A stretch of 64,000 nt of DNA from Oscillospiraceae bacterium (GTDB lineage Bacteria; Bacillota; Clostridia; Oscillospirales; Oscillospiraceae). The notes under the pieces were generated by a model. It ran no database searches, was not told the DNA's origin, and worked only from the letters and a program-made list of their open reading frames with translations. The translations under genes were made by a program, and so were the position numbers. Of this stretch, positions 1 to 64,000 are shown piece by piece (within the stretch, counting starts at the first letter, position 1; each line of letters starts with the position of its first letter). The DNA is taken from contig WRLE01000003.1 in NCBI GenBank assembly GCA_009777775.1, positions 124,001-188,000 on the forward strand, read 5' to 3'.

Positions 1-2866
1 CGTCGGTGAAGAACATTGGATTGGACAAATCGGTAGTATAACTATTGCTAGTATTATTATGACCATCATCGTTTTCGGAGTTGATACTGTTGCTCATTTC
101 TGTTTTTATTTCATCTTCCATTTTCGCTATTCGAGCAGAATCGATTCTATACAGAACGGTTACAATCATGGCTCTAGTTGTTGAAATGTTTGGTGAAAAT
201 AGCATGGGCTCTGTACTGGTTCCGATCATTAAACCCTGGCTATATGAATACATCACATAATTATAGAACCAGTCGCTTTCTTTTATATCGGCGAAGGGGT
301 TTTTCGAAGTGAAATCAGAACCAGGAACCGTTCCATCGTCTATTTCTGTTGCTCCGGTACTGTCTTCTGTATCGCTTGCATCATCGCTACTCGAGGGTGT
401 TGGTGTTGGAATGCTTACACCGCCGCCACCGCCACCGCCACTAATTCCAGTGCCACCACCATTGTTATTGTTTCCATTATTTGGAGAATCCGTTGGATCA
501 GGTTCCTGTTGCGAATGAGAAGGGTCTGGTGATGCAGGTTCAGAGGGAGTTGTCGTAGGATCTGATGGCGTCGGCTCGGAGGGCGTTGTCGAAGGTTCCG
601 ATGGAGTAGGTTCAGGGGGAGCCGTTGTGGGTTCAGGTTGTGTCGGTTCATTACCAGGTTTGGGTATATAATCCGCAAAGGCATATGCCGAACCTTCGGG
701 TAATCGAGCCATCAAATTCCGAGAAGGGTCGTTTAACATACTCATAAAGTAGTCATATGCCTTATCAATATCGGGATATCCTGCTCTTTTTCCTGCAATC
801 AAAGCAATGCGTAAATCCAGACCATAACCCCAGTTGGGTATCTCAATTGGCGTACCATCGGGATTTTGCCAATTGCTTTCGTACAGCTCTTTCCATGTCT
901 CAAAAAACTCTGGTATAACACCAGATGACCCGACTCGTTTGCCAACTATAATCCAATATCCCGGGAGGTACTCAGGAGGGAAGTCGGTTTCTTCAATGGC
1001 AGGATGGAATAAATAGTGTATCATCGAATCTCTAACAACTGCACCAAGTTCAGGGTTGTTTGAATCAATCCTTTGCTCTATGGCATGCTGTAGTGACCAG
1101 ACCATGTATGCACCCATCCAAGGAGCTGTCCGTATATCGCCATTTGATTCAAAACTGTTACCCATGCGGACGAAACCAAGAGGGGAGTGGGTATTTCTCA
1201 CAAGCTCATCCATGCCACTTAGGTTGTTTCCGACGATTTTCATAAAATATTCTTTATATGGAGCTCCATCTGGCAAGTAATAGGCAGCATCAACCACATC
1301 ACGAAGCCCCCATGCAATACCGCGCAACTGGTTGTTCCAGAGCATACCTTTGTCACCGTTTCTCAGTATAGCACCAGGTTCAACATAACCGGGATAGGTG
1401 GATAGTATTACATGGTTTGCCCGAAACATCATTTCGTCGCTGTAATATCTGTCACCTGTTACGAGATAGGGGATATATACATATGAAGGAGCGTGACTGT
1501 TATAAAAAAGGTTTATTGCGCCTTTTAGATTGTTTAAAGGTTTGTCATGTGATCCAGCGCGGGAGTCCAACCAGTAGTTTGGTATTTCGTCTAAAGTAAC
1601 AAGCTGTGATGGGTCGTTTTTCGCAAAATGCATCGCCCATGAGCCCGCTAGGTCACCTAAAGACATGGTTTGCTCCCTGAGCTCAGGGGTTTGGTGAACC
1701 ATAAAACGCGCTGCCCATCTAGGATAGGGACCTAGCTCGGGTCTGCCTCCCGTCGAAGTCATGGCTACATATACTGAAGAAAAACCTAGAGGATCGGCAC
1801 CTTCCCAGTCACCGTAGCCAACCAAGCTAGCGGTACTATATACATTAGACATATATTCAGGAATTGCATTTGCTTCAATAAAAGGAGCGAAATCTGTTAT
1901 GACTCTTGAACTGGTAAAGCCGCCAAGCTCAATTGTTTTCCTCCATCTGGCACCATATTGGTGGTAAAAGACGGTTTCCCAGCTTTCGTTTTCAAAGTTT
2001 CTGTTATTTAAAATGTAACCATTAACATCAATAATGTGGTCTCCCCTGGGAGCTACGGAATTGTTGAAGCCAATCACGCAACCCACAGCACCGCTGGCAT
2101 CTCCGCTGGTGATTCTTATATAGCTACCCCTGGCAAGTTCGTTGTCCAAACTATAAAACGAGGTACTAAATGCGCCACCATAATATGAAATAGGATTATT
2201 CCCAGGGCGTGACATGTCGTGATGGTAAGCAACGCTACCGTTGACCAGTATGTCTACTCCATATACAAGCCCGTCCGCCTCTGCCACATCACGGATATTT
2301 TCTACAGCAATATCAACAGTTCCTGTACCATCGTTGTAAATTCGTATATCCCATATGTTTGATAAAAAGGGATGTTCGATACCATTTAAAATCGGTATAT
2401 CACGGACTCGCCATTCTTTCACCAGTGGACCATCAAGCCACAAATCACCACTAACATTGTTTGGTAAATCGGACACATAGAGCGCAGTTCCCTCGATGTT
2501 CAGCTCCAGCCTTGCTGAGGGTAAAATAGGTGTAAAAGTACCCGCTGCTACGGAGTTTTCATATATTTCGTAACTACCAGGGTTAGTGATGTAGGTGGTT
2601 AATATGGCGTAACGGATAGATCCATCTGACCAGCTGTTCTTCACGTCGTTTTGCGTTACTAGGTTACCGACAATCAAGCCTTCGTACGCTTTCCCCATTG
2701 GTAATACAATTCCAAAAGTTGCCCAACCTGGGCTTTCAAAGGTATATTCGGCGATGACTTCCTTTCCATTACTACCGCCAACTATAGGGTAATGCGGGGA
2801 TAATGCCAGTATAGAAAAAATCACTAAGCCGATGATTAACGAAGAAACCTTGTGTTTTGTTTTCAT
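1..2866 (-). CDS. Secreted SLH-domain protein, C-terminus outside window
   Basis: The reading frame stays open from an ATG at 2866 (AAGGAG six to ten bases upstream) to the window edge, about 955 codons, so the C-terminus is missing. The first 25 residues form a signal peptide. Residues about 35-250 resemble the RIFT-barrel N-terminus of PcRGLX/YetA-like exo-rhamnogalacturonan lyase family proteins (a WSDGSIRYAIL stretch is typical). The middle is rich in aromatic residues and helix-forming stretches like those of (alpha/alpha)6 carbohydrate-active domains. Residues about 735-850 are a Pro/Thr/Ser linker with a poly-Gly run, then an S-layer homology domain begins (NPFADIKESDWFYNYV). Inferred role: a cell-wall anchored enzyme or binder acting on plant polysaccharide. 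The domain order supports the surface location strongly; the substrate is a guess. Confidence 0.8.
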   Translation of the reverse strand, partial: MKTKHKVSSLIIGLVIFSILALSPHYPIVGGSNGKEVIAEYTFESPGWATFGIVLPMGKAYEGLIVGNLVTQNDVKNSWSDGSIRYAILTTYITNPGSYEIYENSVAAGTFTPILPSARLELNIEGTALYVSDLPNNVSGDLWLDGPLVKEWRVRDIPILNGIEHPFLSNIWDIRIYNDGTGTVDIAVENIRDVAEADGLVYGVDILVNGSVAYHHDMSRPGNNPISYYGGAFSTSFYSLDNELARGSYIRITSGDASGAVGCVIGFNNSVAPRGDHIIDVNGYILNNRNFENESWETVFYHQYGARWRKTIELGGFTSSRVITDFAPFIEANAIPEYMSNVYSTASLVGYGDWEGADPLGFSSVYVAMTSTGGRPELGPYPRWAARFMVHQTPELREQTMSLGDLAGSWAMHFAKNDPSQLVTLDEIPNYWLDSRAGSHDKPLNNLKGAINLFYNSHAPSYVYIPYLVTGDRYYSDEMMFRANHVILSTYPGYVEPGAILRNGDKGMLWNNQLRGIAWGLRDVVDAAYYLPDGAPYKEYFMKIVGNNLSGMDELVRNTHSPLGFVRMGNSFESNGDIRTAPWMGAYMVWSLQHAIEQRIDSNNPELGAVVRDSMIHYLFHPAIEETDFPPEYLPGYWIIVGKRVGSSGVIPEFFETWKELYESNWQNPDGTPIEIPNWGYGLDLRIALIAGKRAGYPDIDKAYDYFMSMLNDPSRNLMARLPEGSAYAFADYIPKPGNEPTQPEPTTAPPEPTPSEPSTTPSEPTPSDPTTTPSEPASPDPSHSQQEPDPTDSPNNGNNNNGGGTGISGGGGGGGVSIPTPTPSSSDDASDTEDSTGATEIDDGTVPGSDFTSKNPFADIKESDWFYNYVMYSYSQGLMIGTSTEPMLFSPNISTTRAMIVTVLYRIDSARIAKMEDEIKTEMSNSINSENDDGHNNTSNSYTTDLSNPMFFTD

Positions 2867-3187
2867 TTTTTTCTCCTTACATATCTGTACCAATATTATC
2901 AGGATTTTGTGTATAGATTGTTTTTAACATTAAAATGGGTGTAAATAGGGGTGTGAATATTCATCATATGAAGCATATTAAGATGAAAAATCTGTGAAAA
3001 CATTACTAGTGTTGATACTTTTGTCATATTGTACCTGTTAAAGGCTCCATTTGCAAGAAAAATTAGTAAGACGCGGTGACAACAAAATAGTCACCGCGTC
3101 TGAAAATATTCCCTACGTCTAAGTCATCGCATTTTAGAACTGTATTATTTATTTTCTAAAATGTACCGTGGATAGAAATGATAACAG
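2867..3187. other. Intergenic stretch, no gene seen
   Basis: This 321-base AT-rich gap separates the SLH protein from the upstream lipoprotein on the same strand. It holds a strong hairpin at 3070-3100 and a Shine-Dalgarno for the SLH gene. On the minus strand a TTTACA box followed 17 bases later by AACAAT is the best promoter candidate, but it is weak. No open frame with a ribosome site is visible. The 17-bp palindrome found upstream of the neighbouring operons is absent here. Confidence 0.5.
3070..3100 (-). terminator. Strong hairpin after the 3188-4279 lipoprotein gene
   Basis: GACGCGGTGAC and GTCACCGCGTC form a perfect 11-bp stem with a 9-base loop. It lies 87 bases past the lipoprotein stop codon. 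The T-run that follows on the minus strand is interrupted (TTACTAATTTTTC), so termination efficiency is uncertain. Confidence 0.55.
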
Positions 3188-4279
3188 CTAGTATAGCTCT
3201 GGGTGTAGTGTTCCGAGGTCAGTCAGTACATCAAGCATGGGTAGATGCATTATGCCCAGATACCAGTCTTCGTACCAGTAAGGTTGATCGTAATCGGGGA
3301 CATCGTCCCAGTCCATTCCCCATGGGCGAAGGAGTATCTCGTATTTGAACCAATCTCCATCAATGTCAGCAAATATCTGATCGATTTCTATCATATTTGC
3401 GTATCTACTTACTGTGGGCATAATCAGCCATTCACCCTGTTTTACATCCTCGTTAAACAAGTCTCCACCCACTGCGAGTGCTTGGTGAAACTGTCCGTCT
3501 TCGCTTATGGTAATATCGAGATGCACAGTACCAAGTGACATACTATCTGTCCATATATACATGATGGCTCTGCCCGAGGTGGTGACATCAATGACTGCAT
3601 ACAAATCATCATAATATCCTATCTCATCTTCATAGGCTTCATTCCCGTCATATAGATAGAAAGAACCATACCAGTGTCCATCCCACCAATCATGTCCTAT
3701 AGCCCGCTCGCCAATAGATGGTCCAAAATCAGTTGTACTAATTGCGCCGCCACCAGCAGGAGGGTTGCCGTCCTTTGTGAAATATAAGAAGATGTCATCT
3801 AGGACTTCGAACATAACTACATCTGATTCATAGGAGCCGGCATACTCAGCACCGCCGATATTGTAGCTCAGGGTTGATCCGCTCATTGTCCAGCTTCCCT
3901 TCGCATCGTTTCCGTTGAAAATTGTGGTGCATTCACCATTTGCTTTCAGTTCCAGAGTCGCACCCTGGGCATAAAAACTTCTGATATCAGTTTCATCGCC
4001 AAATATATCAGCTGTGTATGCAATCCATGTTCCCAATATGGGATGGTCAGCAGCAATGGAGTTGCCACTAGATTGAACCGTTTCATTTCCACTTCCTGCG
4101 TTTCCTACGTTCCCTCCGGAGGACGGAGAAACTGAGCTGTTCGATTGTGAATTGCTGGCGTTGCTTGAATTATTGGGACTGCTTGAGCTACTGCTTCCAT
4201 TGTTTCCACCTGAGCCGCAAGCTGCCAGTAATGTAATGCACATGGCAACTGCCAATATTATTGATATGCTTTTTTTCAT
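3188..4279 (-). CDS. Lipoprotein, unknown function, lipocalin-like fold possible
   Basis: A 363-residue protein starting at an ATG preceded by AAAGGGG. The N-terminus is a lipoprotein signal with lipobox LLAAC, so the mature protein should be anchored by Cys21. Residues 22-75 are a low-complexity Ser/Asn/Gly linker. Residues about 80-175 (HPILGTW, then alternating short strands ending in FLYFTKDGN) look like the small beta-barrel repeats seen in lipocalin-like or DUF5640-type lipoproteins. The second half is rich in Trp, Tyr and Asp and matches nothing I recognise. It is the third gene of a minus-strand run with two zinc-ribbon genes (33 bases from the preceding stop), so it is probably transcribed with them under the palindromic promoter at 5507-5551. 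Confidence 0.75.
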   Translation of the reverse strand: MKKSISIILAVAMCITLLAACGSGGNNGSSSSSSPNNSSNASNSQSNSSVSPSSGGNVGNAGSGNETVQSSGNSIAADHPILGTWIAYTADIFGDETDIRSFYAQGATLELKANGECTTIFNGNDAKGSWTMSGSTLSYNIGGAEYAGSYESDVVMFEVLDDIFLYFTKDGNPPAGGGAISTTDFGPSIGERAIGHDWWDGHWYGSFYLYDGNEAYEDEIGYYDDLYAVIDVTTSGRAIMYIWTDSMSLGTVHLDITISEDGQFHQALAVGGDLFNEDVKQGEWLIMPTVSRYANMIEIDQIFADIDGDWFKYEILLRPWGMDWDDVPDYDQPYWYEDWYLGIMHLPMLDVLTDLGTLHPELY

Positions 4280-4312
4280 TGTTATACCCCTTTGTATTGT
4301 TATAATTTTATT

Positions 4313-4909
4313 TTATCTGACCTGTGCTTTGAAAAATACGTCTAAAACTTCATCTTGGATAGCATCTATTCGACCATATTCTTTTGATTCGCCGTCAACC
4401 ATATACATATTCACTTTGAAACGAATCTCATCGAAAAAGGGTGAATCGATGCTTAATGTTACATAGAAATCATATTCGTATTTGTATTGGCGAGGTCTAT
4501 AACTCACCAATTTTCCATCTTTGTCTTTTTGCATAAGTTCCGTTCTATGTTCGTCTTTAGTACCCACGCATTTCGTTACCTGGGAAAAGCTAATGACATC
4601 GGGATTCTCCTGCTGCCATTTATTGGAACTGGAGACCACGAACTTCCCCGCCTCCTCATCAATGTGAACCATATAACAATCTCCAACAGATTTTGTTACA
4701 TTCAATGCAGCTAGTTCGGCTTTGTTTGCCTCACGATATTCAAGATGCGCCTTGATTTCATTGATGGAAGTCTTGCGGCGATCTGTTGTAAAAGGCGAAA
4801 GCTTCTTTGCACAATCGGCGCACATATTCCCATCATCCAATTTGCGGTTGCCAAGGAGACCGATTTTTCCACCACAAATATCGCATTTTTTCTTGTCAAA
4901 AAGTCCCAT
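4313..4909 (-). CDS. DUF4428 zinc-ribbon protein
   Basis: A 198-residue protein. The first 40 residues carry a CxxC...CxxC zinc ribbon (CDICGGKIGLLGNRKL, then CADC), the signature of DUF4428, followed by a helical linker and a beta-rich region with a GRAM/PH-like feel (residues 80-185). No signal peptide or membrane span, so cytoplasmic. It follows the other zinc-ribbon gene by 14 bases and precedes the lipoprotein gene by 33 bases. Members of this family are common in Firmicutes and have no established function. The family call is firm; the function is unknown. Confidence 0.75.
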   Translation of the reverse strand: MGLFDKKKCDICGGKIGLLGNRKLDDGNMCADCAKKLSPFTTDRRKTSINEIKAHLEYREANKAELAALNVTKSVGDCYMVHIDEEAGKFVVSSSNKWQQENPDVISFSQVTKCVGTKDEHRTELMQKDKDGKLVSYRPRQYKYEYDFYVTLSIDSPFFDEIRFKVNMYMVDGESKEYGRIDAIQDEVLDVFFKAQVR

Positions 4910-4923
4910 TTATTTTCATCCTT

Positions 4924-5466
4924 TCAAGAAACATATGGATTTAGCAGTTCCTTTAGCTCGCTGGGATCGGGGTAATAAAGATTATACTCCTCGCCGCTTT
5001 TTGTGCGGACTATTACACCCTTGTTTGTGCCCTTGCTAAAATCATCCAATGTAGTAATCTCCCCATGGGGAATCTCAATGGATATTTGTCCTGCTCCCTT
5101 GCTCTTAACTTTCGCAGCAATTCCTGTCACAGCAATGGTGGACAAGGGGTTCAGTGTTTCTGTTACGACATTTCTTCTGAAAATCCCCTGTTTTTCGACG
5201 GTTTCCTTCATGATACCTCCACCTAGGCTCTTTGCGGTAACAGCTCCTTTGATGAAAAACACCCTGAGATTTGTGACAGTCAACTCGCCCTCATCAAGGC
5301 TGAGTGCTCCTTTTCTATATTTGCACTCGACAATGGCGCGTATCGTTTCAGTCTCTGGATTCGACAAATCTGTTTTACACACTGGGCATCTGTCTGGTAA
5401 GGACTCATTCTTTTTCAGTTTCATTTCGCTGAAACATACATGACAGTATTCGCTTTGTTTGAACAT
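4924..5466 (-). CDS. Zinc-ribbon protein with GRAM/PH-like C-terminal domain
   Basis: A 180-residue protein with GGAGGAAAAAT before the ATG. Residues 8-35 form a double CxxC zinc ribbon (CHVC, then CPVCKTDL). The remainder alternates beta strands around the phrase LTVTNLRVFFIKGA, which is typical of bacterial PH/GRAM-like domains. Soluble and without a signal peptide. It is the first gene of the run 5466-3188, directly behind the palindromic promoter at 5507-5551. Together with the DUF4428 gene next to it, it suggests two related cytoplasmic adaptor-type proteins co-made with a lipoprotein. No function can be assigned from sequence. Confidence 0.7.
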   Translation of the reverse strand: MFKQSEYCHVCFSEMKLKKNESLPDRCPVCKTDLSNPETETIRAIVECKYRKGALSLDEGELTVTNLRVFFIKGAVTAKSLGGGIMKETVEKQGIFRRNVVTETLNPLSTIAVTGIAAKVKSKGAGQISIEIPHGEITTLDDFSKGTNKGVIVRTKSGEEYNLYYPDPSELKELLNPYVS

Positions 5467-5506
5467 ATTTTTCCTCCTATTTGCATTGATATGATCAACT
5501 TTTCAC

Positions 5507-5551
5507 AGTATAGATGAAAGAAATCTACATCACCCTACCCGCAGCGGGTAG
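5507..5551 (-). promoter_or_regulatory. Operator-like palindrome and -10 box of zinc-ribbon operon
   Basis: A perfect 17-bp palindrome, CTACCCGCAGCGGGTAG, spans 5535-5551. Reading the minus strand, a -10 box TATACT (plus positions 5507-5512) lies 22 bases after it, with no recognisable -35 box. That places the palindrome centre near -43 relative to the expected start of transcription, the usual place for an activator site. The start codon of the first zinc-ribbon gene is at 5466. A copy with one mismatch lies at 11153-11169. Confidence 0.6.
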
Positions 5552-5577
5552 TTTTGTAGAAAACTACTACCGCTTAG

Positions 5578-5706
5578 AAGGGGAGCGCAAAGTGTCTGTT
5601 TTTTTGTTCCGTCAAGCGAAACCAAGGACGGTGGAGCGCGCGAATTGACGCATGGATGCGTCACTGAGCGATAGGAACAAAAAAACAGACACTTTGCGCT
5701 CCCCTT
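5578..5706. repeat. Palindromic element with 33-bp perfect inverted repeats
   Basis: Arms 5578-5610 and 5674-5706 are exact reverse complements over 33 bases, including a run of seven T/A. The 63-base core contains a further perfect stem, TGACGCAT/ATGCGTCA, so the whole unit can fold into a long hairpin. It sits between the response-regulator stop (5725) and the palindromic promoter of the next operon. There is no transposase inside. It is most likely a small non-autonomous repeat element that may also act as terminator for the signalling operon. Confidence 0.7.
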
Positions 5707-5724
5707 ACGAGCAGTTGCAAACAA

Positions 5725-6342
5725 CTAATACTTTGGATTAATCCAACCGTTGGATATCATATAAAAAGCCAAGTCCACCGCCTTGGTAAAACCGGTTTTT
5801 CCTAGCATATTCGACTTATGATATTTGACGGTGTTTTCGCTGATATAAAGATGAGCAGCAATCTCCTTGTTGGTCATATGTCTACACAGCAAGCGCAAGA
5901 CCTCCATTTCCCTTGCCGTTAGCGGAGCTTCTCCCATGGGCATGGGAATTGTCTTTGCTTCCGGATAATATGAATTTCCCTCCATGACACCTGTGGCAAC
6001 CTCATAAAAATAGTCAAGGCTCTTTGTCTTAAATATAAATGCATGGGCTCCGGATTCTTTAGCTCTAGGTGCATAAGTGATTTCGTCAAAACCAGACATG
6101 ACAATGATTTTTATCTCAGGAAACAGAGCGCTAATCGTTCTTGTGGCATCAATTCCCGACACATCGCCCTGGGTACAAACATCCATGAACACGAGATCCG
6201 GACGCAGCCTGTCGCAATACAGCTCAACCTGCGCCGCACTTGGGCGAGTGCCCACTATAGTAAATTCACCCTTTTTTTCCAAAGCAAAAGCAATGGAATC
6301 GCACATAGATTCATGATCATCAACGATTAAAACTTTGTACAT
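5725..6342 (-). CDS. NarL/FixJ-family response regulator
   Basis: A 205-residue two-domain regulator. The receiver domain (1-120) has the acidic pair at Asp8-Asp9, phospho-acceptor Asp54 (LVFMDVC), Ser83 and Lys105, all in canonical places. The LuxR-type helix-turn-helix occupies about residues 141-200 (LTAREMEVLRLLCRHMTNKEIA, ENTVKYHKSNMLGK). It is the last gene of the signalling operon, 22 bases after the kinase stop codon, with AGGAG as ribosome site. The partner is almost certainly the kinase encoded just upstream. A likely target is the palindrome at 11153-11169 and 5535-5551, since regulators of this class bind such short dyads near -42. Confidence 0.9.
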   Translation of the reverse strand: MYKVLIVDDHESMCDSIAFALEKKGEFTIVGTRPSAAQVELYCDRLRPDLVFMDVCTQGDVSGIDATRTISALFPEIKIIVMSGFDEITYAPRAKESGAHAFIFKTKSLDYFYEVATGVMEGNSYYPEAKTIPMPMGEAPLTAREMEVLRLLCRHMTNKEIAAHLYISENTVKYHKSNMLGKTGFTKAVDLAFYMISNGWINPKY

Positions 6343-6364
6343 AGCAGCTCCTAATTCCTAACTC

Positions 6365-7798
6365 CTATTTCTCGCGGCTTACTGGTATAATCACTGTCAA
6401 CTCAAACTGCGGGGAAGACGCAACCGATATAAATCCGCCTAAAGGCTCTACTCTGCTTTTCATCCCGAGAATCCCGCCACCTTCTTTTATTCCTTCTGGG
6501 GAAACATAACCGTTATCAGTGATATTTATTGTGCTTTCGGATTTCCCCTGGTCAATATCGACATTTACTTCGGTGGCAAAACCATGTCGTACTGCATTTG
6601 AAACTGCTTCTCTGATGATGTCCACGAAGAGCTGGCTGACCTCCTTATCATCTGGTAGCTTTCCATTTACTATAACAGCAACATTAACATAGGCATATGT
6701 TTCGATGATACTGTCGAGTTCGTCCATTGGTGATGGTGTTGTCCGCACAGCTTTCAAATCTTCCATCAAGCCCTTCGTGTACCCTAGCAAAAGCTTCTGG
6801 TCTACATCATGCTCACCTCGCACGGTACGGATTAACAATGTGAGCCTCTCAGACAAGACATCGTGTACGCGCATTTTAGCCTTTTGTGTTTCTATTTCAT
6901 ATGTAAGCACATTTACATTTTTTATCGCTCTACTCAGACTAGCTTGTCGCTGTAATAGTTCTTCGTTTCTAGACTGGAGCAAAGCAATCAGCTTCCATTG
7001 CTCTGTTATGTCAGTGGCTGTTATTTGGAGATATTTCTTTTTGCCAATGGATAGTTCTATGGTTCCAAAAACCCATGCCGACCCATCTTGATAAATGCAT
7101 ACATTTTGGTCTTGGAAAAACCGAGTAACCCAGCCATCCAAGAGGTCTCCCGAAGCTATTAAATCGTAGAAATGCTTACCATTTCTATGGATTCTGCCAG
7201 TTATTTTCATCATAAGCCTCTGCATTTCCATATTAACCAGGACGATGTAGCCGTTTTTTTCACAAAACATTACCCCAGTTCCTAGAAAATCCATTGCACT
7301 CCTAATTGACATAGCAGACAGCTCTTCTTTCATCCCTTTTTGCTGTTCGATAACAATAGATATGCTTCGTATAGTCCATAAGATTAAAGCTAATAGGAAA
7401 AGCACAGGAAAAGCAGTACTAAAGGATTGCTCCAGCAACGGAAATGTCATAGCTGAAATTACAATACAATAGGCATTTTTGGGTTTTTTTCCATAAATAG
7501 TACCAATGAGGGATAGAGCAGTGATAGCGGTGAATAAAATGTTTCGCATTATTCCATAATCACGAGTTATATATAGTCCCATATGGCTTGCTTGCATTAA
7601 CTGACCGTGCATTAAGGAAAGAGTGAACAATTGCAAAAGAATCAAGATTTCCAAAGATATTTGAGTCCACCATATTGGAGATTGCTTGCGACGAAAAAGC
7701 AAAAGGTACAAAGCTAGCATCTGTAACAGAACAGACATAGCAATCAACAAAGTAATCCACACTCGAGCATATGTTGTTATTGTGTAGAAATATGACAT
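6365..7798 (-). CDS. NarL-type sensor histidine kinase
   Basis: A 477-residue membrane kinase. Residues 10-150 contain about five hydrophobic spans. A PAS-like region follows (about 165-265), then a coiled coil, a short H-box with His312 (KMRVHDVLSERL) and a HATPase domain with N-box Asn401 (REAVSNAVRHG), DNG at 428-430 and a glycine-rich GGGILGM lid at 440-446. This is the HisKA_3-like, NarX/DegS style of kinase that pairs with NarL/FixJ regulators, and such a regulator is the next gene. It lies 12 bases after the upstream sensor gene. The signal is not predictable; the neighbouring binding-protein fusion could supply it. Confidence 0.88.
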   Translation of the reverse strand: MSYFYTITTYARVWITLLIAMSVLLQMLALYLLLFRRKQSPIWWTQISLEILILLQLFTLSLMHGQLMQASHMGLYITRDYGIMRNILFTAITALSLIGTIYGKKPKNAYCIVISAMTFPLLEQSFSTAFPVLFLLALILWTIRSISIVIEQQKGMKEELSAMSIRSAMDFLGTGVMFCEKNGYIVLVNMEMQRLMMKITGRIHRNGKHFYDLIASGDLLDGWVTRFFQDQNVCIYQDGSAWVFGTIELSIGKKKYLQITATDITEQWKLIALLQSRNEELLQRQASLSRAIKNVNVLTYEIETQKAKMRVHDVLSERLTLLIRTVRGEHDVDQKLLLGYTKGLMEDLKAVRTTPSPMDELDSIIETYAYVNVAVIVNGKLPDDKEVSQLFVDIIREAVSNAVRHGFATEVNVDIDQGKSESTINITDNGYVSPEGIKEGGGILGMKSRVEPLGGFISVASSPQFELTVIIPVSREK

Positions 7799-7810
7799 AT
7801 ATCCACCTTA

Positions 7811-10249
7811 TTAAATCGGAAAAGACAAGCTTAAACTTACTGTATCTTCATCGATGCTTTTTAACACAAAAATGCCTCCCACCAAGCCGATTGCTCTATC
7901 AAGGGTTTCGTCCATTTGGAACTCTAGCCCTTCGTCAGACATAAGCAAGCGCAATACAAGAGAACTGGATTCCGATAATATAGTAGATATTATACTCATA
8001 TTATCGAGTCTTGATGCCCAAAAGATGATATTAAAAAAGAAATCATACATCAATGTCCCAAGCCTAATGGTCAGTTCAGTATCGAAGAAACTGGTGGAGA
8101 TTATGTTGATGCCTGCATATTGAGCAATCTCTATCATTTCGTTGAAATATACATCAAGTTCATTTATCCCTATGGTTTCGGTTTCTCTCTCCATGAAAAA
8201 CAAGCTACATCTGCGCTTGATATAACAAAGAAGCATAGTGATTTGCGCCATTTCCTTATCTCGTTTCGGCGCAGTATCAAGCTGCTCCATCATTGCAGAT
8301 AGCTTTTGGGTATGTTGCGCTATCTCTGTTTCCAATTGATCCATCAAAGCGGTTTTGCTACTTTGCGCCTCGATTTCTCGAAATAGTTGTTCTTCTTCTG
8401 ACAGAATAGCATTGCTAGCTTCCAGTTTTTTCACAGAATCCTCGATTTCTTTATGTAAAAGATTTAGTTCTGATATATCCTCGCGCCATAAGACACTACC
8501 CCCTGTGATTTCAGCTGCAAAGAGCAAGCTATCTTCATCGGGATGTATCGGGAGTGGGTATGATGACAGTGCTGGTGTAAGCAGCTCTTTCCCAAATTCC
8601 ATGGCAAAGGCAGATGACCAAACCTTCTGTCCTGACTTGTCAAAAATCTCCATCCCCAGCGTCGAGGACGAAAACATTTCCTTGGATTTGGAATTTACAG
8701 GAATCATACCAATTCGTATCATCGTTTCCATCATCAATAGCACAAAGACACCAGTGGTCATAGTAAAATCGCTCTCCCATGCGATTGGGATGCGATTGAT
8801 ATATCCATAAGTATACGCTGTTAAAAGCAGTATTAACCCCATTAGAAAAAACAAACCTTTATTGCGCAATCCGCTTTTACCTTTTTTAATCATAATCCAA
8901 AGAGCTGGTAAAAGTGGTAAAAACGTTGCAGCAAGTATTAACTTATATCCAGCTCCATAAGCATAGTCGGTAGTCCAGTAAGGGTTTGTCAAATCAATTT
9001 GAAATACAAGCTGGTGAAAGTCGTTTGTCATTACAAAAGCGATTAGCAAAACATAGATTCCAATAAGAGCCTTAAGCCAATTTGGTGGGACATATATAGT
9101 AGGTTTATCGATGAGCCAAGCAAGCCAGAGTACAACAATTGGAAGCGATAATTGGAAGATGTAGTATGAAAACCAAAGGTATCGGTCAGGGGTGGTCCCA
9201 TCGGGAATCTGGTACTTGATCAATCTAACGGTGATCCAACCGATAAGCACAACACAGATAACAAAAGCAGCACTGCGGATACCCACCTGCATTGCTCTAC
9301 GTATAAATGTGAAAGTCCAAGCGGAAACTACTAATATATAAATCAAAGCAAAAAGCTGATGCTCACGCCCATCGGCAGATGAGTATCTGCGAGATTGCAT
9401 CACATTACGTCTGAATAACCTGAAAGAATCTAGGGAAACAGTGTTGTAGTGAGCATAGCTCTCAAGCTGCTTTGCCCTTTCATATGCTATTAAAGATGGA
9501 TAGATATTTGCATCACAGCTAGCATCTAATGTGCGAAAACCAGCATTTACAAGGATCGATTGAAATTCATTTGGAAAAACCAACTCTTTATTAGACAGCA
9601 GACCTTTGGCATATGAAAGCGTCCCTTCCTGGGGTACTACAATCTCAATGTTCCTCCCGTTTTTTACTAGCATTGCCGCTTGATAATCATAGCATATTAT
9701 GATGCTTGTCTCGAAAGTATTTTGTCTTAACAAGCCGCTTCTTTGGAGCTGTGCAAGAAGCTCAATCATATCATTATTAGTGAAGTCCTCGCCTTCAAGT
9801 CCAAAAGAAATAGTAGCAGTTAGCATTTCATAATCAATGCCTCTACTGCAAAGCCCTACTGTTTCATTGGCTGCTATCAAATCTCTCCATCCAGAAACGC
9901 TTACTGATGTCTTATCACGGTCGATGGCGATTATCACTGTTGCCAAGTAATGGGGATACCAGTACTTCGCCGCTCCCACTTGCAATGCTGAAACAGCCTG
10001 CGGCTCAAAAGCCTCCACTACCGCCCCTTTACTTAAATAATCGAAAACCGAGTTTATTCCGTGGGTAGGAGAAAAGGATGGGAGTGCAGTCGCTAGCGCA
10101 TTTGCATATGTGCTATATTCTATGTCATTGTAAAAAACCACATTTTCATAGCTCTCAGCACCACAACCTGAAAGAGCAATACCAACAAAGCAAATAAATA
10201 TCAAAAAAAATAAATTTGCAAGTTTGATATTACGCCTCTCTCGCACCAT
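7811..10249 (-). CDS. Lipoprotein sensor: binding-protein-like domain, membrane region, degenerate kinase end
   Basis: I place the start at the ATG at 10249 (TTGGGAG nine bases upstream); a longer frame to 10396 would overlap the previous gene and lacks a ribosome site. The 812-residue product opens with a signal ending in lipobox LSGC. About 290 residues resembling a type 2 periplasmic binding protein follow, then roughly eight hydrophobic spans, a PAS-like piece and a coiled coil. The last 120 residues have the shape of a HATPase domain: an Asn in the N-box position (FFNIIFWAS) and a final GLVGGIFVLKS strand, but no DxGxG box and no clear phospho-His. It is probably a ligand receptor feeding the downstream kinase rather than an active kinase. 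Confidence 0.75.
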   Translation of the reverse strand: MVRERRNIKLANLFFLIFICFVGIALSGCGAESYENVVFYNDIEYSTYANALATALPSFSPTHGINSVFDYLSKGAVVEAFEPQAVSALQVGAAKYWYPHYLATVIIAIDRDKTSVSVSGWRDLIAANETVGLCSRGIDYEMLTATISFGLEGEDFTNNDMIELLAQLQRSGLLRQNTFETSIIICYDYQAAMLVKNGRNIEIVVPQEGTLSYAKGLLSNKELVFPNEFQSILVNAGFRTLDASCDANIYPSLIAYERAKQLESYAHYNTVSLDSFRLFRRNVMQSRRYSSADGREHQLFALIYILVVSAWTFTFIRRAMQVGIRSAAFVICVVLIGWITVRLIKYQIPDGTTPDRYLWFSYYIFQLSLPIVVLWLAWLIDKPTIYVPPNWLKALIGIYVLLIAFVMTNDFHQLVFQIDLTNPYWTTDYAYGAGYKLILAATFLPLLPALWIMIKKGKSGLRNKGLFFLMGLILLLTAYTYGYINRIPIAWESDFTMTTGVFVLLMMETMIRIGMIPVNSKSKEMFSSSTLGMEIFDKSGQKVWSSAFAMEFGKELLTPALSSYPLPIHPDEDSLLFAAEITGGSVLWREDISELNLLHKEIEDSVKKLEASNAILSEEEQLFREIEAQSSKTALMDQLETEIAQHTQKLSAMMEQLDTAPKRDKEMAQITMLLCYIKRRCSLFFMERETETIGINELDVYFNEMIEIAQYAGINIISTSFFDTELTIRLGTLMYDFFFNIIFWASRLDNMSIISTILSESSSLVLRLLMSDEGLEFQMDETLDRAIGLVGGIFVLKSIDEDTVSLSLSFPI

Positions 10250-10316
10250 CGCGTTAAACTCCCAACGGTCTACAATATTTCTATTATAATCTAAATCATG
10301 AAGTCTTACATTGACC

Positions 10317-10700
10317 CTACATTGACAAAAGTTTCGCAAGGAGATAATCCAGCGAAACATCATAAAATACATAATCATCGACAGTGTGTAACGCAACGCT
10401 GTTCACAGCTAGATTGCGAATATCATCATTATCTTGGGGAGCAATCAGCAGTATACGACAACTAGGCAAGCTTTCCCGCAAGCCTTTACAGATTCCAATG
10501 GCAATCTCTATATGCTCAGGAAAGTGGGAAAATAATTCCAGTACAGCAACATCAATGGAAAGAATCTGAGCATCTAATACTGCTTGCAACTGATTTTGTA
10601 AAATATGCATTTCAAATTCTAAATCTGTATACTTTTCAATAATCATCGCCACGCTTTGGGCGAAAATTCTATTACGAGTTATTAAAGCAATCTTTTTCAT
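10317..10700 (-). CDS. Stand-alone pseudo-receiver protein
   Basis: A 127-residue protein with the alternating pattern of a CheY-like receiver (MKKIALITRNRIFAQSVAMI, then DVAVLEL, then CRILLIAPQD). The acidic pocket after strand 1 is lost (ITRNR instead of IVDDH), and Glu55 stands where the phospho-accepting Asp is expected. It ends in DDYVFYDVSLDYLLAKLL, which is nearly repeated in the preceding gene's product. Second gene of the signalling operon, 20 bases after the first and 67 bases before the sensor. Glu at this position can mimic phosphorylation in true receivers, so a constitutive adaptor role is possible; this is inference. Confidence 0.7.
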   Translation of the reverse strand: MKKIALITRNRIFAQSVAMIIEKYTDLEFEMHILQNQLQAVLDAQILSIDVAVLELFSHFPEHIEIAIGICKGLRESLPSCRILLIAPQDNDDIRNLAVNSVALHTVDDYVFYDVSLDYLLAKLLSM

Positions 10701-10720
10701 CCGTCACTATATCGAGCCTT

Positions 10721-11107
10721 TCATGCCCTTCTACCCAGAAGGAGCTTAGACACTAAAAAATCTGTACTGGCATCATAAAAAACAAAATCATCAATGATAC
10801 CATCAAGCCGTGCATGCACCGCCGCAGCGACACTACTTTCGTCCGTTTCCGGGCACAAGAGTATTATTCCGCAATCGGGGGCTTCACTTCGCAGTCGTGC
10901 GCATTGAAATAAACAGTAGTCAGCGTCATATTCTCCCCATTCAGCAATCTCAAACAGGACCATTTGTGCTTTGCGGGAACAAGCAATACTGGCAGCTTTT
11001 ACATAATCCGCTACCGAAATTACCTGCACATCAGAAAAATCCAGTAACTTGGCTTCCAAAACTTGTGCAATGGGTATTCGCTCCATTGCAAGGATAATTG
11101 TCCACAT
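10721..11107 (-). CDS. Stand-alone pseudo-receiver protein, paralogue of the next gene
   Basis: I choose the ATG at 11107 (GAGGTG five bases upstream), giving 128 residues, the same length as the paralogue at 10317-10700. The receiver-like fold pattern is visible (MWTIILAMERIPIAQVLEAK, MVLFEIAEWG, CGIILLCPETD) with Glu53 in the phospho-acceptor place and no acidic pair. The C-terminal helix DDFVFYDASTDFLVSKLLL closely matches the paralogue, which points to a tandem duplication. It is the first gene of the five-gene signalling operon, behind the palindromic promoter at 11126-11169. No DNA-binding domain is attached, so it should act through protein contact. Confidence 0.7.
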   Translation of the reverse strand: MWTIILAMERIPIAQVLEAKLLDFSDVQVISVADYVKAASIACSRKAQMVLFEIAEWGEYDADYCLFQCARLRSEAPDCGIILLCPETDESSVAAAVHARLDGIIDDFVFYDASTDFLVSKLLLGRRA

Positions 11108-11125
11108 AGAAACACCTCGTATATA

Positions 11126-11169
11126 ATTATACAGGTGTTGCAATACCATGCCCTACCCGCAACGGGTAG
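11126..11169 (-). promoter_or_regulatory. Operator-like palindrome and -10 box of signalling operon
   Basis: The dyad CTACCCGCAACGGGTAG lies at 11153-11169. Read on the minus strand, a consensus TATAAT (plus 11126-11131) follows 21 bases later with no good -35 hexamer, so the dyad centre is near -42. The first gene starts at 11107. This matches the layout upstream of the zinc-ribbon operon and supports activator-dependent transcription, possibly autoregulation by the encoded NarL/FixJ regulator. Confidence 0.62.
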
Positions 11170-11307
11170 TTTTCCCCATTGTCAATTTTCTGTGTTGACA
11201 TTAATTCTAGCTTCAAGAATAGTCGAGATTAATACATATAATATCTGTTTATTCTTTTATTTGCAAGGAAATTCGGGTAGAATCATGAAATCTAATAAAT
11301 TACTGTG

Positions 11308-11336
11308 ATGACAAATGGGTAAAATATTATTATAAT
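11308..11336 (+). promoter_or_regulatory. Sigma-A type promoter for the toroid protein gene
   Basis: ATGACA (11308-11313), a 17-base spacer and a perfect TATAAT (11331-11336) precede the start codon at 11369, leaving a leader of roughly 25 bases with GAGGTG as ribosome site. Confidence 0.6.
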
Positions 11337-11368
11337 GTAGAAAATTTCAATTATGAGGTGTAGAGCTT

Positions 11369-12325
11369 ATGTTTGAGGATTTATTATCCCAAAGCGAACC
11401 CTGGCTTCAATATGCTATTCGGATTAATCTTTGCAAAGAGAGCAAAAATGATTTGGTTGATCTAAAAAATGAAGCACTTAAAGACAAAAAAATCCAGTCA
11501 TATCTCAGCAGTATAACTGATTTTCATAATACAATAGTAAAAAATCACAAAGACCCTGACTTGTCATATCATCAATTGCTTTTTTTGCTTGATATCGGGC
11601 TTGATACTGAAATACCCGAAATAGATAGCGCAATAAGACAGATTATGAACCACAAAGACAAAGACGGGGTATATCAGTCACTAACCAATATACCGCCTAG
11701 TTACGGAGGGAAAGGCGAGGATGTTTTCGGTTGGTGCTTGTGTGATGCTCCTCTATTATTACTGGCATTGGTCATGGCAAAAGTAGACTATCAGCAACAT
11801 ATTAAGCAGGGTGTAGAGCATCTTGTATCACTTTTCAAAGTGCAGGGATTTCCTTGTTCGGTTTCAGAGGAGCATGGGAAATTCAGAGGACCAGGTAGAA
11901 AAGATGATTGTTGTCCATATGCAACCCTTGTCATGTTAAAGCTACTGTCCGCAATTGATGAGTACCGTGACAGCGATGTCGCCAAAGGTAGCATAGAGGA
12001 GATTCTCTCTTTGTGGGAAAACAGCTATGAGCGCCATCCATATATGTTTTATATGGGTACTGATTTCCGCAAACTTAAAGCTCCCACAATTTGGTATGAC
12101 ATTGTGAGCGTTGCTGATTTGATAAGCAAATTTGATTTTGCCAAAGAAGATTCACGCTTTGCTGAAATGATTGAACTCATTAAAGGAAAACAAGACGCAG
12201 ATGGTATGTTCACACCCGAATCTGTTTACCAAAAGTCAAAAGGCTGGGATTTCGGTCAAAAGAAAAACCACTCACCATACTTGTCATATATATGCAACAG
12301 GCTGTTACAGAGGCTGGAGAAGTGA
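11369..12325 (+). CDS. Predicted alpha/alpha-toroid protein, unknown function
   Basis: A 318-residue soluble protein with no signal peptide. It contains repeated helix pairs with GxY/F-type phrases (KDKDGVYQSL, KVQGFPCSVSEEHGKFRGPGRKDDCCPYAT, KQDADGMFTPE), the pattern of prenyltransferase/terpene-cyclase-like alpha/alpha toroids. The catalytic motifs of squalene cyclases (DXDD) or prenyltransferase zinc ligands are not evident. It is a single gene on the plus strand, divergent from the signalling operon with which it shares a 260-base promoter region. A fold-level call only; Clostridia carry many such proteins annotated as hypothetical. Confidence 0.6.
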   Translation: MFEDLLSQSEPWLQYAIRINLCKESKNDLVDLKNEALKDKKIQSYLSSITDFHNTIVKNHKDPDLSYHQLLFLLDIGLDTEIPEIDSAIRQIMNHKDKDGVYQSLTNIPPSYGGKGEDVFGWCLCDAPLLLLALVMAKVDYQQHIKQGVEHLVSLFKVQGFPCSVSEEHGKFRGPGRKDDCCPYATLVMLKLLSAIDEYRDSDVAKGSIEEILSLWENSYERHPYMFYMGTDFRKLKAPTIWYDIVSVADLISKFDFAKEDSRFAEMIELIKGKQDADGMFTPESVYQKSKGWDFGQKKNHSPYLSYICNRLLQRLEK

Positions 12326-12376
12326 ATGCGTAGGCACAAATATGAGCGGATAGAATTAGTAGCGCAACGATTGCCA

Positions 12377-15300
12377 TTATGCAGCGATGGCGTTTTTGTT
12401 TATCAGGTCTATTGCTGTTCGCAATTCCGTGAATAGCTTTGCATCGCTGAATACTTCGCTTACACTTCCCATGTCAGAGAAAGGGCTATGTTGCAAAATG
12501 GATAGGTCTTTCATCATGCCGTTTTTCACGATATAATTCACGATTTGTTTCACGAAGTGAATCTGTCTGCTGTCCAAACTGGCATCGCTGAGAAATGTTG
12601 AAAAGGCTTCATTTGCAGCTTTTAGGCTCAATCCGACAATTGAGCGCACTAACTCACCTAATGGTGTGCTGCTGAACTGAGTTTCATATTGCTCTTTTGT
12701 ACCCAGCTCGCTCCAGAGTATCTGTTCCAATGTCTTCACATCATCTGGGGTAAGCGGGATATTGCTTTTTAGTTTTGCGATTGCAGGAATATCTTGATGC
12801 TGCTGTAAATAAAAGCTGATTTTTTTCTTGTAATCGTCTGATGAGTAGCTATCAAGCTGGGCTTCATGGATATCAATAGAAACGATTTCATCTGTGAAGT
12901 TTGTATGATAATGCGTCCGTTCTTCTTCGGGTATGAATTTTATGAGGTCACGCAGACTGATGCGGATTTCTTCACAATCTAATATACCGACGCGGTCCAA
13001 ATAATCGTTATATAATATTTGTTCGATCAGTTCTTGCTGGTTAGCGATGACAGGAATGGTGGCATAATGTGACAATTCAAGGGTTTTCTTTACAAGATCG
13101 TTTTTTACCCTCTGGTGAGGAACGCCAGATATCAAAGCCAGCTCAATCTGATAAAGAAGCATATCAAATCGTGAGGCTGACACATCATCAAAGGAAGGGG
13201 GGATGAGCGGCGCTATATGCTCGGCGATTTGCAATGTGTTTTCATATGTCAGAGCTGCAAAATCATCTTCCCTTTGAAACATATCGATTGTTCTCAAATG
13301 AAGCTTTGCAGCGAAGCTGTCTCGATTGAGAGCTGTAATCTTTCCCACTAAATCATAGACCAGCTCCTTGCGGAAGCCAATAAGCTCATCCGTCTGGAAG
13401 ATTAAGTCTTGTAGCTTATAGACCATCTCAACCTTTGTGTTGAACATACGTTCTTGCAAAGTGGCGACTGATCCTGCATCTCGTCCTTTTGCATTTAGTC
13501 GGAAGAATGAAAAGTTTCCACACAAATCGAAAATGTAAAACTTTTCCTTGTCTAGTCCATCGACTAAACCAGGGCAGATTCGAGTACCGCGTCCTATCAT
13601 CTGCCAGAATTTGGCACGGCTATAGACTTTTTTGAAAAACACAAGGTTGAGGATTTCGGGTACATCAATTCCTGTATCTAGCATATCCACAGAAATGGCA
13701 ATCTGTGGATATTTATGCTGATCGGAAAAATCGTCAATGATACTCTGAGCGTAATTCGAGTAATTGTCTATCACTCGACAATAATGGCTCGGGTAATCGG
13801 GAAACTCAGTATTCCATACTTCCAGAATAGTTTCAGCGTGTTTGTGGTTTTTGGCGAAAATGATTGTCTTTCCGATTTTTGTACCAAAGTCCACACGCTG
13901 ACCGTGTTCTAATAATATATGGAGTGCTTTTTTAATGGTATCGTGGTTGAACAGCCATTCGTTGAGAGCACTTGAATCTATCGATTCAGGTATGTTTCCA
14001 TCTTCATCAGCGAAGGTTTTTTCGTATTCTTCTTTTTCTTCAGAAGTAAGGTCATCATAATTAATTCCTTCACTTAGAAACTTCAGCTCTGTTTCTATCG
14101 ATATGAAATCCACCAGATACCCATCTTGGACTGCTTGAGCCAACTCATAACCGTAGGTGGGGATGCCGTTTTCCAGGTCGAATATCTCGTAAGTATTTTT
14201 GTCGATTTCATCTTTTGGGGTAGCCGTCAACCCGATTAGTAACGCATCGAAATACGCGAATATGTCCTTGTATCTATTATATACGCTGCGGTGGGCTTCG
14301 TCTACGATTATGAGGTCAAAATGCCCGGGAGTAAACAGGCGGGTACCCTCCTCATCTCGGGTGTCGTCGATGCAGTTCATCATCGTTTGATATGTGGAAA
14401 ATACCGCTCGTGCGGAAGCGTCTTCTTTGCTTTCGGTGAGGTTGCATAGGGATAGATTGGGCATCAAGTTGTGAAATGCCCGTTTTGCTTGGGTAACGAG
14501 GGCGTTGCGGTCGGCGAGGAACAGCACATTTTTTGCCCAGCCGTATCTTTCCAGTATATCTACTATTGATATGACCGTCCTGGTTTTACCGCTACCCGTT
14601 GCCATGACAAGGAGCGCCTTACGACGGTTGCGTTCGTCAAAAGCGTCACAAACCGACTGGATGGCTTCCTTCTGATAATAGCGGTTGGATATTTCATCAT
14701 TGACCTGCACGCCTTTGAGGGGTTGGCGGTCTTTCATTATGTTGAATTCTTTTTCCAGATCCCTCTTGGAATAGATGCCAGACACTTGGCGTTCGGGATA
14801 ATACTTGTCGTTCCATATGCGTGTTTCGTAGCCGTTACTCATAAAAATGACTGGACGCCGACCGAACTTCCTTTCCAGAGAATCGGCATATAAAACAGCT
14901 TGCTGGCGGCCATTTTCAACACTTGCACTTGTACGTTTGGCTTCTATCAGAGCAAGGGGGAGCCCATCATCAGAAAAGAGTACATAGTCTGCTTTACCAG
15001 TACCTGATCTGTTTGGCATGTCGTCAATTGGGTATTCGTCGAACCAGTTTATACCCCGCTGCCAGCCTGCGTCTTCCAGCATGATGTCGATGTATGCCTT
15101 GCGTGTTTCGTCTTCGGTGAAGTCGATGGGTTTTCTTTCGTAACTATTTTTTCGCTCTGCATGACGTTTTGTAAGCTCGGCTTTGAGTCTCTCATTTTCC
15201 TTTATAAGCTCATCAAAATCGACTTGTGCTTGCGATCGAATCGGTGCGTCTGCTGGAGCAGCAACTGTTGGGGTTTTTAAGAGTGCAGGGTCGAAAACGG

Positions 15301-15697
15301 TTTCGGTATAGTTGTCGCCGTAGCAATAGGCGATGAAGTCCATGAATACATGGAGATTGTTTAGAACAAGCTTGCTCTTGTCTTTTGTGATATGTTTGGG
15401 TTCATGAGCTGCGTCGTTGCCCACTCTACGGATATATTCCAGCCGCGTATGTAAATCCTTGTCTACAATGTCTTTGAATTCATCGCTGTTCATGAGGGCA
15501 ACCAGTTTGTTGTCATATGGCATGACAAGTGCTTCGTCAACACTGTACATCCATTTTATGGCGACTTCCATCGCCTGTCGGCAGCCCAGCACCGACAGCA
15601 CGGAGTTTATTTGATATGTCTGCTCCGCAGCAATAGCAGTTTCAGCAAAGCTGGTAAACTGCGGCTCGGAGAGCAGGAAGTCGAAGTTAGTAGGCAT
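12377..15697 (-). CDS. hsdR: Type I restriction enzyme, R subunit
   Basis: An 1106-residue motor and nuclease subunit. An N-terminal DUF4145-like helical domain (RVGNDAAHEP, residues 91-100) is followed by the PD-(D/E)xK nuclease core (Asp237, then IEAK at 251-254). The superfamily 2 helicase has Walker A ATGSGKT (366-372), DEAH box (466-469) and QMIGRGTR as motif VI, and the C-terminus has the EcoEI_R_C character. It cleaves foreign DNA after ATP-driven translocation in complex with HsdM and HsdS. It is the last gene of the defence block and is separated from hsdS by a Septu-like pair. Length is normal and no break is visible. Confidence 0.95.
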   Translation of the reverse strand: MPTNFDFLLSEPQFTSFAETAIAAEQTYQINSVLSVLGCRQAMEVAIKWMYSVDEALVMPYDNKLVALMNSDEFKDIVDKDLHTRLEYIRRVGNDAAHEPKHITKDKSKLVLNNLHVFMDFIAYCYGDNYTETVFDPALLKTPTVAAPADAPIRSQAQVDFDELIKENERLKAELTKRHAERKNSYERKPIDFTEDETRKAYIDIMLEDAGWQRGINWFDEYPIDDMPNRSGTGKADYVLFSDDGLPLALIEAKRTSASVENGRQQAVLYADSLERKFGRRPVIFMSNGYETRIWNDKYYPERQVSGIYSKRDLEKEFNIMKDRQPLKGVQVNDEISNRYYQKEAIQSVCDAFDERNRRKALLVMATGSGKTRTVISIVDILERYGWAKNVLFLADRNALVTQAKRAFHNLMPNLSLCNLTESKEDASARAVFSTYQTMMNCIDDTRDEEGTRLFTPGHFDLIIVDEAHRSVYNRYKDIFAYFDALLIGLTATPKDEIDKNTYEIFDLENGIPTYGYELAQAVQDGYLVDFISIETELKFLSEGINYDDLTSEEKEEYEKTFADEDGNIPESIDSSALNEWLFNHDTIKKALHILLEHGQRVDFGTKIGKTIIFAKNHKHAETILEVWNTEFPDYPSHYCRVIDNYSNYAQSIIDDFSDQHKYPQIAISVDMLDTGIDVPEILNLVFFKKVYSRAKFWQMIGRGTRICPGLVDGLDKEKFYIFDLCGNFSFFRLNAKGRDAGSVATLQERMFNTKVEMVYKLQDLIFQTDELIGFRKELVYDLVGKITALNRDSFAAKLHLRTIDMFQREDDFAALTYENTLQIAEHIAPLIPPSFDDVSASRFDMLLYQIELALISGVPHQRVKNDLVKKTLELSHYATIPVIANQQELIEQILYNDYLDRVGILDCEEIRISLRDLIKFIPEEERTHYHTNFTDEIVSIDIHEAQLDSYSSDDYKKKISFYLQQHQDIPAIAKLKSNIPLTPDDVKTLEQILWSELGTKEQYETQFSSTPLGELVRSIVGLSLKAANEAFSTFLSDASLDSRQIHFVKQIVNYIVKNGMMKDLSILQHSPFSDMGSVSEVFSDAKLFTELRTAIDLINKNAIAA

Positions 15698-15722
15698 GGG
15701 TGGTTACCTCTTTGATACTGTG

Positions 15723-16382
15723 CTATACCAATGAATCAGCGAAGATTATTGATAGTTCCGGATCATCTCTTACTATTTGGCGTTTAAATGCGGCAAATTC
15801 GCTGCTGCGGGAGATTTCATCGATTATAACCTGATAATTACCTGTATCTTGCTCTGTTTTATAGTTATCTACAAGAACATAGAAATCTCTCATTACCCTC
15901 GTCAAAAAATCTCGTAAAGTAGCAGAAGAAACCTTTTGACCATCTCTCTTTGAGGTGTTATTGTATACCTGATTCAACAATTTGACGGTTTTATCAGAAA
16001 GTAGGTTATCCGTAGAATCACCTTTATGACTTATACCAACACTTTCCGTGAATTCGTCAAATGAAAGTTCGAACAATATATAGTCTTCTGGATCAATCTC
16101 TACCGGATTGATAATTCCTTCATTAAATTCTCTTTTATTCTTGACGGTATTGCAATATGAACACGCTAAAAGCAGATTACTCCAATTTAACATTAAGTCT
16201 CGGTTTCCTTTGTGAGCAATGATATGTTCAACAACAGGCGGAAGAGGTTTTTTATGCTCGCAAATATAACATTTTTCATAACAGTCTTTATACAAAGTTT
16301 GAAATACAATGCCGGTTTGATAATCGTTTTTGTTGTTTATTTTTGTACCTTCGGGCAACACTGATTTTTTTAACTTAACCAT
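15723..16382 (-). CDS. HNH endonuclease, PtuB-like (Septu)
   Basis: A 219-residue protein with a complete zinc-type HNH module. C38xxC41, then E52-H53 (VEHIIAH), Asn69 and C74xxC77 (CSYCNTVKN) fit TIGR02646/PtuB-like nucleases. The remaining 120 residues are helical and probably contact the ATPase partner. Its start codon overlaps the end of the ATPase gene by eight bases, so the two are translationally coupled. An ATPase plus HNH pair in a defence locus is the hallmark of Septu (PtuAB). It lies between hsdS and hsdR. The HNH call is strong, the Septu name is by gene pairing and needs a profile match. Confidence 0.8.
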   Translation of the reverse strand: MVKLKKSVLPEGTKINNKNDYQTGIVFQTLYKDCYEKCYICEHKKPLPPVVEHIIAHKGNRDLMLNWSNLLLACSYCNTVKNKREFNEGIINPVEIDPEDYILFELSFDEFTESVGISHKGDSTDNLLSDKTVKLLNQVYNNTSKRDGQKVSSATLRDFLTRVMRDFYVLVDNYKTEQDTGNYQVIIDEISRSSEFAAFKRQIVRDDPELSIIFADSLV

Positions 16383-17529
16383 TGCTCATTGATTTCCTTT
16401 TATTCTCTACATCTTTGAAAGCGAGATAGACTTCCTTTTGAGCGGGAGAGATTGTTTGCAACTCAACTCGGAGTTTAGAAAACTCTTTTTCCTGCTCACG
16501 TGAGCGTTCACAGAAAGCCAACTCCTTATATCTGTTAAATATCTCCTTCATCTTTTGTGAGTACATATCCATATCGTAATAGCCTTTAATAATACTTTCA
16601 AATGAATGCTGATGCGGGTCTTCAAGACTAAGCCGCGTGCTCAAATCAAAAACAATGGCGTTTTCAAGGGATGTTATTACGAATGGAGAATGTGTAGTGA
16701 CGATAAACTGGACATTGGGAAACATTTCCGTCAGAAAGCCTAGGGCTATTTTTTGCATAGAAATATGCATATGTGTTTCAAGTTCGTCTATAAACGCAAT
16801 GCCCGGCAGCGAGTAATCGCATCCATAGTCAGTATAATAATCCATTTTCTCCATTATTTCAGACACAATCCGAAAGAAAGCAGAAAACCCGTCCGCCATA
16901 TGGTTTAGGTCAAATTCGTAGCCATCAAGGATAATCCTATAATTGTGTTCTAGCGGCACATATTTTAGCTCCAAGGTTTCGCTTTCATATATGGTTGTCA
17001 GTACTTTCTTAATAATGCCAAGCCATTTCTCGCTTTGAGCAATTAGTCGTTCATCATTATTTTCCTTAGCTTCAAGCAACTGCACTCTCATAGTAACCAT
17101 TGTTTGAATAATATTTTGGTATACAGATTCTTTGGGCATAGAGAATTTCCTGTTATACCTTTCATTTTTACTGGCTACCGTGTACGGTTGTGTAGTATGG
17201 AACAAGTGTTCGGCGGGCATACAGAACATCAGCGCATCGTCTATGCGGGTATTAGCGCTTATATTGAAATCTATGGTGCCGACTGTCTGCCGCCCATTTT
17301 TTTCAAATTCACCCATCAAGTCATTTTTTACTTTGTATGCTACGTCAGTTTCCCATTGGTAACTATTATGAAGATTATCAACCAGCAAGTTAATCAAACT
17401 AGTTTTGCCACTCCCATTCTTACCTGTGATAATGAGGTGCTTCCGGCTGTCTTGCGAAAGTTCTATATCTAAGTTTTCAATATTTCGATATTTATTTATT
17501 CTGATACGGGTTATAAAAAGATTTTCCAT
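16375..17529 (-). CDS. AAA ATPase, PtuA-like (Septu)
   Basis: Start chosen at the ATG at 17529, which has AGGAGG four to five bases upstream, giving 384 residues. It is a RecF/OLD/SMC-like ATPase: Walker A GKNGSGKT (36-43), an ABC-signature-like stretch MADGFSAFFRI (211-221), Walker B AFIDELET (245-252) and the H-loop TTHSPFVI. The coiled region in the middle is short, so it is smaller than many PtuA proteins. Coupled to the HNH gene by an eight-base overlap. Known PtuAB systems abort phage infection through DNA cleavage by the HNH partner. Alternatives are a retron- or OLD-like ATPase, but no reverse transcriptase or TOPRIM domain is present. Confidence 0.78.
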   Translation of the reverse strand: MENLFITRIRINKYRNIENLDIELSQDSRKHLIITGKNGSGKTSLINLLVDNLHNSYQWETDVAYKVKNDLMGEFEKNGRQTVGTIDFNISANTRIDDALMFCMPAEHLFHTTQPYTVASKNERYNRKFSMPKESVYQNIIQTMVTMRVQLLEAKENNDERLIAQSEKWLGIIKKVLTTIYESETLELKYVPLEHNYRIILDGYEFDLNHMADGFSAFFRIVSEIMEKMDYYTDYGCDYSLPGIAFIDELETHMHISMQKIALGFLTEMFPNVQFIVTTHSPFVITSLENAIVFDLSTRLSLEDPHQHSFESIIKGYYDMDMYSQKMKEIFNRYKELAFCERSREQEKEFSKLRVELQTISPAQKEVYLAFKDVENKRKSMSNG

Positions 17530-17602
17530 GATTCCTCCTTGTGCATAACTCATTACAATAACTGCTTCGCTGATTCAATCATAACAGAGTGTTAAAGCGC
17601 AA

Positions 17603-18736
17603 TCAATATAATTCCCCGTTAAAGCACATTTGCATCAGCGACTTGTATTCCAGTTCCATTAGTTCCAGACTTTGCTTTATCAGTGCTTTTTGTGCCTCCA
17701 CCTGCTCAACGTAGGCAGCGAATTGGTTTTGGAGATGGAGTGGTGGAAGCATAATCCTTATAGTCTTTAAATCCGAGAGGTTAAGCGTCTTTTGCGCAAC
17801 ACCTTTTACCTTTCTATCTATTTGCCTTTTTACCAAATCGCATAGAAAAGCAGTATGCAGATACTGGGTGTTGACAATCTCATTAATAGGCTTTATATAA
17901 GCAATATGTCTTTGAAAACAGAATTTTTGCGTTGTCTTTACGATAGCTGGATTGCCGTATGATCCAACTGTAGTTAAAAGTAAATCTCCAATCTCAAGTG
18001 GTGTCCGTTTAATTAGAGTTTTATAATCATCTTCAGATATATATTTATTTGTTTCATACAGTATCTCATTATTGACGATATTTGAAACAAAGATGAAAGG
18101 AATACCATAATCAACAAATTTTGGTGGTTGGTGCGTTCCATCAGTTATTATTGAGCAGATTTCTTTTAATTCGATAGTGCCGTAGTTTTCGTCGAACATT
18201 TGGATGAATTGTGATTTGGCTAGCAAATCCAGCTTTTCTAATTGCGCTTTGCGTTTTTCGATGAGAGCATTGGCTCGGTCGAGGACATCGGCGATTTTTT
18301 GCTGGACAGGCAAGGGAGGGAGAGGGATTTCAATTGCATCCAAGTCTTTTTTGCTGATTGCTTTGAAAGTGCTACCAACACCCATTCTTGCTATCTCGTT
18401 TTCTTTGTATTGCAAATAATAGTAAAGATACTTAAAATTACTAATGTTTTCTATTTGCGATATTGCCGCTAACCCACGCCCAATGCAACAGAGTTCAGTT
18501 GCTATATTAACTGTGCCAACAGGAGCACGTACAGATATAAGAATATCGTATTTGTCTGCTGTTTTCTTAGGTTTTGTGCAATATATACGCACAGTTGGAT
18601 ACATTATACCAAAATCTGTTTTCCCTTGAAAAAAAGGCAGTCCTTCTCCTGTATTGTTATATGAATCAGATGATGGTGACTGCCCCATATTAAAACTGGC
18701 AACATCGCCCAGCCGCACCATCTCCCATTTACGCAT
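17603..18736 (-). CDS. hsdS: Type I restriction enzyme, specificity subunit
   Basis: I use the ATG at 18736 (AAGG ten bases upstream) rather than the GTG three codons earlier; 377 residues. Two target-recognition domains are separated by a conserved helical spacer. TRD1 starts EMVRLGDVASFNMGQSP and ends in PLPPLPVQQKIADVLDRANALIEKRKAQLEKL. TRD2 ends in MLPPLHLQNQFAAYVEQVEAQK. This determines the bipartite sequence methylated and defended. Co-directional with hsdM upstream and hsdR downstream. The TRDs set the target, which cannot be read by eye; methylome data would give it. Confidence 0.92.
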   Translation of the reverse strand: MRKWEMVRLGDVASFNMGQSPSSDSYNNTGEGLPFFQGKTDFGIMYPTVRIYCTKPKKTADKYDILISVRAPVGTVNIATELCCIGRGLAAISQIENISNFKYLYYYLQYKENEIARMGVGSTFKAISKKDLDAIEIPLPPLPVQQKIADVLDRANALIEKRKAQLEKLDLLAKSQFIQMFDENYGTIELKEICSIITDGTHQPPKFVDYGIPFIFVSNIVNNEILYETNKYISEDDYKTLIKRTPLEIGDLLLTTVGSYGNPAIVKTTQKFCFQRHIAYIKPINEIVNTQYLHTAFLCDLVKRQIDRKVKGVAQKTLNLSDLKTIRIMLPPLHLQNQFAAYVEQVEAQKALIKQSLELMELEYKSLMQMCFNGELY

Positions 18737-18803
18737 TAATTGCACCGCCTTACGTCAAAATATCTTGTAATTAATAAAAAATCCTAATCAGCATATAACT
18801 ACA

Positions 18804-19142
18804 TTATGATGGACGTGTATTTAACCATGCGAAGAAATCTGGTAGTTCTGATTCCATGATTTCCCAAATACGAGAATAGTTTAAGTCACCATATCTATGT
18901 GCTATGATATTTCTCAACCCAATTATCGATTTCCACGGTATGTTAGGATAGCGCAACCGAAACTCAGAGCTGAGGCTGTTAGATAATTCACCAACCTGAA
19001 GCAAATGCAAAACAGATGCGGAGCAAATAGGTTCGTTCCCTATAAAGTTGTCGTAATTCTCGCATAATTGCATATATCCAAGCAGAAGCTTTACATGACC
19101 TTCGATTTTTAGTATGCGTACTTGATCAGCATTCATAAACAA
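18804..19142 (-). CDS. HepT-like HEPN ribonuclease toxin
   Basis: A 112-residue helical protein with the HEPN catalytic motif RX4HXY at Arg77, His82 and Tyr84 (RNIIAHRYG), the active site of HepT/DUF86 toxins. It overlaps the end of the nucleotidyltransferase gene by 17 bases, the usual arrangement of MntA-HepT pairs. In characterised pairs, MntA adenylylates the Tyr of the RX4HXY motif and so silences the RNase. All three residues are present here, so the pair looks functional. Location inside the type I restriction block fits a defence role. Confidence 0.85.
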   Translation of the reverse strand: MFMNADQVRILKIEGHVKLLLGYMQLCENYDNFIGNEPICSASVLHLLQVGELSNSLSSEFRLRYPNIPWKSIIGLRNIIAHRYGDLNYSRIWEIMESELPDFFAWLNTRPS

Positions 19143-19431
19143 CGATACCTTCTTTTTCCACTGCTACCGACAGCCAGCTTATACGCTCTTTGTCACAACT
19201 TTCTAATACTTCAACAGGTACGGGGTTAAACAAATCACGTAAATCTCCGACTAGAGCATAGAATCTTGATCCAGATAAATTATTATTTGTGTCATATACG
19301 ATAAGGTCAATGTCGCTTTCATCTGTTGCTTCTCCTTTTGCATAAGAGCCGAATAGCAGCATTTTTTCAATACCCCATTCTTTGCAAACAGGTTCGATAA
19401 TCTCTTTGATTTGACTTATTGAGTACTTCAT
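19126..19431 (-). CDS. MntA-like nucleotidyltransferase antitoxin
   Basis: A 101-residue minimal nucleotidyltransferase. The GSX10DXD motif is intact (Gly28-Ser29, Asp40, Asp42, in LLFGSYAKGEATDESDIDL). In known systems this enzyme adds AMP units to a Tyr of the HEPN toxin encoded next to it, which is the arrangement here. The start has a usable Shine-Dalgarno (AAGGAAA). Upstream is a DUF1016 fragment gene 26 bases away. No fusion or truncation is seen. Confidence 0.87.
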   Translation of the reverse strand: MKYSISQIKEIIEPVCKEWGIEKMLLFGSYAKGEATDESDIDLIVYDTNNNLSGSRFYALVGDLRDLFNPVPVEVLESCDKERISWLSVAVEKEGIVVYEC

Positions 19432-19457
19432 TATTTTCCTTTCTAGTGGTCATTCAA

Positions 19458-19769
19458 TTACGTCCGCAGTGCGGACGCAATTGGATAGAAACGGTAGAAC
19501 TTACGGCAATGATATGAAAAGCCGCTACCAAATTCGCTCTCAAGCTGCTTGGATAGATTGTTAAACAGGAATTCGTCATATTCTGCTCTGTTTTTGCCTT
19601 CTTGTTCCTCTACAAAAATACGCTCGCCCAAACACCAATACATGAGAACCCGTTGAAAGTCCACGCTGCTGATAGTAGCGTTTTTAGAATCAACAATTAT
19701 TTTCTTAATATCGTTATAAAAGGCAGAGCTTACAATCATACTATCATTATTATCAAGTTTTTCATCCAT
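19458..19769 (-). CDS. DUF1016 (YhcG) N-terminal domain fragment
   Basis: A 103-residue product that matches only the N-terminal helical domain of DUF1016/YhcG proteins (DFQRVLMYWCLGERIFVEEQ, then LSKQLESEFGSGFSYHCRKFYRFYP). The C-terminal PD-(D/E)xK nuclease half of about 200 residues is missing. The reading frame ends shortly after the conserved FYRFYP phrase, so this is either a remnant or a stand-alone short form. It sits between DUF433 and MntA genes in the restriction block. I consider a decayed gene more likely than a functional short protein. Confidence 0.6.
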   Translation of the reverse strand: MDEKLDNNDSMIVSSAFYNDIKKIIVDSKNATISSVDFQRVLMYWCLGERIFVEEQEGKNRAEYDEFLFNNLSKQLESEFGSGFSYHCRKFYRFYPIASALRT

Positions 19770-19807
19770 CAGTCATTAACTCCAACTCCCGTTGTCCTTC
19801 GAGGATT

Positions 19808-20038
19808 TCATACCAGTATGTGTAATACCTCCCTAGTTCCAACGGCCCAGGCGGCATATCGCAATGCTTCTGATATGTCATCCATCGTCAATAGGGGATA
19901 TTCTATAAGCAAATCGTTTATAGTCGTACCTTCACTGATTTGCATGAGAATCATTCCAACTGTTATACGTGTTCCGACAATACAAGCCTTTCCACCCATT
20001 ATATTGATATCATGGCTGATTCGTTTAAACTGCTCCAT
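19808..20038 (-). CDS. DUF433 antitoxin-type protein, without its usual toxin
   Basis: A 76-residue protein with the DUF433 core GGKACIVGTRITVGMILMQI and YPLLTMDDISEALRYAA, a winged-helix-like fold found in VapB45-type antitoxins. AAGGAG lies before the ATG. Such proteins normally pair with a DUF5615 PIN-like toxin gene directly downstream; here the next gene is a DUF1016 fragment instead, and the 38 intervening bases hold no toxin. It may be an orphan antitoxin left after toxin loss. Confidence 0.78.
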   Translation of the reverse strand: MEQFKRISHDINIMGGKACIVGTRITVGMILMQISEGTTINDLLIEYPLLTMDDISEALRYAAWAVGTREVLHILV

Positions 20039-20150
20039 TCATACACTCCTTACACACATTCATTTTTATGCTTCAATATACCATAATTTCATCAGACAGA
20101 CTAGTGTTTTATTGCAAAATCAGATTACTCCTCATCATATTGAAGGCGGC

Positions 20151-21632
20151 TTAGTCACATTCATTCAAACATAATGCCAACTCGTTCAGTTCTTTTATAA
20201 TCTCCTGTTCCAGCGTATTTATCTCTGCCAGTATTTCGCGTGGATGCGGGTATTCCACTTCTTCGTAAATGGTTTGTTTGAATTTGTTGATGGAAAGGTC
20301 ATAGCTGTTTTCCACGATTTCGTCTTTTGGAACAAAGAAACTTTGCTCAGTGCGTTCTCTAGACTTTTCTTCAGTAAGGTTGCTGAATCGTTTCACTATA
20401 TCCGGAATGTCGCTTGTGGTTAGCTCTGTACGTTTGTCATCCAGGCTGTAGCCATCTGATTGCATATCATAGAACCATACATTGTCGGTGCCACCTGCGC
20501 CGGTTTTGGTGAAGATGATAATAGCAGTCGATACACCAGCATATGGTTTAAATACACCAGATGGCATTGAGATTATCGCTTCCAAGCGGTGGTTTTCAAC
20601 AATTTCTTTGCGGATGCTCACATGAGCTTTGCTCGAGCCGAACAATACACCATCGGGAACGATGGAAGCGCAGCGTCCGCCGTTTTTGAGCATACGCAAG
20701 AAAAGTGCAAGAAAGAGCAGCTCAGTTTTCTTGGTTTTTGTGATTTTGATGAGGTCGGTGGCAACAATGTCATAATCCAGGCTACCCTTAAATGGCGGAT
20801 TTGCCAGGATTTTGGTATATTTGCCGCTATCAGCATTTTGATCGGAGAGACTATCTTTGTAAATAATTTGCGGATTTTGAATGTCGTGGGTCATCATGTT
20901 CATAGCACCTATGCGAAGCATAGTCCTGTCCATGTCATAGCCAGTGAACATTACGCTGTCGTAGTGCGCTTTTGCATCGTGGTTATAAAATATTTCTTCG
21001 AGGTATTTTTCTTTGAGATATTCGCCAGCTGACACTAAAAAACCACTGGTGCCGCAAGCAGGGTCGCAAATTATATCGTCTGGATGCAGGTCAAGCAGCT
21101 CTACCATCATGCGTATTATGTGACGAGGTGTGCGGAATTGTCCGTTTGTTCCTGCTGTTGTTAGCTTTGATAGCATATATTCGTACAAATCGCCCTTTGC
21201 ATCTTTGCGGTCATGTTCTTTTTCTATGAGAGAAAAAAGCTCATCAAGTGCCGTGACAATCTGTTCCAGCAAGCGTGGTGTCGGTATTTTGAAGATTGCA
21301 TCGTCCATATATTTTGCATATGTGCTGTTTTCATCATTATGCATCGTTTTTATAAAAGGGAAGACCTCACTTTGCATTGTCTGATACATGGTATCAGCGG
21401 GTTTATCGCGCAATGACGACCATTTTAACTGTTCTTTTTCACTAAATATACTTTCATATGGCAACTCCAACATCAGGCTGTCCTTTTTCATGGTGTTGTC
21501 CATTTCGTCAAGGTCGCGGATGAACATCAGATATGTAATCTGCTCGATGACATCAAGGGGATTCGTTAAACCACCTGTCCAAAACATCTCCCAAAGCTTG
21601 TCAACTTTGTTTTTGAGCTCTCCTGTAATCAT
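20151..21632 (-). CDS. hsdM: Type I restriction enzyme, methyltransferase subunit
   Basis: A 493-residue N6-adenine methyltransferase. Helical N-terminal HsdM_N domain (LDVIEQITYLMFIRDLDEMDN), SAM-binding motif DPACGTSGF (190-198) and catalytic NPPF (278-281) are all intact. AAGGAG precedes the ATG. It methylates the sequence set by HsdS and protects host DNA. Gene order on this strand is hsdM, accessory genes, hsdS, Septu-like pair, hsdR. No promoter could be assigned with confidence in the 66 bases before it, and the small gene upstream may belong to the same transcript. Confidence 0.94.
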   Translation of the reverse strand: MITGELKNKVDKLWEMFWTGGLTNPLDVIEQITYLMFIRDLDEMDNTMKKDSLMLELPYESIFSEKEQLKWSSLRDKPADTMYQTMQSEVFPFIKTMHNDENSTYAKYMDDAIFKIPTPRLLEQIVTALDELFSLIEKEHDRKDAKGDLYEYMLSKLTTAGTNGQFRTPRHIIRMMVELLDLHPDDIICDPACGTSGFLVSAGEYLKEKYLEEIFYNHDAKAHYDSVMFTGYDMDRTMLRIGAMNMMTHDIQNPQIIYKDSLSDQNADSGKYTKILANPPFKGSLDYDIVATDLIKITKTKKTELLFLALFLRMLKNGGRCASIVPDGVLFGSSKAHVSIRKEIVENHRLEAIISMPSGVFKPYAGVSTAIIIFTKTGAGGTDNVWFYDMQSDGYSLDDKRTELTTSDIPDIVKRFSNLTEEKSRERTEQSFFVPKDEIVENSYDLSINKFKQTIYEEVEYPHPREILAEINTLEQEIIKELNELALCLNECD

Positions 21633-21698
21633 CAGGTTCTCCTTTTGATCATCATATCAGCGAATATAATGTCAGTACAAATAATATGTTTTTTTCTT

Positions 21699-21914
21699 TC
21701 AGTTAACTTGCTCGTCTTTATTTGGACTAGCTATAAAAGAATCGTTGCAACTACAGTCTTTTTCATCATTTACTATTGTCATTGTTAATGCTTTCATAAT
21801 ACTGTTGAAGTCATTCAAGCAATCAGTGTAATATAACTTCAACTCGTCAATAGTCATGCTTTTTGTTATTTTGCTCTTTTCGTTTTTTATTTGGATTACT
21901 TCATGAATGGTCAA
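21699..21914 (-). CDS. Small hypothetical protein upstream of hsdM
   Basis: A 71-residue frame beginning with TTG, supported by GAGGTG seven bases upstream. The product is acidic and helical (SMTIDELKLYYTDCLNDFNSIMKAL) with a CSC motif near the C-terminus. No signal or membrane span. It ends 66 bases before hsdM on the same strand and may be co-transcribed. I recognise no family. A short regulator of the restriction genes is possible but untested. Confidence 0.45.
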   Translation of the reverse strand: MTIHEVIQIKNEKSKITKSMTIDELKLYYTDCLNDFNSIMKALTMTIVNDEKDCSCNDSFIASPNKDEQVN

Positions 21915-21994
21915 ATTGTTACACCTCTCAAGATAAGCGTGTTAGCTTGTTATGGTTAAGTTGACAAAAATCTACTATAATTGCTGTAAGGAGC

Positions 21995-22654
21995 TTATCG
22001 ACCCAATCGCTTTCTCATTGCTGTTAGTGTTTCATCACCATACTTAAACCACAAACCACCTTGATACGCACCGCTTTGATTCGCAGTTCCTAGTTTTTCG
22101 TTAATGTATCTTGCAGCTGCAGATAAAGATAATTCGAGATCATCGACTCTAACTGTGCTGTTTTTATCAACGACAATTACTGAAATATTACTGTCGGAGT
22201 AAAATGTTAGTTTTTCTCCAACTGATATCCCAAGCATTTCAAAAGTAAGTCTTTTGGAACGTTCTACTTGATTTTGTGAAGCACTGTTACTGTGTGTACC
22301 AATAATATCTAGTAGTTCCTCATCGAATATTTCGACTTCTGCATCATCATATTGTTCTGAACACAACACTAGTATATCGTATGCCTTACGAGGTGATATG
22401 TTAAAAAACTCTCGCCCTTTTCTAATCCTTATATCGGGCGCAACCATGTCAATCATTTTGTGAATGAAGCGCTCCGCTGCATCGAATTTTGTAGTTTTCA
22501 AAGTGGCATATATACTAAAAGGAAGTGGTACTGCAGTATTATCTAATTCCTTACTGCGCACGTTGACAGGACGAGAACTCTTTCCAATTTTTACCCAATC
22601 CTCAACAAAACTAGGGTTTGTTAAAATATAAACATATCCTTGAGTATCGTTCAT
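21995..22654 (-). CDS. GIY-YIG (T5orf172-type) nuclease with RAMA/DUF4357-like tail
   Basis: Start taken at the ATG at 22654 (GGAGG five bases upstream), not the GTG four codons earlier; 219 residues. The N-terminal 90 residues are a T5orf172/Mug113 GIY-YIG domain: GYVYILTNPSF, WVKIGKS, the Arg in VNVRSKELDN and Glu in AAERFIH. The C-terminal part (LTFYSDSNISVIVVDKNSTVRVDDLELSLSAAARYI...) resembles the RAMA/DUF4357 module often found on restriction-linked GIY-YIG proteins. Adjacent to the restriction block, so it is probably an accessory defence nuclease. Confidence 0.75.
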   Translation of the reverse strand: MNDTQGYVYILTNPSFVEDWVKIGKSSRPVNVRSKELDNTAVPLPFSIYATLKTTKFDAAERFIHKMIDMVAPDIRIRKGREFFNISPRKAYDILVLCSEQYDDAEVEIFDEELLDIIGTHSNSASQNQVERSKRLTFEMLGISVGEKLTFYSDSNISVIVVDKNSTVRVDDLELSLSAAARYINEKLGTANQSGAYQGGLWFKYGDETLTAMRKRLGR

Positions 22655-22863
22655 ATGAACCTCCACATACTATACAGTTTTATCTTTATTTATTATATCG
22701 AGATTATTTCAACTTTTATAATGAAAATAGACGGCTTGTTTAAGTAAAGATAGAACTGTTATTCTGAATAGAAACTATAAACTCACTATATTACTATTCT
22801 CATGTGAGGTAAAATACATCCTTTTATATAGATATATGCAAATAGAAACGGTTTTTATATCCA

Positions 22864-23346
22864 TCACAAACCGAGGCTGCTTATCCATTCTGTGAGGTTT
22901 TCTTTGGATTGATTTGGTTTTAGGATGCTTCCTTGGGTGAAAACTGCGGTGGCATCGACACTGTTTTTTAGCTGGGTTACTGTGTCGCCGATTCCGCTGC
23001 TGCCTGATGTGGCAAATGTTACTATGGTTTTTCCTGCGAAATTGTAGCTTTCGAGGAATGTGTTTATGATGGTTGGTGCTATATGCCACCAAATGGGGAA
23101 GCCTAGGAAAACCGTATCATATCCTGCGATATTTGCGTCTGTGTCAGCGAGCGCAGGGCGTGAGGACTTGTCTTTCATCTCAACGGAACTGCGGGAATTG
23201 TCGTCTCGCCAGTTTAGGTCTTCTTTTGTGTATTCTACTAGCGGTTTGATTTCGTATAAATCGGCACCTGACGTTTCCGCTAAGACTTCTGCTAGTTTAC
23301 GGGTTACACCGCTGGCTGAAAAGTATGCTACTAGTTTTTTGCTCAT
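22864..23346 (-). CDS. Flavodoxin
   Basis: Start taken at the ATG at 23346 (AAGGAG upstream), giving 160 residues; the longer frame has no ribosome site. The FMN phosphate loop SASGVTRKLA near the N-terminus, the YDTVFLGFPIWWHIAPTIINTFL block and TFATSGSSGIGDT isoalloxazine loop are those of flavodoxin_4-type proteins. It carries electrons in the cytoplasm. Transcribed alone, with no partner gene beside it. Confidence 0.88.
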   Translation of the reverse strand: MSKKLVAYFSASGVTRKLAEVLAETSGADLYEIKPLVEYTKEDLNWRDDNSRSSVEMKDKSSRPALADTDANIAGYDTVFLGFPIWWHIAPTIINTFLESYNFAGKTIVTFATSGSSGIGDTVTQLKNSVDATAVFTQGSILKPNQSKENLTEWISSLGL

Positions 23347-23583
23347 TGTATGTCTCCTTATTATGTGAAAATATGTGTAATCTAGGGAATTTTTTTGATT
23401 TGAATAAATTATAACCTTTGATAGAAAATTATTCAAGGGTATATTGGATTGATACTGGTTAAAGGTGTTTTAAACTCACAATCACCAGAAATTCGTGACA
23501 TCTAACGATTGTTGTTGCTTGATTGGTGGATTGGTGTTAGAATGGACATGACATGAATCGATATATGAAAGGATTTGATTAAG

Positions 23584-23994
23584 TTGGTTAAGGTTATCAT
23601 GGGTCTTAAGGGCAATGGTAAGACCAAGAAGCTCATAGAGCTTGTTAATGAAGCCGTGGAAAAGGAAGATGGCGATATAGTCTGCATCGAAGAAGGAATG
23701 AAGCTCAGGTATGATATTCCTCATTCTGTAAGACTGGTTGATTCGTCCATGTACGAGTTCTACGGCTACCATTTTTTAAAGGGGTTTATATGTGGGTTGT
23801 TTTCTGGCAATTTCGACATTACCCATATATTTATAGATAGCTTACTGCGTGTACTCAATTTAGAACTTGACGATAGGATGGAAGAGTTTCTCGTCTGGTG
23901 TGATGGATTCAGCAGTCGCGAAGGGGTAAAATTCACCATTACAATAAGTGCTGATGTTGAATTGGCGACTGATGTTGTCCGCAAGTATTTTTAA
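23584..23994 (+). CDS. Small P-loop protein of the clostridial 'GLKGxGKT' family
   Basis: I choose the TTG at 23584, ten bases after AAAGGA, giving a protein that begins VKVIMGLKGNGKTKKLIELVNEA; an earlier TTG at 23575 touches the ribosome site. About 136 residues. The Walker A motif GLKGNGKT is clear, and the HIFIDSLLRV stretch may be Walker B. Similar short ATPases are widespread in Clostridia, usually listed as hypothetical or mislabelled PilT-like. No signal or membrane span. Function unknown. Confidence 0.72.
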   Translation: MVKVIMGLKGNGKTKKLIELVNEAVEKEDGDIVCIEEGMKLRYDIPHSVRLVDSSMYEFYGYHFLKGFICGLFSGNFDITHIFIDSLLRVLNLELDDRMEEFLVWCDGFSSREGVKFTITISADVELATDVVRKYF

Positions 23995-24135
23995 GCTATA
24001 TAAAATTGTTGAAATGGTAATTGTGTCATGCAAAACATTTCATTATTGAGAAATCGACATTTAATTCTTTTGGGTCTATGGTGAGATAGTAGCTTGGATG
24101 TTGCTATTGCAGAGATTAAAGGGAGTGAATTTGAA

Positions 24136-24225
24136 ATGGTGGTAGCTTATAACAAACTGCTAATTACATGTATAATATCGTTGACGATTTTGGCAAGTGT
24201 AGCGAGGATATTTTATGGAAGTTAA
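24136..24225 (+). CDS. 29-residue membrane peptide overlapping queH start
   Basis: ATG at 24136 with AAGGGAG ten bases upstream encodes MVVAYNKLLITCIISLTIL and ends with a stop at 24223-24225, eleven bases inside queH in another frame. The product is one hydrophobic span. The stop-start overlap would couple its translation to queH. It could be a real small membrane protein or a leader peptide. Evidence is limited to the ribosome site, the composition and the overlap. Confidence 0.45.
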   Translation: MVVAYNKLLITCIISLTILASVARIFYGS

Positions 24226-24856
24226 ACTGGAAGATGAATTAGAAAAAATTAAAGAGTCAGGGAAGGTACCGAGTCTGCTGTTGCACACTTGCTGCGCTCC
24301 TTGTCTGAGCTATGTCGCAGAGTACCTCAGCCCATATTTCAGTATTACTACCTTCTTTTATAATCCGAATATTTTCCCTGAATCGGAATATATTAAACGA
24401 GCCTTTGAAGTGGGAAGATTCCTTGAAGAGTTCAAAGCTGAAAATCCCATTTTCGAATCAATTGGATCATATGATGAAAAAGCTTTCAATAAAGCCACCG
24501 AAGATCTCAGAGGCGAGCCTGAGGGTGGGAAACGCTGCGAATTTTGTTACGAAATGCGACTTGGCGAAACTGCAAAAATAGCTGCAGAAGATGGTTTCGA
24601 TTATTTTGCCACCACATTGACGGTGAGTCCACATAAAAATGCTAAACAGATTAACAAGATAGGAAACAAAGTGGCACAGGAAATCGCTGAGCAGGGTAGT
24701 GGACCTATTTATTTATCCTCCGATTTCAAAAAAAAGGATGGCTACAAACGTTCGGTGGAGCTATCTGAACAATACGGTTTGTATAGACAAGGATATTGTG
24801 GTTGCAAGCAAACTGCTGTCGATCATGTGCTTTTGTCGCTTGATTATAACCGTTGA
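24215..24856 (+). CDS. queH: Epoxyqueuosine reductase QueH
   Basis: A 213-residue member of the DUF208/QueH family, which reduces epoxyqueuosine to queuosine in tRNA. The Cys motifs are intact: HTCCAPC (Cys26, Cys27, Cys30), CEFCYEMRL (Cys108, Cys111) and a GYCGC near the C-terminus, which bind the Fe-S cluster and metal. FFYNPNIFP and TTLTVSPHKN are family phrases. The queuosine-precursor transporter gene queT follows 84 bases downstream on the same strand, so the two are probably used together for queuosine salvage. No preQ1 riboswitch could be recognised upstream. Confidence 0.92.
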   Translation: MEVKLEDELEKIKESGKVPSLLLHTCCAPCLSYVAEYLSPYFSITTFFYNPNIFPESEYIKRAFEVGRFLEEFKAENPIFESIGSYDEKAFNKATEDLRGEPEGGKRCEFCYEMRLGETAKIAAEDGFDYFATTLTVSPHKNAKQINKIGNKVAQEIAEQGSGPIYLSSDFKKKDGYKRSVELSEQYGLYRQGYCGCKQTAVDHVLLSLDYNR

Positions 24857-24940
24857 TTAATTGTCTGTTATCTGCACAGTATAATAGATAAAAAGTAATG
24901 AAAGGAAATTGCTAAAATTTGAGCAATAATGTGAGTTTTT

Positions 24941-25474
24941 ATGAATACTAGGAGAATAACATTTACTGCTGTCGTTGCAGCCCTATACGCTTCACTTACG
25001 CTTGTTGGCTTTTCAGCGGCTTTCGGTCCTATACAGTTTCGTTTTGCGGAGGTGCTTTGCATTTTACCGTTTTTCTTTCCTTTTACTACTTTGGGATTAT
25101 TCCTTGGCTGCTTGATTGCAAATCTACTTAGCCCATATGGTTTACTTGATATTGTCGCTGGTTCTTTAGCTAGCCTCATCGCAGCAGTGCTGACAATGCA
25201 AATCGGGAAAATAAATAGAGATTCAATTTCAACAAAGGCATTGGCTTGTTTTCCGCCAGTTATAGTAAACGCTGTGATTATCGGTGCAGTAATCGCTTGG
25301 TCTACCATGGCAAGGGGGGCTGAGTTTTGGTTTTCTGCAGCTGTTTTTGGTATGCAAGTTGGTTTAGGACAGCTGGTTGTTTTATATTGCATCGGACTTC
25401 CGCTGATGGTGTATCTACCGAAGACTCGGTTTTTTGCGTATTTATCTGATATCGAAGGTTCTGGGATTTATTAA
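24941..25474 (+). CDS. queT: Queuosine precursor ECF transporter S component QueT
   Basis: A 177-residue membrane protein with about five spans. The N-terminus (ITFTAVVAALYASLTLVG, then FGPIQFRFAEVLCILPFFFP) is characteristic of the QueT family of substrate-binding ECF subunits. It binds a queuosine precursor and works with shared EcfA/EcfT subunits, which are not in this window. Placement next to queH supports the substrate assignment. The galU gene starts 19 bases after its stop. Confidence 0.9.
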   Translation: MNTRRITFTAVVAALYASLTLVGFSAAFGPIQFRFAEVLCILPFFFPFTTLGLFLGCLIANLLSPYGLLDIVAGSLASLIAAVLTMQIGKINRDSISTKALACFPPVIVNAVIIGAVIAWSTMARGAEFWFSAAVFGMQVGLGQLVVLYCIGLPLMVYLPKTRFFAYLSDIEGSGIY

Positions 25475-25493
25475 ATAGAAGGGTGATTTTTCG

Positions 25494-26366
25494 ATGAAAG
25501 TTAAAAAAGCTGTCATACCAGCGGCGGGGCTTGGTACTCGTATGCTTCCTGTTACGAAGTCAATACCAAAGGAAATGTTGCCAATTGTAGACAAGCCAGC
25601 CATAGCATATATTATAGAAGAAGCAGTCGCCTCTGGGATTGAAGACATCCTGATTATCACAAATAGAGCGAAGTCGGCAATGGAAGATTATTTCGATTAC
25701 GCTCCTGAACTTGAAGCAAATCTTTTGAGGACAGGGAAGGATGAGCTACTTGAAATAGCTCGCCAGCCAGCCGACAATGCTAATATCTACTATATAAGAC
25801 AAAAGGAAACCCTAGGTCTTGGTCATGCGGTTCTACGTGCCAAAGGTTTCGTTGGTGACGAACCTTTTGCTGTGCTTTTGGGCGATGATATCATGGTTTC
25901 CCAAACACCAGTGATTAAGCAGCTTATTGATGCGACAGAAAAATTTGGAGCATCAGCTGTCGGAGTCCAGGAAGTTTCTTTGGATGTAATTTCCAGGTAC
26001 TGCTCCTTGGAAGTCTCGCCAATTGAAAACAGTATATATAAAGTGACAGACATGATAGAAAAACCTACACCCCAGCAAGTATTTTCACAGTTTGCCATAT
26101 TGGGCAGATATGTCCTTACTTCTGATATTTTCCCTATACTGGAAAAAACACCCCCTGGATATGGGGGTGAGATTCAACTGACCGATGGACTAAATACTTT
26201 GTGTAAACAATCAGATATGGTTGCTGTAGATTTCGAAGGCAAAAGATACGACACAGGAAACCTAGAAGGCTACCTAGAAGCAACCATAGAATTTGCTTTA
26301 AAAGATGCGTCTGTCAACGAATGGTTAAAAGAGTTTATAAAGAATAAAGCTAACGGTTTAGAGTGA
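25494..26366 (+). CDS. galU: UTP-glucose-1-phosphate uridylyltransferase
   Basis: A 290-residue nucleotidyltransferase. The GAAGLGTRMLP-type motif near the start (PAAGLGTRMLPVTKSIPKEMLPI) and AVLLGDDI, VKVTDMIEKP and YDTGNLEGYL phrases are complete. It makes UDP-glucose for envelope polysaccharides and glycolipids. AGAAGGG is the ribosome site. The stop codon falls inside the first heptamer of the repeat array at 26361-26423, so the repeat invaded or grew right up to the last codon. Confidence 0.94.
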   Translation: MKVKKAVIPAAGLGTRMLPVTKSIPKEMLPIVDKPAIAYIIEEAVASGIEDILIITNRAKSAMEDYFDYAPELEANLLRTGKDELLEIARQPADNANIYYIRQKETLGLGHAVLRAKGFVGDEPFAVLLGDDIMVSQTPVIKQLIDATEKFGASAVGVQEVSLDVISRYCSLEVSPIENSIYKVTDMIEKPTPQQVFSQFAILGRYVLTSDIFPILEKTPPGYGGEIQLTDGLNTLCKQSDMVAVDFEGKRYDTGNLEGYLEATIEFALKDASVNEWLKEFIKNKANGLE

Positions 26367-26554
26367 GGAATTAGGAGTGAGGAGTGAGGAGTGAGGAATT
26401 AGGAATTAGGAATTAGGAATTAGTATATTCACATTTTCAACAGTAAATAATCAAACGGTGCAATCCACTATATAATGGGTTACACCGTTTTTATGTATAT
26501 GATGAAAATTCATGTTGCGCTAATTCCTCACTCCTCACTCCTCACTCCTAATTC
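26361..26554. repeat. Mirror-image heptamer arrays between convergent genes
   Basis: Nine tandem heptamers of two kinds, GAGTGAG and GAATTAG, occupy 26361-26423. Five reverse-complement heptamers occupy 26520-26554. The 35 bases at 26368-26402 are an exact inverted copy of 26520-26554. The left array contains the galU stop codon and the right array abuts the stop codon of the NlpC/P60 gene. The arrays flank the terminator hairpin at 26453-26490. Such short tandemly repeated heptamers (STRR) are known from cyanobacteria and some Clostridia. Confidence 0.85.
26453..26490. terminator. Bidirectional terminator between galU and the NlpC/P60 gene
   Basis: AAACGGTG and CACCGTTT form a perfect 8-bp outer stem, extended by further pairs (CAATCC against GGGTTA with one mismatch and one wobble), around an AT-rich loop. 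A-run and T-run on either side fit termination in both directions between the two convergent genes. Confidence 0.72.
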
Positions 26555-27518
26555 AAGCAATCCGTTTGCCTCCGTACCAGACTCTGGTGTAGTAGGCGCT
26601 GTCTAGGCGGCTTACTATTACTCCTGTGGATGAGCTGGAAGCGTGTACGAACTCGTCGTTACCTATATATATACCCACGTGGGAGATATAGCTTCCGTTG
26701 GAACTGAAGAATACCAGGTCGCCAGGGGAGAGGTCTGACTTATTGACTGGTAGACCATCGTTGTTGTATTGATCTTGCGCTGTCCTGCTGACAGATATGT
26801 CGAAATATTTTAAGACATATGTTACAAAGCCAGAACAATCAAATCCAGAGGGAGAAGCACCACCCCAGACATATTTGCTGCCTAAAAAGCTCAATGCATA
26901 GTCAACGATTTGCTCTCCCAATGTGAGGTTGGCGGGCGGAGCAGTGTATGAATGAGAAACAGCAGCCGTAGAGCCAGAACCAGTCCCCGAACTCGATCCA
27001 GTTGAGGAAGAAGAAGCTCTTGTGCCACTGATAATTGTCATATAATCAGAGCGCACATATCCTGTGTGACCATCGTGAATGACTTTATACCAGCCTGTGT
27101 TAATTCCGATAACAGTCATAATGGTATCTTTGGAATATGTGCCCAAAAGGGTACTATCTACAGCGGGTTTGCTGCGGATATTTACAAGATCGCCGGTGAT
27201 TTCACCAACGGCGCTGAAGTTTTCAGCTGTGAGGATGTCTCGTAAATAGCTGGTGTTCACATAACCTAACACTCCATGAAAGTTTATGTGATACCATTCG
27301 CTATTGGTGCGCTCAAGGATGACGACAATATCGCCTTCATTGAGTGTGGTAATGACAGAATTGGACAAGCCAGGACCAGAACGCAGGTTAAGGTCATTTG
27401 TGTCTACCGTAGCGGCTCCATATGCAATGTCGTTGCTGGCGAGGGCAGTTAGTGTAAACATGGGAACACATAATGCCGCAACTAGCAATACTGCAAAGAG
27501 TTTTTTAGCGGTTTTCAT
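26553..27518 (-). CDS. Secreted peptidoglycan hydrolase, two SH3 domains plus NlpC/P60
   Basis: A 321-residue exported enzyme. Signal peptide 1-28 ending in TALAS, two bacterial SH3 domains (about 38-95 and 105-165, each with the LNLRSGPG/VNIRSKPA signature), a Ser/Gly linker (166-195) and an NlpC/P60 cysteine peptidase. The catalytic triad is present: Cys228 in DCSGF, His280 in HVGIYIG and His292 in FVHASS. It should cut D-Glu-meso-DAP type stem bonds during wall turnover. Monocistronic, convergent with galU across the heptamer repeat. Confidence 0.92.
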   Translation of the reverse strand: MKTAKKLFAVLLVAALCVPMFTLTALASNDIAYGAATVDTNDLNLRSGPGLSNSVITTLNEGDIVVILERTNSEWYHINFHGVLGYVNTSYLRDILTAENFSAVGEITGDLVNIRSKPAVDSTLLGTYSKDTIMTVIGINTGWYKVIHDGHTGYVRSDYMTIISGTRASSSSTGSSSGTGSGSTAAVSHSYTAPPANLTLGEQIVDYALSFLGSKYVWGGASPSGFDCSGFVTYVLKYFDISVSRTAQDQYNNDGLPVNKSDLSPGDLVFFSSNGSYISHVGIYIGNDEFVHASSSSTGVIVSRLDSAYYTRVWYGGKRIA

Positions 27519-27624
27519 AAATTATCCTTTCGGAAAAGCGCAGCGTAATAAAATGATTCGTTGAAGCTAAATCACCATCGCTTTAGGATAGTATTTGCTT
27601 CGTTCAGTGAAACCATCTGCTGCA

Positions 27625-27927
27625 TCAACCTGATGCCAGGGCTCTTTCCAACCAGACTGCGGCAAGGTCGATTGCCTCGTAAAAGCTGTTTTTTTCGCTC
27701 TTTTTGACCACTCTGTCACGAGATTTCAGATTTGGGTCAGTAAGCTGCAGCTGAACGACGATCCGGCTGGCGACTTCCAAGTCCTCATGGGGTTTGCTTT
27801 CCACAACCTGGAGCATGATGATGTATTTTTCCGTCATGCTACCGTAATAAATAAGGTTGTCTTTTCGCCTGAGGGGATAGCCTTTGTATTCAAGCGATTT
27901 GCTTTTTTCCTTGGTATCTGCGGACAT
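27625..27927 (-). CDS. Conserved small protein, unknown function
   Basis: Start at the ATG at 27927, preceded by GGGGAG; the longer frame reaches 27969 without a ribosome site. The 100-residue product is soluble: a beta-rich first half (YKGYPLRRKDNLIYYGSMTEKYIIMLQVV) and a C-terminal helix with DLAAVWLERAL. It resembles short proteins annotated as hypothetical in Clostridia. The next gene downstream, across a 98-base gap, is the NlpC/P60 hydrolase on the same strand. No function assigned. Confidence 0.65.
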   Translation of the reverse strand: MSADTKEKSKSLEYKGYPLRRKDNLIYYGSMTEKYIIMLQVVESKPHEDLEVASRIVVQLQLTDPNLKSRDRVVKKSEKNSFYEAIDLAAVWLERALASG

Positions 27928-28038
27928 AAATAATCTCCCCATAAGAAAACTGTTACGGAATTGTAACACATTGTCTCTCCCGTGTCAACAGTTTTCCAGT
28001 TATTTTTGTTGGTTATGTCATGTAAGTATCACATACTA

Positions 28039-28284
28039 CTATTCCTTTGACAAATATGAAGTTACTAGCTCTTGGAGGAGTTCGTCTCTGTCGAGCTTGC
28101 ATATCATGCTACGTGCGTTATTGTAATTCGTAATATATGTGGGGTCTTCTGACAGGATGTATCCAACGATTTGGTTGACTGGATTATACCCTTTCAACAC
28201 TAGCGCCTCGTAAACCGCTGAAAGAATCTCCCGCGTATTGTCTGAGCTGCTTATTGCATCAAATCTCCTTGTAAAGCTGTCCAC
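28039..28284 (-). CDS. ireB: IreB family regulatory phosphoprotein (UPF0297)
   Basis: An 81-residue protein matching the IreB/UPF0297 family along its length: [30 protein letters not shown] and [12 protein letters not shown] are diagnostic. In Enterococcus faecalis IreB is phosphorylated on threonine by the IreK kinase and influences cephalosporin resistance. In many Firmicutes the gene lies beside ruvX (yrrK) and a DUF1292 gene; neither is present here, so the usual cluster is broken. GGAGGG precedes the start. Confidence 0.9.
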
Positions 28285-28404
28285 TGGCGCCCTCCTATCA
28301 TATGTGTGTAATTTTTACAATAAATCTCAATAAAGTATACCAAAATGAATAAACAATTAAAAGTGCAATTTTATTACAATCTGATGACAATTTGTTTTAT
28401 ACTC

Positions 28405-30021
28405 TTATGGCAGCATCGTTAAATCGATTGTCCAATCTGCGAAACCGTTGAAGACACCAGATTGGCTGGGGGTGGCATTTCTAAATGCACCGATATGGGT
28501 ATATACGACATATCGCTTATAAAGTAGCGGAATAAAAGGTGCATTTAGGTTTATCATATCGCAAAGAGCTTTTGCAGCTTCAGCTTCCTCTTCATCTGAT
28601 TGGGCAGACATAAAATCAACTATATAAGGTCGGTATATACTGCTACCGGACAAACCAAAGTTCAAGTGGCTATCTGGTAAAAGTAATGGTGATAAATCAA
28701 AATCTGCTCCGAGGACAATTTCACCATAATACATATCAAAGTCCCTAGTCCTAAGAGCTGCAAGGAAGCTGTCCCAAGGTAATTCGCGGACATTTATTCT
28801 AATTCCGTAGAGCCTAAGAGTATCAGCAATCCTATGAGCTGCAGCGACTTTGTATTCGTTTTCATTGTTTACAATGAAGTCGAGGGAAATTTCCGTATAC
28901 CCGCCAAATGAATTGGGATACTCTAAAAAAGAATCATTGTTGCTATCAACCAGTTCCGCCCTAAGTAAAAGTGCAGACATTTCCTTTAACGGATCGACTA
29001 TGTTTTGCTCCCATTGGGAATCATAAAGACGATATGCTGGCGATAAAGCCAATTGGGAGGGGAGATGCTGCCCTGGCATTATTGTATCGACAATATATTG
29101 GCGGTTGATTGAGCTGCCGATGGCACGTCTCACATCGGCATCCCGTAAGACGATGGATTGCAAGTTATAGCCAATGTATTGCAAAGCTGTGGTATTGTAC
29201 TGTCTCGTCTCCTTGTGGCGGTTGAGTATAATATTAAATGCATCTGCAGGGTCATCCCAGAGTATGCTTATGATTCCACTATCGAATAGCTCCGCAAGCT
29301 CTTTATCTTCACATTCCATCAAATAAATCGTAGAAATAGTAAGAGAGGCATAGTTTCGATGGTTTCTATTGCGTGACAGGCGCATTGAATCGATATCGCT
29401 TAATACATAGGGACCTGTTCCTGGAGGAATATGCTCATTAATCGAGCCGTTTTTGATAATGGGAATGTCTAAAAGATTGATAAAATTTCTATTCGCTTGG
29501 TTTAAGACAATGGTAACCATTAGGCTCTCGCTGGTGGAAATGCTCCTGATCGTACTGAGCCTATTGACAAAGCGACCCCTTTGCATCGCTTGCCTGAGGG
29601 AATAAGCCACATCATCAGCAGTTAGCATTGTACCATCGCTCATTGATATGTTATCTTTTATTTGAAATGTGTAAGTGATATTGTCTTCGGTGGACCAGCT
29701 TTCGCATAATTCCATTGAAGGGGTAAGGTTGTTGTCCATGACGAACAAGCATTCGTAGAGCAGGGAAGATAGTAAGATATTATCCATGGATAGGCTTGTT
29801 ATTGGGTTTACTGTACTATCCGAAACATAGCGAATGGTGATATTTCCTTGGGATTTCGGTGTCACAGGGGAAATATCAGGTAATGGAGACTGGGTGCTGG
29901 GTGTTGTTTCGGTGATTTGTGGTGATACTATGGGTATATCGCTCCCACGGCAAGCTTGAAGAAAGATAATAAATACTAATAATGCAAAGATTGTCCTTCG
30001 CTTTTTCTTTACCATTCGCAA
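28405..30021 (-). CDS. Peptide/nickel-type ABC transporter substrate-binding lipoprotein
   Basis: A 538-residue SBP_bac_5 family protein. The signal ends in lipobox LQAC. Family phrases include a TVNPITSLSMDN start of the mature domain, ECLFVMDNNLTPSMELCESWS, YTFQIKDNISMSDGTMLTADDV and FAALRTRDFDMYYGE-like text near residue 440. The start could be TTG at 30021 (ten bases after AAAGG) or the ATG two codons later. No permease or ATPase genes are adjacent, so it may serve a transporter encoded elsewhere or act in sensing. It begins 17 bases after pgeF ends and may share its transcript. Confidence 0.85.
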   Translation of the reverse strand: MRMVKKKRRTIFALLVFIIFLQACRGSDIPIVSPQITETTPSTQSPLPDISPVTPKSQGNITIRYVSDSTVNPITSLSMDNILLSSLLYECLFVMDNNLTPSMELCESWSTEDNITYTFQIKDNISMSDGTMLTADDVAYSLRQAMQRGRFVNRLSTIRSISTSESLMVTIVLNQANRNFINLLDIPIIKNGSINEHIPPGTGPYVLSDIDSMRLSRNRNHRNYASLTISTIYLMECEDKELAELFDSGIISILWDDPADAFNIILNRHKETRQYNTTALQYIGYNLQSIVLRDADVRRAIGSSINRQYIVDTIMPGQHLPSQLALSPAYRLYDSQWEQNIVDPLKEMSALLLRAELVDSNNDSFLEYPNSFGGYTEISLDFIVNNENEYKVAAAHRIADTLRLYGIRINVRELPWDSFLAALRTRDFDMYYGEIVLGADFDLSPLLLPDSHLNFGLSGSSIYRPYIVDFMSAQSDEEEAEAAKALCDMINLNAPFIPLLYKRYVVYTHIGAFRNATPSQSGVFNGFADWTIDLTMLP

Positions 30022-30038
30022 CGTTGTTTTACCTTTCG

Positions 30039-30824
30039 CTAAATACTAATAATTGCAGCTTGGCTACCTCGATTTCCATTTGTCTTCCTATGAGACCAAT
30101 ACTTATCGCTCTGACAGGAAGTACACTCTTGTGAAATATCGATATCTATTACGCCTGCTTTTTCCAAAAGCAATCGATTTGCGTTCTTTAAGTCCACCAT
30201 AAATTTTTCGCTCATTGGTTTTACGCAAAAAGAAACATCGTTTCCCAAGACATTTGCTAGAGCCTCTGGCACATCAGCATCGGTTTCATAACAGCAAACG
30301 GAGATGGAAGGACCAATAGCCCCTCTTATATTTTTTGGATTACTGCCATATGCCTCTGTCATCCCTTTGATGGCAGCACCGACTATATCTATTGCGGTTC
30401 CCCGCCATCCTGCATGAACAGCAGCTATTGCCTGGTTTTCTTCATCGTATAATAATATGGGTACACAATCAGCGATGAAAATAGCAAGGCTGAGTCCAGG
30501 GCTGTTTGTTATGAGCCCATCGGCTTCATATGGTATGTCTAAAAACACCCTTCCGCAGTCATCATGTGAGGCAACTCGTATCGAGTTCCCATGTACCTGC
30601 TTCGTACACACGATATTATCAAGCTTTATATTTAATGCTTCACATAAAGACATGTAATTTGCATTCACATTAGCTGCGTCATCACCTACATTTTGTCCGA
30701 GGTTCATGGACTCATAAATACCCTTGCTGACTCCACCGAATCTAGTGGTGAATGCATGGGGAACGCTGATATTTGAAGCAGTCATATATGTGATGCCGTT
30801 TTTGTTATTTTCGATAAAAGCCAT
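30039..30824 (-). CDS. pgeF: Peptidoglycan editing factor PgeF (laccase-domain, YfiH/YlmD family)
   Basis: A 261-residue Cu-oxidase_4 family protein. The metal-site and core motifs are seen: AFTTRFGGVSKGIYESMNLG, ADCVPILLYD, AVHAGWRGT, CCYETDADV and the C-terminal CTSCQSDKYWSHRKTN. In E. coli, PgeF acts on misincorporated serine in peptidoglycan precursors; other members were described as multicopper laccases or nucleoside phosphorylases. Located between secA and a substrate-binding lipoprotein gene on the same strand. Confidence 0.88.
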   Translation of the reverse strand: MAFIENNKNGITYMTASNISVPHAFTTRFGGVSKGIYESMNLGQNVGDDAANVNANYMSLCEALNIKLDNIVCTKQVHGNSIRVASHDDCGRVFLDIPYEADGLITNSPGLSLAIFIADCVPILLYDEENQAIAAVHAGWRGTAIDIVGAAIKGMTEAYGSNPKNIRGAIGPSISVCCYETDADVPEALANVLGNDVSFCVKPMSEKFMVDLKNANRLLLEKAGVIDIDISQECTSCQSDKYWSHRKTNGNRGSQAAIISI

Positions 30825-30907
30825 AATAAAGCCATGTTTTCATATTATTTAAATTTGCGCTACGTGCATTGCGCTACGTGTGTTGTACTACACTTACTCT
30901 ATGCTCA

Positions 30908-33787
30908 TTAAGCACTTCTACCGCAGCAATCTTTATACTTCATAGGCAAGCCATTTTGCCTTAGTTTTCCGCAAGGGCAGGGGTCATTTCGTCCTATTTT
31001 TTGTGCTTTTCGGATTGGTTCTTGTCTTTGGGCTGCATTATTGCTGGTGTTCGTTGCAGCATTATTTCGAGCGTTGTTATTAGCGTTTCTATTGTTATTA
31101 CCAGCATTGGCACTGGAGGAATTTAATGCATTTATAACCGAGTTTTGCATAGCTGCATTCATATTTCTAACAACACTGCTGCGTTGCAATGGAGATTCCA
31201 TGCTGATTCTTGCAGTGAATATACGCCTGACAACTTCCTCTTTAATGCCATCAATCATTTCTTCGAACATATCGAAACCGTCTCGCTTATATTCGTCAAT
31301 GGGGTTTATTTGACCGTATGCTCGTAAACGCACGCTGTCGCGCAAGCTATCCATGGCATCGATATGCTCCATCCAAAATTCATCCACAACCCGTAGCATA
31401 ATGACGCGCTCCACCTCTCGCATTAGAGGAATTTCGCTGTTTAAGATGCTTCCCAGTTCCTTTTCCTTTGCTTCATATGCTAGGCTCGCTTTTTCCTCAA
31501 GGAGATCTTCGAGCATCTCACGAGTGAAACCTTCATCGGTGAGTTTTATTTCGTTTTTTTGCAAAAACAGACTTTCCAGGGGAGATAGAGCCTCAGACAG
31601 CTGAGAATCAGATACTATTCGCTCGGATTCTAAAAATCCAGCACCGACAGCGTTTTCGATGGTTTCCGAAATCATTGAACGAATATTTTCCCTTATATCT
31701 TCACCATCTAGAACTTTTTGCCTTTGACCATATATGAGAGAACGTTGCTGGTTCATTACATCATCGTATTCAAGGACGCTTTTTCGAGATTGGAAGTTTC
31801 GGCTTTCCACATTCTTTTGTGCAGTCTCAATTGCATTGGAAAGCATTTTATGGTCTATGGGTGTATCTTCTTCCAAACCAAGTTTTTCCATTATTCCCAT
31901 AATCCGCTCGGAGCCGAACAACCTCATAATATCATCTGTCAGAGCAATATAAAACCTAGTTTCTCCAGGGTCGCCTTGTCGGCCTGCGCGTCCACGAAGC
32001 TGGTTATCGATACGGCGGGCTTCATGACGCTCTGTGCCGAGGATAAACAAGCCTCCGGAAGCCTTCACTTCTTCGGCTTCCTGGGAGGTGATGGCTCTAT
32101 GCTTTGCCAAGTTTAGGGCAAACATTTCCCTTGCAAGTATGATGTCTTCGTTATCTGTTTCTGCAAATCCCGTTGCTTCAGCTATTAATTCATCTGATAA
32201 ACCTGCTTTTTTCATATCGTTTTTAGCCAGGTATTCGGGATTGCCGCCTAGCATTATATCGGTTCCACGTCCAGCCATGTTGGTGGCGATGGTTACAGCG
32301 TTTAATTTACCAGCTTGGGCAACGATTTCCGCTTCCATATCGTGTCGCTTTGCATTCAGTACATTGTGGGGGATACCTCGCTTTTTAAGCATGGAACTTA
32401 AAAGCTCACTTTTTTCAATTGAAACAGTACCCACCAGCACTGGCTGTCCTTTTACATGGCAATCTTCGATTTGACTAATAATCGCCCGATATTTACCATT
32501 TTCGTTTTTATAAACCACATCGGAATGGTCAATCCTCACAAGGGGTTTATTTGTTGGAATTTCAAGAATATCCAAATTGTAAATAGTTCCAAACTCCTCG
32601 GCTTCCGTAAGAGCGGTTCCAGTCATGCCTGAAAGCTTTTTATAAAGCCTGAAATAGTTTTGGAACGTAATCGTTGCCAAAGTCTTGCTTTCCTTTGCAA
32701 CTTCAACCTTTTCCTTTGCTTCTATTGCTTGATGGAGACCTTCGGAATAACGCCTACCAAGCATTAAGCGACCCGTGAACTCATCCACAATGATAACTTC
32801 GCCATCGTTGACGACATAATCAATATCCCTTTGCATTATCCCATGGGCACGGAGAGCTTGGTTTATATGATGGGATAATGTGCTATTTTCCAAATCAGCG
32901 AGGTTTTCAAGATTGAAATAACGCTCTGCTTTTTCAATGCCTCGGGAGGTTAGGGTTGCCGAGCGAGCTTTTTCATCAACTACATAATCTGCATCAATGG
33001 ATTCATCTTCCTGCGCTTTTTCGTCTGTGGAAGCGTATACGATTTTTTTGAGTTTAATCGCAAATTCGTTAACGCTCTTGTACATATCATTGGATTGATC
33101 GCTTTGCCCAGATATAATAAGTGGTGTTCGAGCTTCGTCCACTAGGATAGAGTCAACTTCGTCGACTATGGCGAAGACATGCCCTCGCTGAACCATATCG
33201 TGTTTATATATTGCCATGTTGTCGCGAAGATAATCGAAGCCAAGCTCGTTGTTAGTGCCGTATGTTATGTCTGCAGCGTAGGCGGCGCGACGTTCTTCGC
33301 TGCTCAAACCATGGATTATCAACCCCACATTGAGTCCCATGAAACGATGGACTTTCCCCATCCATTCGCTGTCGCGTTGTGCTAGATAATCGTTGACGGT
33401 TACAATATGAACGCCATTACCAGCAAGAGCATTGAGATAAGAGGGGAGGACTGCCACAAGGGTTTTTCCTTCACCTGTTTTCATTTCGGCAATTCGTCCT
33501 TGATGGAGTACTACGCCGCCGATGAGTTGGACATGATAAGGTCTCATTCCTAAAACTCGGTCGCAGGCTTCCCTGGCAGCAGCAAAAGCCTCTGGTAGTA
33601 TGTCATCTAGAGTCTCGCCATTTTGTAAACGCTCTTTTAGCTGATTTGTTTTATTTTTTAGGGCTTCATCGCTGAGAGCTCTATATTCATCTTCTAGAGC
33701 TTCAATACTGTTTATTATGGGATTGAGCGACTTCATTTCCCGCTCGCTATGGGTGCCAAAAACCCTTGAAATAACTTGCTTTATCAT
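30908..33787 (-). CDS. secA: Preprotein translocase ATPase SecA
   Basis: Start at the ATG at 33787 with GAGAGG upstream, giving 959 residues. DEAD motor 1 with Walker A GEGKT (105-109) and VDEVDSILVDEARTPLI, the preprotein cross-linking region, motor 2 with GRAGRQGDPGETRFYIALTDDIM, the helical wing and scaffold, an Asn-rich linker and a C-terminal zinc finger. That finger (CPCGKLRQNGLPMKYKDCC) has six more residues between its Cys pairs than the common CPCGSGKKYKxCC form. SecA drives export through SecYEG. It is separated by 84 bases from pgeF. Confidence 0.96.
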   Translation of the reverse strand: MIKQVISRVFGTHSEREMKSLNPIINSIEALEDEYRALSDEALKNKTNQLKERLQNGETLDDILPEAFAAAREACDRVLGMRPYHVQLIGGVVLHQGRIAEMKTGEGKTLVAVLPSYLNALAGNGVHIVTVNDYLAQRDSEWMGKVHRFMGLNVGLIIHGLSSEERRAAYAADITYGTNNELGFDYLRDNMAIYKHDMVQRGHVFAIVDEVDSILVDEARTPLIISGQSDQSNDMYKSVNEFAIKLKKIVYASTDEKAQEDESIDADYVVDEKARSATLTSRGIEKAERYFNLENLADLENSTLSHHINQALRAHGIMQRDIDYVVNDGEVIIVDEFTGRLMLGRRYSEGLHQAIEAKEKVEVAKESKTLATITFQNYFRLYKKLSGMTGTALTEAEEFGTIYNLDILEIPTNKPLVRIDHSDVVYKNENGKYRAIISQIEDCHVKGQPVLVGTVSIEKSELLSSMLKKRGIPHNVLNAKRHDMEAEIVAQAGKLNAVTIATNMAGRGTDIMLGGNPEYLAKNDMKKAGLSDELIAEATGFAETDNEDIILAREMFALNLAKHRAITSQEAEEVKASGGLFILGTERHEARRIDNQLRGRAGRQGDPGETRFYIALTDDIMRLFGSERIMGIMEKLGLEEDTPIDHKMLSNAIETAQKNVESRNFQSRKSVLEYDDVMNQQRSLIYGQRQKVLDGEDIRENIRSMISETIENAVGAGFLESERIVSDSQLSEALSPLESLFLQKNEIKLTDEGFTREMLEDLLEEKASLAYEAKEKELGSILNSEIPLMREVERVIMLRVVDEFWMEHIDAMDSLRDSVRLRAYGQINPIDEYKRDGFDMFEEMIDGIKEEVVRRIFTARISMESPLQRSSVVRNMNAAMQNSVINALNSSSANAGNNNRNANNNARNNAATNTSNNAAQRQEPIRKAQKIGRNDPCPCGKLRQNGLPMKYKDCCGRSA

Positions 33788-33886
33788 AAAAATGCCTCTC
33801 ATGTTTTATCGTTGTTCTTATTCAATAGTGGATTATATCACATAATAATAAAAAATAATATGCTAAACTAATATTTTTGTTTTATA

Positions 33887-33915
33887 TTGACAAATGGGAG
33901 TGGGTTTGTTATCAT
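33887..33915 (+). promoter_or_regulatory. tRNA operon promoter
   Basis: TTGACA (33887-33892), 17-base spacer and TATCAT (33910-33915) lie 20 bases before tRNA-Thr. Strong sigma-A type promoter, expected for stable RNA. Confidence 0.75.
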
Positions 33916-33934
33916 TGCTTTCGCGGATTGGATT

Positions 33935-34010
33935 GCTGGTGTAGCTCAGTCGGTAGAGCAGTTGATTTGTAATCAACAGGTCGGGGGTTCAAGTCCGTCC
34001 ACCAGCTCCA
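33935..34010 (+). tRNA. tRNA-Thr (anticodon TGT)
   Basis: A 76-base tRNA with encoded CCA. The acceptor GCTGGTG pairs with CACCAGC, the D-loop has the TAGCTCAGTCGGTAGAGC block, the anticodon loop reads TTTGTAA (anticodon TGT) and the T-arm carries GGTTCAAGTCC. First gene of a two-tRNA transcript with tRNA-Tyr five bases downstream. Confidence 0.97.
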
Positions 34011-34015
34011 TTTGT

Positions 34016-34100
34016 GGGGGAGTTCCCGAGTGGCCAAAGGGGGCAGACTGTAAATCTGTTGTCTACGACTTCGATGGTTCGAATCCGTCCTCCCCCACCA
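34016..34100 (+). tRNA. tRNA-Tyr (anticodon GTA)
   Basis: An 85-base class II tRNA with encoded CCA. The acceptor GGGGGAG pairs with CTCCCCC, the anticodon loop is CTGTAAA (anticodon GTA) and there is a long variable arm, as expected for bacterial tRNA-Tyr. Second gene of the tRNA-Thr/tRNA-Tyr transcript. Confidence 0.97.
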
Positions 34101-34146
34101 AAACAAAAACCCTTGCGGCAGTAAGAGCCGTGAGGGTTTTGTTTTC
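34101..34146 (+). terminator. Terminator of the tRNA operon
   Basis: A-rich arm AAACAAAAACCCT pairs with AGGGTTTTGTTTT around a CGGC/GCCG inner stem. It starts immediately after the tRNA-Tyr CCA. Two close relatives occur at 35601-35646 and 40681-40722. A further GC hairpin at about 34187-34219 may stop the convergent ATPase transcript. Confidence 0.8.
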
Positions 34147-34263
34147 GTTTCCAATAGCTTAATAACTCAACTTTCGCAAAATGAAAAACCTTTGCGCATG
34201 ATGGTATTGCAAGGGTTTGTCTAAGTTACTTCACGGTTAATAAAATATGAATAAAGTAGTGAC

Positions 34264-35484
34264 TTATAAAAATCGCACACCGACGGCTTTATCATTGCCA
34301 CTTATCGGGAACACATCATCTGCCATACAGACGACGCAGCCATCGCCACGTTTAATTTCTGGTATTTTGTCAAGCTGTTTGAATGCTGTTATATCACCTT
34401 TGTCGCAGTTGATGTTCTTTTTTATTTCGATGGGATATAGCACACCATTACGATTAATAAGTAAGTCAATTTCATTACCATCTTTGTCACGATAGTAGTA
34501 AAAACTCATATTAGGGGTTACACCATCAAAATTGACCCATGATTTTATGATTTCACCAATGACAAAGGTTTCAAACATTGCTCCAGACATAGCTCCGTTT
34601 TGCAACACCTTTGCATTGTCCCATCCAAGCAAATAGCTAGCAAGACCAGTATCGAGAAAATATGTTTTAGGGGTTTTTATTAATCTTTTCATGATGTTGT
34701 TATGGTAAGGTTTCAGTATAAAGACGATGTTTGATGCTACTAGTATTGAAAGCCACCTTTCAGCAGTCTGAACGCTAATTCCTGTATCTTTTGAAATCGC
34801 AGAAATGTTGAGAAGCTGCCCAGTTCGAGCAGCTATCGCCACCATGAATCTTTCAAATTGTAACATATCTCTGACTTGTCCTAATTTCGATACATCCCTG
34901 TCAAGGTAGGTTCGGACATAGCTAGAATAGAAACGTGACCAATCTGTGTTTTGTGCTACGATTTCAGGATAAAAACCACGCCAAATGTGTTCCCATATTT
35001 CATTATATTTAAGCGTCTTTGGATTACGTTTCGACAAGTATTCTTGTGTGGGTATAAACCGTTCTGAAAACTCGTCACCTTGTATTTCTCTCAATGAAAG
35101 TCCATATAAATCGATTAAATTAATACTACCCGCTAGACTTTCTGTTACACCGGTCATCATTTCATGCCGTTGAGAACCAGACAATATGAATGCACCTTTT
35201 GCGTTTGTCTTGTCTATATAAATTTTCATATATGGAAATAACGATGGTGCATATTGAATTTCGTCGATAAAAACAGGTGGTTCAAATTGCTCGAAAAACT
35301 CTTCTGGTTGTTCCAATGCGAGTCTACGTAAACGGATTTCATCAAGAGTCAACTCTCTATGCTCCTGAAAAAGGGTTTTCAAAACGGTGGATTTGCCAAT
35401 TTGCCTAGCTCCGGTTACGCAAAGCGCACCCTTTTCATTTATTGCAGATTCTAAAACATTTTCAATGTGCCGTTTAATATACAT
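34264..35484 (-). CDS. AAA_14 ATPase with DUF4143 domain
   Basis: A 406-residue protein with Walker A GARQIGKS (25-32) and Walker B PVFIDEIQYA (69-78), followed by the DUF4143 winged-helix/nuclease-like C-terminal half (EIDLLINRNGVLYPIEIKKN). The ATPase half is of the AAA_14 type. Hundreds of copies occur in anaerobe genomes, often in mobile or defence regions; the EIDLLIxxxGxxxPIEIK stretch is a PD-(D/E)xK-like core. No function is firmly known. It stands alone next to a toxin-antitoxin pair. Confidence 0.9.
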   Translation of the reverse strand: MYIKRHIENVLESAINEKGALCVTGARQIGKSTVLKTLFQEHRELTLDEIRLRRLALEQPEEFFEQFEPPVFIDEIQYAPSLFPYMKIYIDKTNAKGAFILSGSQRHEMMTGVTESLAGSINLIDLYGLSLREIQGDEFSERFIPTQEYLSKRNPKTLKYNEIWEHIWRGFYPEIVAQNTDWSRFYSSYVRTYLDRDVSKLGQVRDMLQFERFMVAIAARTGQLLNISAISKDTGISVQTAERWLSILVASNIVFILKPYHNNIMKRLIKTPKTYFLDTGLASYLLGWDNAKVLQNGAMSGAMFETFVIGEIIKSWVNFDGVTPNMSFYYYRDKDGNEIDLLINRNGVLYPIEIKKNINCDKGDITAFKQLDKIPEIKRGDGCVVCMADDVFPISGNDKAVGVRFL

Positions 35485-35848
35485 TCAGATCGACCTTTCG
35501 GCTAATATTAAAGTGTAGATATAGTATAGCCGATGATTAAGTTATAGTCAAGAGTGCTAGAGGAGAATTATCATTGCTGTACAAAGATAAGAATTTAATT
35601 AAAACAAACCCTTGCGGCAGTGAGAACCGCAAGGGTTTTTGTTTTGTTGGGTTTTGAATAAAGATTGAATTCTTTCATTACATATTTTGTCACAATAGTT
35701 TCAACCACTTTCTCTCGCAAGTATCTGGTGGGATTGTGGTTTAACAGTAATGATAGTCATTCGGGTGTATAAATCGCACAACGCAAAACTAAACAGCGAT
35801 TCAATGCTATTGTAGACACAAATGACAATATCATTATATGCACTAGCA
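35485..35848. other. Intergenic stretch with one terminator
   Basis: Between the divergent ATPase start and the end of the antitoxin gene. It holds the bidirectional hairpin at 35601-35646. An out-of-phase frame at 35701-35898 has no ribosome site and overlaps the antitoxin, so I do not call it. Nothing else is visible. Confidence 0.5.
35601..35646. terminator. Bidirectional terminator, dispersed family
   Basis: AAAACAAACCCTTGCGG pairs with CCGCAAGGGTTTTTGTTTT across a short CAGTGAGAA-type loop. Belongs to the same near-identical family as 34101-34146 and 40681-40722. Here it follows the HigBA-like operon on the minus strand. Confidence 0.8.
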
Positions 35849-36163
35849 TTATACTTTTTTTGGTTGCAAAGATAACTCATACCCAATCGCATTTGCATAA
35901 ATCATCAAGTTTTTTAGACTCGGGGAAATTTCTGTGTTCGATTCAATCCGACTGATTACCTGTTGCGTTAAACCAGTCATTTCTTTTAATTGCATCTGAG
36001 TTATATTTTTTTGTTTCCTTGCCTCGGTTAGCTCACGTCGCAATCTGCATTCATTGTCAAACTGATCTATTGCTGCTTTAATTTTCAGATTGCTATTGTA
36101 TGCTTCTTTTAGTTCATTGGCTTCTTCGTTCATTACAACATCAGTTACATTAATAAATGGCAT
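35849..36163 (-). CDS. XRE-family antitoxin, HigA-like
   Basis: A 104-residue protein with a C-terminal Cro/CI helix-turn-helix (NITQMQLKEMTGLTQQVISRIE, about residues 53-74) and an acidic N-terminal helix that probably wraps the toxin. Gene order toxin then antitoxin is that of HigBA. The spacing is 71 bases. It should repress the operon by binding the dyad TACATCAGGTTTGATGTA in the promoter spacer at 36589-36617. Confidence 0.83.
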   Translation of the reverse strand: MPFINVTDVVMNEEANELKEAYNSNLKIKAAIDQFDNECRLRRELTEARKQKNITQMQLKEMTGLTQQVISRIESNTEISPSLKNLMIYANAIGYELSLQPKKV

Positions 36164-36234
36164 AATATTGACCCCCTAATTCAGAAAATGATAGACGAAA
36201 CATAAATTATATTAACCATGGATTACTACCAAAG

Positions 36235-36564
36235 CTACAATGAAAGACCATTTTCATTGGCTCGTTGTATCGCAGTATCAATCTCATGCTGTTCTGCTTT
36301 TCCTTTTTGCTTTTTACATGCATGAAGAAAGAAAATGTTGTCTATATCAGCAACAATATACATTATACGATTCTGCGAAAATTTTATTTCCCACATTTTT
36401 CCTCTGATTTGCCGCGTATCTAGTTCTTGTAGCACGGTAAACCCTTTCGACCCTATTTTATGTCTGATATTGTAGCCAATATACATTTCTTTTTTTGGTA
36501 GTGTGCTAAGGTATTCTTTTATCAGGTTTTTCCCCGCAGCCGTGTGGTAGTCGTGTATCTGCAA
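36235..36564 (-). CDS. RelE/HigB-family toxin (DUF891)
   Basis: A 109-residue RelE-fold protein of the phage Gp49-like/DUF891 group. Typical phrases are LDTRQIRGKMWEIKFSQNRIMYI and NIFFLHACKKQKGKAEQHEIDTA, which carry the basic and aromatic residues of the mRNA-cleaving site. It is the first gene of its operon and its start lies 25 bases after the -10 box. Paired with the downstream HTH antitoxin. Confidence 0.85.
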   Translation of the reverse strand: MQIHDYHTAAGKNLIKEYLSTLPKKEMYIGYNIRHKIGSKGFTVLQELDTRQIRGKMWEIKFSQNRIMYIVADIDNIFFLHACKKQKGKAEQHEIDTAIQRANENGLSL

Positions 36565-36588
36565 ACCATCACCGCCTTTATATGGAAT

Positions 36589-36617
36589 ATATTACATCAA
36601 ACCTGATGTATTGTCAA
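36589..36617 (-). promoter_or_regulatory. HigBA-like promoter with dyad in the spacer
   Basis: On the minus strand TTGACA (36612-36617), exactly 17 bases and TAATAT (36589-36594). The spacer is almost filled by the dyad TACATCA-GGTT-TGATGTA (36593-36610), so antitoxin binding would block polymerase directly. Confidence 0.78.
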
Positions 36618-36780
36618 GGTATATAGTGAAACTTTTCCAGGATTTTTGTTTTCGTTTTAGTTATGCTGTGTTCGAAGTGTGATATAAGAAAATCGCCCAA
36701 TTGCTGATAAAAGAGATTACACAATAGTAAACTCCATTACTAACGACATATGTCTAGTATTTGAACATATGGCATTTAGG

Positions 36781-37179
36781 TTACTGCATATTGTACATCT
36801 GCTTCAAAGCTGTTTGTAAAGTCTGTGATAAATTAATGCCTTGTGTTCCAGCCCAATCTTTGAGCCATGCTGGCAAGGTGATATTTGTCTTTACCGAACG
36901 GTTGTCGAGTTCGTTTCTTATAATATCAGGAAATACGGTAATCGGCATGATTATACCCCCTGATGGCATATCATCAAACGGAGGAATTGATGCATCCGGT
37001 AATAATTCACCATCCTGCTCCATGCTATATATATGTAAGCTTAGAGCTTCAATTGCCATTTCCTCAGCATGGGGAAGGTTGTCTCCCATAGATACGCAGC
37101 CAGGTAAATCAGGCCAAAAAACACCATAATTACCATTTGTTGACGGTTCGAAAACCGCATAATATGTAAGTTTACGCAT
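36781..37179 (-). CDS. hicB: HicB-family antitoxin
   Basis: A 132-residue protein with the degenerate RNase H-like HicB fold (YYAVFEPSTNGNYGVFWPDLPGCVSMGDNLPHAEEMAIEAL) and a short C-terminal ribbon-helix-helix-like segment (KTNITLPAWLKDWAGTQGINLSQTLQTAL) for DNA binding. It starts ten bases after hicA. Neutralises HicA and autoregulates, probably at CAATACGTATTG (37415-37426). Confidence 0.92.
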   Translation of the reverse strand: MRKLTYYAVFEPSTNGNYGVFWPDLPGCVSMGDNLPHAEEMAIEALSLHIYSMEQDGELLPDASIPPFDDMPSGGIIMPITVFPDIIRNELDNRSVKTNITLPAWLKDWAGTQGINLSQTLQTALKQMYNMQ

Positions 37180-37189
37180 ATATTGCCTC

Positions 37190-37381
37190 CTATGGTGGTG
37201 AAATCCCTGCTTGTTTCCAAATACTTTTCAAAGTGAAAGGTGGAATATCTCCTGGGTGGTTAGAGACTGTGACTTTTCCTGATTTCGTAGGATGCTTCAG
37301 TTGAATATGAGATGTTGCTTTTCTTGGAAGTTCATACCAGCCATCTTCATTTAATCGTTTTATTACTTCAGCTACTCGCAT
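37190..37381 (-). CDS. hicA: HicA-family mRNA interferase toxin
   Basis: A 63-residue double-stranded RNA-binding-like protein with the expected KRLNEDGWYEL, the catalytic His in SHIQLKHP and TVSNHPGDIPPFTLKSIWKQAGI. Complete length for HicA. Its promoter lies between the start codon and the first, decayed repeat of the CRISPR array, so this operon occupies the place where a CRISPR leader would be expected. Confidence 0.93.
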   Translation of the reverse strand: MRVAEVIKRLNEDGWYELPRKATSHIQLKHPTKSGKVTVSNHPGDIPPFTLKSIWKQAGISPP

Positions 37382-37400
37382 TCAGACCACCTTTTTGTCC

Positions 37401-37429
37401 ATTATACTCCTAAACAATACGTATTGCAA
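37401..37429 (-). promoter_or_regulatory. hicAB promoter with operator palindrome
   Basis: On the minus strand TTGCAA (37424-37429), 17 bases, TATAAT (37401-37406). A perfect 12-bp palindrome CAATACGTATTG (37415-37426) overlaps the -35 box, the expected position for HicB autorepression. Confidence 0.78.
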
Positions 37430-37437
37430 GTTTAATA

Positions 37438-38139
37438 TTGTAGGGAATGCTTACAATTGTGGATTGAAATTTATATTGCCACTGCGTCAGCAGCGGTGCC
37501 AACAAGTCACCGCTTTCGCGAGCGGTGTGGATTGAAATAATTTGGTTGAGAAGTATGAATCAATAGCAAATGGTCACCGCTTTCGCGAGCGGTGTGGATT
37601 GAAATCGCTAAAAGAGTTGCATTTTCGCAGGATAGCAAGTGTCACCGCTTTCGCGAGCGGTGTGGATTGAAATTTTTCCGCTGCCGTCTGATGTGTAAGT
37701 GCGGCATTGTCACCGCTTTCGCGAGCGGTGTGGATTGAAATTTGATATTTCATCGTGGTCAGCACCATGCTCATCGTCACCGCTTTCGCGAGCGGTGTGG
37801 ATTGAAATTTTGATGGTAATCTGTAACACCCCTAACTGGTATGGTCACCGCTTTCGCGAGCGGTGTGGATTGAAATTTCATAGCATATGCGGGGTTCTTC
37901 CTCGTTGTCTCGCCCCTCGTGGGCGCGTGGATTGAAATCAGGCACTGCAACCCATGGAAATGCGCTGTCAACAGTCTCGCCCCTCGTGGGCGCGTGGATT
38001 GAAATCTTATGCTTTTGTGCCTTTGGTGGGGTCTTAGTGTTGTCGCGCCCTTCGTGGGCGCGTAGATTGAAATTCTATTTCCAGAACGAGACGATAACAC
38101 TGCTAGTAGTCGCACTCCTTGTGTGCGCATTGATTAAAT
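37438..38139 (+). CRISPR. Orphan type I-C-like CRISPR array with two repeat variants
   Basis: Eleven repeats and ten spacers of 30-36 bases. Repeats at 37506, 37573, 37641, 37709, 37776 and 37844 are 33 bases and identical: GTC, then the palindrome ACCGCTTTCGCGAGCGGT, then GTGGATTGAAAT. Repeats at 37907, 37974 and 38042 are 32 bases with a different stem (CGCCC/GGGCG, CGCGCCC/GGGCGCG) but the same GATTGAAAT end, close to classic I-C repeats. The units at 37438 and 38109 are decayed. Repeat polarity puts the leader on the left, where hicAB now lies. No cas gene is in the window. Confidence 0.93.
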
Positions 38140-38141
38140 TT

Positions 38142-38300
38142 TCAAATTATAGAGCGAAATTTGATTCTTTGTATCTGCCTTTCCGATATACCTAGCTTTT
38201 ACGCAGCCTCATTCACGGCGACAAACCCATCATTTGCCTTGTTGATTACATCAAGGTGATTAAGTTGTTTTAATGTCAACGATATCACTCCAGTATTCAT
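38142..38300 (-). pseudogene. Transposase N-terminal remnant with premature stop
   Basis: From an ATG at 38300 the minus strand reads 33 codons including SLTLKQLNHLDVINKANDGF and VNEAA, then TAA at 38199-38201, then continues in the same frame as KLGISERQIQRIK. Without the stop this is a helix-turn-helix of the form EAAxxLGISERQIQRIK, typical of the N-terminus of ISNCY-type and related integrase-core transposases. The frame ends at 38142 next to the decayed last CRISPR repeat; the catalytic part is gone. Family naming is by resemblance only. Confidence 0.65.
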
Positions 38301-38328
38301 AGTTTTATTATGTACTATTTTTAGGGGG

Positions 38329-38377
38329 TGACATTATCATAAGTTAATCTACATCCTGACATTATCACAAGTTAATC
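38329..38377. repeat. Tandem 21-bp end repeats of the decayed insertion sequence
   Basis: Two copies, 38329-38349 and 38357-38377, differ at one base (TGACATTATCA then T or C, then AAGTTAATC) and are 28 bases apart. They lie just upstream of the transposase remnant, the usual place for the multiple transposase sites at one end of such elements. The other end was not found near the array. Confidence 0.55.
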
Positions 38378-38384
38378 ACACATT

Positions 38385-38748
38385 TGCTGACGCTGCTCTT
38401 GACGATGTGGTTTTTGTGTGTTACAATTCCGACAGGCAAAAAGTCTTGTAGCTCTGTTTCACACAAAAGAAACCTCCGAAGCGCCAACTTCGGAGGTTTC
38501 TTGGGTTAGTTGTTGTTTTTCGGAGTCTATTTAGCCTCTTGTACAGGTAGTAACAGAAACCTGTGCCATGCTAGAAAAAGAAAACTGTTCTCTGCATAGA
38601 CAAAAAAATATTTTTTACACATAACTATAATCGTCGAAATGTATGGTATAATATAAGAATACACCTCGCAAACACATTGTACCTTGACAAGTGAATATAC
38701 AAAAAGATAGATGTAAGTAATAGTGTGACTTAGTTATTAGGAGGTTAA
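38385..38748. other. Intergenic stretch, terminator but no gene
   Basis: Between the insertion-sequence end and the AAA+ gene. It contains a strong terminator-like hairpin at 38469-38500 with no gene before it, which suggests that a gene was lost here, and an AT-rich region with TATAAT at 38649-38654 that may belong to the promoter of the AAA+ gene. No open frame with ribosome site is seen. Confidence 0.5.
38469..38500. terminator. Perfect 13-bp hairpin, orphan terminator
   Basis: GAAACCTCCGAAG and CTTCGGAGGTTTC pair perfectly around CGCCAA. No complete gene ends upstream on either strand within 300 bases, so it appears to be a leftover from a deleted gene or an attenuator for the AAA+ gene 248 bases downstream. 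Confidence 0.65.
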
Positions 38749-40665
38749 ATGGTACATTATCGAATTATCGTTTGCTATGATGGGGAGGATGTCCCATCAA
38801 ATGATGTGATTTCTTTTAAACTGGATGCACTCAACAATGAAAGCAACTATTTGTTCTACGACTGTGGTAACAAATGTGAATTGCGCTTCATATACTTAGC
38901 TGAAGAGGAGGATGCGGAAACTAATATTGAAAAAATCAAAAGAGCATTCAAAGGGGACGTTACTATAGAAAGAATCAATATTGAAAGCGTAGACCAAAAA
39001 ATTCTCAATAAAATCCGTATAGCACAGGAACTGATGACAAGTGGGAATTCCTTTTCTGGAAGAAAAGAAGAGATATTTGTTATGAAAGATGGTGAGCCAT
39101 TAATTTCAGAAACAGAAGCATCATTTCCCTCATCGAAATTCGACACATTTTTGACAAATTATTCAAACTATATTGATCGAACCGACAGTATTAAAGCAAA
39201 CTGCCTTTATAATGTAGTGTTCATTAATGATTATGACTTAGATCTCAAAGATAGTTTTTATGCGCTATATCAAGTACTAGCGGAAAAGGGAAAGCTCATC
39301 GAACATGCGGTGATAAAAGGAGACAAACGAGATTATCAACGCACATTTAGAGAAACGCAGCACATGTATATAATTGATGATGAGTGGGATCTCGATGATG
39401 ACCTTGAAAGCCGACCTAATTCTCCAGAAGAAAAGCTCTTATATGCAATCTTAGGAGAAGATCATTTCAAAAATACTAGCGACCAGACGCTATTTGATGA
39501 AATTATTAATAGTAACAATGTCCACATAACATCAATGAAGCAAGCAGAATATAATAGATTAGCAAGAAACGAGCTCTTTACTGTTGCATTTCCACATACA
39601 ATAGTCATGGAGGATTTGACAGTACATGATAAAATCAAATCGATAACTTTATTCGCTGATGAATACGGTTTTGGTATTGATTTGGAAAGTTTCAAAGATA
39701 CTTCCTCTCTTAATATTGCGACGGTAAAAGACCTCGAAATGGCTTTGCGAAACGCAGCTCAGCGAAAACTAATTGACAAGACGGAAGACTTTATCATTGC
39801 ATTGCCGGATTTGATGTTACAATCCGATGAAGAAACTGCATCCATATCTGCCTTTGAGGAACTGGAGAGCTTGATTGGATTGGACAGCGTCAAAAAGACA
39901 ATTAAGGAGATAGTTGCGTTGCTGGAGAAGCGGGGGAGAAAAGCCGTTCCTTGTCTTCATATGACATTTCTTGGTAATCCTGGAACCGGAAAAACAACAG
40001 TTGCGCGAATCCTTGCAAAACTATTTGCCGAGGTCGGACTCACCAAAAAAAATCTACTCGTCGAAACTCAAAGGGGCGGTTTAGTTGGTAAATACCTAGG
40101 ACAGACGGCACCGAAAACCGCTGATGTTATTAAACGTGCAATGGGAGGCGTGCTTTTTATCGATGAAGCTTATGCTCTGATAGAAAGAGAAGACGATGCT
40201 TTCGGAAAAGAAGCCATTGCTACACTGGTTAAAATAATGGAGGATAAGCGAGACGAATTCGTCTGCATTATGGCTGGTTACACAGATGAAATGAACGCTA
40301 TGCTGGACGTGAATCCTGGACTGCGAGATAGGATCCAATTTCATATTTCTTTTCCAGACTACAAGCTGCATGAACTGCTTTTGATTTTTGATAAGCTATG
40401 CAATGAAAACAGTTACGAGTTATCATTTGACGGAAGAGCAGCTATGGAATCAAGGCTCAAGCAGATTCTAGATAGTAAGCTGGACAACTTCTCTAACGGA
40501 CGGTTTATACGTAAGTTATTTGAACGCATCTGTATCAAACAAGCTTGCCGAGCTTTGGATGATTCGATTACAGAGAATGATGTCAAAGAAGCCTTTGCAG
40601 ACGAAGATATTGCTTCGCTACTCGAAAATAGACACAAGACGATTGGTTTTCGGATTTCTGCATAA
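38749..40665 (+). CDS. CbxX/CfxQ (SpoVK-like) AAA+ ATPase with long N-terminal region
   Basis: A 638-residue protein, ribosome site AGGAGG. The AAA+ module spans about 372-630: LIGLDSVKKTIKEIVALLEK, Walker A GNPGTGKTT (about 408), a pore-loop-like RGGLVGKYLGQT, Walker B GGVLFIDEAYAL (about 467) and arginine-finger region GLRDRIQF. These are hallmarks of the CbxX/CfxQ family that includes SpoVK and EccA. The first 370 residues are acidic and match no domain I know. It stands alone and ends at a terminator shared with the convergent beta-propeller gene. The module probably remodels a partner recognised by the N-terminus. Confidence 0.85.
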   Translation: MVHYRIIVCYDGEDVPSNDVISFKLDALNNESNYLFYDCGNKCELRFIYLAEEEDAETNIEKIKRAFKGDVTIERINIESVDQKILNKIRIAQELMTSGNSFSGRKEEIFVMKDGEPLISETEASFPSSKFDTFLTNYSNYIDRTDSIKANCLYNVVFINDYDLDLKDSFYALYQVLAEKGKLIEHAVIKGDKRDYQRTFRETQHMYIIDDEWDLDDDLESRPNSPEEKLLYAILGEDHFKNTSDQTLFDEIINSNNVHITSMKQAEYNRLARNELFTVAFPHTIVMEDLTVHDKIKSITLFADEYGFGIDLESFKDTSSLNIATVKDLEMALRNAAQRKLIDKTEDFIIALPDLMLQSDEETASISAFEELESLIGLDSVKKTIKEIVALLEKRGRKAVPCLHMTFLGNPGTGKTTVARILAKLFAEVGLTKKNLLVETQRGGLVGKYLGQTAPKTADVIKRAMGGVLFIDEAYALIEREDDAFGKEAIATLVKIMEDKRDEFVCIMAGYTDEMNAMLDVNPGLRDRIQFHISFPDYKLHELLLIFDKLCNENSYELSFDGRAAMESRLKQILDSKLDNFSNGRFIRKLFERICIKQACRALDDSITENDVKEAFADEDIASLLENRHKTIGFRISA

Positions 40666-40680
40666 TATAATTTAATAAAA

Positions 40681-40722
40681 AAACAAACCCCTGCGGCAGT
40701 AAGAACCGCAGGGGTTTGTTTT
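40681..40722. terminator. Bidirectional terminator, dispersed family
   Basis: AAACAAACCCCTGCGG pairs with CCGCAGGGGTTTGTTTT around CAGTAAGAA. It sits between convergent genes (AAA+ and beta-propeller). The GC pairs differ from the copies at 34101 and 35601 in both arms, so the stem is conserved by compensating changes. Confidence 0.85.
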
Positions 40723-40735
40723 GCTTTCTAGAAGC

Positions 40736-42691
40736 TTAATAAAATACTAGAGTTCTTAAGTTTTCATATGTGTTGTAGTCGTAGACTATGATGCCTCTTT
40801 CGCTGACCAGGTATAGATAATTTCCAATGTAACATAATCGGTTATATGAATTATAGAGATAATAATCATAATGATTATTATAGGAGTACTTGCTATTGAT
40901 GAACGTTGTATCGAGTGTTACCACCATATTTAGTTTTTCATCTTCGACATTTATAAGGAAAGCTCCGAAATTAGAATCTTTCCAATTTTTCATCAGGAAA
41001 CCATACAGACCACGGTTTGGATCGGTCATCAACGATTTTGGATTAGACGAGACAAAAGCAGTACCCCAACCTAAACTAATTTTATCTATCTCCTTTGGAT
41101 CGAATGGGTCGCGCACATAAAATAGTGATACCTTTAATCCCACCTGACGAAACCCTGTCACAGTTTCGTTACCTGATGAGTCTCTGCTTATTCTTTCTTC
41201 ATCATCGCGTCCTATTCCTATGAGTAAACCATCGCCCACAGGATGGAGGTATTGGGAAAAGCCTGGTATTTTTAATTCTCCTAAAACCGTTGGATTATAT
41301 GGGTCTGACAAATCAATTGTAAAGAGTGGATCTGTTTCCATAAAAGTAACAAGATAAGCCATGTCTCCCATAAAACGCATTGACTTCATTTCTTCACCAG
41401 GAGCGAGAGCTTCGGAGCATCCGACTGTTTCCATTGTTTCAACATTAAGAACGGTGACAAATGAGCCACTAAACCATGTGGTAGTGGCGATGCGGAAATA
41501 ACCATTATATTCGTCCATGCTATATTGGTTGAGGGGGTATCCAATGGCAAAGCCTGCTCCCGAATAGTTTATGCTTGTGCCGTCTATGCCAAACCTCATG
41601 ACATCAGTGATGCTTGTCCTATTATTCGCGCCGGTAACTGGGTCAAGCATATACTTGTATCCGTCGTTAATAACATATTTAGCATTTCGGCTCATGTATA
41701 AATCTTTACCAAAGCCAAGATATGCGCTTGGCTCATATGGATCGTCGCCATATACATCGAGAGCGCCTACAAGCAGATAACTACCATCATTTGAGTCGGG
41801 AGTATAATATATGCTATCAAAGGGGAGCGGACAATAATTTTCGCTAATTAATGTATCGTACATATATGGATAGATACTCGGACTTCTGTTGGCGCGATCC
41901 TGTGAAATTTGATTTATTTTTCTGTTTGTTACCAAATATATAATATCATCAATGACTCTTGTAGAAATTGTGTTACCTTCCATTGATATTTGACGTATCT
42001 CTGTGGGTACATATCGGTCTGATATGTCGTAGATATGTAATACAGTAAAAGCTCGCGAATTATACCAAGCTAATGGAGATTCATTATCGATTGATAAATT
42101 GGAGTTCTCCATTACATCTAAATTTGGCATGGGTAGTGATGAATTGTATACACGTTTCAGACCAATTATAACAAGCCTGTCATCACCTATGAGGTAAAAC
42201 TCAGTACTTTCATCGTAAGTATCAATGAGTATGGTGGACGCAATATTGAGCTGGGGTCCGTTAGTTTCAACGATGCGTAATTTACCATATGGCGATAAGG
42301 CATAAATAAATTTACCATCTGTTTTGACGACATCTCCTTCGTTGACACCAGCTACTTGCTCATTGGTTAGTGAATAGTCTTCCGGCTCATCAGGGATGTA
42401 TCCCATTGGAATTAGATCATCAATAATTTCAAGTGGGTGTGGGATGTCGAGTATAATAATATCGCCATCACTCATGTTTGTCGTTATATTTTCGAATATA
42501 ATGCCTCGTTCCATGAGGATTTTTATAAGTGTTTCCTCGTCTCCCACTGTTGGCAGCAAGTCATTTTTTGTCTCGGATTCAACTGCAGTTTCCAATGCCT
42601 CACTTGCCATGGCAATCCCGAACATAGCCCAAATTATTGTCAATACTAGAAAAATGGGCAATATAGTCTTTGCGAATTTTCTACTAAACAT
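40736..42691 (-). CDS. Secreted/membrane-anchored beta-propeller protein (PF09826 type), copy 2
   Basis: Start at the ATG at 42691 with GGAGGAG upstream; 651 residues. A hydrophobic N-terminal segment (ILPIFLVLTIIWAMFGIAMA) acts as signal or anchor. A small domain beginning LLPTVGDEETLIKILMERGI precedes the propeller, which starts with NEQVAGVNEGDVVKTDGKFIYALS, the diagnostic phrase of the C-terminal beta-propeller family PF09826, and runs to the end with repeated IYDISDRYVPTEI, FTIDLSDPYNPTVLGEL and FYVRDPFDPKEIDKI blades. It is encoded 31 bases after its paralogue. Role unknown; the family is exported and common in Clostridia and archaea. Confidence 0.88.
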   Translation of the reverse strand: MFSRKFAKTILPIFLVLTIIWAMFGIAMASEALETAVESETKNDLLPTVGDEETLIKILMERGIIFENITTNMSDGDIIILDIPHPLEIIDDLIPMGYIPDEPEDYSLTNEQVAGVNEGDVVKTDGKFIYALSPYGKLRIVETNGPQLNIASTILIDTYDESTEFYLIGDDRLVIIGLKRVYNSSLPMPNLDVMENSNLSIDNESPLAWYNSRAFTVLHIYDISDRYVPTEIRQISMEGNTISTRVIDDIIYLVTNRKINQISQDRANRSPSIYPYMYDTLISENYCPLPFDSIYYTPDSNDGSYLLVGALDVYGDDPYEPSAYLGFGKDLYMSRNAKYVINDGYKYMLDPVTGANNRTSITDVMRFGIDGTSINYSGAGFAIGYPLNQYSMDEYNGYFRIATTTWFSGSFVTVLNVETMETVGCSEALAPGEEMKSMRFMGDMAYLVTFMETDPLFTIDLSDPYNPTVLGELKIPGFSQYLHPVGDGLLIGIGRDDEERISRDSSGNETVTGFRQVGLKVSLFYVRDPFDPKEIDKISLGWGTAFVSSNPKSLMTDPNRGLYGFLMKNWKDSNFGAFLINVEDEKLNMVVTLDTTFINSKYSYNNHYDYYLYNSYNRLCYIGNYLYLVSERGIIVYDYNTYENLRTLVFY

Positions 42692-42722
42692 AGTTGCTCC
42701 TCCAATCATGATTGTGACATTT

Positions 42723-44852
42723 TTAATATACAAAGCTATTTATTTTTTCATAGCTGTTGTAATCAAAGACTTCGATACCGTTTCCGTGGATGAGATATAA
42801 ATAGTTTTCAATAAAGCAAAGGCGGCTATTGTATATGGAGATATAGTTGCCGTTTTGCAATGATGCATTCAGGGAAGCGGCTATGTTTAGCTTTCCTTCA
42901 TCGACATTTAGCAGCAGAGCTTCAAATGAGTATCTCCCGCCTTCGTTGTTCCAATTTTGCATCGTAAAGCCGTAGATGCTACGAAAACGGTCGGACATAA
43001 GGGCGCGGGGGTTGTGGCTGACTTCTGTCCAGCCATCACCCAATGAGAGCATGTCGATTTCCTTTGGCTCATATGGGTTGCTCACATCGAATAAAGAGAC
43101 CTTCATGCCAACATCGCGGAATCCAATGACAGTTTCCACACCTGAAGCATCGCGGGTGTATATTTCTTGAGTATCCCGCCCAATGCCAAGGAGCAGACCT
43201 TCACCAACCGGATGGAGGTACTGGGAAAAGCCTGGGATTTTCAATTCGCCAAGAATCTTTGGATTGTAAGGGTCTGACAAGTCAATGGTAAAGAGGGGAT
43301 CTAAATTTTCAAAGGTGACAATGTATCCCATATCTCCCATGAAGCGCATCGACTGCATTCGTTCGCCAGGTGCGAGGGCTTCGGTGATGCCAACAGTTTC
43401 CATGGTTTCCACATCAAATATGCTGACATATGTTCCTGATAACCAATCAGTTGTGGCGATTCGGAAATAGCCCTCGTGCTCATCCATGCTATATTGGTTG
43501 ATGGGAGAGCCGAGAGCTGTACCCATACCAGTATAAACAACATTAGTTCCGTTAATTGTGAAACGCATGATGTCTGTCATTTCCAGCCAGGAGCGCCAGC
43601 CTAATTCGCTGTATGTTGATTCAACATAACGATATTTCGTCAAATACATCCCATTGCGACTCATATATAGATTACTTCCAGCACCTAGATATGCAATGGG
43701 TTCAAAGGGGGCATCGCTATATACATCAATGGCACCAACGAGCAGATAGTTTGTATCGCTTGAATCGGGAATATAATAAATGCAATCATAGGCAAAGGGT
43801 TCATATTCCTCGCCCTTTGCGCTGTCGCGTACATATGGAAGGATGCTGGGGCTATCAGCGGCTGCATATGGTATGCTCCACATTGTTTTATTTGTTACCA
43901 GATATATTATATCGCCAATAACCCTAGTGGATAATTTCCAGCCATCCATGGATACCCTGCGCAGCTCGGTGGGAGCAGTGGGGTCTGATATGTCGTATAT
44001 GAGTAAAATGGTGAAATTTCGTGAATTATACCAGGTGTAATAATCAGCGGGAACCAATTGATCTTGGTCCTCTGTGTTGTTTTCATCCCATGGGATTGGC
44101 AATAAATCCATCGGTACATATTCGCTGCCAATAATCGCTAAGCGGTCGTTTCCTATTAGATAAAACTCCGAAGCTATAACACCATTGTCGGAAATGGTTG
44201 AAGACAATTCCAGTTGTGAACCATTTGCTTCAATGATACGTAATGAGCCGTCGTTAGCAGATAATGCATAGATATATTCACCATCTGTTTTTACAACATC
44301 CCCTTCATTGACTCCCATTACCTGTTCGTTTGTTTGAGAAAAAGATACACCTTCATCCACAGCTAATGGTTGTAGTATTTCATCTGATCCCATTTCAAAG
44401 CTTTGCTCCATTGCCATATCTGCACTAAAGGTAACTTCGGCTTCGCTTGAAACAGCCATTGGTAAATCGAAATAATAAAAACCATTATAATCCCTTCGGT
44501 CGCCATCATATATTGCACCTCGGTCCAGCAACAGTTTTAGAAGAGTTTCCCTGTCACCCACCAGGGGTAAAATAGCTTCGTTTTCAAGCTCTTTCACTGT
44601 GATTATTTCGAACAATTCGCTTATTGTGTATATTTTTCCGTCGCTAATAATTTGTTGTTCTGGCACTAACAAGGAAGACAAAACAGAAATTAGCGTTGGC
44701 AGCGACATTGTTTTTGTTTGTTCGCCTTGTATTTCTGTATCATCCACAAGGGGAGCAGGTCTATTTGCTAAACCAATTATAAATATGCTCCCGATTATAA
44801 TCACCACTAGGCATATGGGTAAAACTATTTTAATAATCCTTTTACTTTGCAT
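42723..44852 (-). CDS. Secreted/membrane-anchored beta-propeller protein (PF09826 type), copy 1
   Basis: Start at the ATG at 44852 with AGGAGGA upstream; 709 residues. It has an N-terminal membrane anchor (IVLPICLVVIIIGSIFIIGLA), a helical low-complexity region, the small domain ILPLVGDRETLLKLLLDRGA and the same propeller as the downstream gene (NEQVMGVNEGDVVKTDGEYIYALS, FTIDLSDPYNPKILGELKIPGFSQYLHPVG). The two products align over almost their full length, a tandem duplication. The longer N-terminal region and extra insert near residue 330 distinguish this copy. It is the first gene of the pair. Confidence 0.88.
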   Translation of the reverse strand: MQSKRIIKIVLPICLVVIIIGSIFIIGLANRPAPLVDDTEIQGEQTKTMSLPTLISVLSSLLVPEQQIISDGKIYTISELFEIITVKELENEAILPLVGDRETLLKLLLDRGAIYDGDRRDYNGFYYFDLPMAVSSEAEVTFSADMAMEQSFEMGSDEILQPLAVDEGVSFSQTNEQVMGVNEGDVVKTDGEYIYALSANDGSLRIIEANGSQLELSSTISDNGVIASEFYLIGNDRLAIIGSEYVPMDLLPIPWDENNTEDQDQLVPADYYTWYNSRNFTILLIYDISDPTAPTELRRVSMDGWKLSTRVIGDIIYLVTNKTMWSIPYAAADSPSILPYVRDSAKGEEYEPFAYDCIYYIPDSSDTNYLLVGAIDVYSDAPFEPIAYLGAGSNLYMSRNGMYLTKYRYVESTYSELGWRSWLEMTDIMRFTINGTNVVYTGMGTALGSPINQYSMDEHEGYFRIATTDWLSGTYVSIFDVETMETVGITEALAPGERMQSMRFMGDMGYIVTFENLDPLFTIDLSDPYNPKILGELKIPGFSQYLHPVGEGLLLGIGRDTQEIYTRDASGVETVIGFRDVGMKVSLFDVSNPYEPKEIDMLSLGDGWTEVSHNPRALMSDRFRSIYGFTMQNWNNEGGRYSFEALLLNVDEGKLNIAASLNASLQNGNYISIYNSRLCFIENYLYLIHGNGIEVFDYNSYEKINSFVY

Positions 44853-44962
44853 ATGAGTGTCCTCCTGTTGTGTTGATGCTTTTGTTGTACTATCCACTTT
44901 GACGCACTAAAGTGAATTTTGTTCCATTTATATAATATTTTTATTCTGCTGGTGAAAAAGAG

Positions 44963-44992
44963 TTGACAAAGAGGCTTTGCTCGTTGTAAAAT
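44963..44992 (+). promoter_or_regulatory. tRNA-Val promoter
   Basis: TTGACA (44963-44968), 18-base spacer and TAAAAT (44987-44992), 15 bases before the tRNA. Confidence 0.68.
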
Positions 44993-45006
44993 TGCTTCGC
45001 TGATGT

Positions 45007-45082
45007 GGACGATTAGCTCAGCTGGTAGAGCATCCGCTTGACGTGCGGGAGGTCACAGGTTCAAGTCCTGTATCGTCCACCA
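45007..45082 (+). tRNA. tRNA-Val (anticodon GAC)
   Basis: A 76-base tRNA with encoded CCA. The acceptor GGACGAT pairs with ATCGTCC, the D-arm is TAGCTCAGCTGGTAGAGC, the anticodon loop TTGACGT gives GAC and the T-arm has GGTTCAAGTCC. It is transcribed alone and followed by a terminator. Confidence 0.97.
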
Positions 45083-45086
45083 AGAT

Positions 45087-45123
45087 AAAACCCTAGAACT
45101 GCAAAGGTTTCTGGGTTTTTTTG
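45087..45123 (+). terminator. tRNA-Val terminator
   Basis: AAAACCC and GGGTTTT with inner AGAA/TTCT pairs and a bulged T, followed by a run of T. It begins four bases after the tRNA. Confidence 0.7.
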
Positions 45124-45133
45124 TTTTTTTTGG

Positions 45134-45162
45134 TTGTATACAGCAGTATATTGTGTTATCAT
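45134..45162 (+). promoter_or_regulatory. Candidate promoter of the ligase-racemase pair
   Basis: TTGTAT (45134-45139), 17-base spacer and TATCAT (45157-45162), 48 bases before the ligase start. No VanR-type direct repeat is evident, and no two-component genes lie nearby, so constitutive expression is likely. Confidence 0.38.
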
Positions 45163-45209
45163 TTGCGAAGCATGAATACCGTGCTTGTATTGGAGGTTTG
45201 ACGATAATT

Positions 45210-46268
45210 ATGAGTAAAAAAACGGTTGCTATACTATTTGGTGGGCGGTCGCCCGAATATGATGTGTCGCTGATGTCGGCGTATTCAATCATAAATGCAG
45301 TAAATCGTGATAAATACGATATTTTACTATTGGGGATAACAAGAGAAGGGGAATGGTTTAGGTACAGTGGTTCCGTTGATGATATTCCCAATGATATGTG
45401 GCATACTGATCCTAGCCGCCTGAGTAGCATGATAATATCGCCGTCTAAGGGTGGTGGACTCATCGAGCTTATAGATGGACGTGCGGAAAAAATACATGCT
45501 GATGTTGTTTTTCCTGTACTCCATGGTAGTTATGGGGAAGATGGAACAGTCCAAGGTTTATGTGAACTCGCTGGTATCCCCGTGGTGGGGAGTGGCTCGG
45601 CAGCTTCGGCTTTATGCATGGATAAAGACAGGGCACACAAGCTTGTTTCCCTTGCTGGAATTAGAGTGCCAAAATCGATTTGCTTTGAATATGCTCCATC
45701 TGAGGAAGAAATATTGTCAACCATTTCTCAGCTGGGCTTGCCTTTGTTTGTAAAACCTGTGAAGGCTGGTTCATCCTTTGGAGTGACGAGAGTTGATGAT
45801 AGTTCACAGCTCATGGATGCGGTGAAGCTTGCTCTCACATATGATGATGCTGTTCTTTTTGAAGAAAACATCGATGGATTTGAAACTGGCTGTTCTGTCA
45901 TTGGTAATCTGGAACTTAAAACAGGCAGAATAGATGAAATCGAGCTAGCAGGCGGGTTTTTCGATTATGAAGAAAAATACAATCTAGTGACATCAAAAAT
46001 TCATATGCCTGCACGCATCGATGAAGAGACGGAGAAAAAGTTACAAGAGGCGGCGAAAACCATTTATACTACCCTTGGTTGCCGCGGATATGCTCGCATC
46101 GACATTTTCCTCGATAGTAAAGGGGAAATTGTCTTCAATGAAACGAATACGATTCCTGGATTTACATCAAAGAGCCGTTTCCCAAATATGTTGAAGGGCG
46201 TAGGCATTGAATATCCCGAATTAGTGGATATTCTCATCGAACTTGCCATCGAATATCTGGAAAAATGA
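45210..46268 (+). CDS. D-Ala-D-Ser-type ligase, VanG-like
   Basis: Start at the ATG at 45210 (TTGGAGG upstream); 352 residues of the ATP-grasp D-alanine-D-X ligase family. The whole sequence tracks VanG more closely than housekeeping Ddl: GITREGEWFRYSG, VFPVLHGSYGEDGTVQG, ALCMDKDRAHKLVSLAGI, the omega-loop region FFDYEEKYNLVTSKIHMPARI, and NEVNTIPGFTS-like NETNTIPGFTS. VanC/VanE/VanG ligases share the EKYxLxxxKI form and make D-Ala-D-Ser. The racemase gene overlaps its stop by four bases. No VanXY peptidase or VanRS genes are adjacent. Specificity is inferred; it could still be this organism's general ligase. Confidence 0.82.
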   Translation: MSKKTVAILFGGRSPEYDVSLMSAYSIINAVNRDKYDILLLGITREGEWFRYSGSVDDIPNDMWHTDPSRLSSMIISPSKGGGLIELIDGRAEKIHADVVFPVLHGSYGEDGTVQGLCELAGIPVVGSGSAASALCMDKDRAHKLVSLAGIRVPKSICFEYAPSEEEILSTISQLGLPLFVKPVKAGSSFGVTRVDDSSQLMDAVKLALTYDDAVLFEENIDGFETGCSVIGNLELKTGRIDEIELAGGFFDYEEKYNLVTSKIHMPARIDEETEKKLQEAAKTIYTTLGCRGYARIDIFLDSKGEIVFNETNTIPGFTSKSRFPNMLKGVGIEYPELVDILIELAIEYLEK

Positions 46269-47416
46269 GTAATGATACTTTAAATTCTCCACCAGAGCTA
46301 TATTTAAAAGGACGGGCCTGGGTGGAAATAGACTTGCTTGCGCTGGAGCATAATGCACAGACTCTTCAATCGCTTTTACCCCAGGGATGCCAGCTCATGG
46401 CGGTGGTTAAAGCCGATGCATATGGGCATGGTGCTATTCATATAGCAAAGCATCTTGAAGCTATGGGAATAAAGGCTTTTGCCGTTGCTACGGTGAGCGA
46501 AGGGGTATCTCTGAGACAAAGCGGCTTGCTTTCAGATATTCTTATTATGAATTATACCCATCCACAAAATGCTGTGTTTCTTGAGAAATACGGGTTAATG
46601 CAGCTGATAGTGGATGGCGAATATGCGAAGGCTCTCAATGATAGCGGGTATGAAATCTTCGTACATATTTCACTGGATACAGGTATGCATCGAGAAGGTA
46701 TTGACATATCGAAAACTGAAGAAATTGAAAGTATTTTTTCAATGAAAAATCTGAAAGTTGAAGGCATTTCAACACATTTTTCATCTTCTGACAGCTTGGT
46801 GCAAGAAGATATTGACATTACTATGAGACAGCTTAGCTTGTTCTATGATACTGTAGATTCCCTTGTATCCAAAGGTTATGATGTTGGGAAGCTGCATTCA
46901 CAAGCCACTTATGGATTACTAAACTACGATGATGACAGAAGTCATTTTGCGAGAATAGGTATCGCTCTATATGGAGTTATGAGCCATGATGATAAAACAA
47001 GGCTGTCTCCGAAGCTAAAGCCGGTGCTTTCACTTCGAGCTAATATAGCTCAGGTTCGATGGATTGAAGCAGGGGAGAGCGTCAGTTATGGCAGGACTTT
47101 CGTGGCTGATAAACGAATCAAGCTTGCCACGGTTTGTGTAGGTTATGCCGATGGTATTCCACGAAATATGTCTGGAAAAGATGCAACTTGCTTAGTTCAT
47201 GGTAAAAGAGCTCCCATATTGGGGCGTATATGCATGGATTTGCTTATGATTGATGTGTCTGATATTGACAATGTGGTTGCTGGTGATGTTGCAACATTAA
47301 TAGGTAACGATGGCGATGATGAGATACGCTGTGAGGATTTTGCTTTGCTTTCCGATACCATCACAAATGAGATTCTTAGCCGCCTGGGAAGTAGATTGCC
47401 GAGGATTTATATTTAG
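46265..47416 (+). CDS. PLP-dependent alanine/serine racemase, VanT-like
   Basis: A 383-residue fold-type III racemase, its ATG overlapping the ligase stop (ATGA). PLP lysine is Lys49 in VVKADAYGHG; the opposing catalytic Tyr is in ESVSYGRTFVA. Its phrases (ILIMNYTHPQNAVFLEKYGL, HISLDTGMHREGI, LHSQATYGLLNYDDDRSHFARIGIALYGVMS) are those of the racemase domain of VanT rather than of typical Alr. VanT proteins normally carry an N-terminal membrane domain; this one lacks it and is soluble. Together with the upstream ligase it could make D-Ser or D-Ala and use it for dipeptide synthesis. Confidence 0.83.
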   Translation: MSNDTLNSPPELYLKGRAWVEIDLLALEHNAQTLQSLLPQGCQLMAVVKADAYGHGAIHIAKHLEAMGIKAFAVATVSEGVSLRQSGLLSDILIMNYTHPQNAVFLEKYGLMQLIVDGEYAKALNDSGYEIFVHISLDTGMHREGIDISKTEEIESIFSMKNLKVEGISTHFSSSDSLVQEDIDITMRQLSLFYDTVDSLVSKGYDVGKLHSQATYGLLNYDDDRSHFARIGIALYGVMSHDDKTRLSPKLKPVLSLRANIAQVRWIEAGESVSYGRTFVADKRIKLATVCVGYADGIPRNMSGKDATCLVHGKRAPILGRICMDLLMIDVSDIDNVVAGDVATLIGNDGDDEIRCEDFALLSDTITNEILSRLGSRLPRIYI

Positions 47417-47440
47417 CTGATTGTTGATGTGCTCTGCGGC

Positions 47441-47690
47441 GGCGCGTCAGGGATGCCGCGCCCTACGGCGGTGTTAAGGGTACTGCGGTTTACAGTGGTG
47501 CTTCTAGGATGTTACGCTGTGCAGCGGCGCGTCAGGGATGCCGCGCCCTACGGCGGTGTTAAGGGTACTGCGGTTTACAGTGGTGCTTCTAGGATGTTAC
47601 GCTGTGCAGCGGCGCGTCAGGGATGCCGCGCCCTACGGCGGTGTTGAAGATGCTGCGGTTTATGGTGGCGCTTCGATGTTGTTCCGCCAT
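47441..47690. repeat. GC-rich tandem repeat, 85-bp unit
   Basis: Units 47441-47525 and 47526-47610 are identical over 85 bases; a third unit, 47611-47690, matches for its first 35 bases and then diverges. Each unit holds an inner stem GGCGCG/CGCGCC. Composition is far more GC-rich than the flanking genes. It lies between the racemase stop and the radical SAM gene. Because 85 is not a multiple of three, the open frame that crosses it is not a repeat protein. Confidence 0.9.
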
Positions 47691-47726
47691 ATATGTGATT
47701 AATTATGGGAAAGGTTGGGATTTTGC

Positions 47727-49268
47727 GTGATCGATTCGAAAAGAGTCTTGTTTATATACCCAGATTTTCTTGAAGAGACTAAATTTGTGAAGACTATCCC
47801 TGGAAATTATAGTGAAGGTCTAGCATCACTTTCTGCTGTTTTAAAAGAGGGTGGTCATCATGTAGATCTTTATCATTTGACTTATATGCCAGATAGAGCG
47901 GAGTTTCTAGCAAAAGTGAAAGGCTATGCTCCCGATATAATCGGAATCAGTATCAGAACCAGTGCTCTTCCATATGCGATGGAAATGGCCGAGTGGCTCG
48001 ATGATGAAATGCCTGAAATCTATGTTTGGGCAGGGATGTATCATCCCTCGCTGGCACCGGAAGAGGTCATTATCTTGCGAGGTATCGATGCTGTCTGTAT
48101 TGGTGAAGGGGAGTCCGTTTGTTTAGATTTCGTAAATTATTATTCCCAGCATGGTACCCTTGACCTTAACGCAGAAAGCTTTTGGATAATGGATTCCGAT
48201 GGTGAGATACATAAAAACCCAATCAGGCCATTCATAACTGATTTGGATTCTCTTCCTTTTCCAGATTTAGACATTTTCGATTATTGCAACTTACGGAGCA
48301 ATGCACAACAAAATACAGCCGAGGTAATCGTTAGTCGGGGATGCATTTTTTCCTGCACCTATTGCGCCAATGCCCAATTGAGGAATATCTATCCCAGCAA
48401 AACCAATTATGCTCGTTTTCGTTCACCTGAAAATGCAATTTTGCTATTGGAACGTATTTTGGAAAAAGACCCCAGCATCGAATATTTCAGTTTTAATGAT
48501 GCGATATTGAATGTTTATAAAGACTGGTTTTACGAATTCACCGCTTTATACAAAGAGCGTATAAAAAAACAATATGTTTGCAACTTGCGCATTGACCTAT
48601 TAGATGAGCAAATGATAAAAGAATTGGCAGAATCTGGTTGCTATCTTGTAACAATCGGTCTCGAAAACGGTAACGAAGAGTATAGAAGAAAGTATTTGCA
48701 AAGGGTTATGAAAAACGATCATATCGTGGAAGTATCCCATATGTTAAAAAGTGCGGGTATCATCGTCAATGCCTACAATATCATTGGTTTACCCCACGAG
48801 ACCTTGGAGCTATCTCTGGAAACGATAAAACTAAATGCTCAAATGCACACAGATAATGTGATTATCAGTATGTTCACTCCATATCCCACTACGAAGCTAA
48901 GAGATATTGCAGAGGAAGCTGGCTTCATCGACCCCAGCATAGACCCCAATGACCCAGTTAAGCTTCGAATGCCGGGATACTCCAGGAGCGATATTTTATA
49001 TATCAGATATAGTTTCGATAAGCTGATGAGGCAATATCAAAAATTGTATAAGACTTATACAGGAGAGAAACTGGAGCAGGAAATTGAGAAGATAGACCGT
49101 AGGGTATTGGGGGAGAGGCATCCAAGGGCTTTAATCGGTGCTGTGAGAAATAAGAAGCATTGGGGGATAGTCTATATTAAGCGTGTCGCATCCCAGTATT
49201 TACCCTCTGTATATAAAATGTTGCGCCGAAAAAGAGATGAAAAAGCCGCCAAAAACAATAGTGTGTAA
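47727..49268 (+). CDS. B12-binding domain radical SAM protein
   Basis: Start at the GTG at 47727 with GGGA six bases upstream (protein begins IDSKRVLFIYPDF); 513 residues. The N-terminal 140 residues are a cobalamin-binding fold (GLASLSAVLKEGGHHVDLYHL, APDIIGISIRTSA, VCIGEGE). The radical SAM core has the CxxxCxxC motif in SRGCIFSCTYCANAQ and continues through IGLPHETLELSLETI. The family includes methyltransferases such as hopanoid or bacteriochlorophyll enzymes. The substrate is unknown and no biosynthetic neighbours are present. A terminator follows the stop. Confidence 0.87.
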   Translation: MIDSKRVLFIYPDFLEETKFVKTIPGNYSEGLASLSAVLKEGGHHVDLYHLTYMPDRAEFLAKVKGYAPDIIGISIRTSALPYAMEMAEWLDDEMPEIYVWAGMYHPSLAPEEVIILRGIDAVCIGEGESVCLDFVNYYSQHGTLDLNAESFWIMDSDGEIHKNPIRPFITDLDSLPFPDLDIFDYCNLRSNAQQNTAEVIVSRGCIFSCTYCANAQLRNIYPSKTNYARFRSPENAILLLERILEKDPSIEYFSFNDAILNVYKDWFYEFTALYKERIKKQYVCNLRIDLLDEQMIKELAESGCYLVTIGLENGNEEYRRKYLQRVMKNDHIVEVSHMLKSAGIIVNAYNIIGLPHETLELSLETIKLNAQMHTDNVIISMFTPYPTTKLRDIAEEAGFIDPSIDPNDPVKLRMPGYSRSDILYIRYSFDKLMRQYQKLYKTYTGEKLEQEIEKIDRRVLGERHPRALIGAVRNKKHWGIVYIKRVASQYLPSVYKMLRRKRDEKAAKNNSV

Positions 49269-49282
49269 TTATTAAAATTTTT

Positions 49283-49321
49283 AACCCAATCAGTATCAGA
49301 ACAACTGATTGGGTTTTTTAT
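49283..49321 (+). terminator. Terminator of the radical SAM gene
   Basis: AACCCAATCAGT pairs with ACTGATTGGGTT, a perfect 12-bp stem, followed by a run of T. Confidence 0.9.
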
Positions 49322-49404
49322 TATGTATAAGTATGCATAATAATATATAAATATACATATATATGCTTATATATGTTTGTATGTTTAATATTGGTAAATT
49401 GATG

Positions 49405-49433
49405 TTGACATTGGTGTAATTTTATATTATAAT
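49405..49433 (+). promoter_or_regulatory. Full-consensus sigma-A promoter
   Basis: TTGACA (49405-49410), 17 bases and TATAAT (49428-49433), both hexamers perfect. Drives the small HTH gene starting at 49465. Confidence 0.82.
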
Positions 49434-49464
49434 GCTTGCATATGCAATGTGGAGGGTGTTTGAA

Positions 49465-49638
49465 GTGCCTGAGGTATATTTACGCTCAAAGGACTTGGAA
49501 CAAAAATACCAAGTGAGTCGCGCAACCATCGACAATTGGAAAAAACAAGGAATGCCTTACTTAAAAATAGGGCGTTCTGTTAGATTTGACGAAGCCGAAG
49601 TCGAAAAATGGATTCGCGAACACTTTCCCCAAAGATAA
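49465..49638 (+). CDS. Excisionase/AlpA-like helix-turn-helix protein
   Basis: GTG start at 49465, eight bases after GGAGGG; 57 residues. The sequence is a MerR-superfamily excisionase-type domain: LRSKDLEQKYQVSRATIDNW, then GMPYLKIGRSVRFDEAEVEKWIRE. Such proteins act as recombination directionality factors or as small repressors in mobile elements, but no integrase is adjacent here. The promoter is a perfect consensus, so expression should be high unless it is self-repressed. A zinc-binding small protein is encoded next. Confidence 0.78.
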   Translation: MPEVYLRSKDLEQKYQVSRATIDNWKKQGMPYLKIGRSVRFDEAEVEKWIREHFPQR

Positions 49639-49672
49639 TATAAGAAGATAATAGTATCCGGAGGACAATAGG

Positions 49673-49903
49673 ATGTCTATGAAGACCTGCCCCATCTGCG
49701 ATGCGGAAATACTAAAAGAGCATAATTGCGCAGACTATGATTTTTCAAAAATTTCCATTGAAATGGAATTATTAGACCTTAATTTTGATCTCGAACCATA
49801 CGAAGCACCCAGCGAATATATAGGCTCAAACCGGTTGCCGGCTAGAAAGGCAAACGCCGATGGGGAAGAAAAAAGGTCAGCACCAATGTTTCTACGTATG
49901 TAG
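49673..49903 (+). CDS. Small protein with CxxC motif, unknown
   Basis: A 76-residue frame with GGAGGACAATAGG before the ATG. It begins MSMKTCPICDAEIL, so a possible half zinc ribbon, and continues as an acidic linker. No recognised family. It follows the HTH gene by 34 bases and probably shares its transcript. Confidence 0.6.
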   Translation: MSMKTCPICDAEILKEHNCADYDFSKISIEMELLDLNFDLEPYEAPSEYIGSNRLPARKANADGEEKRSAPMFLRM

Positions 49904-49942
49904 CTGTACTATAGTTGTTGGTTACAAAAGGTTACAGAGATA

Positions 49943-49971
49943 TTGACAAAATGGATTGAGTTTGTTACAAT
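49943..49971 (+). promoter_or_regulatory. Promoter of the SH3 exoprotein
   Basis: TTGACA (49943-49948), 17-base spacer and TACAAT (49966-49971), 35 bases before the start codon. Confidence 0.78.
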
Positions 49972-50005
49972 CGGCATATTATCATGGGCAAAGGAGATAG
50001 TATCG

Positions 50006-51076
50006 ATGAAACGCCGATTGATAAAAATCATGTGCATAGCTGTTGTTTCCTGTCTGTTTATTATTCTTTCACAGGCGGCAATAGCAGCGGAAACACAATA
50101 CACCATTGACAACCTAAACTTTAGGTCAGCGGCTTCTTTGGAAGCGGATGTCATTAGCACACTACCAATGGGAACAAGCGTGAGCGTCACAGAGCAATCC
50201 TGGTCGAAAGTTTCGTATAATGGCACCGTTGGATTTATCAGAGCAGATTTTTTAGCATATTCATCTGGCTCAGAGCCGAGATATTTTTCCGCCACTGATA
50301 ATGTTAATTTCCGTTCATCAGCATCCATTAACGGAACAATTATTACCACTATAAGCACTGGCACTATGGTGGAAATGATAGAGCCTGGTTGGACGAAAAT
50401 TACTGTAAATGGTTCCAGCGGATATGTCAGGTCAGATTTTTTATCCACCAATATACCCAGCATCAGCAGCGGGGGAGCTAGCGGAACTACCCTGAAGACA
50501 AACGATGGGGTCAATATGAGAACTGGTCCATCTACGGACAACAGGATTATCATGACCCTTGAAGCAAACACTAGCGTTTATGTTTTTGAGCAGCAATCAA
50601 ATGGCTGGTCAAAGGTGGAGTATAATGGCAACACAGGATACATAAGGTCCGATTTTCTAAGCGCAAGCGGTAGAAATGTGGAGTTACTTGAATGGTCCAC
50701 TGTTATGAACCTGATCCAATACAGGACAAATATTCGAGTTTATGATGTGAGAACTGGGATTACATTTAACATTCAATGCTTTGCAAAGGGTGACCATGCT
50801 GATGTGGAAACTGTCACCAGAGCCGATACCGAAGCTCATTTGCGTACTCACAACGGCATAAGGACTTGGAATGCTAGACCTGTTTGGGTTACCATCGGAG
50901 ATAGAACTATTGCTGCTTCTCTCCATGGAATGCCCCATGATGTGAGCTGGATTGCTGATAATGATATGAATGGTCATTTATGCTTGCATTTCTTGGGCAG
51001 CACAACAAGCAGTACCTCGGCATCATATAAAGCAGACTTGCAAAATGCTGTTCAGGAAGCTTGGGATGCTAGATAA
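50006..51076 (+). CDS. Secreted protein, three SH3 domains plus unknown C-terminal domain
   Basis: Start at the ATG at 50006 with AAGGAG upstream; 356 residues. Signal peptide ends AAIAA. Three bacterial SH3 domains follow (NLNFRSAASLEAD, NVNFRSSASINGT, GVNMRTGPSTDNR). The last 130 residues form a separate domain with conserved-looking His, Asp and Cys (KGDHADVETVTRADTEAHL, RPVWVTIGDRTIAASLHGMPHD, NDMNGHLCLHFLGS). The GHLCLHF phrase resembles a metal or catalytic site, but it is not a typical NlpC/P60, amidase or YkuD motif. It probably acts on or binds the cell wall. Confidence 0.8.
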   Translation: MKRRLIKIMCIAVVSCLFIILSQAAIAAETQYTIDNLNFRSAASLEADVISTLPMGTSVSVTEQSWSKVSYNGTVGFIRADFLAYSSGSEPRYFSATDNVNFRSSASINGTIITTISTGTMVEMIEPGWTKITVNGSSGYVRSDFLSTNIPSISSGGASGTTLKTNDGVNMRTGPSTDNRIIMTLEANTSVYVFEQQSNGWSKVEYNGNTGYIRSDFLSASGRNVELLEWSTVMNLIQYRTNIRVYDVRTGITFNIQCFAKGDHADVETVTRADTEAHLRTHNGIRTWNARPVWVTIGDRTIAASLHGMPHDVSWIADNDMNGHLCLHFLGSTTSSTSASYKADLQNAVQEAWDAR

Positions 51077-51167
51077 ATAAAGCATTTGAGCAGGGAATGC
51101 CCTTTGCGCTGTAGTTACCCATAGTTTTCAAATCATCTTATTAAAAATCGAAAATAGTATTACATAT

Positions 51168-51207
51168 AAAAAAGACTATCTCGAAAGCATCGAGATAGTC
51201 TTTTTTT
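51168..51207. terminator. Bidirectional terminator
   Basis: AAAAGACTATCTCGA pairs with TCGAGATAGTCTTTT around AAGCA, flanked by A-run and T-run, between the convergent SH3 exoprotein and rubrerythrin genes. Confidence 0.9.
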
Positions 51208-51277
51208 GTACTTTTGTCTAAGTATTTATGCGTTTTATTAAGTCCTGTGCAGTTAAATACTTAATTCATGATATGTC

Positions 51278-51820
51278 TTAATAGTTAATTGCTCGCAGCT
51301 CAAAATATGATTGGGGATGATCGCAGACTGTGCATTTACCTGGAGCTTTTTCGCTGTCAACAATATGACCGCAGTTTCTGCAAATCCAAACTGATTTTGT
51401 TCCCTTGGCAAAGACGAAGCTGTTGTTCACATTATCCAAAAGCTTGAGATAGCGTTCTTCGTGTTCCTTTTCTATTGCTGCAACGGACTCGAACAAGCGA
51501 GCTATATCGGTAAAGCCTTCTTCAGTTGCTTCTGCTGCCATGCGTTTATACATATCAGTCCATTCTTCGTGTTCTCCCGCTGCTGCTGCAACCAAGTTAT
51601 CGGCAGTGGTGGGGATTTCGCCGCCACAGAGAAGTTTAAACCAGATTTTTGCATGTTCTTTTTCGTTTCCTGCAGTTTCTTCAAAGATTGCAGCTATTTG
51701 CTCGTAGCCATCCTTTCGCGCTTGGGAAGCGAAATATGTGTATTTGTTTCTAGCTTGGCTTTCTCCAGCAAAAGCTTCCATCAAGTTTTGCTCGGTTTTG
51801 GTTCCTTTTAGTTCAGCCAT
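51278..51820 (-). CDS. rbr: Rubrerythrin
   Basis: A 180-residue non-haem di-iron peroxidase. The ferritin-like part contributes metal ligands through EAFAGESQARNKY, EKEHAKIW and EKEHEERY. The C-terminal rubredoxin domain has WICRNCGHIV and CTVCDHP. It reduces hydrogen peroxide in the cytoplasm of anaerobes using electrons from rubredoxin or NADH systems. Single gene with AGGAGA as ribosome site. Placed 94 bases downstream of an oxidoreductase that may supply electrons. Confidence 0.95.
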   Translation of the reverse strand: MAELKGTKTEQNLMEAFAGESQARNKYTYFASQARKDGYEQIAAIFEETAGNEKEHAKIWFKLLCGGEIPTTADNLVAAAAGEHEEWTDMYKRMAAEATEEGFTDIARLFESVAAIEKEHEERYLKLLDNVNNSFVFAKGTKSVWICRNCGHIVDSEKAPGKCTVCDHPQSYFELRAINY

Positions 51821-51913
51821 GTAAGCTCTCCTTTATGATGTTTTTATGAGTAGAATATTTAACTTTGCGAATTTAAACTTATTTTACTACTATTTATTCT
51901 TTTTGTAAACTAA

Positions 51914-53128
51914 TTAACCAGTTTTCCAAGCAAATTCCCCATTTTCTTTAGTCGAATAAAAGTCTGCGTAGGAGAGTTTCCAAGGATTCTTGCCTGCAAT
52001 GGAGATTTTATTTTTTACCATATGCTGCCAGAAACCGCTTTGTGATATGTCTCCCTGGAGTATTACTCCGGAAATGGTATCACCTGTTAAAATCAGTTTT
52101 TTATAATTACGCCTGTCTTCGCGAATGAGTACCACATCATCTTCTTCGGGCACAGTCTTTCCAACTGATAGGGTGAGCAGTCCAAAGAAATTGATGGTAT
52201 TTTTCATGGCGAAGCTGTCTTCGTATACAGCATTATCTCCACACATATTTCTACCAGCGATTTCACCTTGATTCACCGCATTTGGCCATATACCCGAAAG
52301 TCCGGTTACATCGCCAGCTGCATATACATCGGGAACGCTGGTGCGTAGATTTTCATCCACTGTGATAGCTCTCTCGAAAGCGATGTTGCTGTCAGCGAGA
52401 AACTCAATGGCAGGACGAGTACCCGTGGCAACTATAACCAGGTCGCAATCTAGTATTTCGCCAGACTCCAAGGAGATACCTGTTACCACATCACCCGATG
52501 TTACAGTATCTGTAACTCGAGCTCCCAGTAGGAATTTACAGCCCATTTTTTCAAAGAGATCCTGGTAAGAGGCTGCAGCTTGTGGGTCGAGATTAACAGG
52601 GAGTATGCGGTCTCCCATTTCCACAATGGTGATGTCTCTTTTGCCTTGTTCGATAAGTGCGTAAGCAGCATCTAAGCCAACTAGACCAGCACCTATTATA
52701 ACAAATTTTTCAGCTCGTTCTGAAGCTCTTTTAATGGACTCGGCATCGGTGAAATGGCGCAAGCCGAAGACATTCACCGCAGTTTGAAGAGCACCAATGG
52801 GAGGTGTTGAACTATTTGCTCCTGTGGCGATTAGAAGTCTGTCGTATGATATGGGTTCGGCATCTGTGAGTACCTGCTTTGATGCTGTGTCGATGCTTGT
52901 GACTTTTCTAGTTAACCAGCTTATGTTGTTAGCATCGAAAAAGTCTGCTGATACGAAGCGAAGGGAAGCCGAATCGCGTTCTCCGCTGATGTATTTGTGG
53001 AGCATTGATCGAGAGTTGATGATGCTGTCAGCTGAAAGCATAACGATTTCATCGTTGCTGTTTAGTATACGTATGGTTTTAGCGGCACTTATCCCTGCAG
53101 CTCCTGTGCCTATGATTACATGCTTCAT
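51914..53128 (-). CDS. FAD-dependent NAD(P)H oxidoreductase of the coo operon
   Basis: Start at the ATG at 53128, with GAGGAGGTGACAGC upstream and overlapping the ferredoxin stop by four bases; 404 residues. Two dinucleotide-binding folds (IGTGAAGISAA at the N-terminus, IIGAGLVGLDAAYAL in the middle), the FAD motif YAAGDVTG and LIATGANSS mark a pyridine nucleotide-disulphide oxidoreductase of the NADH-rubredoxin/ferredoxin reductase type. It follows cooS and cooF, so it likely passes electrons between the ferredoxin and NAD(P). Confidence 0.88.
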   Translation of the reverse strand: MKHVIIGTGAAGISAAKTIRILNSNDEIVMLSADSIINSRSMLHKYISGERDSASLRFVSADFFDANNISWLTRKVTSIDTASKQVLTDAEPISYDRLLIATGANSSTPPIGALQTAVNVFGLRHFTDAESIKRASERAEKFVIIGAGLVGLDAAYALIEQGKRDITIVEMGDRILPVNLDPQAAASYQDLFEKMGCKFLLGARVTDTVTSGDVVTGISLESGEILDCDLVIVATGTRPAIEFLADSNIAFERAITVDENLRTSVPDVYAAGDVTGLSGIWPNAVNQGEIAGRNMCGDNAVYEDSFAMKNTINFFGLLTLSVGKTVPEEDDVVLIREDRRNYKKLILTGDTISGVILQGDISQSGFWQHMVKNKISIAGKNPWKLSYADFYSTKENGEFAWKTG

Positions 53129-53574
53129 GCTGTCACCTCCTCGATGAGTATTGCTTTCTTCGGACAAGACTTTACGCAACTGGGGTCATATCCGTCCTGT
53201 GCGCAAAAATCGCATTTTACAACTTTCTGGGAAGTTGCTCTGTCCGGTTTTAGGATACCAAAGGAACAGCTCATTACGCACATAAAGCATTTGGCGCAAA
53301 CTTCCTCGTCATATGATACTATTCCGCTTTCTGGGTCTTTAGTCATCGCTCCACTTATGCAAGCTCTGACACATTCAGGTTCATCGCAGTGACGGCAGAA
53401 AAGTGGCGCATATCCGGAATCTACTGCCAATATAAAATTACGAGATTCGTTCGCCAGATCGGTGAGGTTCAGGTCATATAATGTACCACTATTTGTGCGA
53501 TGCGCTTGCATACATGCCAGCGAGCAGTTTTTGCATCCATCGCACTCTTCTTCTTTTATAATGATTCTTTTCAT
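53125..53574 (-). CDS. cooF: CooF-like 4Fe-4S ferredoxin
   Basis: A 149-residue iron-sulphur protein with four cysteine clusters: CDGCKNCSLAC, CRHCDEPECVRAC, CAKCFMCVMSC and CDFCAQ...CVKSC. This matches CooF, the electron acceptor of carbon monoxide dehydrogenase, and it is encoded 18 bases after cooS and overlaps the oxidoreductase gene by four bases. Confidence 0.9.
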   Translation of the reverse strand: MKRIIIKEEECDGCKNCSLACMQAHRTNSGTLYDLNLTDLANESRNFILAVDSGYAPLFCRHCDEPECVRACISGAMTKDPESGIVSYDEEVCAKCFMCVMSCSFGILKPDRATSQKVVKCDFCAQDGYDPSCVKSCPKKAILIEEVTA

Positions 53575-53592
53575 CGAAATCGCACCTCCATT

Positions 53593-55476
53593 TTAAATGC
53601 TCAGAGCAGCGCGCTTTTCGTTTATAATTTCTTCCAATAGTTGGGCAGACTCTTTTGCATCTGGGTTAATAACTATTTGTCCACCTGTTAAAGCTTTCAT
53701 ATCTTCTGTGAGTACCTTTACAGCTATGCTGCTTCCTGTGACAAAGGGTGGAAGTCCAAGGTGAACCGGAAGACCCAAAGCCAAACCGAAAGCACCGTCT
53801 GCAAGGGCTTGCTCTTCTAGCCATTGGGGAGCACTCAATACCAATGGAAGCTGGGGAATGTCTATTCCGATGGCTTCCGCAAGCTCGGTGGCAACCAATT
53901 CCAAGCGACCAATGGCGAGGCAAGGACCGAAATTGAGTACTGGAGGAATGCCAAGTTGCTCGCATACAGCTCGAAGTTTAGGTCCTGCAAATTGCGCTGC
54001 TTCAGGAGTCATCAAACCGACATTTTCAAGACCACCAGATGAGCAGCCTGCAGTTAATACGATGATGTCTCTGGCGATTAGTTCTTTAGTGAGTTCCACA
54101 GTGAGTACATCATGACCACCTGATACCAAGTTTGAGCAACCGAGGACTCCTGCGACACCTTTAATTTCACCAGCAACTATCAGGTCGATGAGGGGTTGCC
54201 ATGTGTCTCCGAGAAATGCTTTCAATGTCACTTCGCTGACACCGGTTAGTGTGTTTGTGTTACCATGTTCCGGTAATAGATTTATGGGAACGGAACCACG
54301 ACGGGTGGAATAGGATGAAATGAGTTGGTTGATAATTTCGTTGCTGATGCGCTCCCTGTCTTCATAAACAAAGTTTATTAGCTGGGCGTTAGCTTTTTTA
54401 GCAACATCGTCGAGACAAATTTGAGCAATCAGTAGCTCATCGCAAATAGGCTCAATACCTGGAAGTGTGCAGTTGAATTCTGAAAGGACAGCATCAATTG
54501 CTCCAGTTGCTAGTACTGCTTCGCTGACGAAATTGTTACCTGCATGACCATCGAATATTTCTGTATAATGGGCGCCTCTTAGTTGGAGGTCTTGCCCAAC
54601 GCAGGTGCAGCCAATGAGTTTGAAGCCTTTTGCTCCAGCATCTTGTGCCATTTTTATAACTTCAGGTGAAATTAGCCGTTCTTGTAAATCGACAAATATC
54701 GAGTGCTGGTGCCCAGTAATCATGACATTGATATAATCGGGGTCAATTACATGCAGACCGACTGGAGCCATGCGGAGTTGAGGCTCGCCCAGCATGATGT
54801 CGTTGAGAAGGTTTGTCAGTGTAAGTCCATATATACCAGTGGAGATTCCAAGGCGTAGGCAGTCGAGGAGCATATCGACGGGGTCTGAGTTAAGGTTGGT
54901 TGAGCATTTCACGATAGCTTTGAAAACTTCGGATTTTGCGCCACCGGGTAATATGCCAAGCTCCTCCCATTTATGGTATCGGGGGTCATATGCGATTTTT
55001 TTGGTGATATCCATGGTTTCGTATTCGGGTTTGTAAAGGTCTGCTAAAACAGCCTCAGCGACCAGTAGAGCCTTTTTATGTGGGTCATCTTCGAAAATAC
55101 CGAGTTTCTGTGAGAGGCGGTCAAGGGCACCAAGTCCTTTGAGAGCTCCGCCGCTGATGGCAGTGTCTTTAAGATTGCGTGCAGCGTTTTCCACAACATG
55201 AATATAGCAACCAGAACCAGCGGCAACAGCTCGCAGGAAGTTTCTGATTACTATCGTGTCTGCATCAGCACCGCAGATGCCGCGCTGGGAATCGGGAGTT
55301 ATACGGCAAGGACCGTTTGCACAGAGCCTGCAGCAGACTCCTTGAAGTCCAAAACCGCATTTTGTTGATTGAGATTCAACGCGGTGAAAGGCTGTTTCCA
55401 TTGGTAATCCTGCGATAAACTCCTCTAGCGGTTTATCTGCGCTGGTGCAGATGTTGCAATCATAACATTTGTTCAT
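53593..55476 (-). CDS. cooS: Anaerobic Ni-Fe carbon monoxide dehydrogenase
   Basis: Start taken at the ATG at 55476, 627 residues, a normal length for CooS. The N-terminus carries the B/D-cluster cysteines (CGFGLQGVCCRLCANGPCRI, GICGAD). The C-cluster region shows GHQHSIF, LIGCTCVGQD, GAIDAVLSEFNC and GVLGCSN. It oxidises CO to CO2 or runs the reverse, feeding electrons to CooF. No acetyl-CoA synthase genes lie beside it, so this copy is a stand-alone CO-oxidising or redox-balancing unit. The likely control site for the Rrf2 regulator is at 55495-55507. Confidence 0.95.
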   Translation of the reverse strand: MNKCYDCNICTSADKPLEEFIAGLPMETAFHRVESQSTKCGFGLQGVCCRLCANGPCRITPDSQRGICGADADTIVIRNFLRAVAAGSGCYIHVVENAARNLKDTAISGGALKGLGALDRLSQKLGIFEDDPHKKALLVAEAVLADLYKPEYETMDITKKIAYDPRYHKWEELGILPGGAKSEVFKAIVKCSTNLNSDPVDMLLDCLRLGISTGIYGLTLTNLLNDIMLGEPQLRMAPVGLHVIDPDYINVMITGHQHSIFVDLQERLISPEVIKMAQDAGAKGFKLIGCTCVGQDLQLRGAHYTEIFDGHAGNNFVSEAVLATGAIDAVLSEFNCTLPGIEPICDELLIAQICLDDVAKKANAQLINFVYEDRERISNEIINQLISSYSTRRGSVPINLLPEHGNTNTLTGVSEVTLKAFLGDTWQPLIDLIVAGEIKGVAGVLGCSNLVSGGHDVLTVELTKELIARDIIVLTAGCSSGGLENVGLMTPEAAQFAGPKLRAVCEQLGIPPVLNFGPCLAIGRLELVATELAEAIGIDIPQLPLVLSAPQWLEEQALADGAFGLALGLPVHLGLPPFVTGSSIAVKVLTEDMKALTGGQIVINPDAKESAQLLEEIINEKRAALSI

Positions 55477-55494
55477 TCTCAACTTTCCTTTCTT

Positions 55495-55507
55495 GACTAA
55501 TTTAGTC
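55495..55507 (-). promoter_or_regulatory. Palindromic site upstream of cooS
   Basis: GACTAATTTAGTC is a 13-bp palindrome around a central T, 18 bases before the cooS start codon. A near-copy, GACTTAATTAGTC, overlaps the -35 box of the Rrf2-family regulator gene. Two matching sites flanking the regulator suggest its operator. Confidence 0.6.
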
Positions 55508-55519
55508 CAGTTTTAGAGC

Positions 55520-55554
55520 AAAAAACACAAAGTCCGCTATGCATGTGTTTTTTT
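55520..55554 (-). terminator. Terminator after the Rrf2 regulator
   Basis: AAAAAACACA and TGTGTTTTTT form the stem around AAGTCCGCTATGCA, with a T-run on the minus strand, 28 bases past the regulator stop codon. Confidence 0.7.
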
Positions 55555-55581
55555 CGGGGTTTTTCAAGAGAGTGCGAGCTG

Positions 55582-55992
55582 TCAGATTGTAGTAGTTGCG
55601 ATAATTTCAGAAATAGATTTTTCTTGAAGAATGTTTATAATCTGTTCCTGAATACGGCAAAACTCTTTGTGAACCCCGCATTGGTTCCCATCGGGATTCA
55701 AGGGACAATCGTAACCTGGTTTCATGCAAGCATTGATGAATAGATCATCGTTGATGGCAACCATGATGTCGTAGAGGGTGATGTCTTCAAGCTTCGTTTC
55801 AAGCTGATAACCTCCTTGACGACCCCTATGGCTTTTGATTAGTCCGCTTTTGGTAAGCTTTTTGAGTATTTTGTATGCATATTGGACTGGTATTTGCTCT
55901 GTTTGGCAGATTTCTTGTACAGGTTGAATTTCAGAGGACATTAGAGCCCTGATAATCCGAACTGCGTAGTCGCATTCTCTTGAAATGATCAT
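55582..55992 (-). CDS. Rrf2-family transcriptional regulator
   Basis: A 136-residue winged-helix protein (SRECDYAVRIIRALM, VQYAYKILKKLTKSGLIKSHRGRQGGYQL) with four cysteines in the C-terminal half, Cys89, Cys96, Cys105 and Cys112 (ACMKPGYDC, CGVHKEFC). Spacing is compatible with an Fe-S cluster, as in IscR and NsrR relatives. Directly upstream of cooS on the same strand, with its own promoter and terminator. It probably senses redox or cluster status and controls the CO dehydrogenase operon and itself. Confidence 0.9.
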   Translation of the reverse strand: MIISRECDYAVRIIRALMSSEIQPVQEICQTEQIPVQYAYKILKKLTKSGLIKSHRGRQGGYQLETKLEDITLYDIMVAINDDLFINACMKPGYDCPLNPDGNQCGVHKEFCRIQEQIINILQEKSISEIIATTTI

Positions 55993-56013
55993 GTTAATAC
56001 TCCTGTTACTTTG

Positions 56014-56042
56014 ATAGTAGCATATTGGACTTAATTAGTCAA
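56014..56042 (-). promoter_or_regulatory. Promoter and operator of the Rrf2 regulator gene
   Basis: Minus-strand TTGACT (56037-56042), 17 bases, TACTAT (56014-56019). The near-palindrome GACTTAATTAGTC (56028-56040) overlaps the -35 box, so binding there would repress the gene. Confidence 0.65.
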
Positions 56043-56178
56043 GTATGGATTTTATCACATAAAATTAATCCCTACATTGTTATATTCGTATTTTATCACA
56101 AAAACTTTATTAATTATACACTGATACACGACATTTCTTATACAGTGATGCATAAAAATACGAAAAAAAACGAAAAAC

Positions 56179-56207
56179 TTGCAAAGATTGTCTTGTGATG
56201 CTATAAT
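56179..56207 (+). promoter_or_regulatory. Promoter of the 56368 lipoprotein
   Basis: TTGCAA (56179-56184), 17 bases and TATAAT (56202-56207). The leader before the start codon is about 155 bases, unusually long for this window. Confidence 0.68.
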
Positions 56208-56218
56208 CTGCACAATGT

Positions 56219-56257
56219 GGCAATGAACGAAATGGAAACAGCATTTCGAAATTGCCA
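56219..56257 (+). promoter_or_regulatory. Structured leader hairpin before a lipoprotein gene
   Basis: GGCAAT/ATTGCC outer stem and GAAATG/CATTTC inner stem with internal loops fold the start of the leader. A second GC pairing, GGGGT/GCCCT, follows at about 56269-56285. It does not match any riboswitch consensus I can recall. It may be a cis-regulatory RNA or a 5' stabiliser. Confidence 0.4.
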
Positions 56258-56367
56258 GAGGAAATGGGGTTTACGCCCTATTAAAAGAGCGTTTTGTTTT
56301 GAGGAAGTATATCTCGAAAAGATACATACAATTCAAGCAAACGCAATAATAATGAGGAGAAAGAAAA

Positions 56368-57099
56368 ATGAAAAGACGAATATCTATTTTTACCTGCATA
56401 GCACTTTGTTTGGTTCTTTTGTTGTCAGCTTGTAACAACAATACAGGACCTAGCTCATCACCCAGCACAACAGATGCTAATTCACAAAGCGAAACTTCGT
56501 CCACAAACAGCGAATCCACAACTGGAAACGATTCGATTGTGGATACCAATGACGACGATGACGATGGAGGAGATACCCAACAAGCAGGCAATGACATAAG
56601 TGCCGAGCCATTTATCGCCATATTCGATAGCGGCGAATACTATTTCAAAGGCACAGTTGCTGTTGAAGACATTGAGACGATTGTTCAAACATACATAAAA
56701 GATGAAAAGGTTGCCGTTGTGATGGAAGTGGAAGGACTCAATATGCGCGTACTTGTCGATGGCAGCTTAGTTTACATTATCAGCGATGACGAGGAATCTG
56801 CTATGGTAATGGATGTCAGTATGTTTGGTGGCAATCTCGATACCTATGAAGTTGAGACGGAAGATTTGGTTTATATCGGTACTGGCACAGCTGAGTTTAA
56901 TGGCAGAGTCATGAGATTCGATGAATACAGCAGCGGTGATAGTATTGTTATGCAATTCTTCATGGAAGGCAATAACCTATCCGGCATCCGCACAATTACT
57001 GAAGGCATCGAAGCGGATCTTGTCATACTAGAATTTAGCGGTATTGTACCAGACTCTGTGTTTGAAATCCCAGATCATTATACTATAATGGAGTTTTAG
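56368..57099 (+). CDS. Lipoprotein, unknown function
   Basis: A 243-residue protein with GAGGAGAAAG before the ATG. Signal with lipobox LSAC, then a Ser/Thr/Asp-rich linker (26-75) and a beta-rich domain of about 165 residues (FDSGEYYFKGTVAVEDIETIVQTYIKDEKVAVVMEVEGLNMRVLVDG). The domain resembles LolA/DUF-type outer lipid carriers only vaguely. The gene ends 21 bases before the YfhO-type gene and may be its partner. Confidence 0.7.
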   Translation: MKRRISIFTCIALCLVLLLSACNNNTGPSSSPSTTDANSQSETSSTNSESTTGNDSIVDTNDDDDDGGDTQQAGNDISAEPFIAIFDSGEYYFKGTVAVEDIETIVQTYIKDEKVAVVMEVEGLNMRVLVDGSLVYIISDDEESAMVMDVSMFGGNLDTYEVETEDLVYIGTGTAEFNGRVMRFDEYSSGDSIVMQFFMEGNNLSGIRTITEGIEADLVILEFSGIVPDSVFEIPDHYTIMEF

Positions 57100-57120
57100 T
57101 TTATCACAACAATCATCATT

Positions 57121-59907
57121 ATGAACGATAAAGAAGCAAAACTCCGAAATCGAAAAATTATATCAATAATCAAAAACCCCATATATGCGGCTTTGTCCGT
57201 GCTTGTGTTCATGTTTTCCATGTATGCAGCTATGGGGTTTTTCCCCTTTGGTGAAAAGCTAATATCCTGGTGCGACATGAATCAGCAAGTGGTTCCGCTG
57301 CTCATGAATCTGAAAGATATTCTAAGTGGAGAAAGTAATATATTGGTAAACCATGGAAATGCTGGAGGAATGAGCTTTCTATCGGTTTTTTTCTTTTTCA
57401 TATCTAGCCCGTTATCACTCTTGGTGATCTTCATTCAAAAAACGAATATGATGAGTTTTATGAACATTCTAGTAGCGCTAAAAATGGCTCTAGCAGCAGC
57501 CACCGCCTGCGCTTTTTTTGAACGAGGGGACGGTGAACGGAGGGACGGTTCTGTTGAACAGAGGGACGGTTCTTTTGTTCAGACAATTGAACAGTTGGGA
57601 GTTCAAGCAACTGAACTGTTGTCTGAACAAAAGAACCGTCCCTCTGTTCAACAGAACCGTCCCTCCGTTCACATCTATTTGGGGTTCACATATGGCTTAT
57701 GCGGCTATGCTATGCATTATTATCAAAATATTATGTGGCTTGATATGATGTATCTTTTTCCCCTTTTGGTAATTTCTCTGGAGAGGCTATACTTTTATAA
57801 AAAACCATTGATGTATATCATAACCCTCGCTTTGATGGTGTATGCGAATTTTTACATTGCTATCATGGTTGTTATATTTCTTCTGCTGTCGATGGGAGCG
57901 CATTTGCTTGTTCGAAGCGAAAAGGGAGATAGAGTCGAATTGGCTTCGATTTTCGCAAAATCATCTATATTTTCGGCAATGCTCTCGGCGTGGGTATGGC
58001 TACCGAGCATATTACAAATATCAGGTAGTGCTAGAATGGCGAGCTTATGGGAAAGCTTATCTGCGGGAGGCTTTGTGGGATATTATGAAACAACATTGCC
58101 TCTTTTATACTGTACCCCAATAATTTTCGCGGCTTTGCCTTTTATTAATAGCGTTAAAAAGCGCGAGCGAGACAAAAACGATTATACAAACCTTGTATAC
58201 TGGTTAGTGCTTTTTGTGCTAACTGTTTTACCTCAGTTCGTGGAACCCATTAACAAAATGTGGCATACTGGAAGCTATATGTCCTTTCCCAATCGATATG
58301 GTTTCATAGCAATATTTAGCGGGCTTACGGTGGTCAAGTATGTTGTAAATAGCATTGTTATTTCAAATGTGCGAGAAGAAAAAATGCGCATTGAGAGCAG
58401 TCCTGTGGCTGTGGCTCTAGCAGCTTGCGCAGTCTACTTTGTATTTTTCGCAGGCAAATTTATTATAGACAGTACAGGCGATGAGCTTTATGCATATACC
58501 CGCACATTATGGGGTAATAAAGATAGCTTTTCGGCATTATCAATATATTTTGTAGTTTGTTTAGTTTTCTACATTATTTTATTCTACTTGCCAAAAAGGA
58601 AAACGCTCTCAAACCCATTGTTTATACTTTCATTTAGCATGATGGCTTTTGTGATAGCTTCCTTTAATTTTCGCGTCTATATTGGTTCTGTTTCACAAAA
58701 TGGAGCTGTGTTCGAGTCAATAGTGGAGTTAGAAGATAAAATTGACGATATGGGCTTTTATAGGGTGAAAGTAGCTGAAAAGCTCTTTGATGTGAATATA
58801 GTGGGTGCAATTGGCTATAATAGCCTTTCCCATTATACTTCCATAACTAGCCAAGATTATATGTTTGCCATGAAAAAGCTTGGTTATTCATCATATTGGA
58901 TGGAAGTGAACTCCGATGGGGGAACATTTTTTTCAGATGCTCTATTGTCGAATAATTATGTAATAGCAGGCTGGTGGGATAATTATCCAGGTGAAGTGAT
59001 TGCTTCAACGGATAGATATAGCATATATGAAAATAAAGTCGTTTTTCCTGCTGCTGTGTTTTCCTATGCGGAGCCTTTAAAACTGGAAAAGCTATCAGAG
59101 GGGAATAGGCTGGAGCTACAAAACGATATTTATATGCAGCTTTTTGATGATGATGAAGGTATTTTCAACGGACATTCACCAATAGAAAACAATGGCTTTT
59201 TCGATTATGAGATTGAAATAATTGGCACAAAAGCTCTCTATTTTGATTGTTTTCATACTTTGTCAAACAGACTTAGAGAGCCGACTTATGACTCATATAG
59301 AATATATGTCAATGGGAACAGCATTGCTCGCACATACCCCAGTCAGAGGCAAAATGGAATACTGTTTCTTGGTGAGTATACGGATACATCAGTATTGGTG
59401 AGTATTGAAATTCTAAAAGATATAGCAACAAAGTCCTTTGGCTTATATAGTCTCGATATGGACAAACTCATGGAAGTGGCAAAGGAAGCCTCAGGTGCGC
59501 AGATTGATATTATGGGAAGTAGAGTGAGCATCGAATATAATTCTGATACTGTGGGCTATCTGTATCTCTCTTTACCGAATCTCAAAGGTTATAGTGTAAG
59601 AGTTAATGGTTCAAAAGCTCAGATATTCAATGTTTTTGACAATTTCATGGCGATTGCTGTGGCTTCTGGAGAAAACCATATAGTTTTACGTTATAGAACT
59701 CCAGGTTTGCTTTTTGGAATTTTAGCTTCCATATGCGCTGTGATAATAATGTTAATGAATAAAGTTGCTGTGTTACAAAAAGAGCAGGGGAGCAGTCTTT
59801 GTTCAACTGCTTTGTATGTCTTGGTCGTTGTTCTAGTCGTAACAATTGTTTTTACCGTGTATATTTTCCCAGTTATATATAAGTTACTGGTCATGTGTAC
59901 TTCGTAG
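57121..59907 (+). CDS. YfhO-family membrane protein with in-frame palindrome insertion
   Basis: A 928-residue membrane protein with about twelve spans and a large extracytoplasmic C-terminal region, as in the YfhO/PF09586 family. The family core appears as YLGFTYGLCGYAMHYYQNIMWLDMMYLFPLLVISLERL. In B. subtilis YfhO is linked to lipoteichoic acid glycosylation. Residues about 138-184 (reading RRDGSVEQRDGSF... and KNRPSVQQNRPSV) are encoded by the palindromic element at 57534-57671, and the frame is kept. The insertion lies in a loop just before a conserved span, so the protein may still fold. The ribosome site is weak. Confidence 0.85.
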   Translation: MNDKEAKLRNRKIISIIKNPIYAALSVLVFMFSMYAAMGFFPFGEKLISWCDMNQQVVPLLMNLKDILSGESNILVNHGNAGGMSFLSVFFFFISSPLSLLVIFIQKTNMMSFMNILVALKMALAAATACAFFERGDGERRDGSVEQRDGSFVQTIEQLGVQATELLSEQKNRPSVQQNRPSVHIYLGFTYGLCGYAMHYYQNIMWLDMMYLFPLLVISLERLYFYKKPLMYIITLALMVYANFYIAIMVVIFLLLSMGAHLLVRSEKGDRVELASIFAKSSIFSAMLSAWVWLPSILQISGSARMASLWESLSAGGFVGYYETTLPLLYCTPIIFAALPFINSVKKRERDKNDYTNLVYWLVLFVLTVLPQFVEPINKMWHTGSYMSFPNRYGFIAIFSGLTVVKYVVNSIVISNVREEKMRIESSPVAVALAACAVYFVFFAGKFIIDSTGDELYAYTRTLWGNKDSFSALSIYFVVCLVFYIILFYLPKRKTLSNPLFILSFSMMAFVIASFNFRVYIGSVSQNGAVFESIVELEDKIDDMGFYRVKVAEKLFDVNIVGAIGYNSLSHYTSITSQDYMFAMKKLGYSSYWMEVNSDGGTFFSDALLSNNYVIAGWWDNYPGEVIASTDRYSIYENKVVFPAAVFSYAEPLKLEKLSEGNRLELQNDIYMQLFDDDEGIFNGHSPIENNGFFDYEIEIIGTKALYFDCFHTLSNRLREPTYDSYRIYVNGNSIARTYPSQRQNGILFLGEYTDTSVLVSIEILKDIATKSFGLYSLDMDKLMEVAKEASGAQIDIMGSRVSIEYNSDTVGYLYLSLPNLKGYSVRVNGSKAQIFNVFDNFMAIAVASGENHIVLRYRTPGLLFGILASICAVIIMLMNKVAVLQKEQGSSLCSTALYVLVVVLVVTIVFTVYIFPVIYKLLVMCTS
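57534..57671. repeat. 53-bp perfect inverted repeat inserted within the yfhO-like gene
   Basis: Arms 57534-57586 and 57619-57671 are exact reverse complements. Each arm carries GAGGGACGGTTCT-type units in direct repetition (AGGGACGGTTCTGTTGAACAG, then GAGGGACGGTTCT). The 32-base centre contains a further stem CAGTTG/CAACTG. A diverged partial unit (GAGGGGACGG) precedes the left arm. Sequences containing AGAACCGTCCC are recurrent in Clostridia. The insert is readable in the gene's frame. Confidence 0.88.
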
Positions 59908-60073
59908 GCGCTAACCGTGTCATCTAAGAGCGATAGCGAAGGATTTTATTATGCAGTAATTGCTAGCTATTAAGATTGCCACGTTGCTACGCTGCTCGCA
60001 ATGACACTGGATTGTAACCCCATGATTAGTAACATTTTAAGCTTATTGTATTGTTAAATATAAAAATTTTATG

Positions 60074-60102
60074 TTGACAAGTTGAAGTGCTTGCGCTAAT
60101 AT
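60074..60102 (+). promoter_or_regulatory. Promoter of the zinc-uptake operon
   Basis: TTGACA (60074-60079), 17 bases and TAATAT (60097-60102), 41 bases before the start codon. No clear Zur dyad could be recognised. Confidence 0.75.
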
Positions 60103-60142
60103 GGTACAGTGTTTCAAATTCGCCAAACTATTGGAGGTCAAC

Positions 60143-61345
60143 ATGAAAAAGAGTATTGCGTTACTTTTATCTATCCTATTGCTTGTTTTGCTGTTACCGG
60201 CATGTAATAGTAATGAAGGAAATAATGGGAATAATCCTAGTACAAATAACAGCTACATCGATTCTCCCAATAGGCTCAATATCGTCTGCACCATATTTCC
60301 ACAATACGATTGGATAATGGAAATCATGGGCGATTTATCAAAAAACCATAATATAACGCTCTTATTGGGTAGTAAAATTGATTTGCATAATTATCAACCT
60401 TCTGTGGATGACATCGTGAGCATTTCCACTTGTGACCTCTTTATTTATGTGGGAGGCTTATCCGATGTTTGGGTAGAGGATGTGCTATCTCAAGCCATTA
60501 ACAAAGACATGATTGTTCTTAACCTGCTGGATAGTTTGGGAGATAGAGCAAAAATCGAGCTCATTATCGAGGGAATGGAGCATGACGACCATGACCATGG
60601 CAACGAGGCTGAGGACGAGTATGAGCATGACGAGAATCCACATGATGAAGATGCGCATGACAAAGATGCACATGATGATGAATACGACGAGGATGACCAC
60701 ATGGATGACCACATTGATGACCATGACGATGATCATGATGATAACGATGACCATGACGATGACGATGACCACGAAGACAACCATGACGATGACGATGACC
60801 ACGATGAGGATTTCGATGAGCATATATGGCTTTCTCTTAAAAACGCACAGCACTTATGCTCTGTCATCGCAGACTCTTTAGCTCGGCTAGATCCAGAAAA
60901 TGCTGATATTTATTATGGAAACCTTGTTGCATATGTGGCTTCTCTAAATGAATTGGATGCAAGATATCAACAAGCGGTTAGCGATGCACCTGTGCAAACA
61001 CTGCTTTTTGGTGATAGATTTCCCTTCCGATACCTCCTTGATGATTATAATATTAACTACTATGCTGCTTTCCCTGGTTGTAGCGCAGAAACGGAAGCTA
61101 GTTTTGAAACGATAATATTTTTGGTGAATAAGGTGGATGAACTGGAACTAAAATGTATAATGATTACTGATAGTGGGGATTTGGCTATTGCGTCTACTAT
61201 TAAAGACAATTCAAAGACAAAAAACCAAATAATACTTGCCTTAGATTCGATACAGACTGTATCTATGGACGATATTTCCGCTGGAGCAACATACTTAAGT
61301 ATCATGGAGAAAAATCTAGCTGTACTCGTTGAAGCATTGTCATAA
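60143..61345 (+). CDS. znuA: Zinc ABC transporter substrate-binding lipoprotein with long His/Asp tract
   Basis: Start at the ATG at 60143 with GGAGG upstream; 400 residues. Lipobox LPAC at 18-21. The TroA/ZnuA fold has metal ligand candidates at DLHNYQPSVDDI, DEHIWLSLKNAQH and TDSGDLA. Residues about 145-226 are an extreme His/Asp/Glu stretch, much longer than the usual His-rich loop, and must bind many zinc ions. The permease gene follows 33 bases downstream. The tract is mostly repeats of GAT/GAC and CAT/CAC codons and could vary in length by slippage. Confidence 0.92.
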   Translation: MKKSIALLLSILLLVLLLPACNSNEGNNGNNPSTNNSYIDSPNRLNIVCTIFPQYDWIMEIMGDLSKNHNITLLLGSKIDLHNYQPSVDDIVSISTCDLFIYVGGLSDVWVEDVLSQAINKDMIVLNLLDSLGDRAKIELIIEGMEHDDHDHGNEAEDEYEHDENPHDEDAHDKDAHDDEYDEDDHMDDHIDDHDDDHDDNDDHDDDDDHEDNHDDDDDHDEDFDEHIWLSLKNAQHLCSVIADSLARLDPENADIYYGNLVAYVASLNELDARYQQAVSDAPVQTLLFGDRFPFRYLLDDYNINYYAAFPGCSAETEASFETIIFLVNKVDELELKCIMITDSGDLAIASTIKDNSKTKNQIILALDSIQTVSMDDISAGATYLSIMEKNLAVLVEALS

Positions 61346-61378
61346 ACTCTTATTAAAACATGGTAAAGGAGAAGCCCA

Positions 61379-62227
61379 ATGGCTGATGTGATATCCAAAT
61401 TAACATTATATTTTCAGTTCCCCTTTGTGCGTTATGCTTTTTTTGTGGGCATTCTCATTGCCTTATGCTCATCGCTATTGGGTGTGACACTGGTATTAAA
61501 GCGTTTTTCATTTATCGGAGATGGGCTTTCCCATGTGGCTTTCGGTGCTACAGCGATTGCTGTGGCAATGGACTTGACAAACAATTTTATTTTGGTCTTG
61601 CCTGTGACAATTATTTCGGCTATATTATTACTACGTACTGGGCAAAACACGAAGATAAAAGGCGATGCTGCCATTGCCATGATTTCTGTGGGAACACTAG
61701 CTGTGGGCTATCTCATTATGAACAAATTTTCTAAATCCTCGAACCTTGCCGGCGATGTTTGCGCCACACTTTTCGGCTCCACATCAATTCTCACATTAAA
61801 CGAAACAAAAGTTTTCCTTTGTACGGTTTTATCAATTGCTGTAATTACACTTTTCGTTGTTTTTTACCACAAAATCTTTTCGGTTACATTCGATGAGGAT
61901 TTTTCAACGGCAACTGGAGTTAGTGCTCAAAAATATAATCTATTGCTAGCGATTATAATTGCTGTTATTATAGTTCTTGCCATGAATCTCGTTGGTGCCT
62001 TGCTTATTTCCGCTTTGGTGATTATCCCTGCGCTATCTGCAATGAGGGTGTTCAAGAGTTTTAAGGCAGTTACGATTTCTTCAGCTATTATTTCGGTGAT
62101 ATGTGCTGTATTGGGTATTCTAGTTTCTATAATAGATGGGTCACCCGTTGGTGCTACGATTGTTGTTGTAAATATATTTGGTTTTGTTCTTTTTTGCTGT
62201 GTAGGTCTAATATCAAGGAGGTTATGA
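61379..62227 (+). CDS. znuB: Zinc ABC transporter permease
   Basis: A 282-residue ABC-3 family permease with about eight spans. Phrases ALCSSLLGVTLVLKRFSFIGDGLSHVAFG and LLISALVIIPALSAM are diagnostic of the ZnuB/TroC group. It partners the upstream binding protein. The ATPase gene normally found between the two is missing; the next gene downstream is a lipoprotein, so the ATPase must be encoded elsewhere. Confidence 0.92.
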   Translation: MADVISKLTLYFQFPFVRYAFFVGILIALCSSLLGVTLVLKRFSFIGDGLSHVAFGATAIAVAMDLTNNFILVLPVTIISAILLLRTGQNTKIKGDAAIAMISVGTLAVGYLIMNKFSKSSNLAGDVCATLFGSTSILTLNETKVFLCTVLSIAVITLFVVFYHKIFSVTFDEDFSTATGVSAQKYNLLLAIIIAVIIVLAMNLVGALLISALVIIPALSAMRVFKSFKAVTISSAIISVICAVLGILVSIIDGSPVGATIVVVNIFGFVLFCCVGLISRRL

Positions 62228-62231
62228 TGTT

Positions 62232-62717
62232 ATGAAAAAAATATCATTGCTTATATTTCTGCTATCAATTTTCATTATTTTTACAAGTGCTTGCAAAGGA
62301 AGAGAAGAGCCTTTAACTACAAACAGCGATACAGTGGAACAGAGTGTTTCTGTTGAAACTGTTAGAAAAATCGATTTGGATCTAACTGTTTTAAGTAGCA
62401 CGATTATTTATGGGGAAGTATATCAAATTACCACTAAACCTGATGAATATGTGGGTAAAACGATAAAAATGAGCGGGATTTATACTAAATCCTATTATGA
62501 CCTTACTGGTTTGTATTACCATTATCTGGTAATCGAAGATGCTGCTGCGTGCTGCGCACAGGGGATAGAGTTTGTCATTGCTGATGGGATTGATGCTCCC
62601 GATGAGTACTTGATTGAAATGAACCAAATTGAATTAATAGGTGTATTTGGCAGTTACGATGAATTAGGGGAGACCTGGTATTGTCTTTTTGTCGATGAAA
62701 TCGTCATTTTACAGTAG
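62232..62717 (+). CDS. Small lipoprotein downstream of znuB
   Basis: A 161-residue protein, AAGGAGGT before the ATG, lipobox TSAC. The mature part (GEVYQITTKPDEYVGKTIKMSGIYTKSYYDLTGLYYHYLVIED, AACCAQGIEF) has an OB-fold-like pattern. The CCAQ motif near position 115 resembles the Cys pair (CCAADA) of TIGR03943/YcgQ-type proteins encoded beside metal GTPases and zinc permeases. Context suggests a metal-handling lipoprotein. Starts five bases after znuB, so part of the same operon. Confidence 0.72.
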   Translation: MKKISLLIFLLSIFIIFTSACKGREEPLTTNSDTVEQSVSVETVRKIDLDLTVLSSTIIYGEVYQITTKPDEYVGKTIKMSGIYTKSYYDLTGLYYHYLVIEDAAACCAQGIEFVIADGIDAPDEYLIEMNQIELIGVFGSYDELGETWYCLFVDEIVILQ

Positions 62718-62777
62718 CATTATTCAGACCTGGAAAAGGACAATTCGGATTTCGTCATTATATTCACATCATATTAC

Positions 62778-62806
62778 TTGACAATACGAATTATTAACGC
62801 TAAAAT
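62778..62806 (+). promoter_or_regulatory. tRNA-Ser promoter
   Basis: TTGACA (62778-62783), 17 bases and TAAAAT (62801-62806), 66 bases before the tRNA. Confidence 0.7.
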
Positions 62807-62871
62807 AACTTTATTATTTCGCCATTGCATTGCTTACAAAATTGCTAGTTATTTCTATATCGTATTTATTC

Positions 62872-62962
62872 GGAGAAGTACCCAAGTGGCCGAAGGGGCT
62901 CCCCTGCTAAGGGAGTAGGCGTGTGAAAGCGTGCGAGGGTTCAAATCCCTCCTTCTCCGCCA
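62872..62962 (+). tRNA. tRNA-Ser (anticodon GCT)
   Basis: A 91-base class II tRNA with encoded CCA. The acceptor GGAGAAG pairs with CTTCTCC, the anticodon loop CTGCTAA gives GCT, and the long variable arm is GTAGGCGTGTGAAAGCGTGC. It is followed at once by a terminator. Confidence 0.97.
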
Positions 62963-62970
62963 GAGTGAAT

Positions 62971-63003
62971 GAAGCCCGCAACCGTTGCAGTTGCGGGTTT
63001 TTC
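62971..63003 (+). terminator. tRNA-Ser terminator
   Basis: GCCCGCAAC pairs with GTTGCGGGT around CGTTGCA, then TTTTT. Confidence 0.85.
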
Positions 63004-63164
63004 ATAATAGTAGCAAGTACGCAATGATTGTTTACTTGGACTATAACCTATGTTAAAATTGCGACAAACTGCACTATACAAATAAAAATGCCAATGGTTA
63101 TAGTTGAGCACTCTTGAAAACCTAGTAAACACAATGCCTATTGGCGATATAAGGAGCTTGCGAA

Positions 63165-63531
63165 ATGAGTAAAATAATATCTCTTATATATGCTATTCTA
63201 ATATTTTTTAATACAGCATATGTTGAGCAAAAACAAAATTTCAACGATAATATAGATAGCACAATGGCAGTAGAAGACCATACGGTAGAGACTTCAATGT
63301 CCGTACCGACTGAGTATGAGTATATATACCCATATACAGAGGGCTTGGCAGCGGTCTTATATGATGGAAAAGTAGGCTTCATCGACGAAAATGGAAACGA
63401 AATTATCCCTTGTATTTACGACTATGTGAGAAATTTCGGTCCAGATGATGGGTATAATTTTAGTTGTTTTCAAGGTGGACTATCACGCGTCAGGCTTGAT
63501 GGATAAAATGGGTAATATTGTAGAACCATAG
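63165..63531 (+). pseudogene. Truncated WG-repeat protein with frameshift
   Basis: An exported N-terminus (IISLIYAILIFFNTAYV) leads into WG-type repeat phrases (YPYTEGLAAVLYDGKVGFIDENGNEIIPCIYDYV, FQGGLSRVRLDG). The frame stops at 63504-63506. In the next frame the repeat continues as GLMDKMGNIVEP and ends at 63531. A one-base change would restore KWGLMDKMGNIVEP-type text. The remaining repeats expected of a WG protein are missing, so this is a degenerate gene. Confidence 0.6.
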
Positions 63532-63548
63532 CAAGGAAGGACATAATT

Positions 63549-64000
63549 ATGATTACATATGCACTGGCAGCCAAGTTGTTTGAAGGCTTTTCCATACTCC
63601 GATGGAATGATAGGCTGCGTCCTGTGGAGCTTTTGGAAATCGACCATCATGCGCTTAAGTCGATGCTCACTTATTTTTTGGGTCAAATTGCACAGCAACA
63701 GGATGCGAGCATTGATTGGCGGAAAATAGTCGATTATTCAATAATGGAAATGCTTGGTAAAATCTCCACGTCTGACATCCAGTCAGCTGTTCGCAAAAGG
63801 CTAAAAGGAGAAATTGCCTTTAATAATCTCATATTAAATGACTGGTCAAAACCATCGCTAAAAATGAATGCTTCTGTTATGGAAGGATTGAAAAACTACA
63901 TTAATGATGAAAACTATGACAGCATCGAAAACATGATTGTGCGATTTTGTCATAAGTATGTTACATCCAGGGAGTTTGAAATAATCGAAAAGTTTTCATT
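63549..64000 (+). CDS. Unidentified protein, possibly HD-superfamily related, cut by window edge
   Basis: The frame opens at ATG 63549 (AAGGAAGGACATAATT upstream) and is unbroken for 150 codons to the end. The protein starts MITYALAAKLFEGFSILRWND and continues EIDHHALKSMLTYFLGQIAQ and KIVDYSIMEMLGKISTSDIQSAV. The helical order and the phrase before STSDI resemble the YfbR/HD-type phosphohydrolases, in which an HD pair would be expected, but those residues are not seen here. Soluble. The call is tentative. Confidence 0.5.
   Translation, partial: MITYALAAKLFEGFSILRWNDRLRPVELLEIDHHALKSMLTYFLGQIAQQQDASIDWRKIVDYSIMEMLGKISTSDIQSAVRKRLKGEIAFNNLILNDWSKPSLKMNASVMEGLKNYINDENYDSIENMIVRFCHKYVTSREFEIIEKFS

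Follow-up and report, generated by a model that had tools for sequence, protein, structure and literature searches.

The palindrome at positions 57533 to 57672 of the window (the whole 64,000-nucleotide stretch of DNA analyzed) is very probably a non-autonomous mobile element of a family resembling those of RAYTs (REP-associated tyrosine transposases). The convergent repeat units of which it is composed would represent recognition ends, once the termini of a RAYT-encoding element that lost its gene by internal deletion; a RAYT-like protein encoded in the same genome (contig C12) most likely mobilizes these units; and a dimer of them would have landed in a loop of the membrane protein YfhO.

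The two arms of the element (57533-57586 and 57619-57672, no strand assigned) were found to be perfectly complementary over 54 bp, confirming a hairpin at 57534-57671 that had been claimed in an earlier note on this DNA with perfect arms of 53 bp, one fewer than we find. Around a 10-nt center, the inverted repeat could be extended to 65 bp (94%). When folded as single-stranded DNA, the palindrome region gave -77.2 kcal/mol compared with -22.9 ± 3.5 kcal/mol for shuffled sequences (z = -15.7), and the Rfam search returned chance-level matches only, far under the gathering scores (e.g., mir-199). Each arm contains a complete 27-bp unit together with a truncated one, and the element is nested, with an inner full pair enclosed by an outer pair cut at mirror-image points. 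On the left, the outer unit (57534-57554, + strand) is truncated after GGTTCTGT and carries the rare GGGACGGTTCTG variant, and is followed by the inner full unit TGAACAGAGGGACGGTTCTTTTGTTCA (57555-57581, + strand), which is translated as EQRDGSFV. A 42-nt spacer (57582-57623, no strand assigned), itself a degenerate palindrome, leads to the inner right full unit (57624-57650, - strand; EQKNRPSV when translated from the + strand) and then to the outer right unit (57651-57671, - strand), whose truncation point mirrors that of its left counterpart. An extra truncated unit, TGAACGAGGGGACGG (57519-57533, + strand), is present on the left side only and has no mirror on the right. All four occurrences of the GGGACGGTTCT core in the window (at most one mismatch; 0.5 expected) fell within this palindrome. 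A second copy of the 42-nt spacer was absent from the own-genome stretches around unit copies.

The symmetry of the arms bears on whether the palindrome, instead of being inserted as a dimer, grew at its present site from a single unit through quasipalindrome mutation (fold-back template switching at replication). The arms match without a mismatch, including at the rare GGTTCTG variant (a base other than T follows only 5 of 163 genomic cores, and the arms of the yfhO element account for two of the five); the outer units end at mirror-image points; and similar symmetric nesting was detected at C15:28182 and C12:77705. However, convergent pairs with comparable spacers (24 and ~43 nt) occur at many loci, which points to dimers that move as units and leaves formation in place improbable as the origin of the palindrome. 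Template switching may instead have shaped the yfhO arms after insertion. Under the mobile-element reading, the identity of the arms, even at the rare variant, would stem from hairpin-templated correction or copying or from a joint origin.

The interrupted gene (57121-59907, + strand) encodes a 928-aa YfhO-family (GT-C-like) membrane protein, as judged by its match to PF09586 (E = 6.7e-82) together with weak NCBIfam matches to PgfM1/PgfM2. The ORF is open throughout the element, and the peptides that the earlier note had read from the two arms were correct. That note had also proposed a comparison with uninterrupted orthologues. Among the 80 orthologues compared (30-40% identical), the region of the insert spans 14-18 residues in every case and 16 in most, compared with 55 in the YfhO of the window, and the insert residues were present in 0 of the 80. 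The outcome that the note had named as refuting, the same residues in orthologues, thus did not occur. The note's description of a selfish repeated palindrome placed in frame in a membrane-protein loop is supported. Orthologue yfhO loci from named organisms likewise had no such paired units. The gene has gained a net 39 codons (117 bp), although ~154 bp derive from the element; thus, about a dozen (~12) native loop residues were lost or are unrecognizable, and the insertion was not clean. A candidate for surviving native loop within the spacer, QLGVQAT, which resembles KLGVLQNT of the orthologues, was rejected after its profile score proved not to exceed that of shuffled inserts (p = 0.16). 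AlphaFold2, run with 31 orthologues, gave a model with a mean pLDDT of 89.5, in which the insert was the least confident part (mean ~47-56) and formed a loop outside the fold, between helices 107-135 and 181-192. We propose that this inter-helix loop received a single dimer, or two nested ones, and that the insertion persisted because it changes the gene by a whole number of codons and one of its open frames is used; the enlarged YfhO is presumably made and working, and DGSFVQTIEQLGVQATELLSEQK is an example of a predicted peptide that would cover the in-frame insert. The nearest yfhO orthologues are ~40% identical, and neither an empty-site allele in a close relative nor transposition or excision was seen. 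In the same-genus genomes searched, the best match to yfhO was ~25% identical, while named Clostridia elsewhere reached 40%; judging from these identities, a horizontal origin of the gene is possible. Downstream, at 60101-61345, the window holds an ORF for a zinc-binding-type lipoprotein with a long His/Asp-rich low-complexity stretch.

The units of the palindrome belong to a repeat family that is abundant in the genome. The consensus of the 27-bp unit is TGAACNNNGGGACGGTTCTTTTGTTCA, with variation among 119 full units confined almost entirely to the NNN triplet. Exact GGGACGGTTCT cores were found 163 times in the own genome, compared with 0 matches to the reversed control of GGGACGGTTCTT and 1 to GGGACGGTTCTV; a 15-mer was present in 144 copies, with 2 copies in one congener and 0 in 17 other congeners. 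Adjacent opposite units formed 23 convergent and 0 divergent pairs, the variable triplet agreeing within 12 of the 23 pairs versus 14% between elements. The spacers of these pairs clustered at 3-5, 16, 24, and 39-44 nt, those of 24 nt being palindromic. About 50 unit clusters were read, corresponding to roughly two thirds of the copies, and ~46 of the 50 lay outside any family-supported gene. The earlier note, which had called for a count of intragenic, in-frame copies, missed that the family is mostly intergenic and that its 27-bp units naturally occur as convergent pairs, in a REPIN- or MITE-like arrangement. A variant convergent pair with the GGGACGGTTCT core and an unrelated outer stem, CTATGCGATTT/AAATCGCATAG, was observed at L038:7096-7171 (G000:C8:95103), with another at C12:20143; from their sequences, the two may represent a further type of stem that the family has in this genome.

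This recurrence also speaks to the concern that the palindrome is an assembly artefact or a chimera. The genome is a 35-contig draft, and amplification artefacts can make palindromes. Yet the frame is intact, the extra truncated unit on the outer left has no mirror, unit variants differ among loci, and the same architecture is found in other genomes; moreover, the stretches of genome that were read have the unit at ~50 distinct sites, and an artefact is therefore a next to negligible prospect.

One transposase gene flanked by the same units was identified in the own genome, outside the window. This RAYT-like Y1/HUH gene (266 aa; G000:C12, ~22.2-23.0 kb) matched PF01797 above its cut-off (E = 1.4e-15), displayed by inspection the motifs HVH (NHVHIL) and Y-IHQ-NP (YIHQNP), and scored 75.1 bits against NCBIfam NF047646 (REP_Tyr_transpos), just below the cut-off of 80. 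Its protein has a C-terminal extension with no Pfam HTH match up to an E-value of 10; TIRYT/subclass 2.1 proteins typically end in a helix-turn-helix (Bac_DnaA_C, HTH_23, or HTH_28). Both sides of the gene carry identical 30-bp inverted units in convergent orientation (C12:22.1 and 23.0 kb). Remnants of the RAYT 3′ end were detected inside two further convergent pairs, at C12:18.9 kb and C12:65.6 kb, with DNA identities of 77% (E = 1.9e-9) and 78% (E = 3.5e-6). With what is left of a deleted RAYT gene still lying between their units, these two pairs suggest that the palindromes derive from a RAYT element and are non-autonomous, and the sequence comparison shows that convergent pairs can arise from a RAYT-carrying element by internal deletion. 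The selfish-element reading of the earlier note holds for the insertion, but it missed this link to a RAYT-like transposase of the same genome. We suggest that the two convergent 27-bp hairpin units of a dimer serve as recognition ends, that they were once the inverted termini of a RAYT-encoding element whose intervening gene was lost by internal deletion, as in REPINs and MITEs, and that, by analogy with characterized systems, the C12 RAYT most likely still recognizes the single-stranded hairpin form of the units and, acting in trans, copies or moves dimers.

RAYT relatives across the class (39-47% identity) were found to have flanking units of their own, in which the GGGGACGGTTC core is common and the self-complementary stems differ; their outer stems include GACAG/CTGTC, TGTCA/TGACA, AACACA/TGTGTT, and TATATATCAAG/CTTGATATA. 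Counting the own locus, cores were present on both sides at 17 of 32 RAYT loci (upstream at 23, downstream at 18), and of the cores at these 32 loci, 65 were in the expected orientation and 2 reversed. Scores in a swapped-flank control reached 20 because the core is common to the loci, and the weight of this comparison thus rests on the orientation and stem evidence. At least 10 cores were held by 33 of 107 RAYT-positive genomes versus 10 of 284 RAYT-negative genomes (odds ratio ~12, p ~1e-12, from counts combined by hand from two tables and with statistics that ignore phylogeny), the latter ten having no RAYT match at the threshold used. The RAYT of Acetoanaerobium noterae DSL2 has identical 29-bp inverted flanks; for a Sporomusa plasmid RAYT, matching flanks were not found. 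A genome of the same family as the source but of a related genus (G372) holds 214 copies of GGGGACGGTTCT and a RAYT match at 39% identity; this expansion is a separate one.

Units were also detected in other genes. Three family-supported genes, accounting for 4 clusters, contain them: yfhO, trmK, and an ORF combining a GDSL lipase with a GH5 cellulase. In trmK, a group of units separates the methyltransferase domain from the C-terminal part, with a half unit further on, and two trmK relatives that keep the C-terminal part are ~22-26 residues shorter at the unit site (alignment, counted by eye). The GDSL-lipase/GH5-cellulase ORF has three tandem units in its linker, and a search for its orthologues among relatives gave no informative match. 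At least one unit in each of the three genes is read in the (R/G)DGSFV frame. These copies, and the CGTCCC of the unit, would suit a Rickettsia-RPE-like element that lacks its own transposase, has spread by some other route, and is specialized for in-frame insertion into genes, given that RPE-4 and RPE-6 are described as CGTC-tagged and transposase-free (PMC3733652). We consider such an element highly improbable, as the RAYT gene is flanked by the same 27-bp units, RAYT remnants lie within dimers, and most clusters (~46 of 50) are outside family-supported genes. Furthermore, 4 of the 6 frames of the 27-bp unit are open, near the chance expectation, such that in-frame reading requires no special adaptation. 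In-frame insertion of the RAYT-linked units is thus a rare surviving outcome and not a special property of the units, and the low intragenic share fits with purging of harmful insertions. A bolder extension, which we regard as doubtful, is that a RAYT system present across the class, from a branch for which REPs have been reported absent, generates these elements and hairpin-templated copying keeps their two arms identical; genes would repeatedly have accepted the elements as preformed linkers, through which unrelated proteins came to share a similar GDGSFV-type peptide that was possibly put to use.

No description of the core sequence was found among the papers listed in our literature search, and the name TIRYT was used in two papers only; the unit family and its transposase partner appear to be undescribed, while the kind of event is already known. 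Several aspects give the system broader value. An in-frame palindrome is tied directly to a candidate transposase, a link that is missing for CGTC repeats and hence for RPE-4 and RPE-6. High-copy hairpin repeats are assigned to RAYT genes of Clostridia-type genomes, the RAYT remnants in dimers represent visible intermediates from an autonomous element to a small palindrome, and the common core with its variable stem constitutes a natural experiment on RAYT recognition.

In REPIN/REP-RAYT systems (REPtrons) of Pseudomonas and E. coli, inverted pairs of hairpin units are found beside a Y1/HUH transposase gene (PMC3116915, PMC8266576), and E. coli TnpAREP recognizes its units as single-stranded hairpins (PMC8266576). 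The yfhO family resembles these systems in its short inverted hairpin pairs with a spacer, its many and mostly intergenic copies, and the adjacent Y1/HUH transposase gene; the inverted unit pair and spacer are able to form one hairpin, and units flank the RAYT of the same genome. Unlike in REPINs, the units have no 5′ GTAG tag, the internal GGGGACGGTTC core is conserved while the outer stem around it varies, and the units are true inverted ends of the transposase gene. The unpaired GTAG or CGTC that canonical REPs have at the hairpin foot is lacking: GTAG is absent from the consensus of 119 units, and CGTC is restricted to the loop core of one strand. TIRtrons (TIRYTs) consist of RAYT-like genes with GGGGWSAS inverted repeats, whose TIRs are moderately abundant elsewhere as dimers or clusters (PMC3733652); in subclass 2.1 RAYTs, which include most TIRYTs, REP-like sequences nearby have been reported absent (PMC6006769). 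The yfhO family shares the RAYT-like gene with inverted flanking repeats and the dimers and clusters elsewhere; however, its GGGGACGG flanks have one mismatch to GGGGWSAS, at position 7, so that the strict motif is not matched. It further differs in its more than 160 cores, its self-complementary units, and the demonstrated internal-deletion derivatives. In-frame intragenic REPs in genes of many species, as well as RPEs, have been published (PMC3733652), and the likeness to Rickettsia RPEs drawn in the earlier note holds as far as the type of event is concerned: as with RPEs and intragenic GTAG/CGTC REPs, an in-frame palindromic repeat adds 20-80 residues to otherwise normal proteins. Compared by description, the family differs from RPE-4 and RPE-6, reported to be without a dedicated transposase, in host group and unit architecture. 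In TnpAREP subclass 2.4, an in-frame REP is located in a peripheral loop of the transposase gene itself (PMC6006769); the peripheral-loop in-frame insertion is alike, whereas the hosts in our case are unrelated genes and not the transposase.
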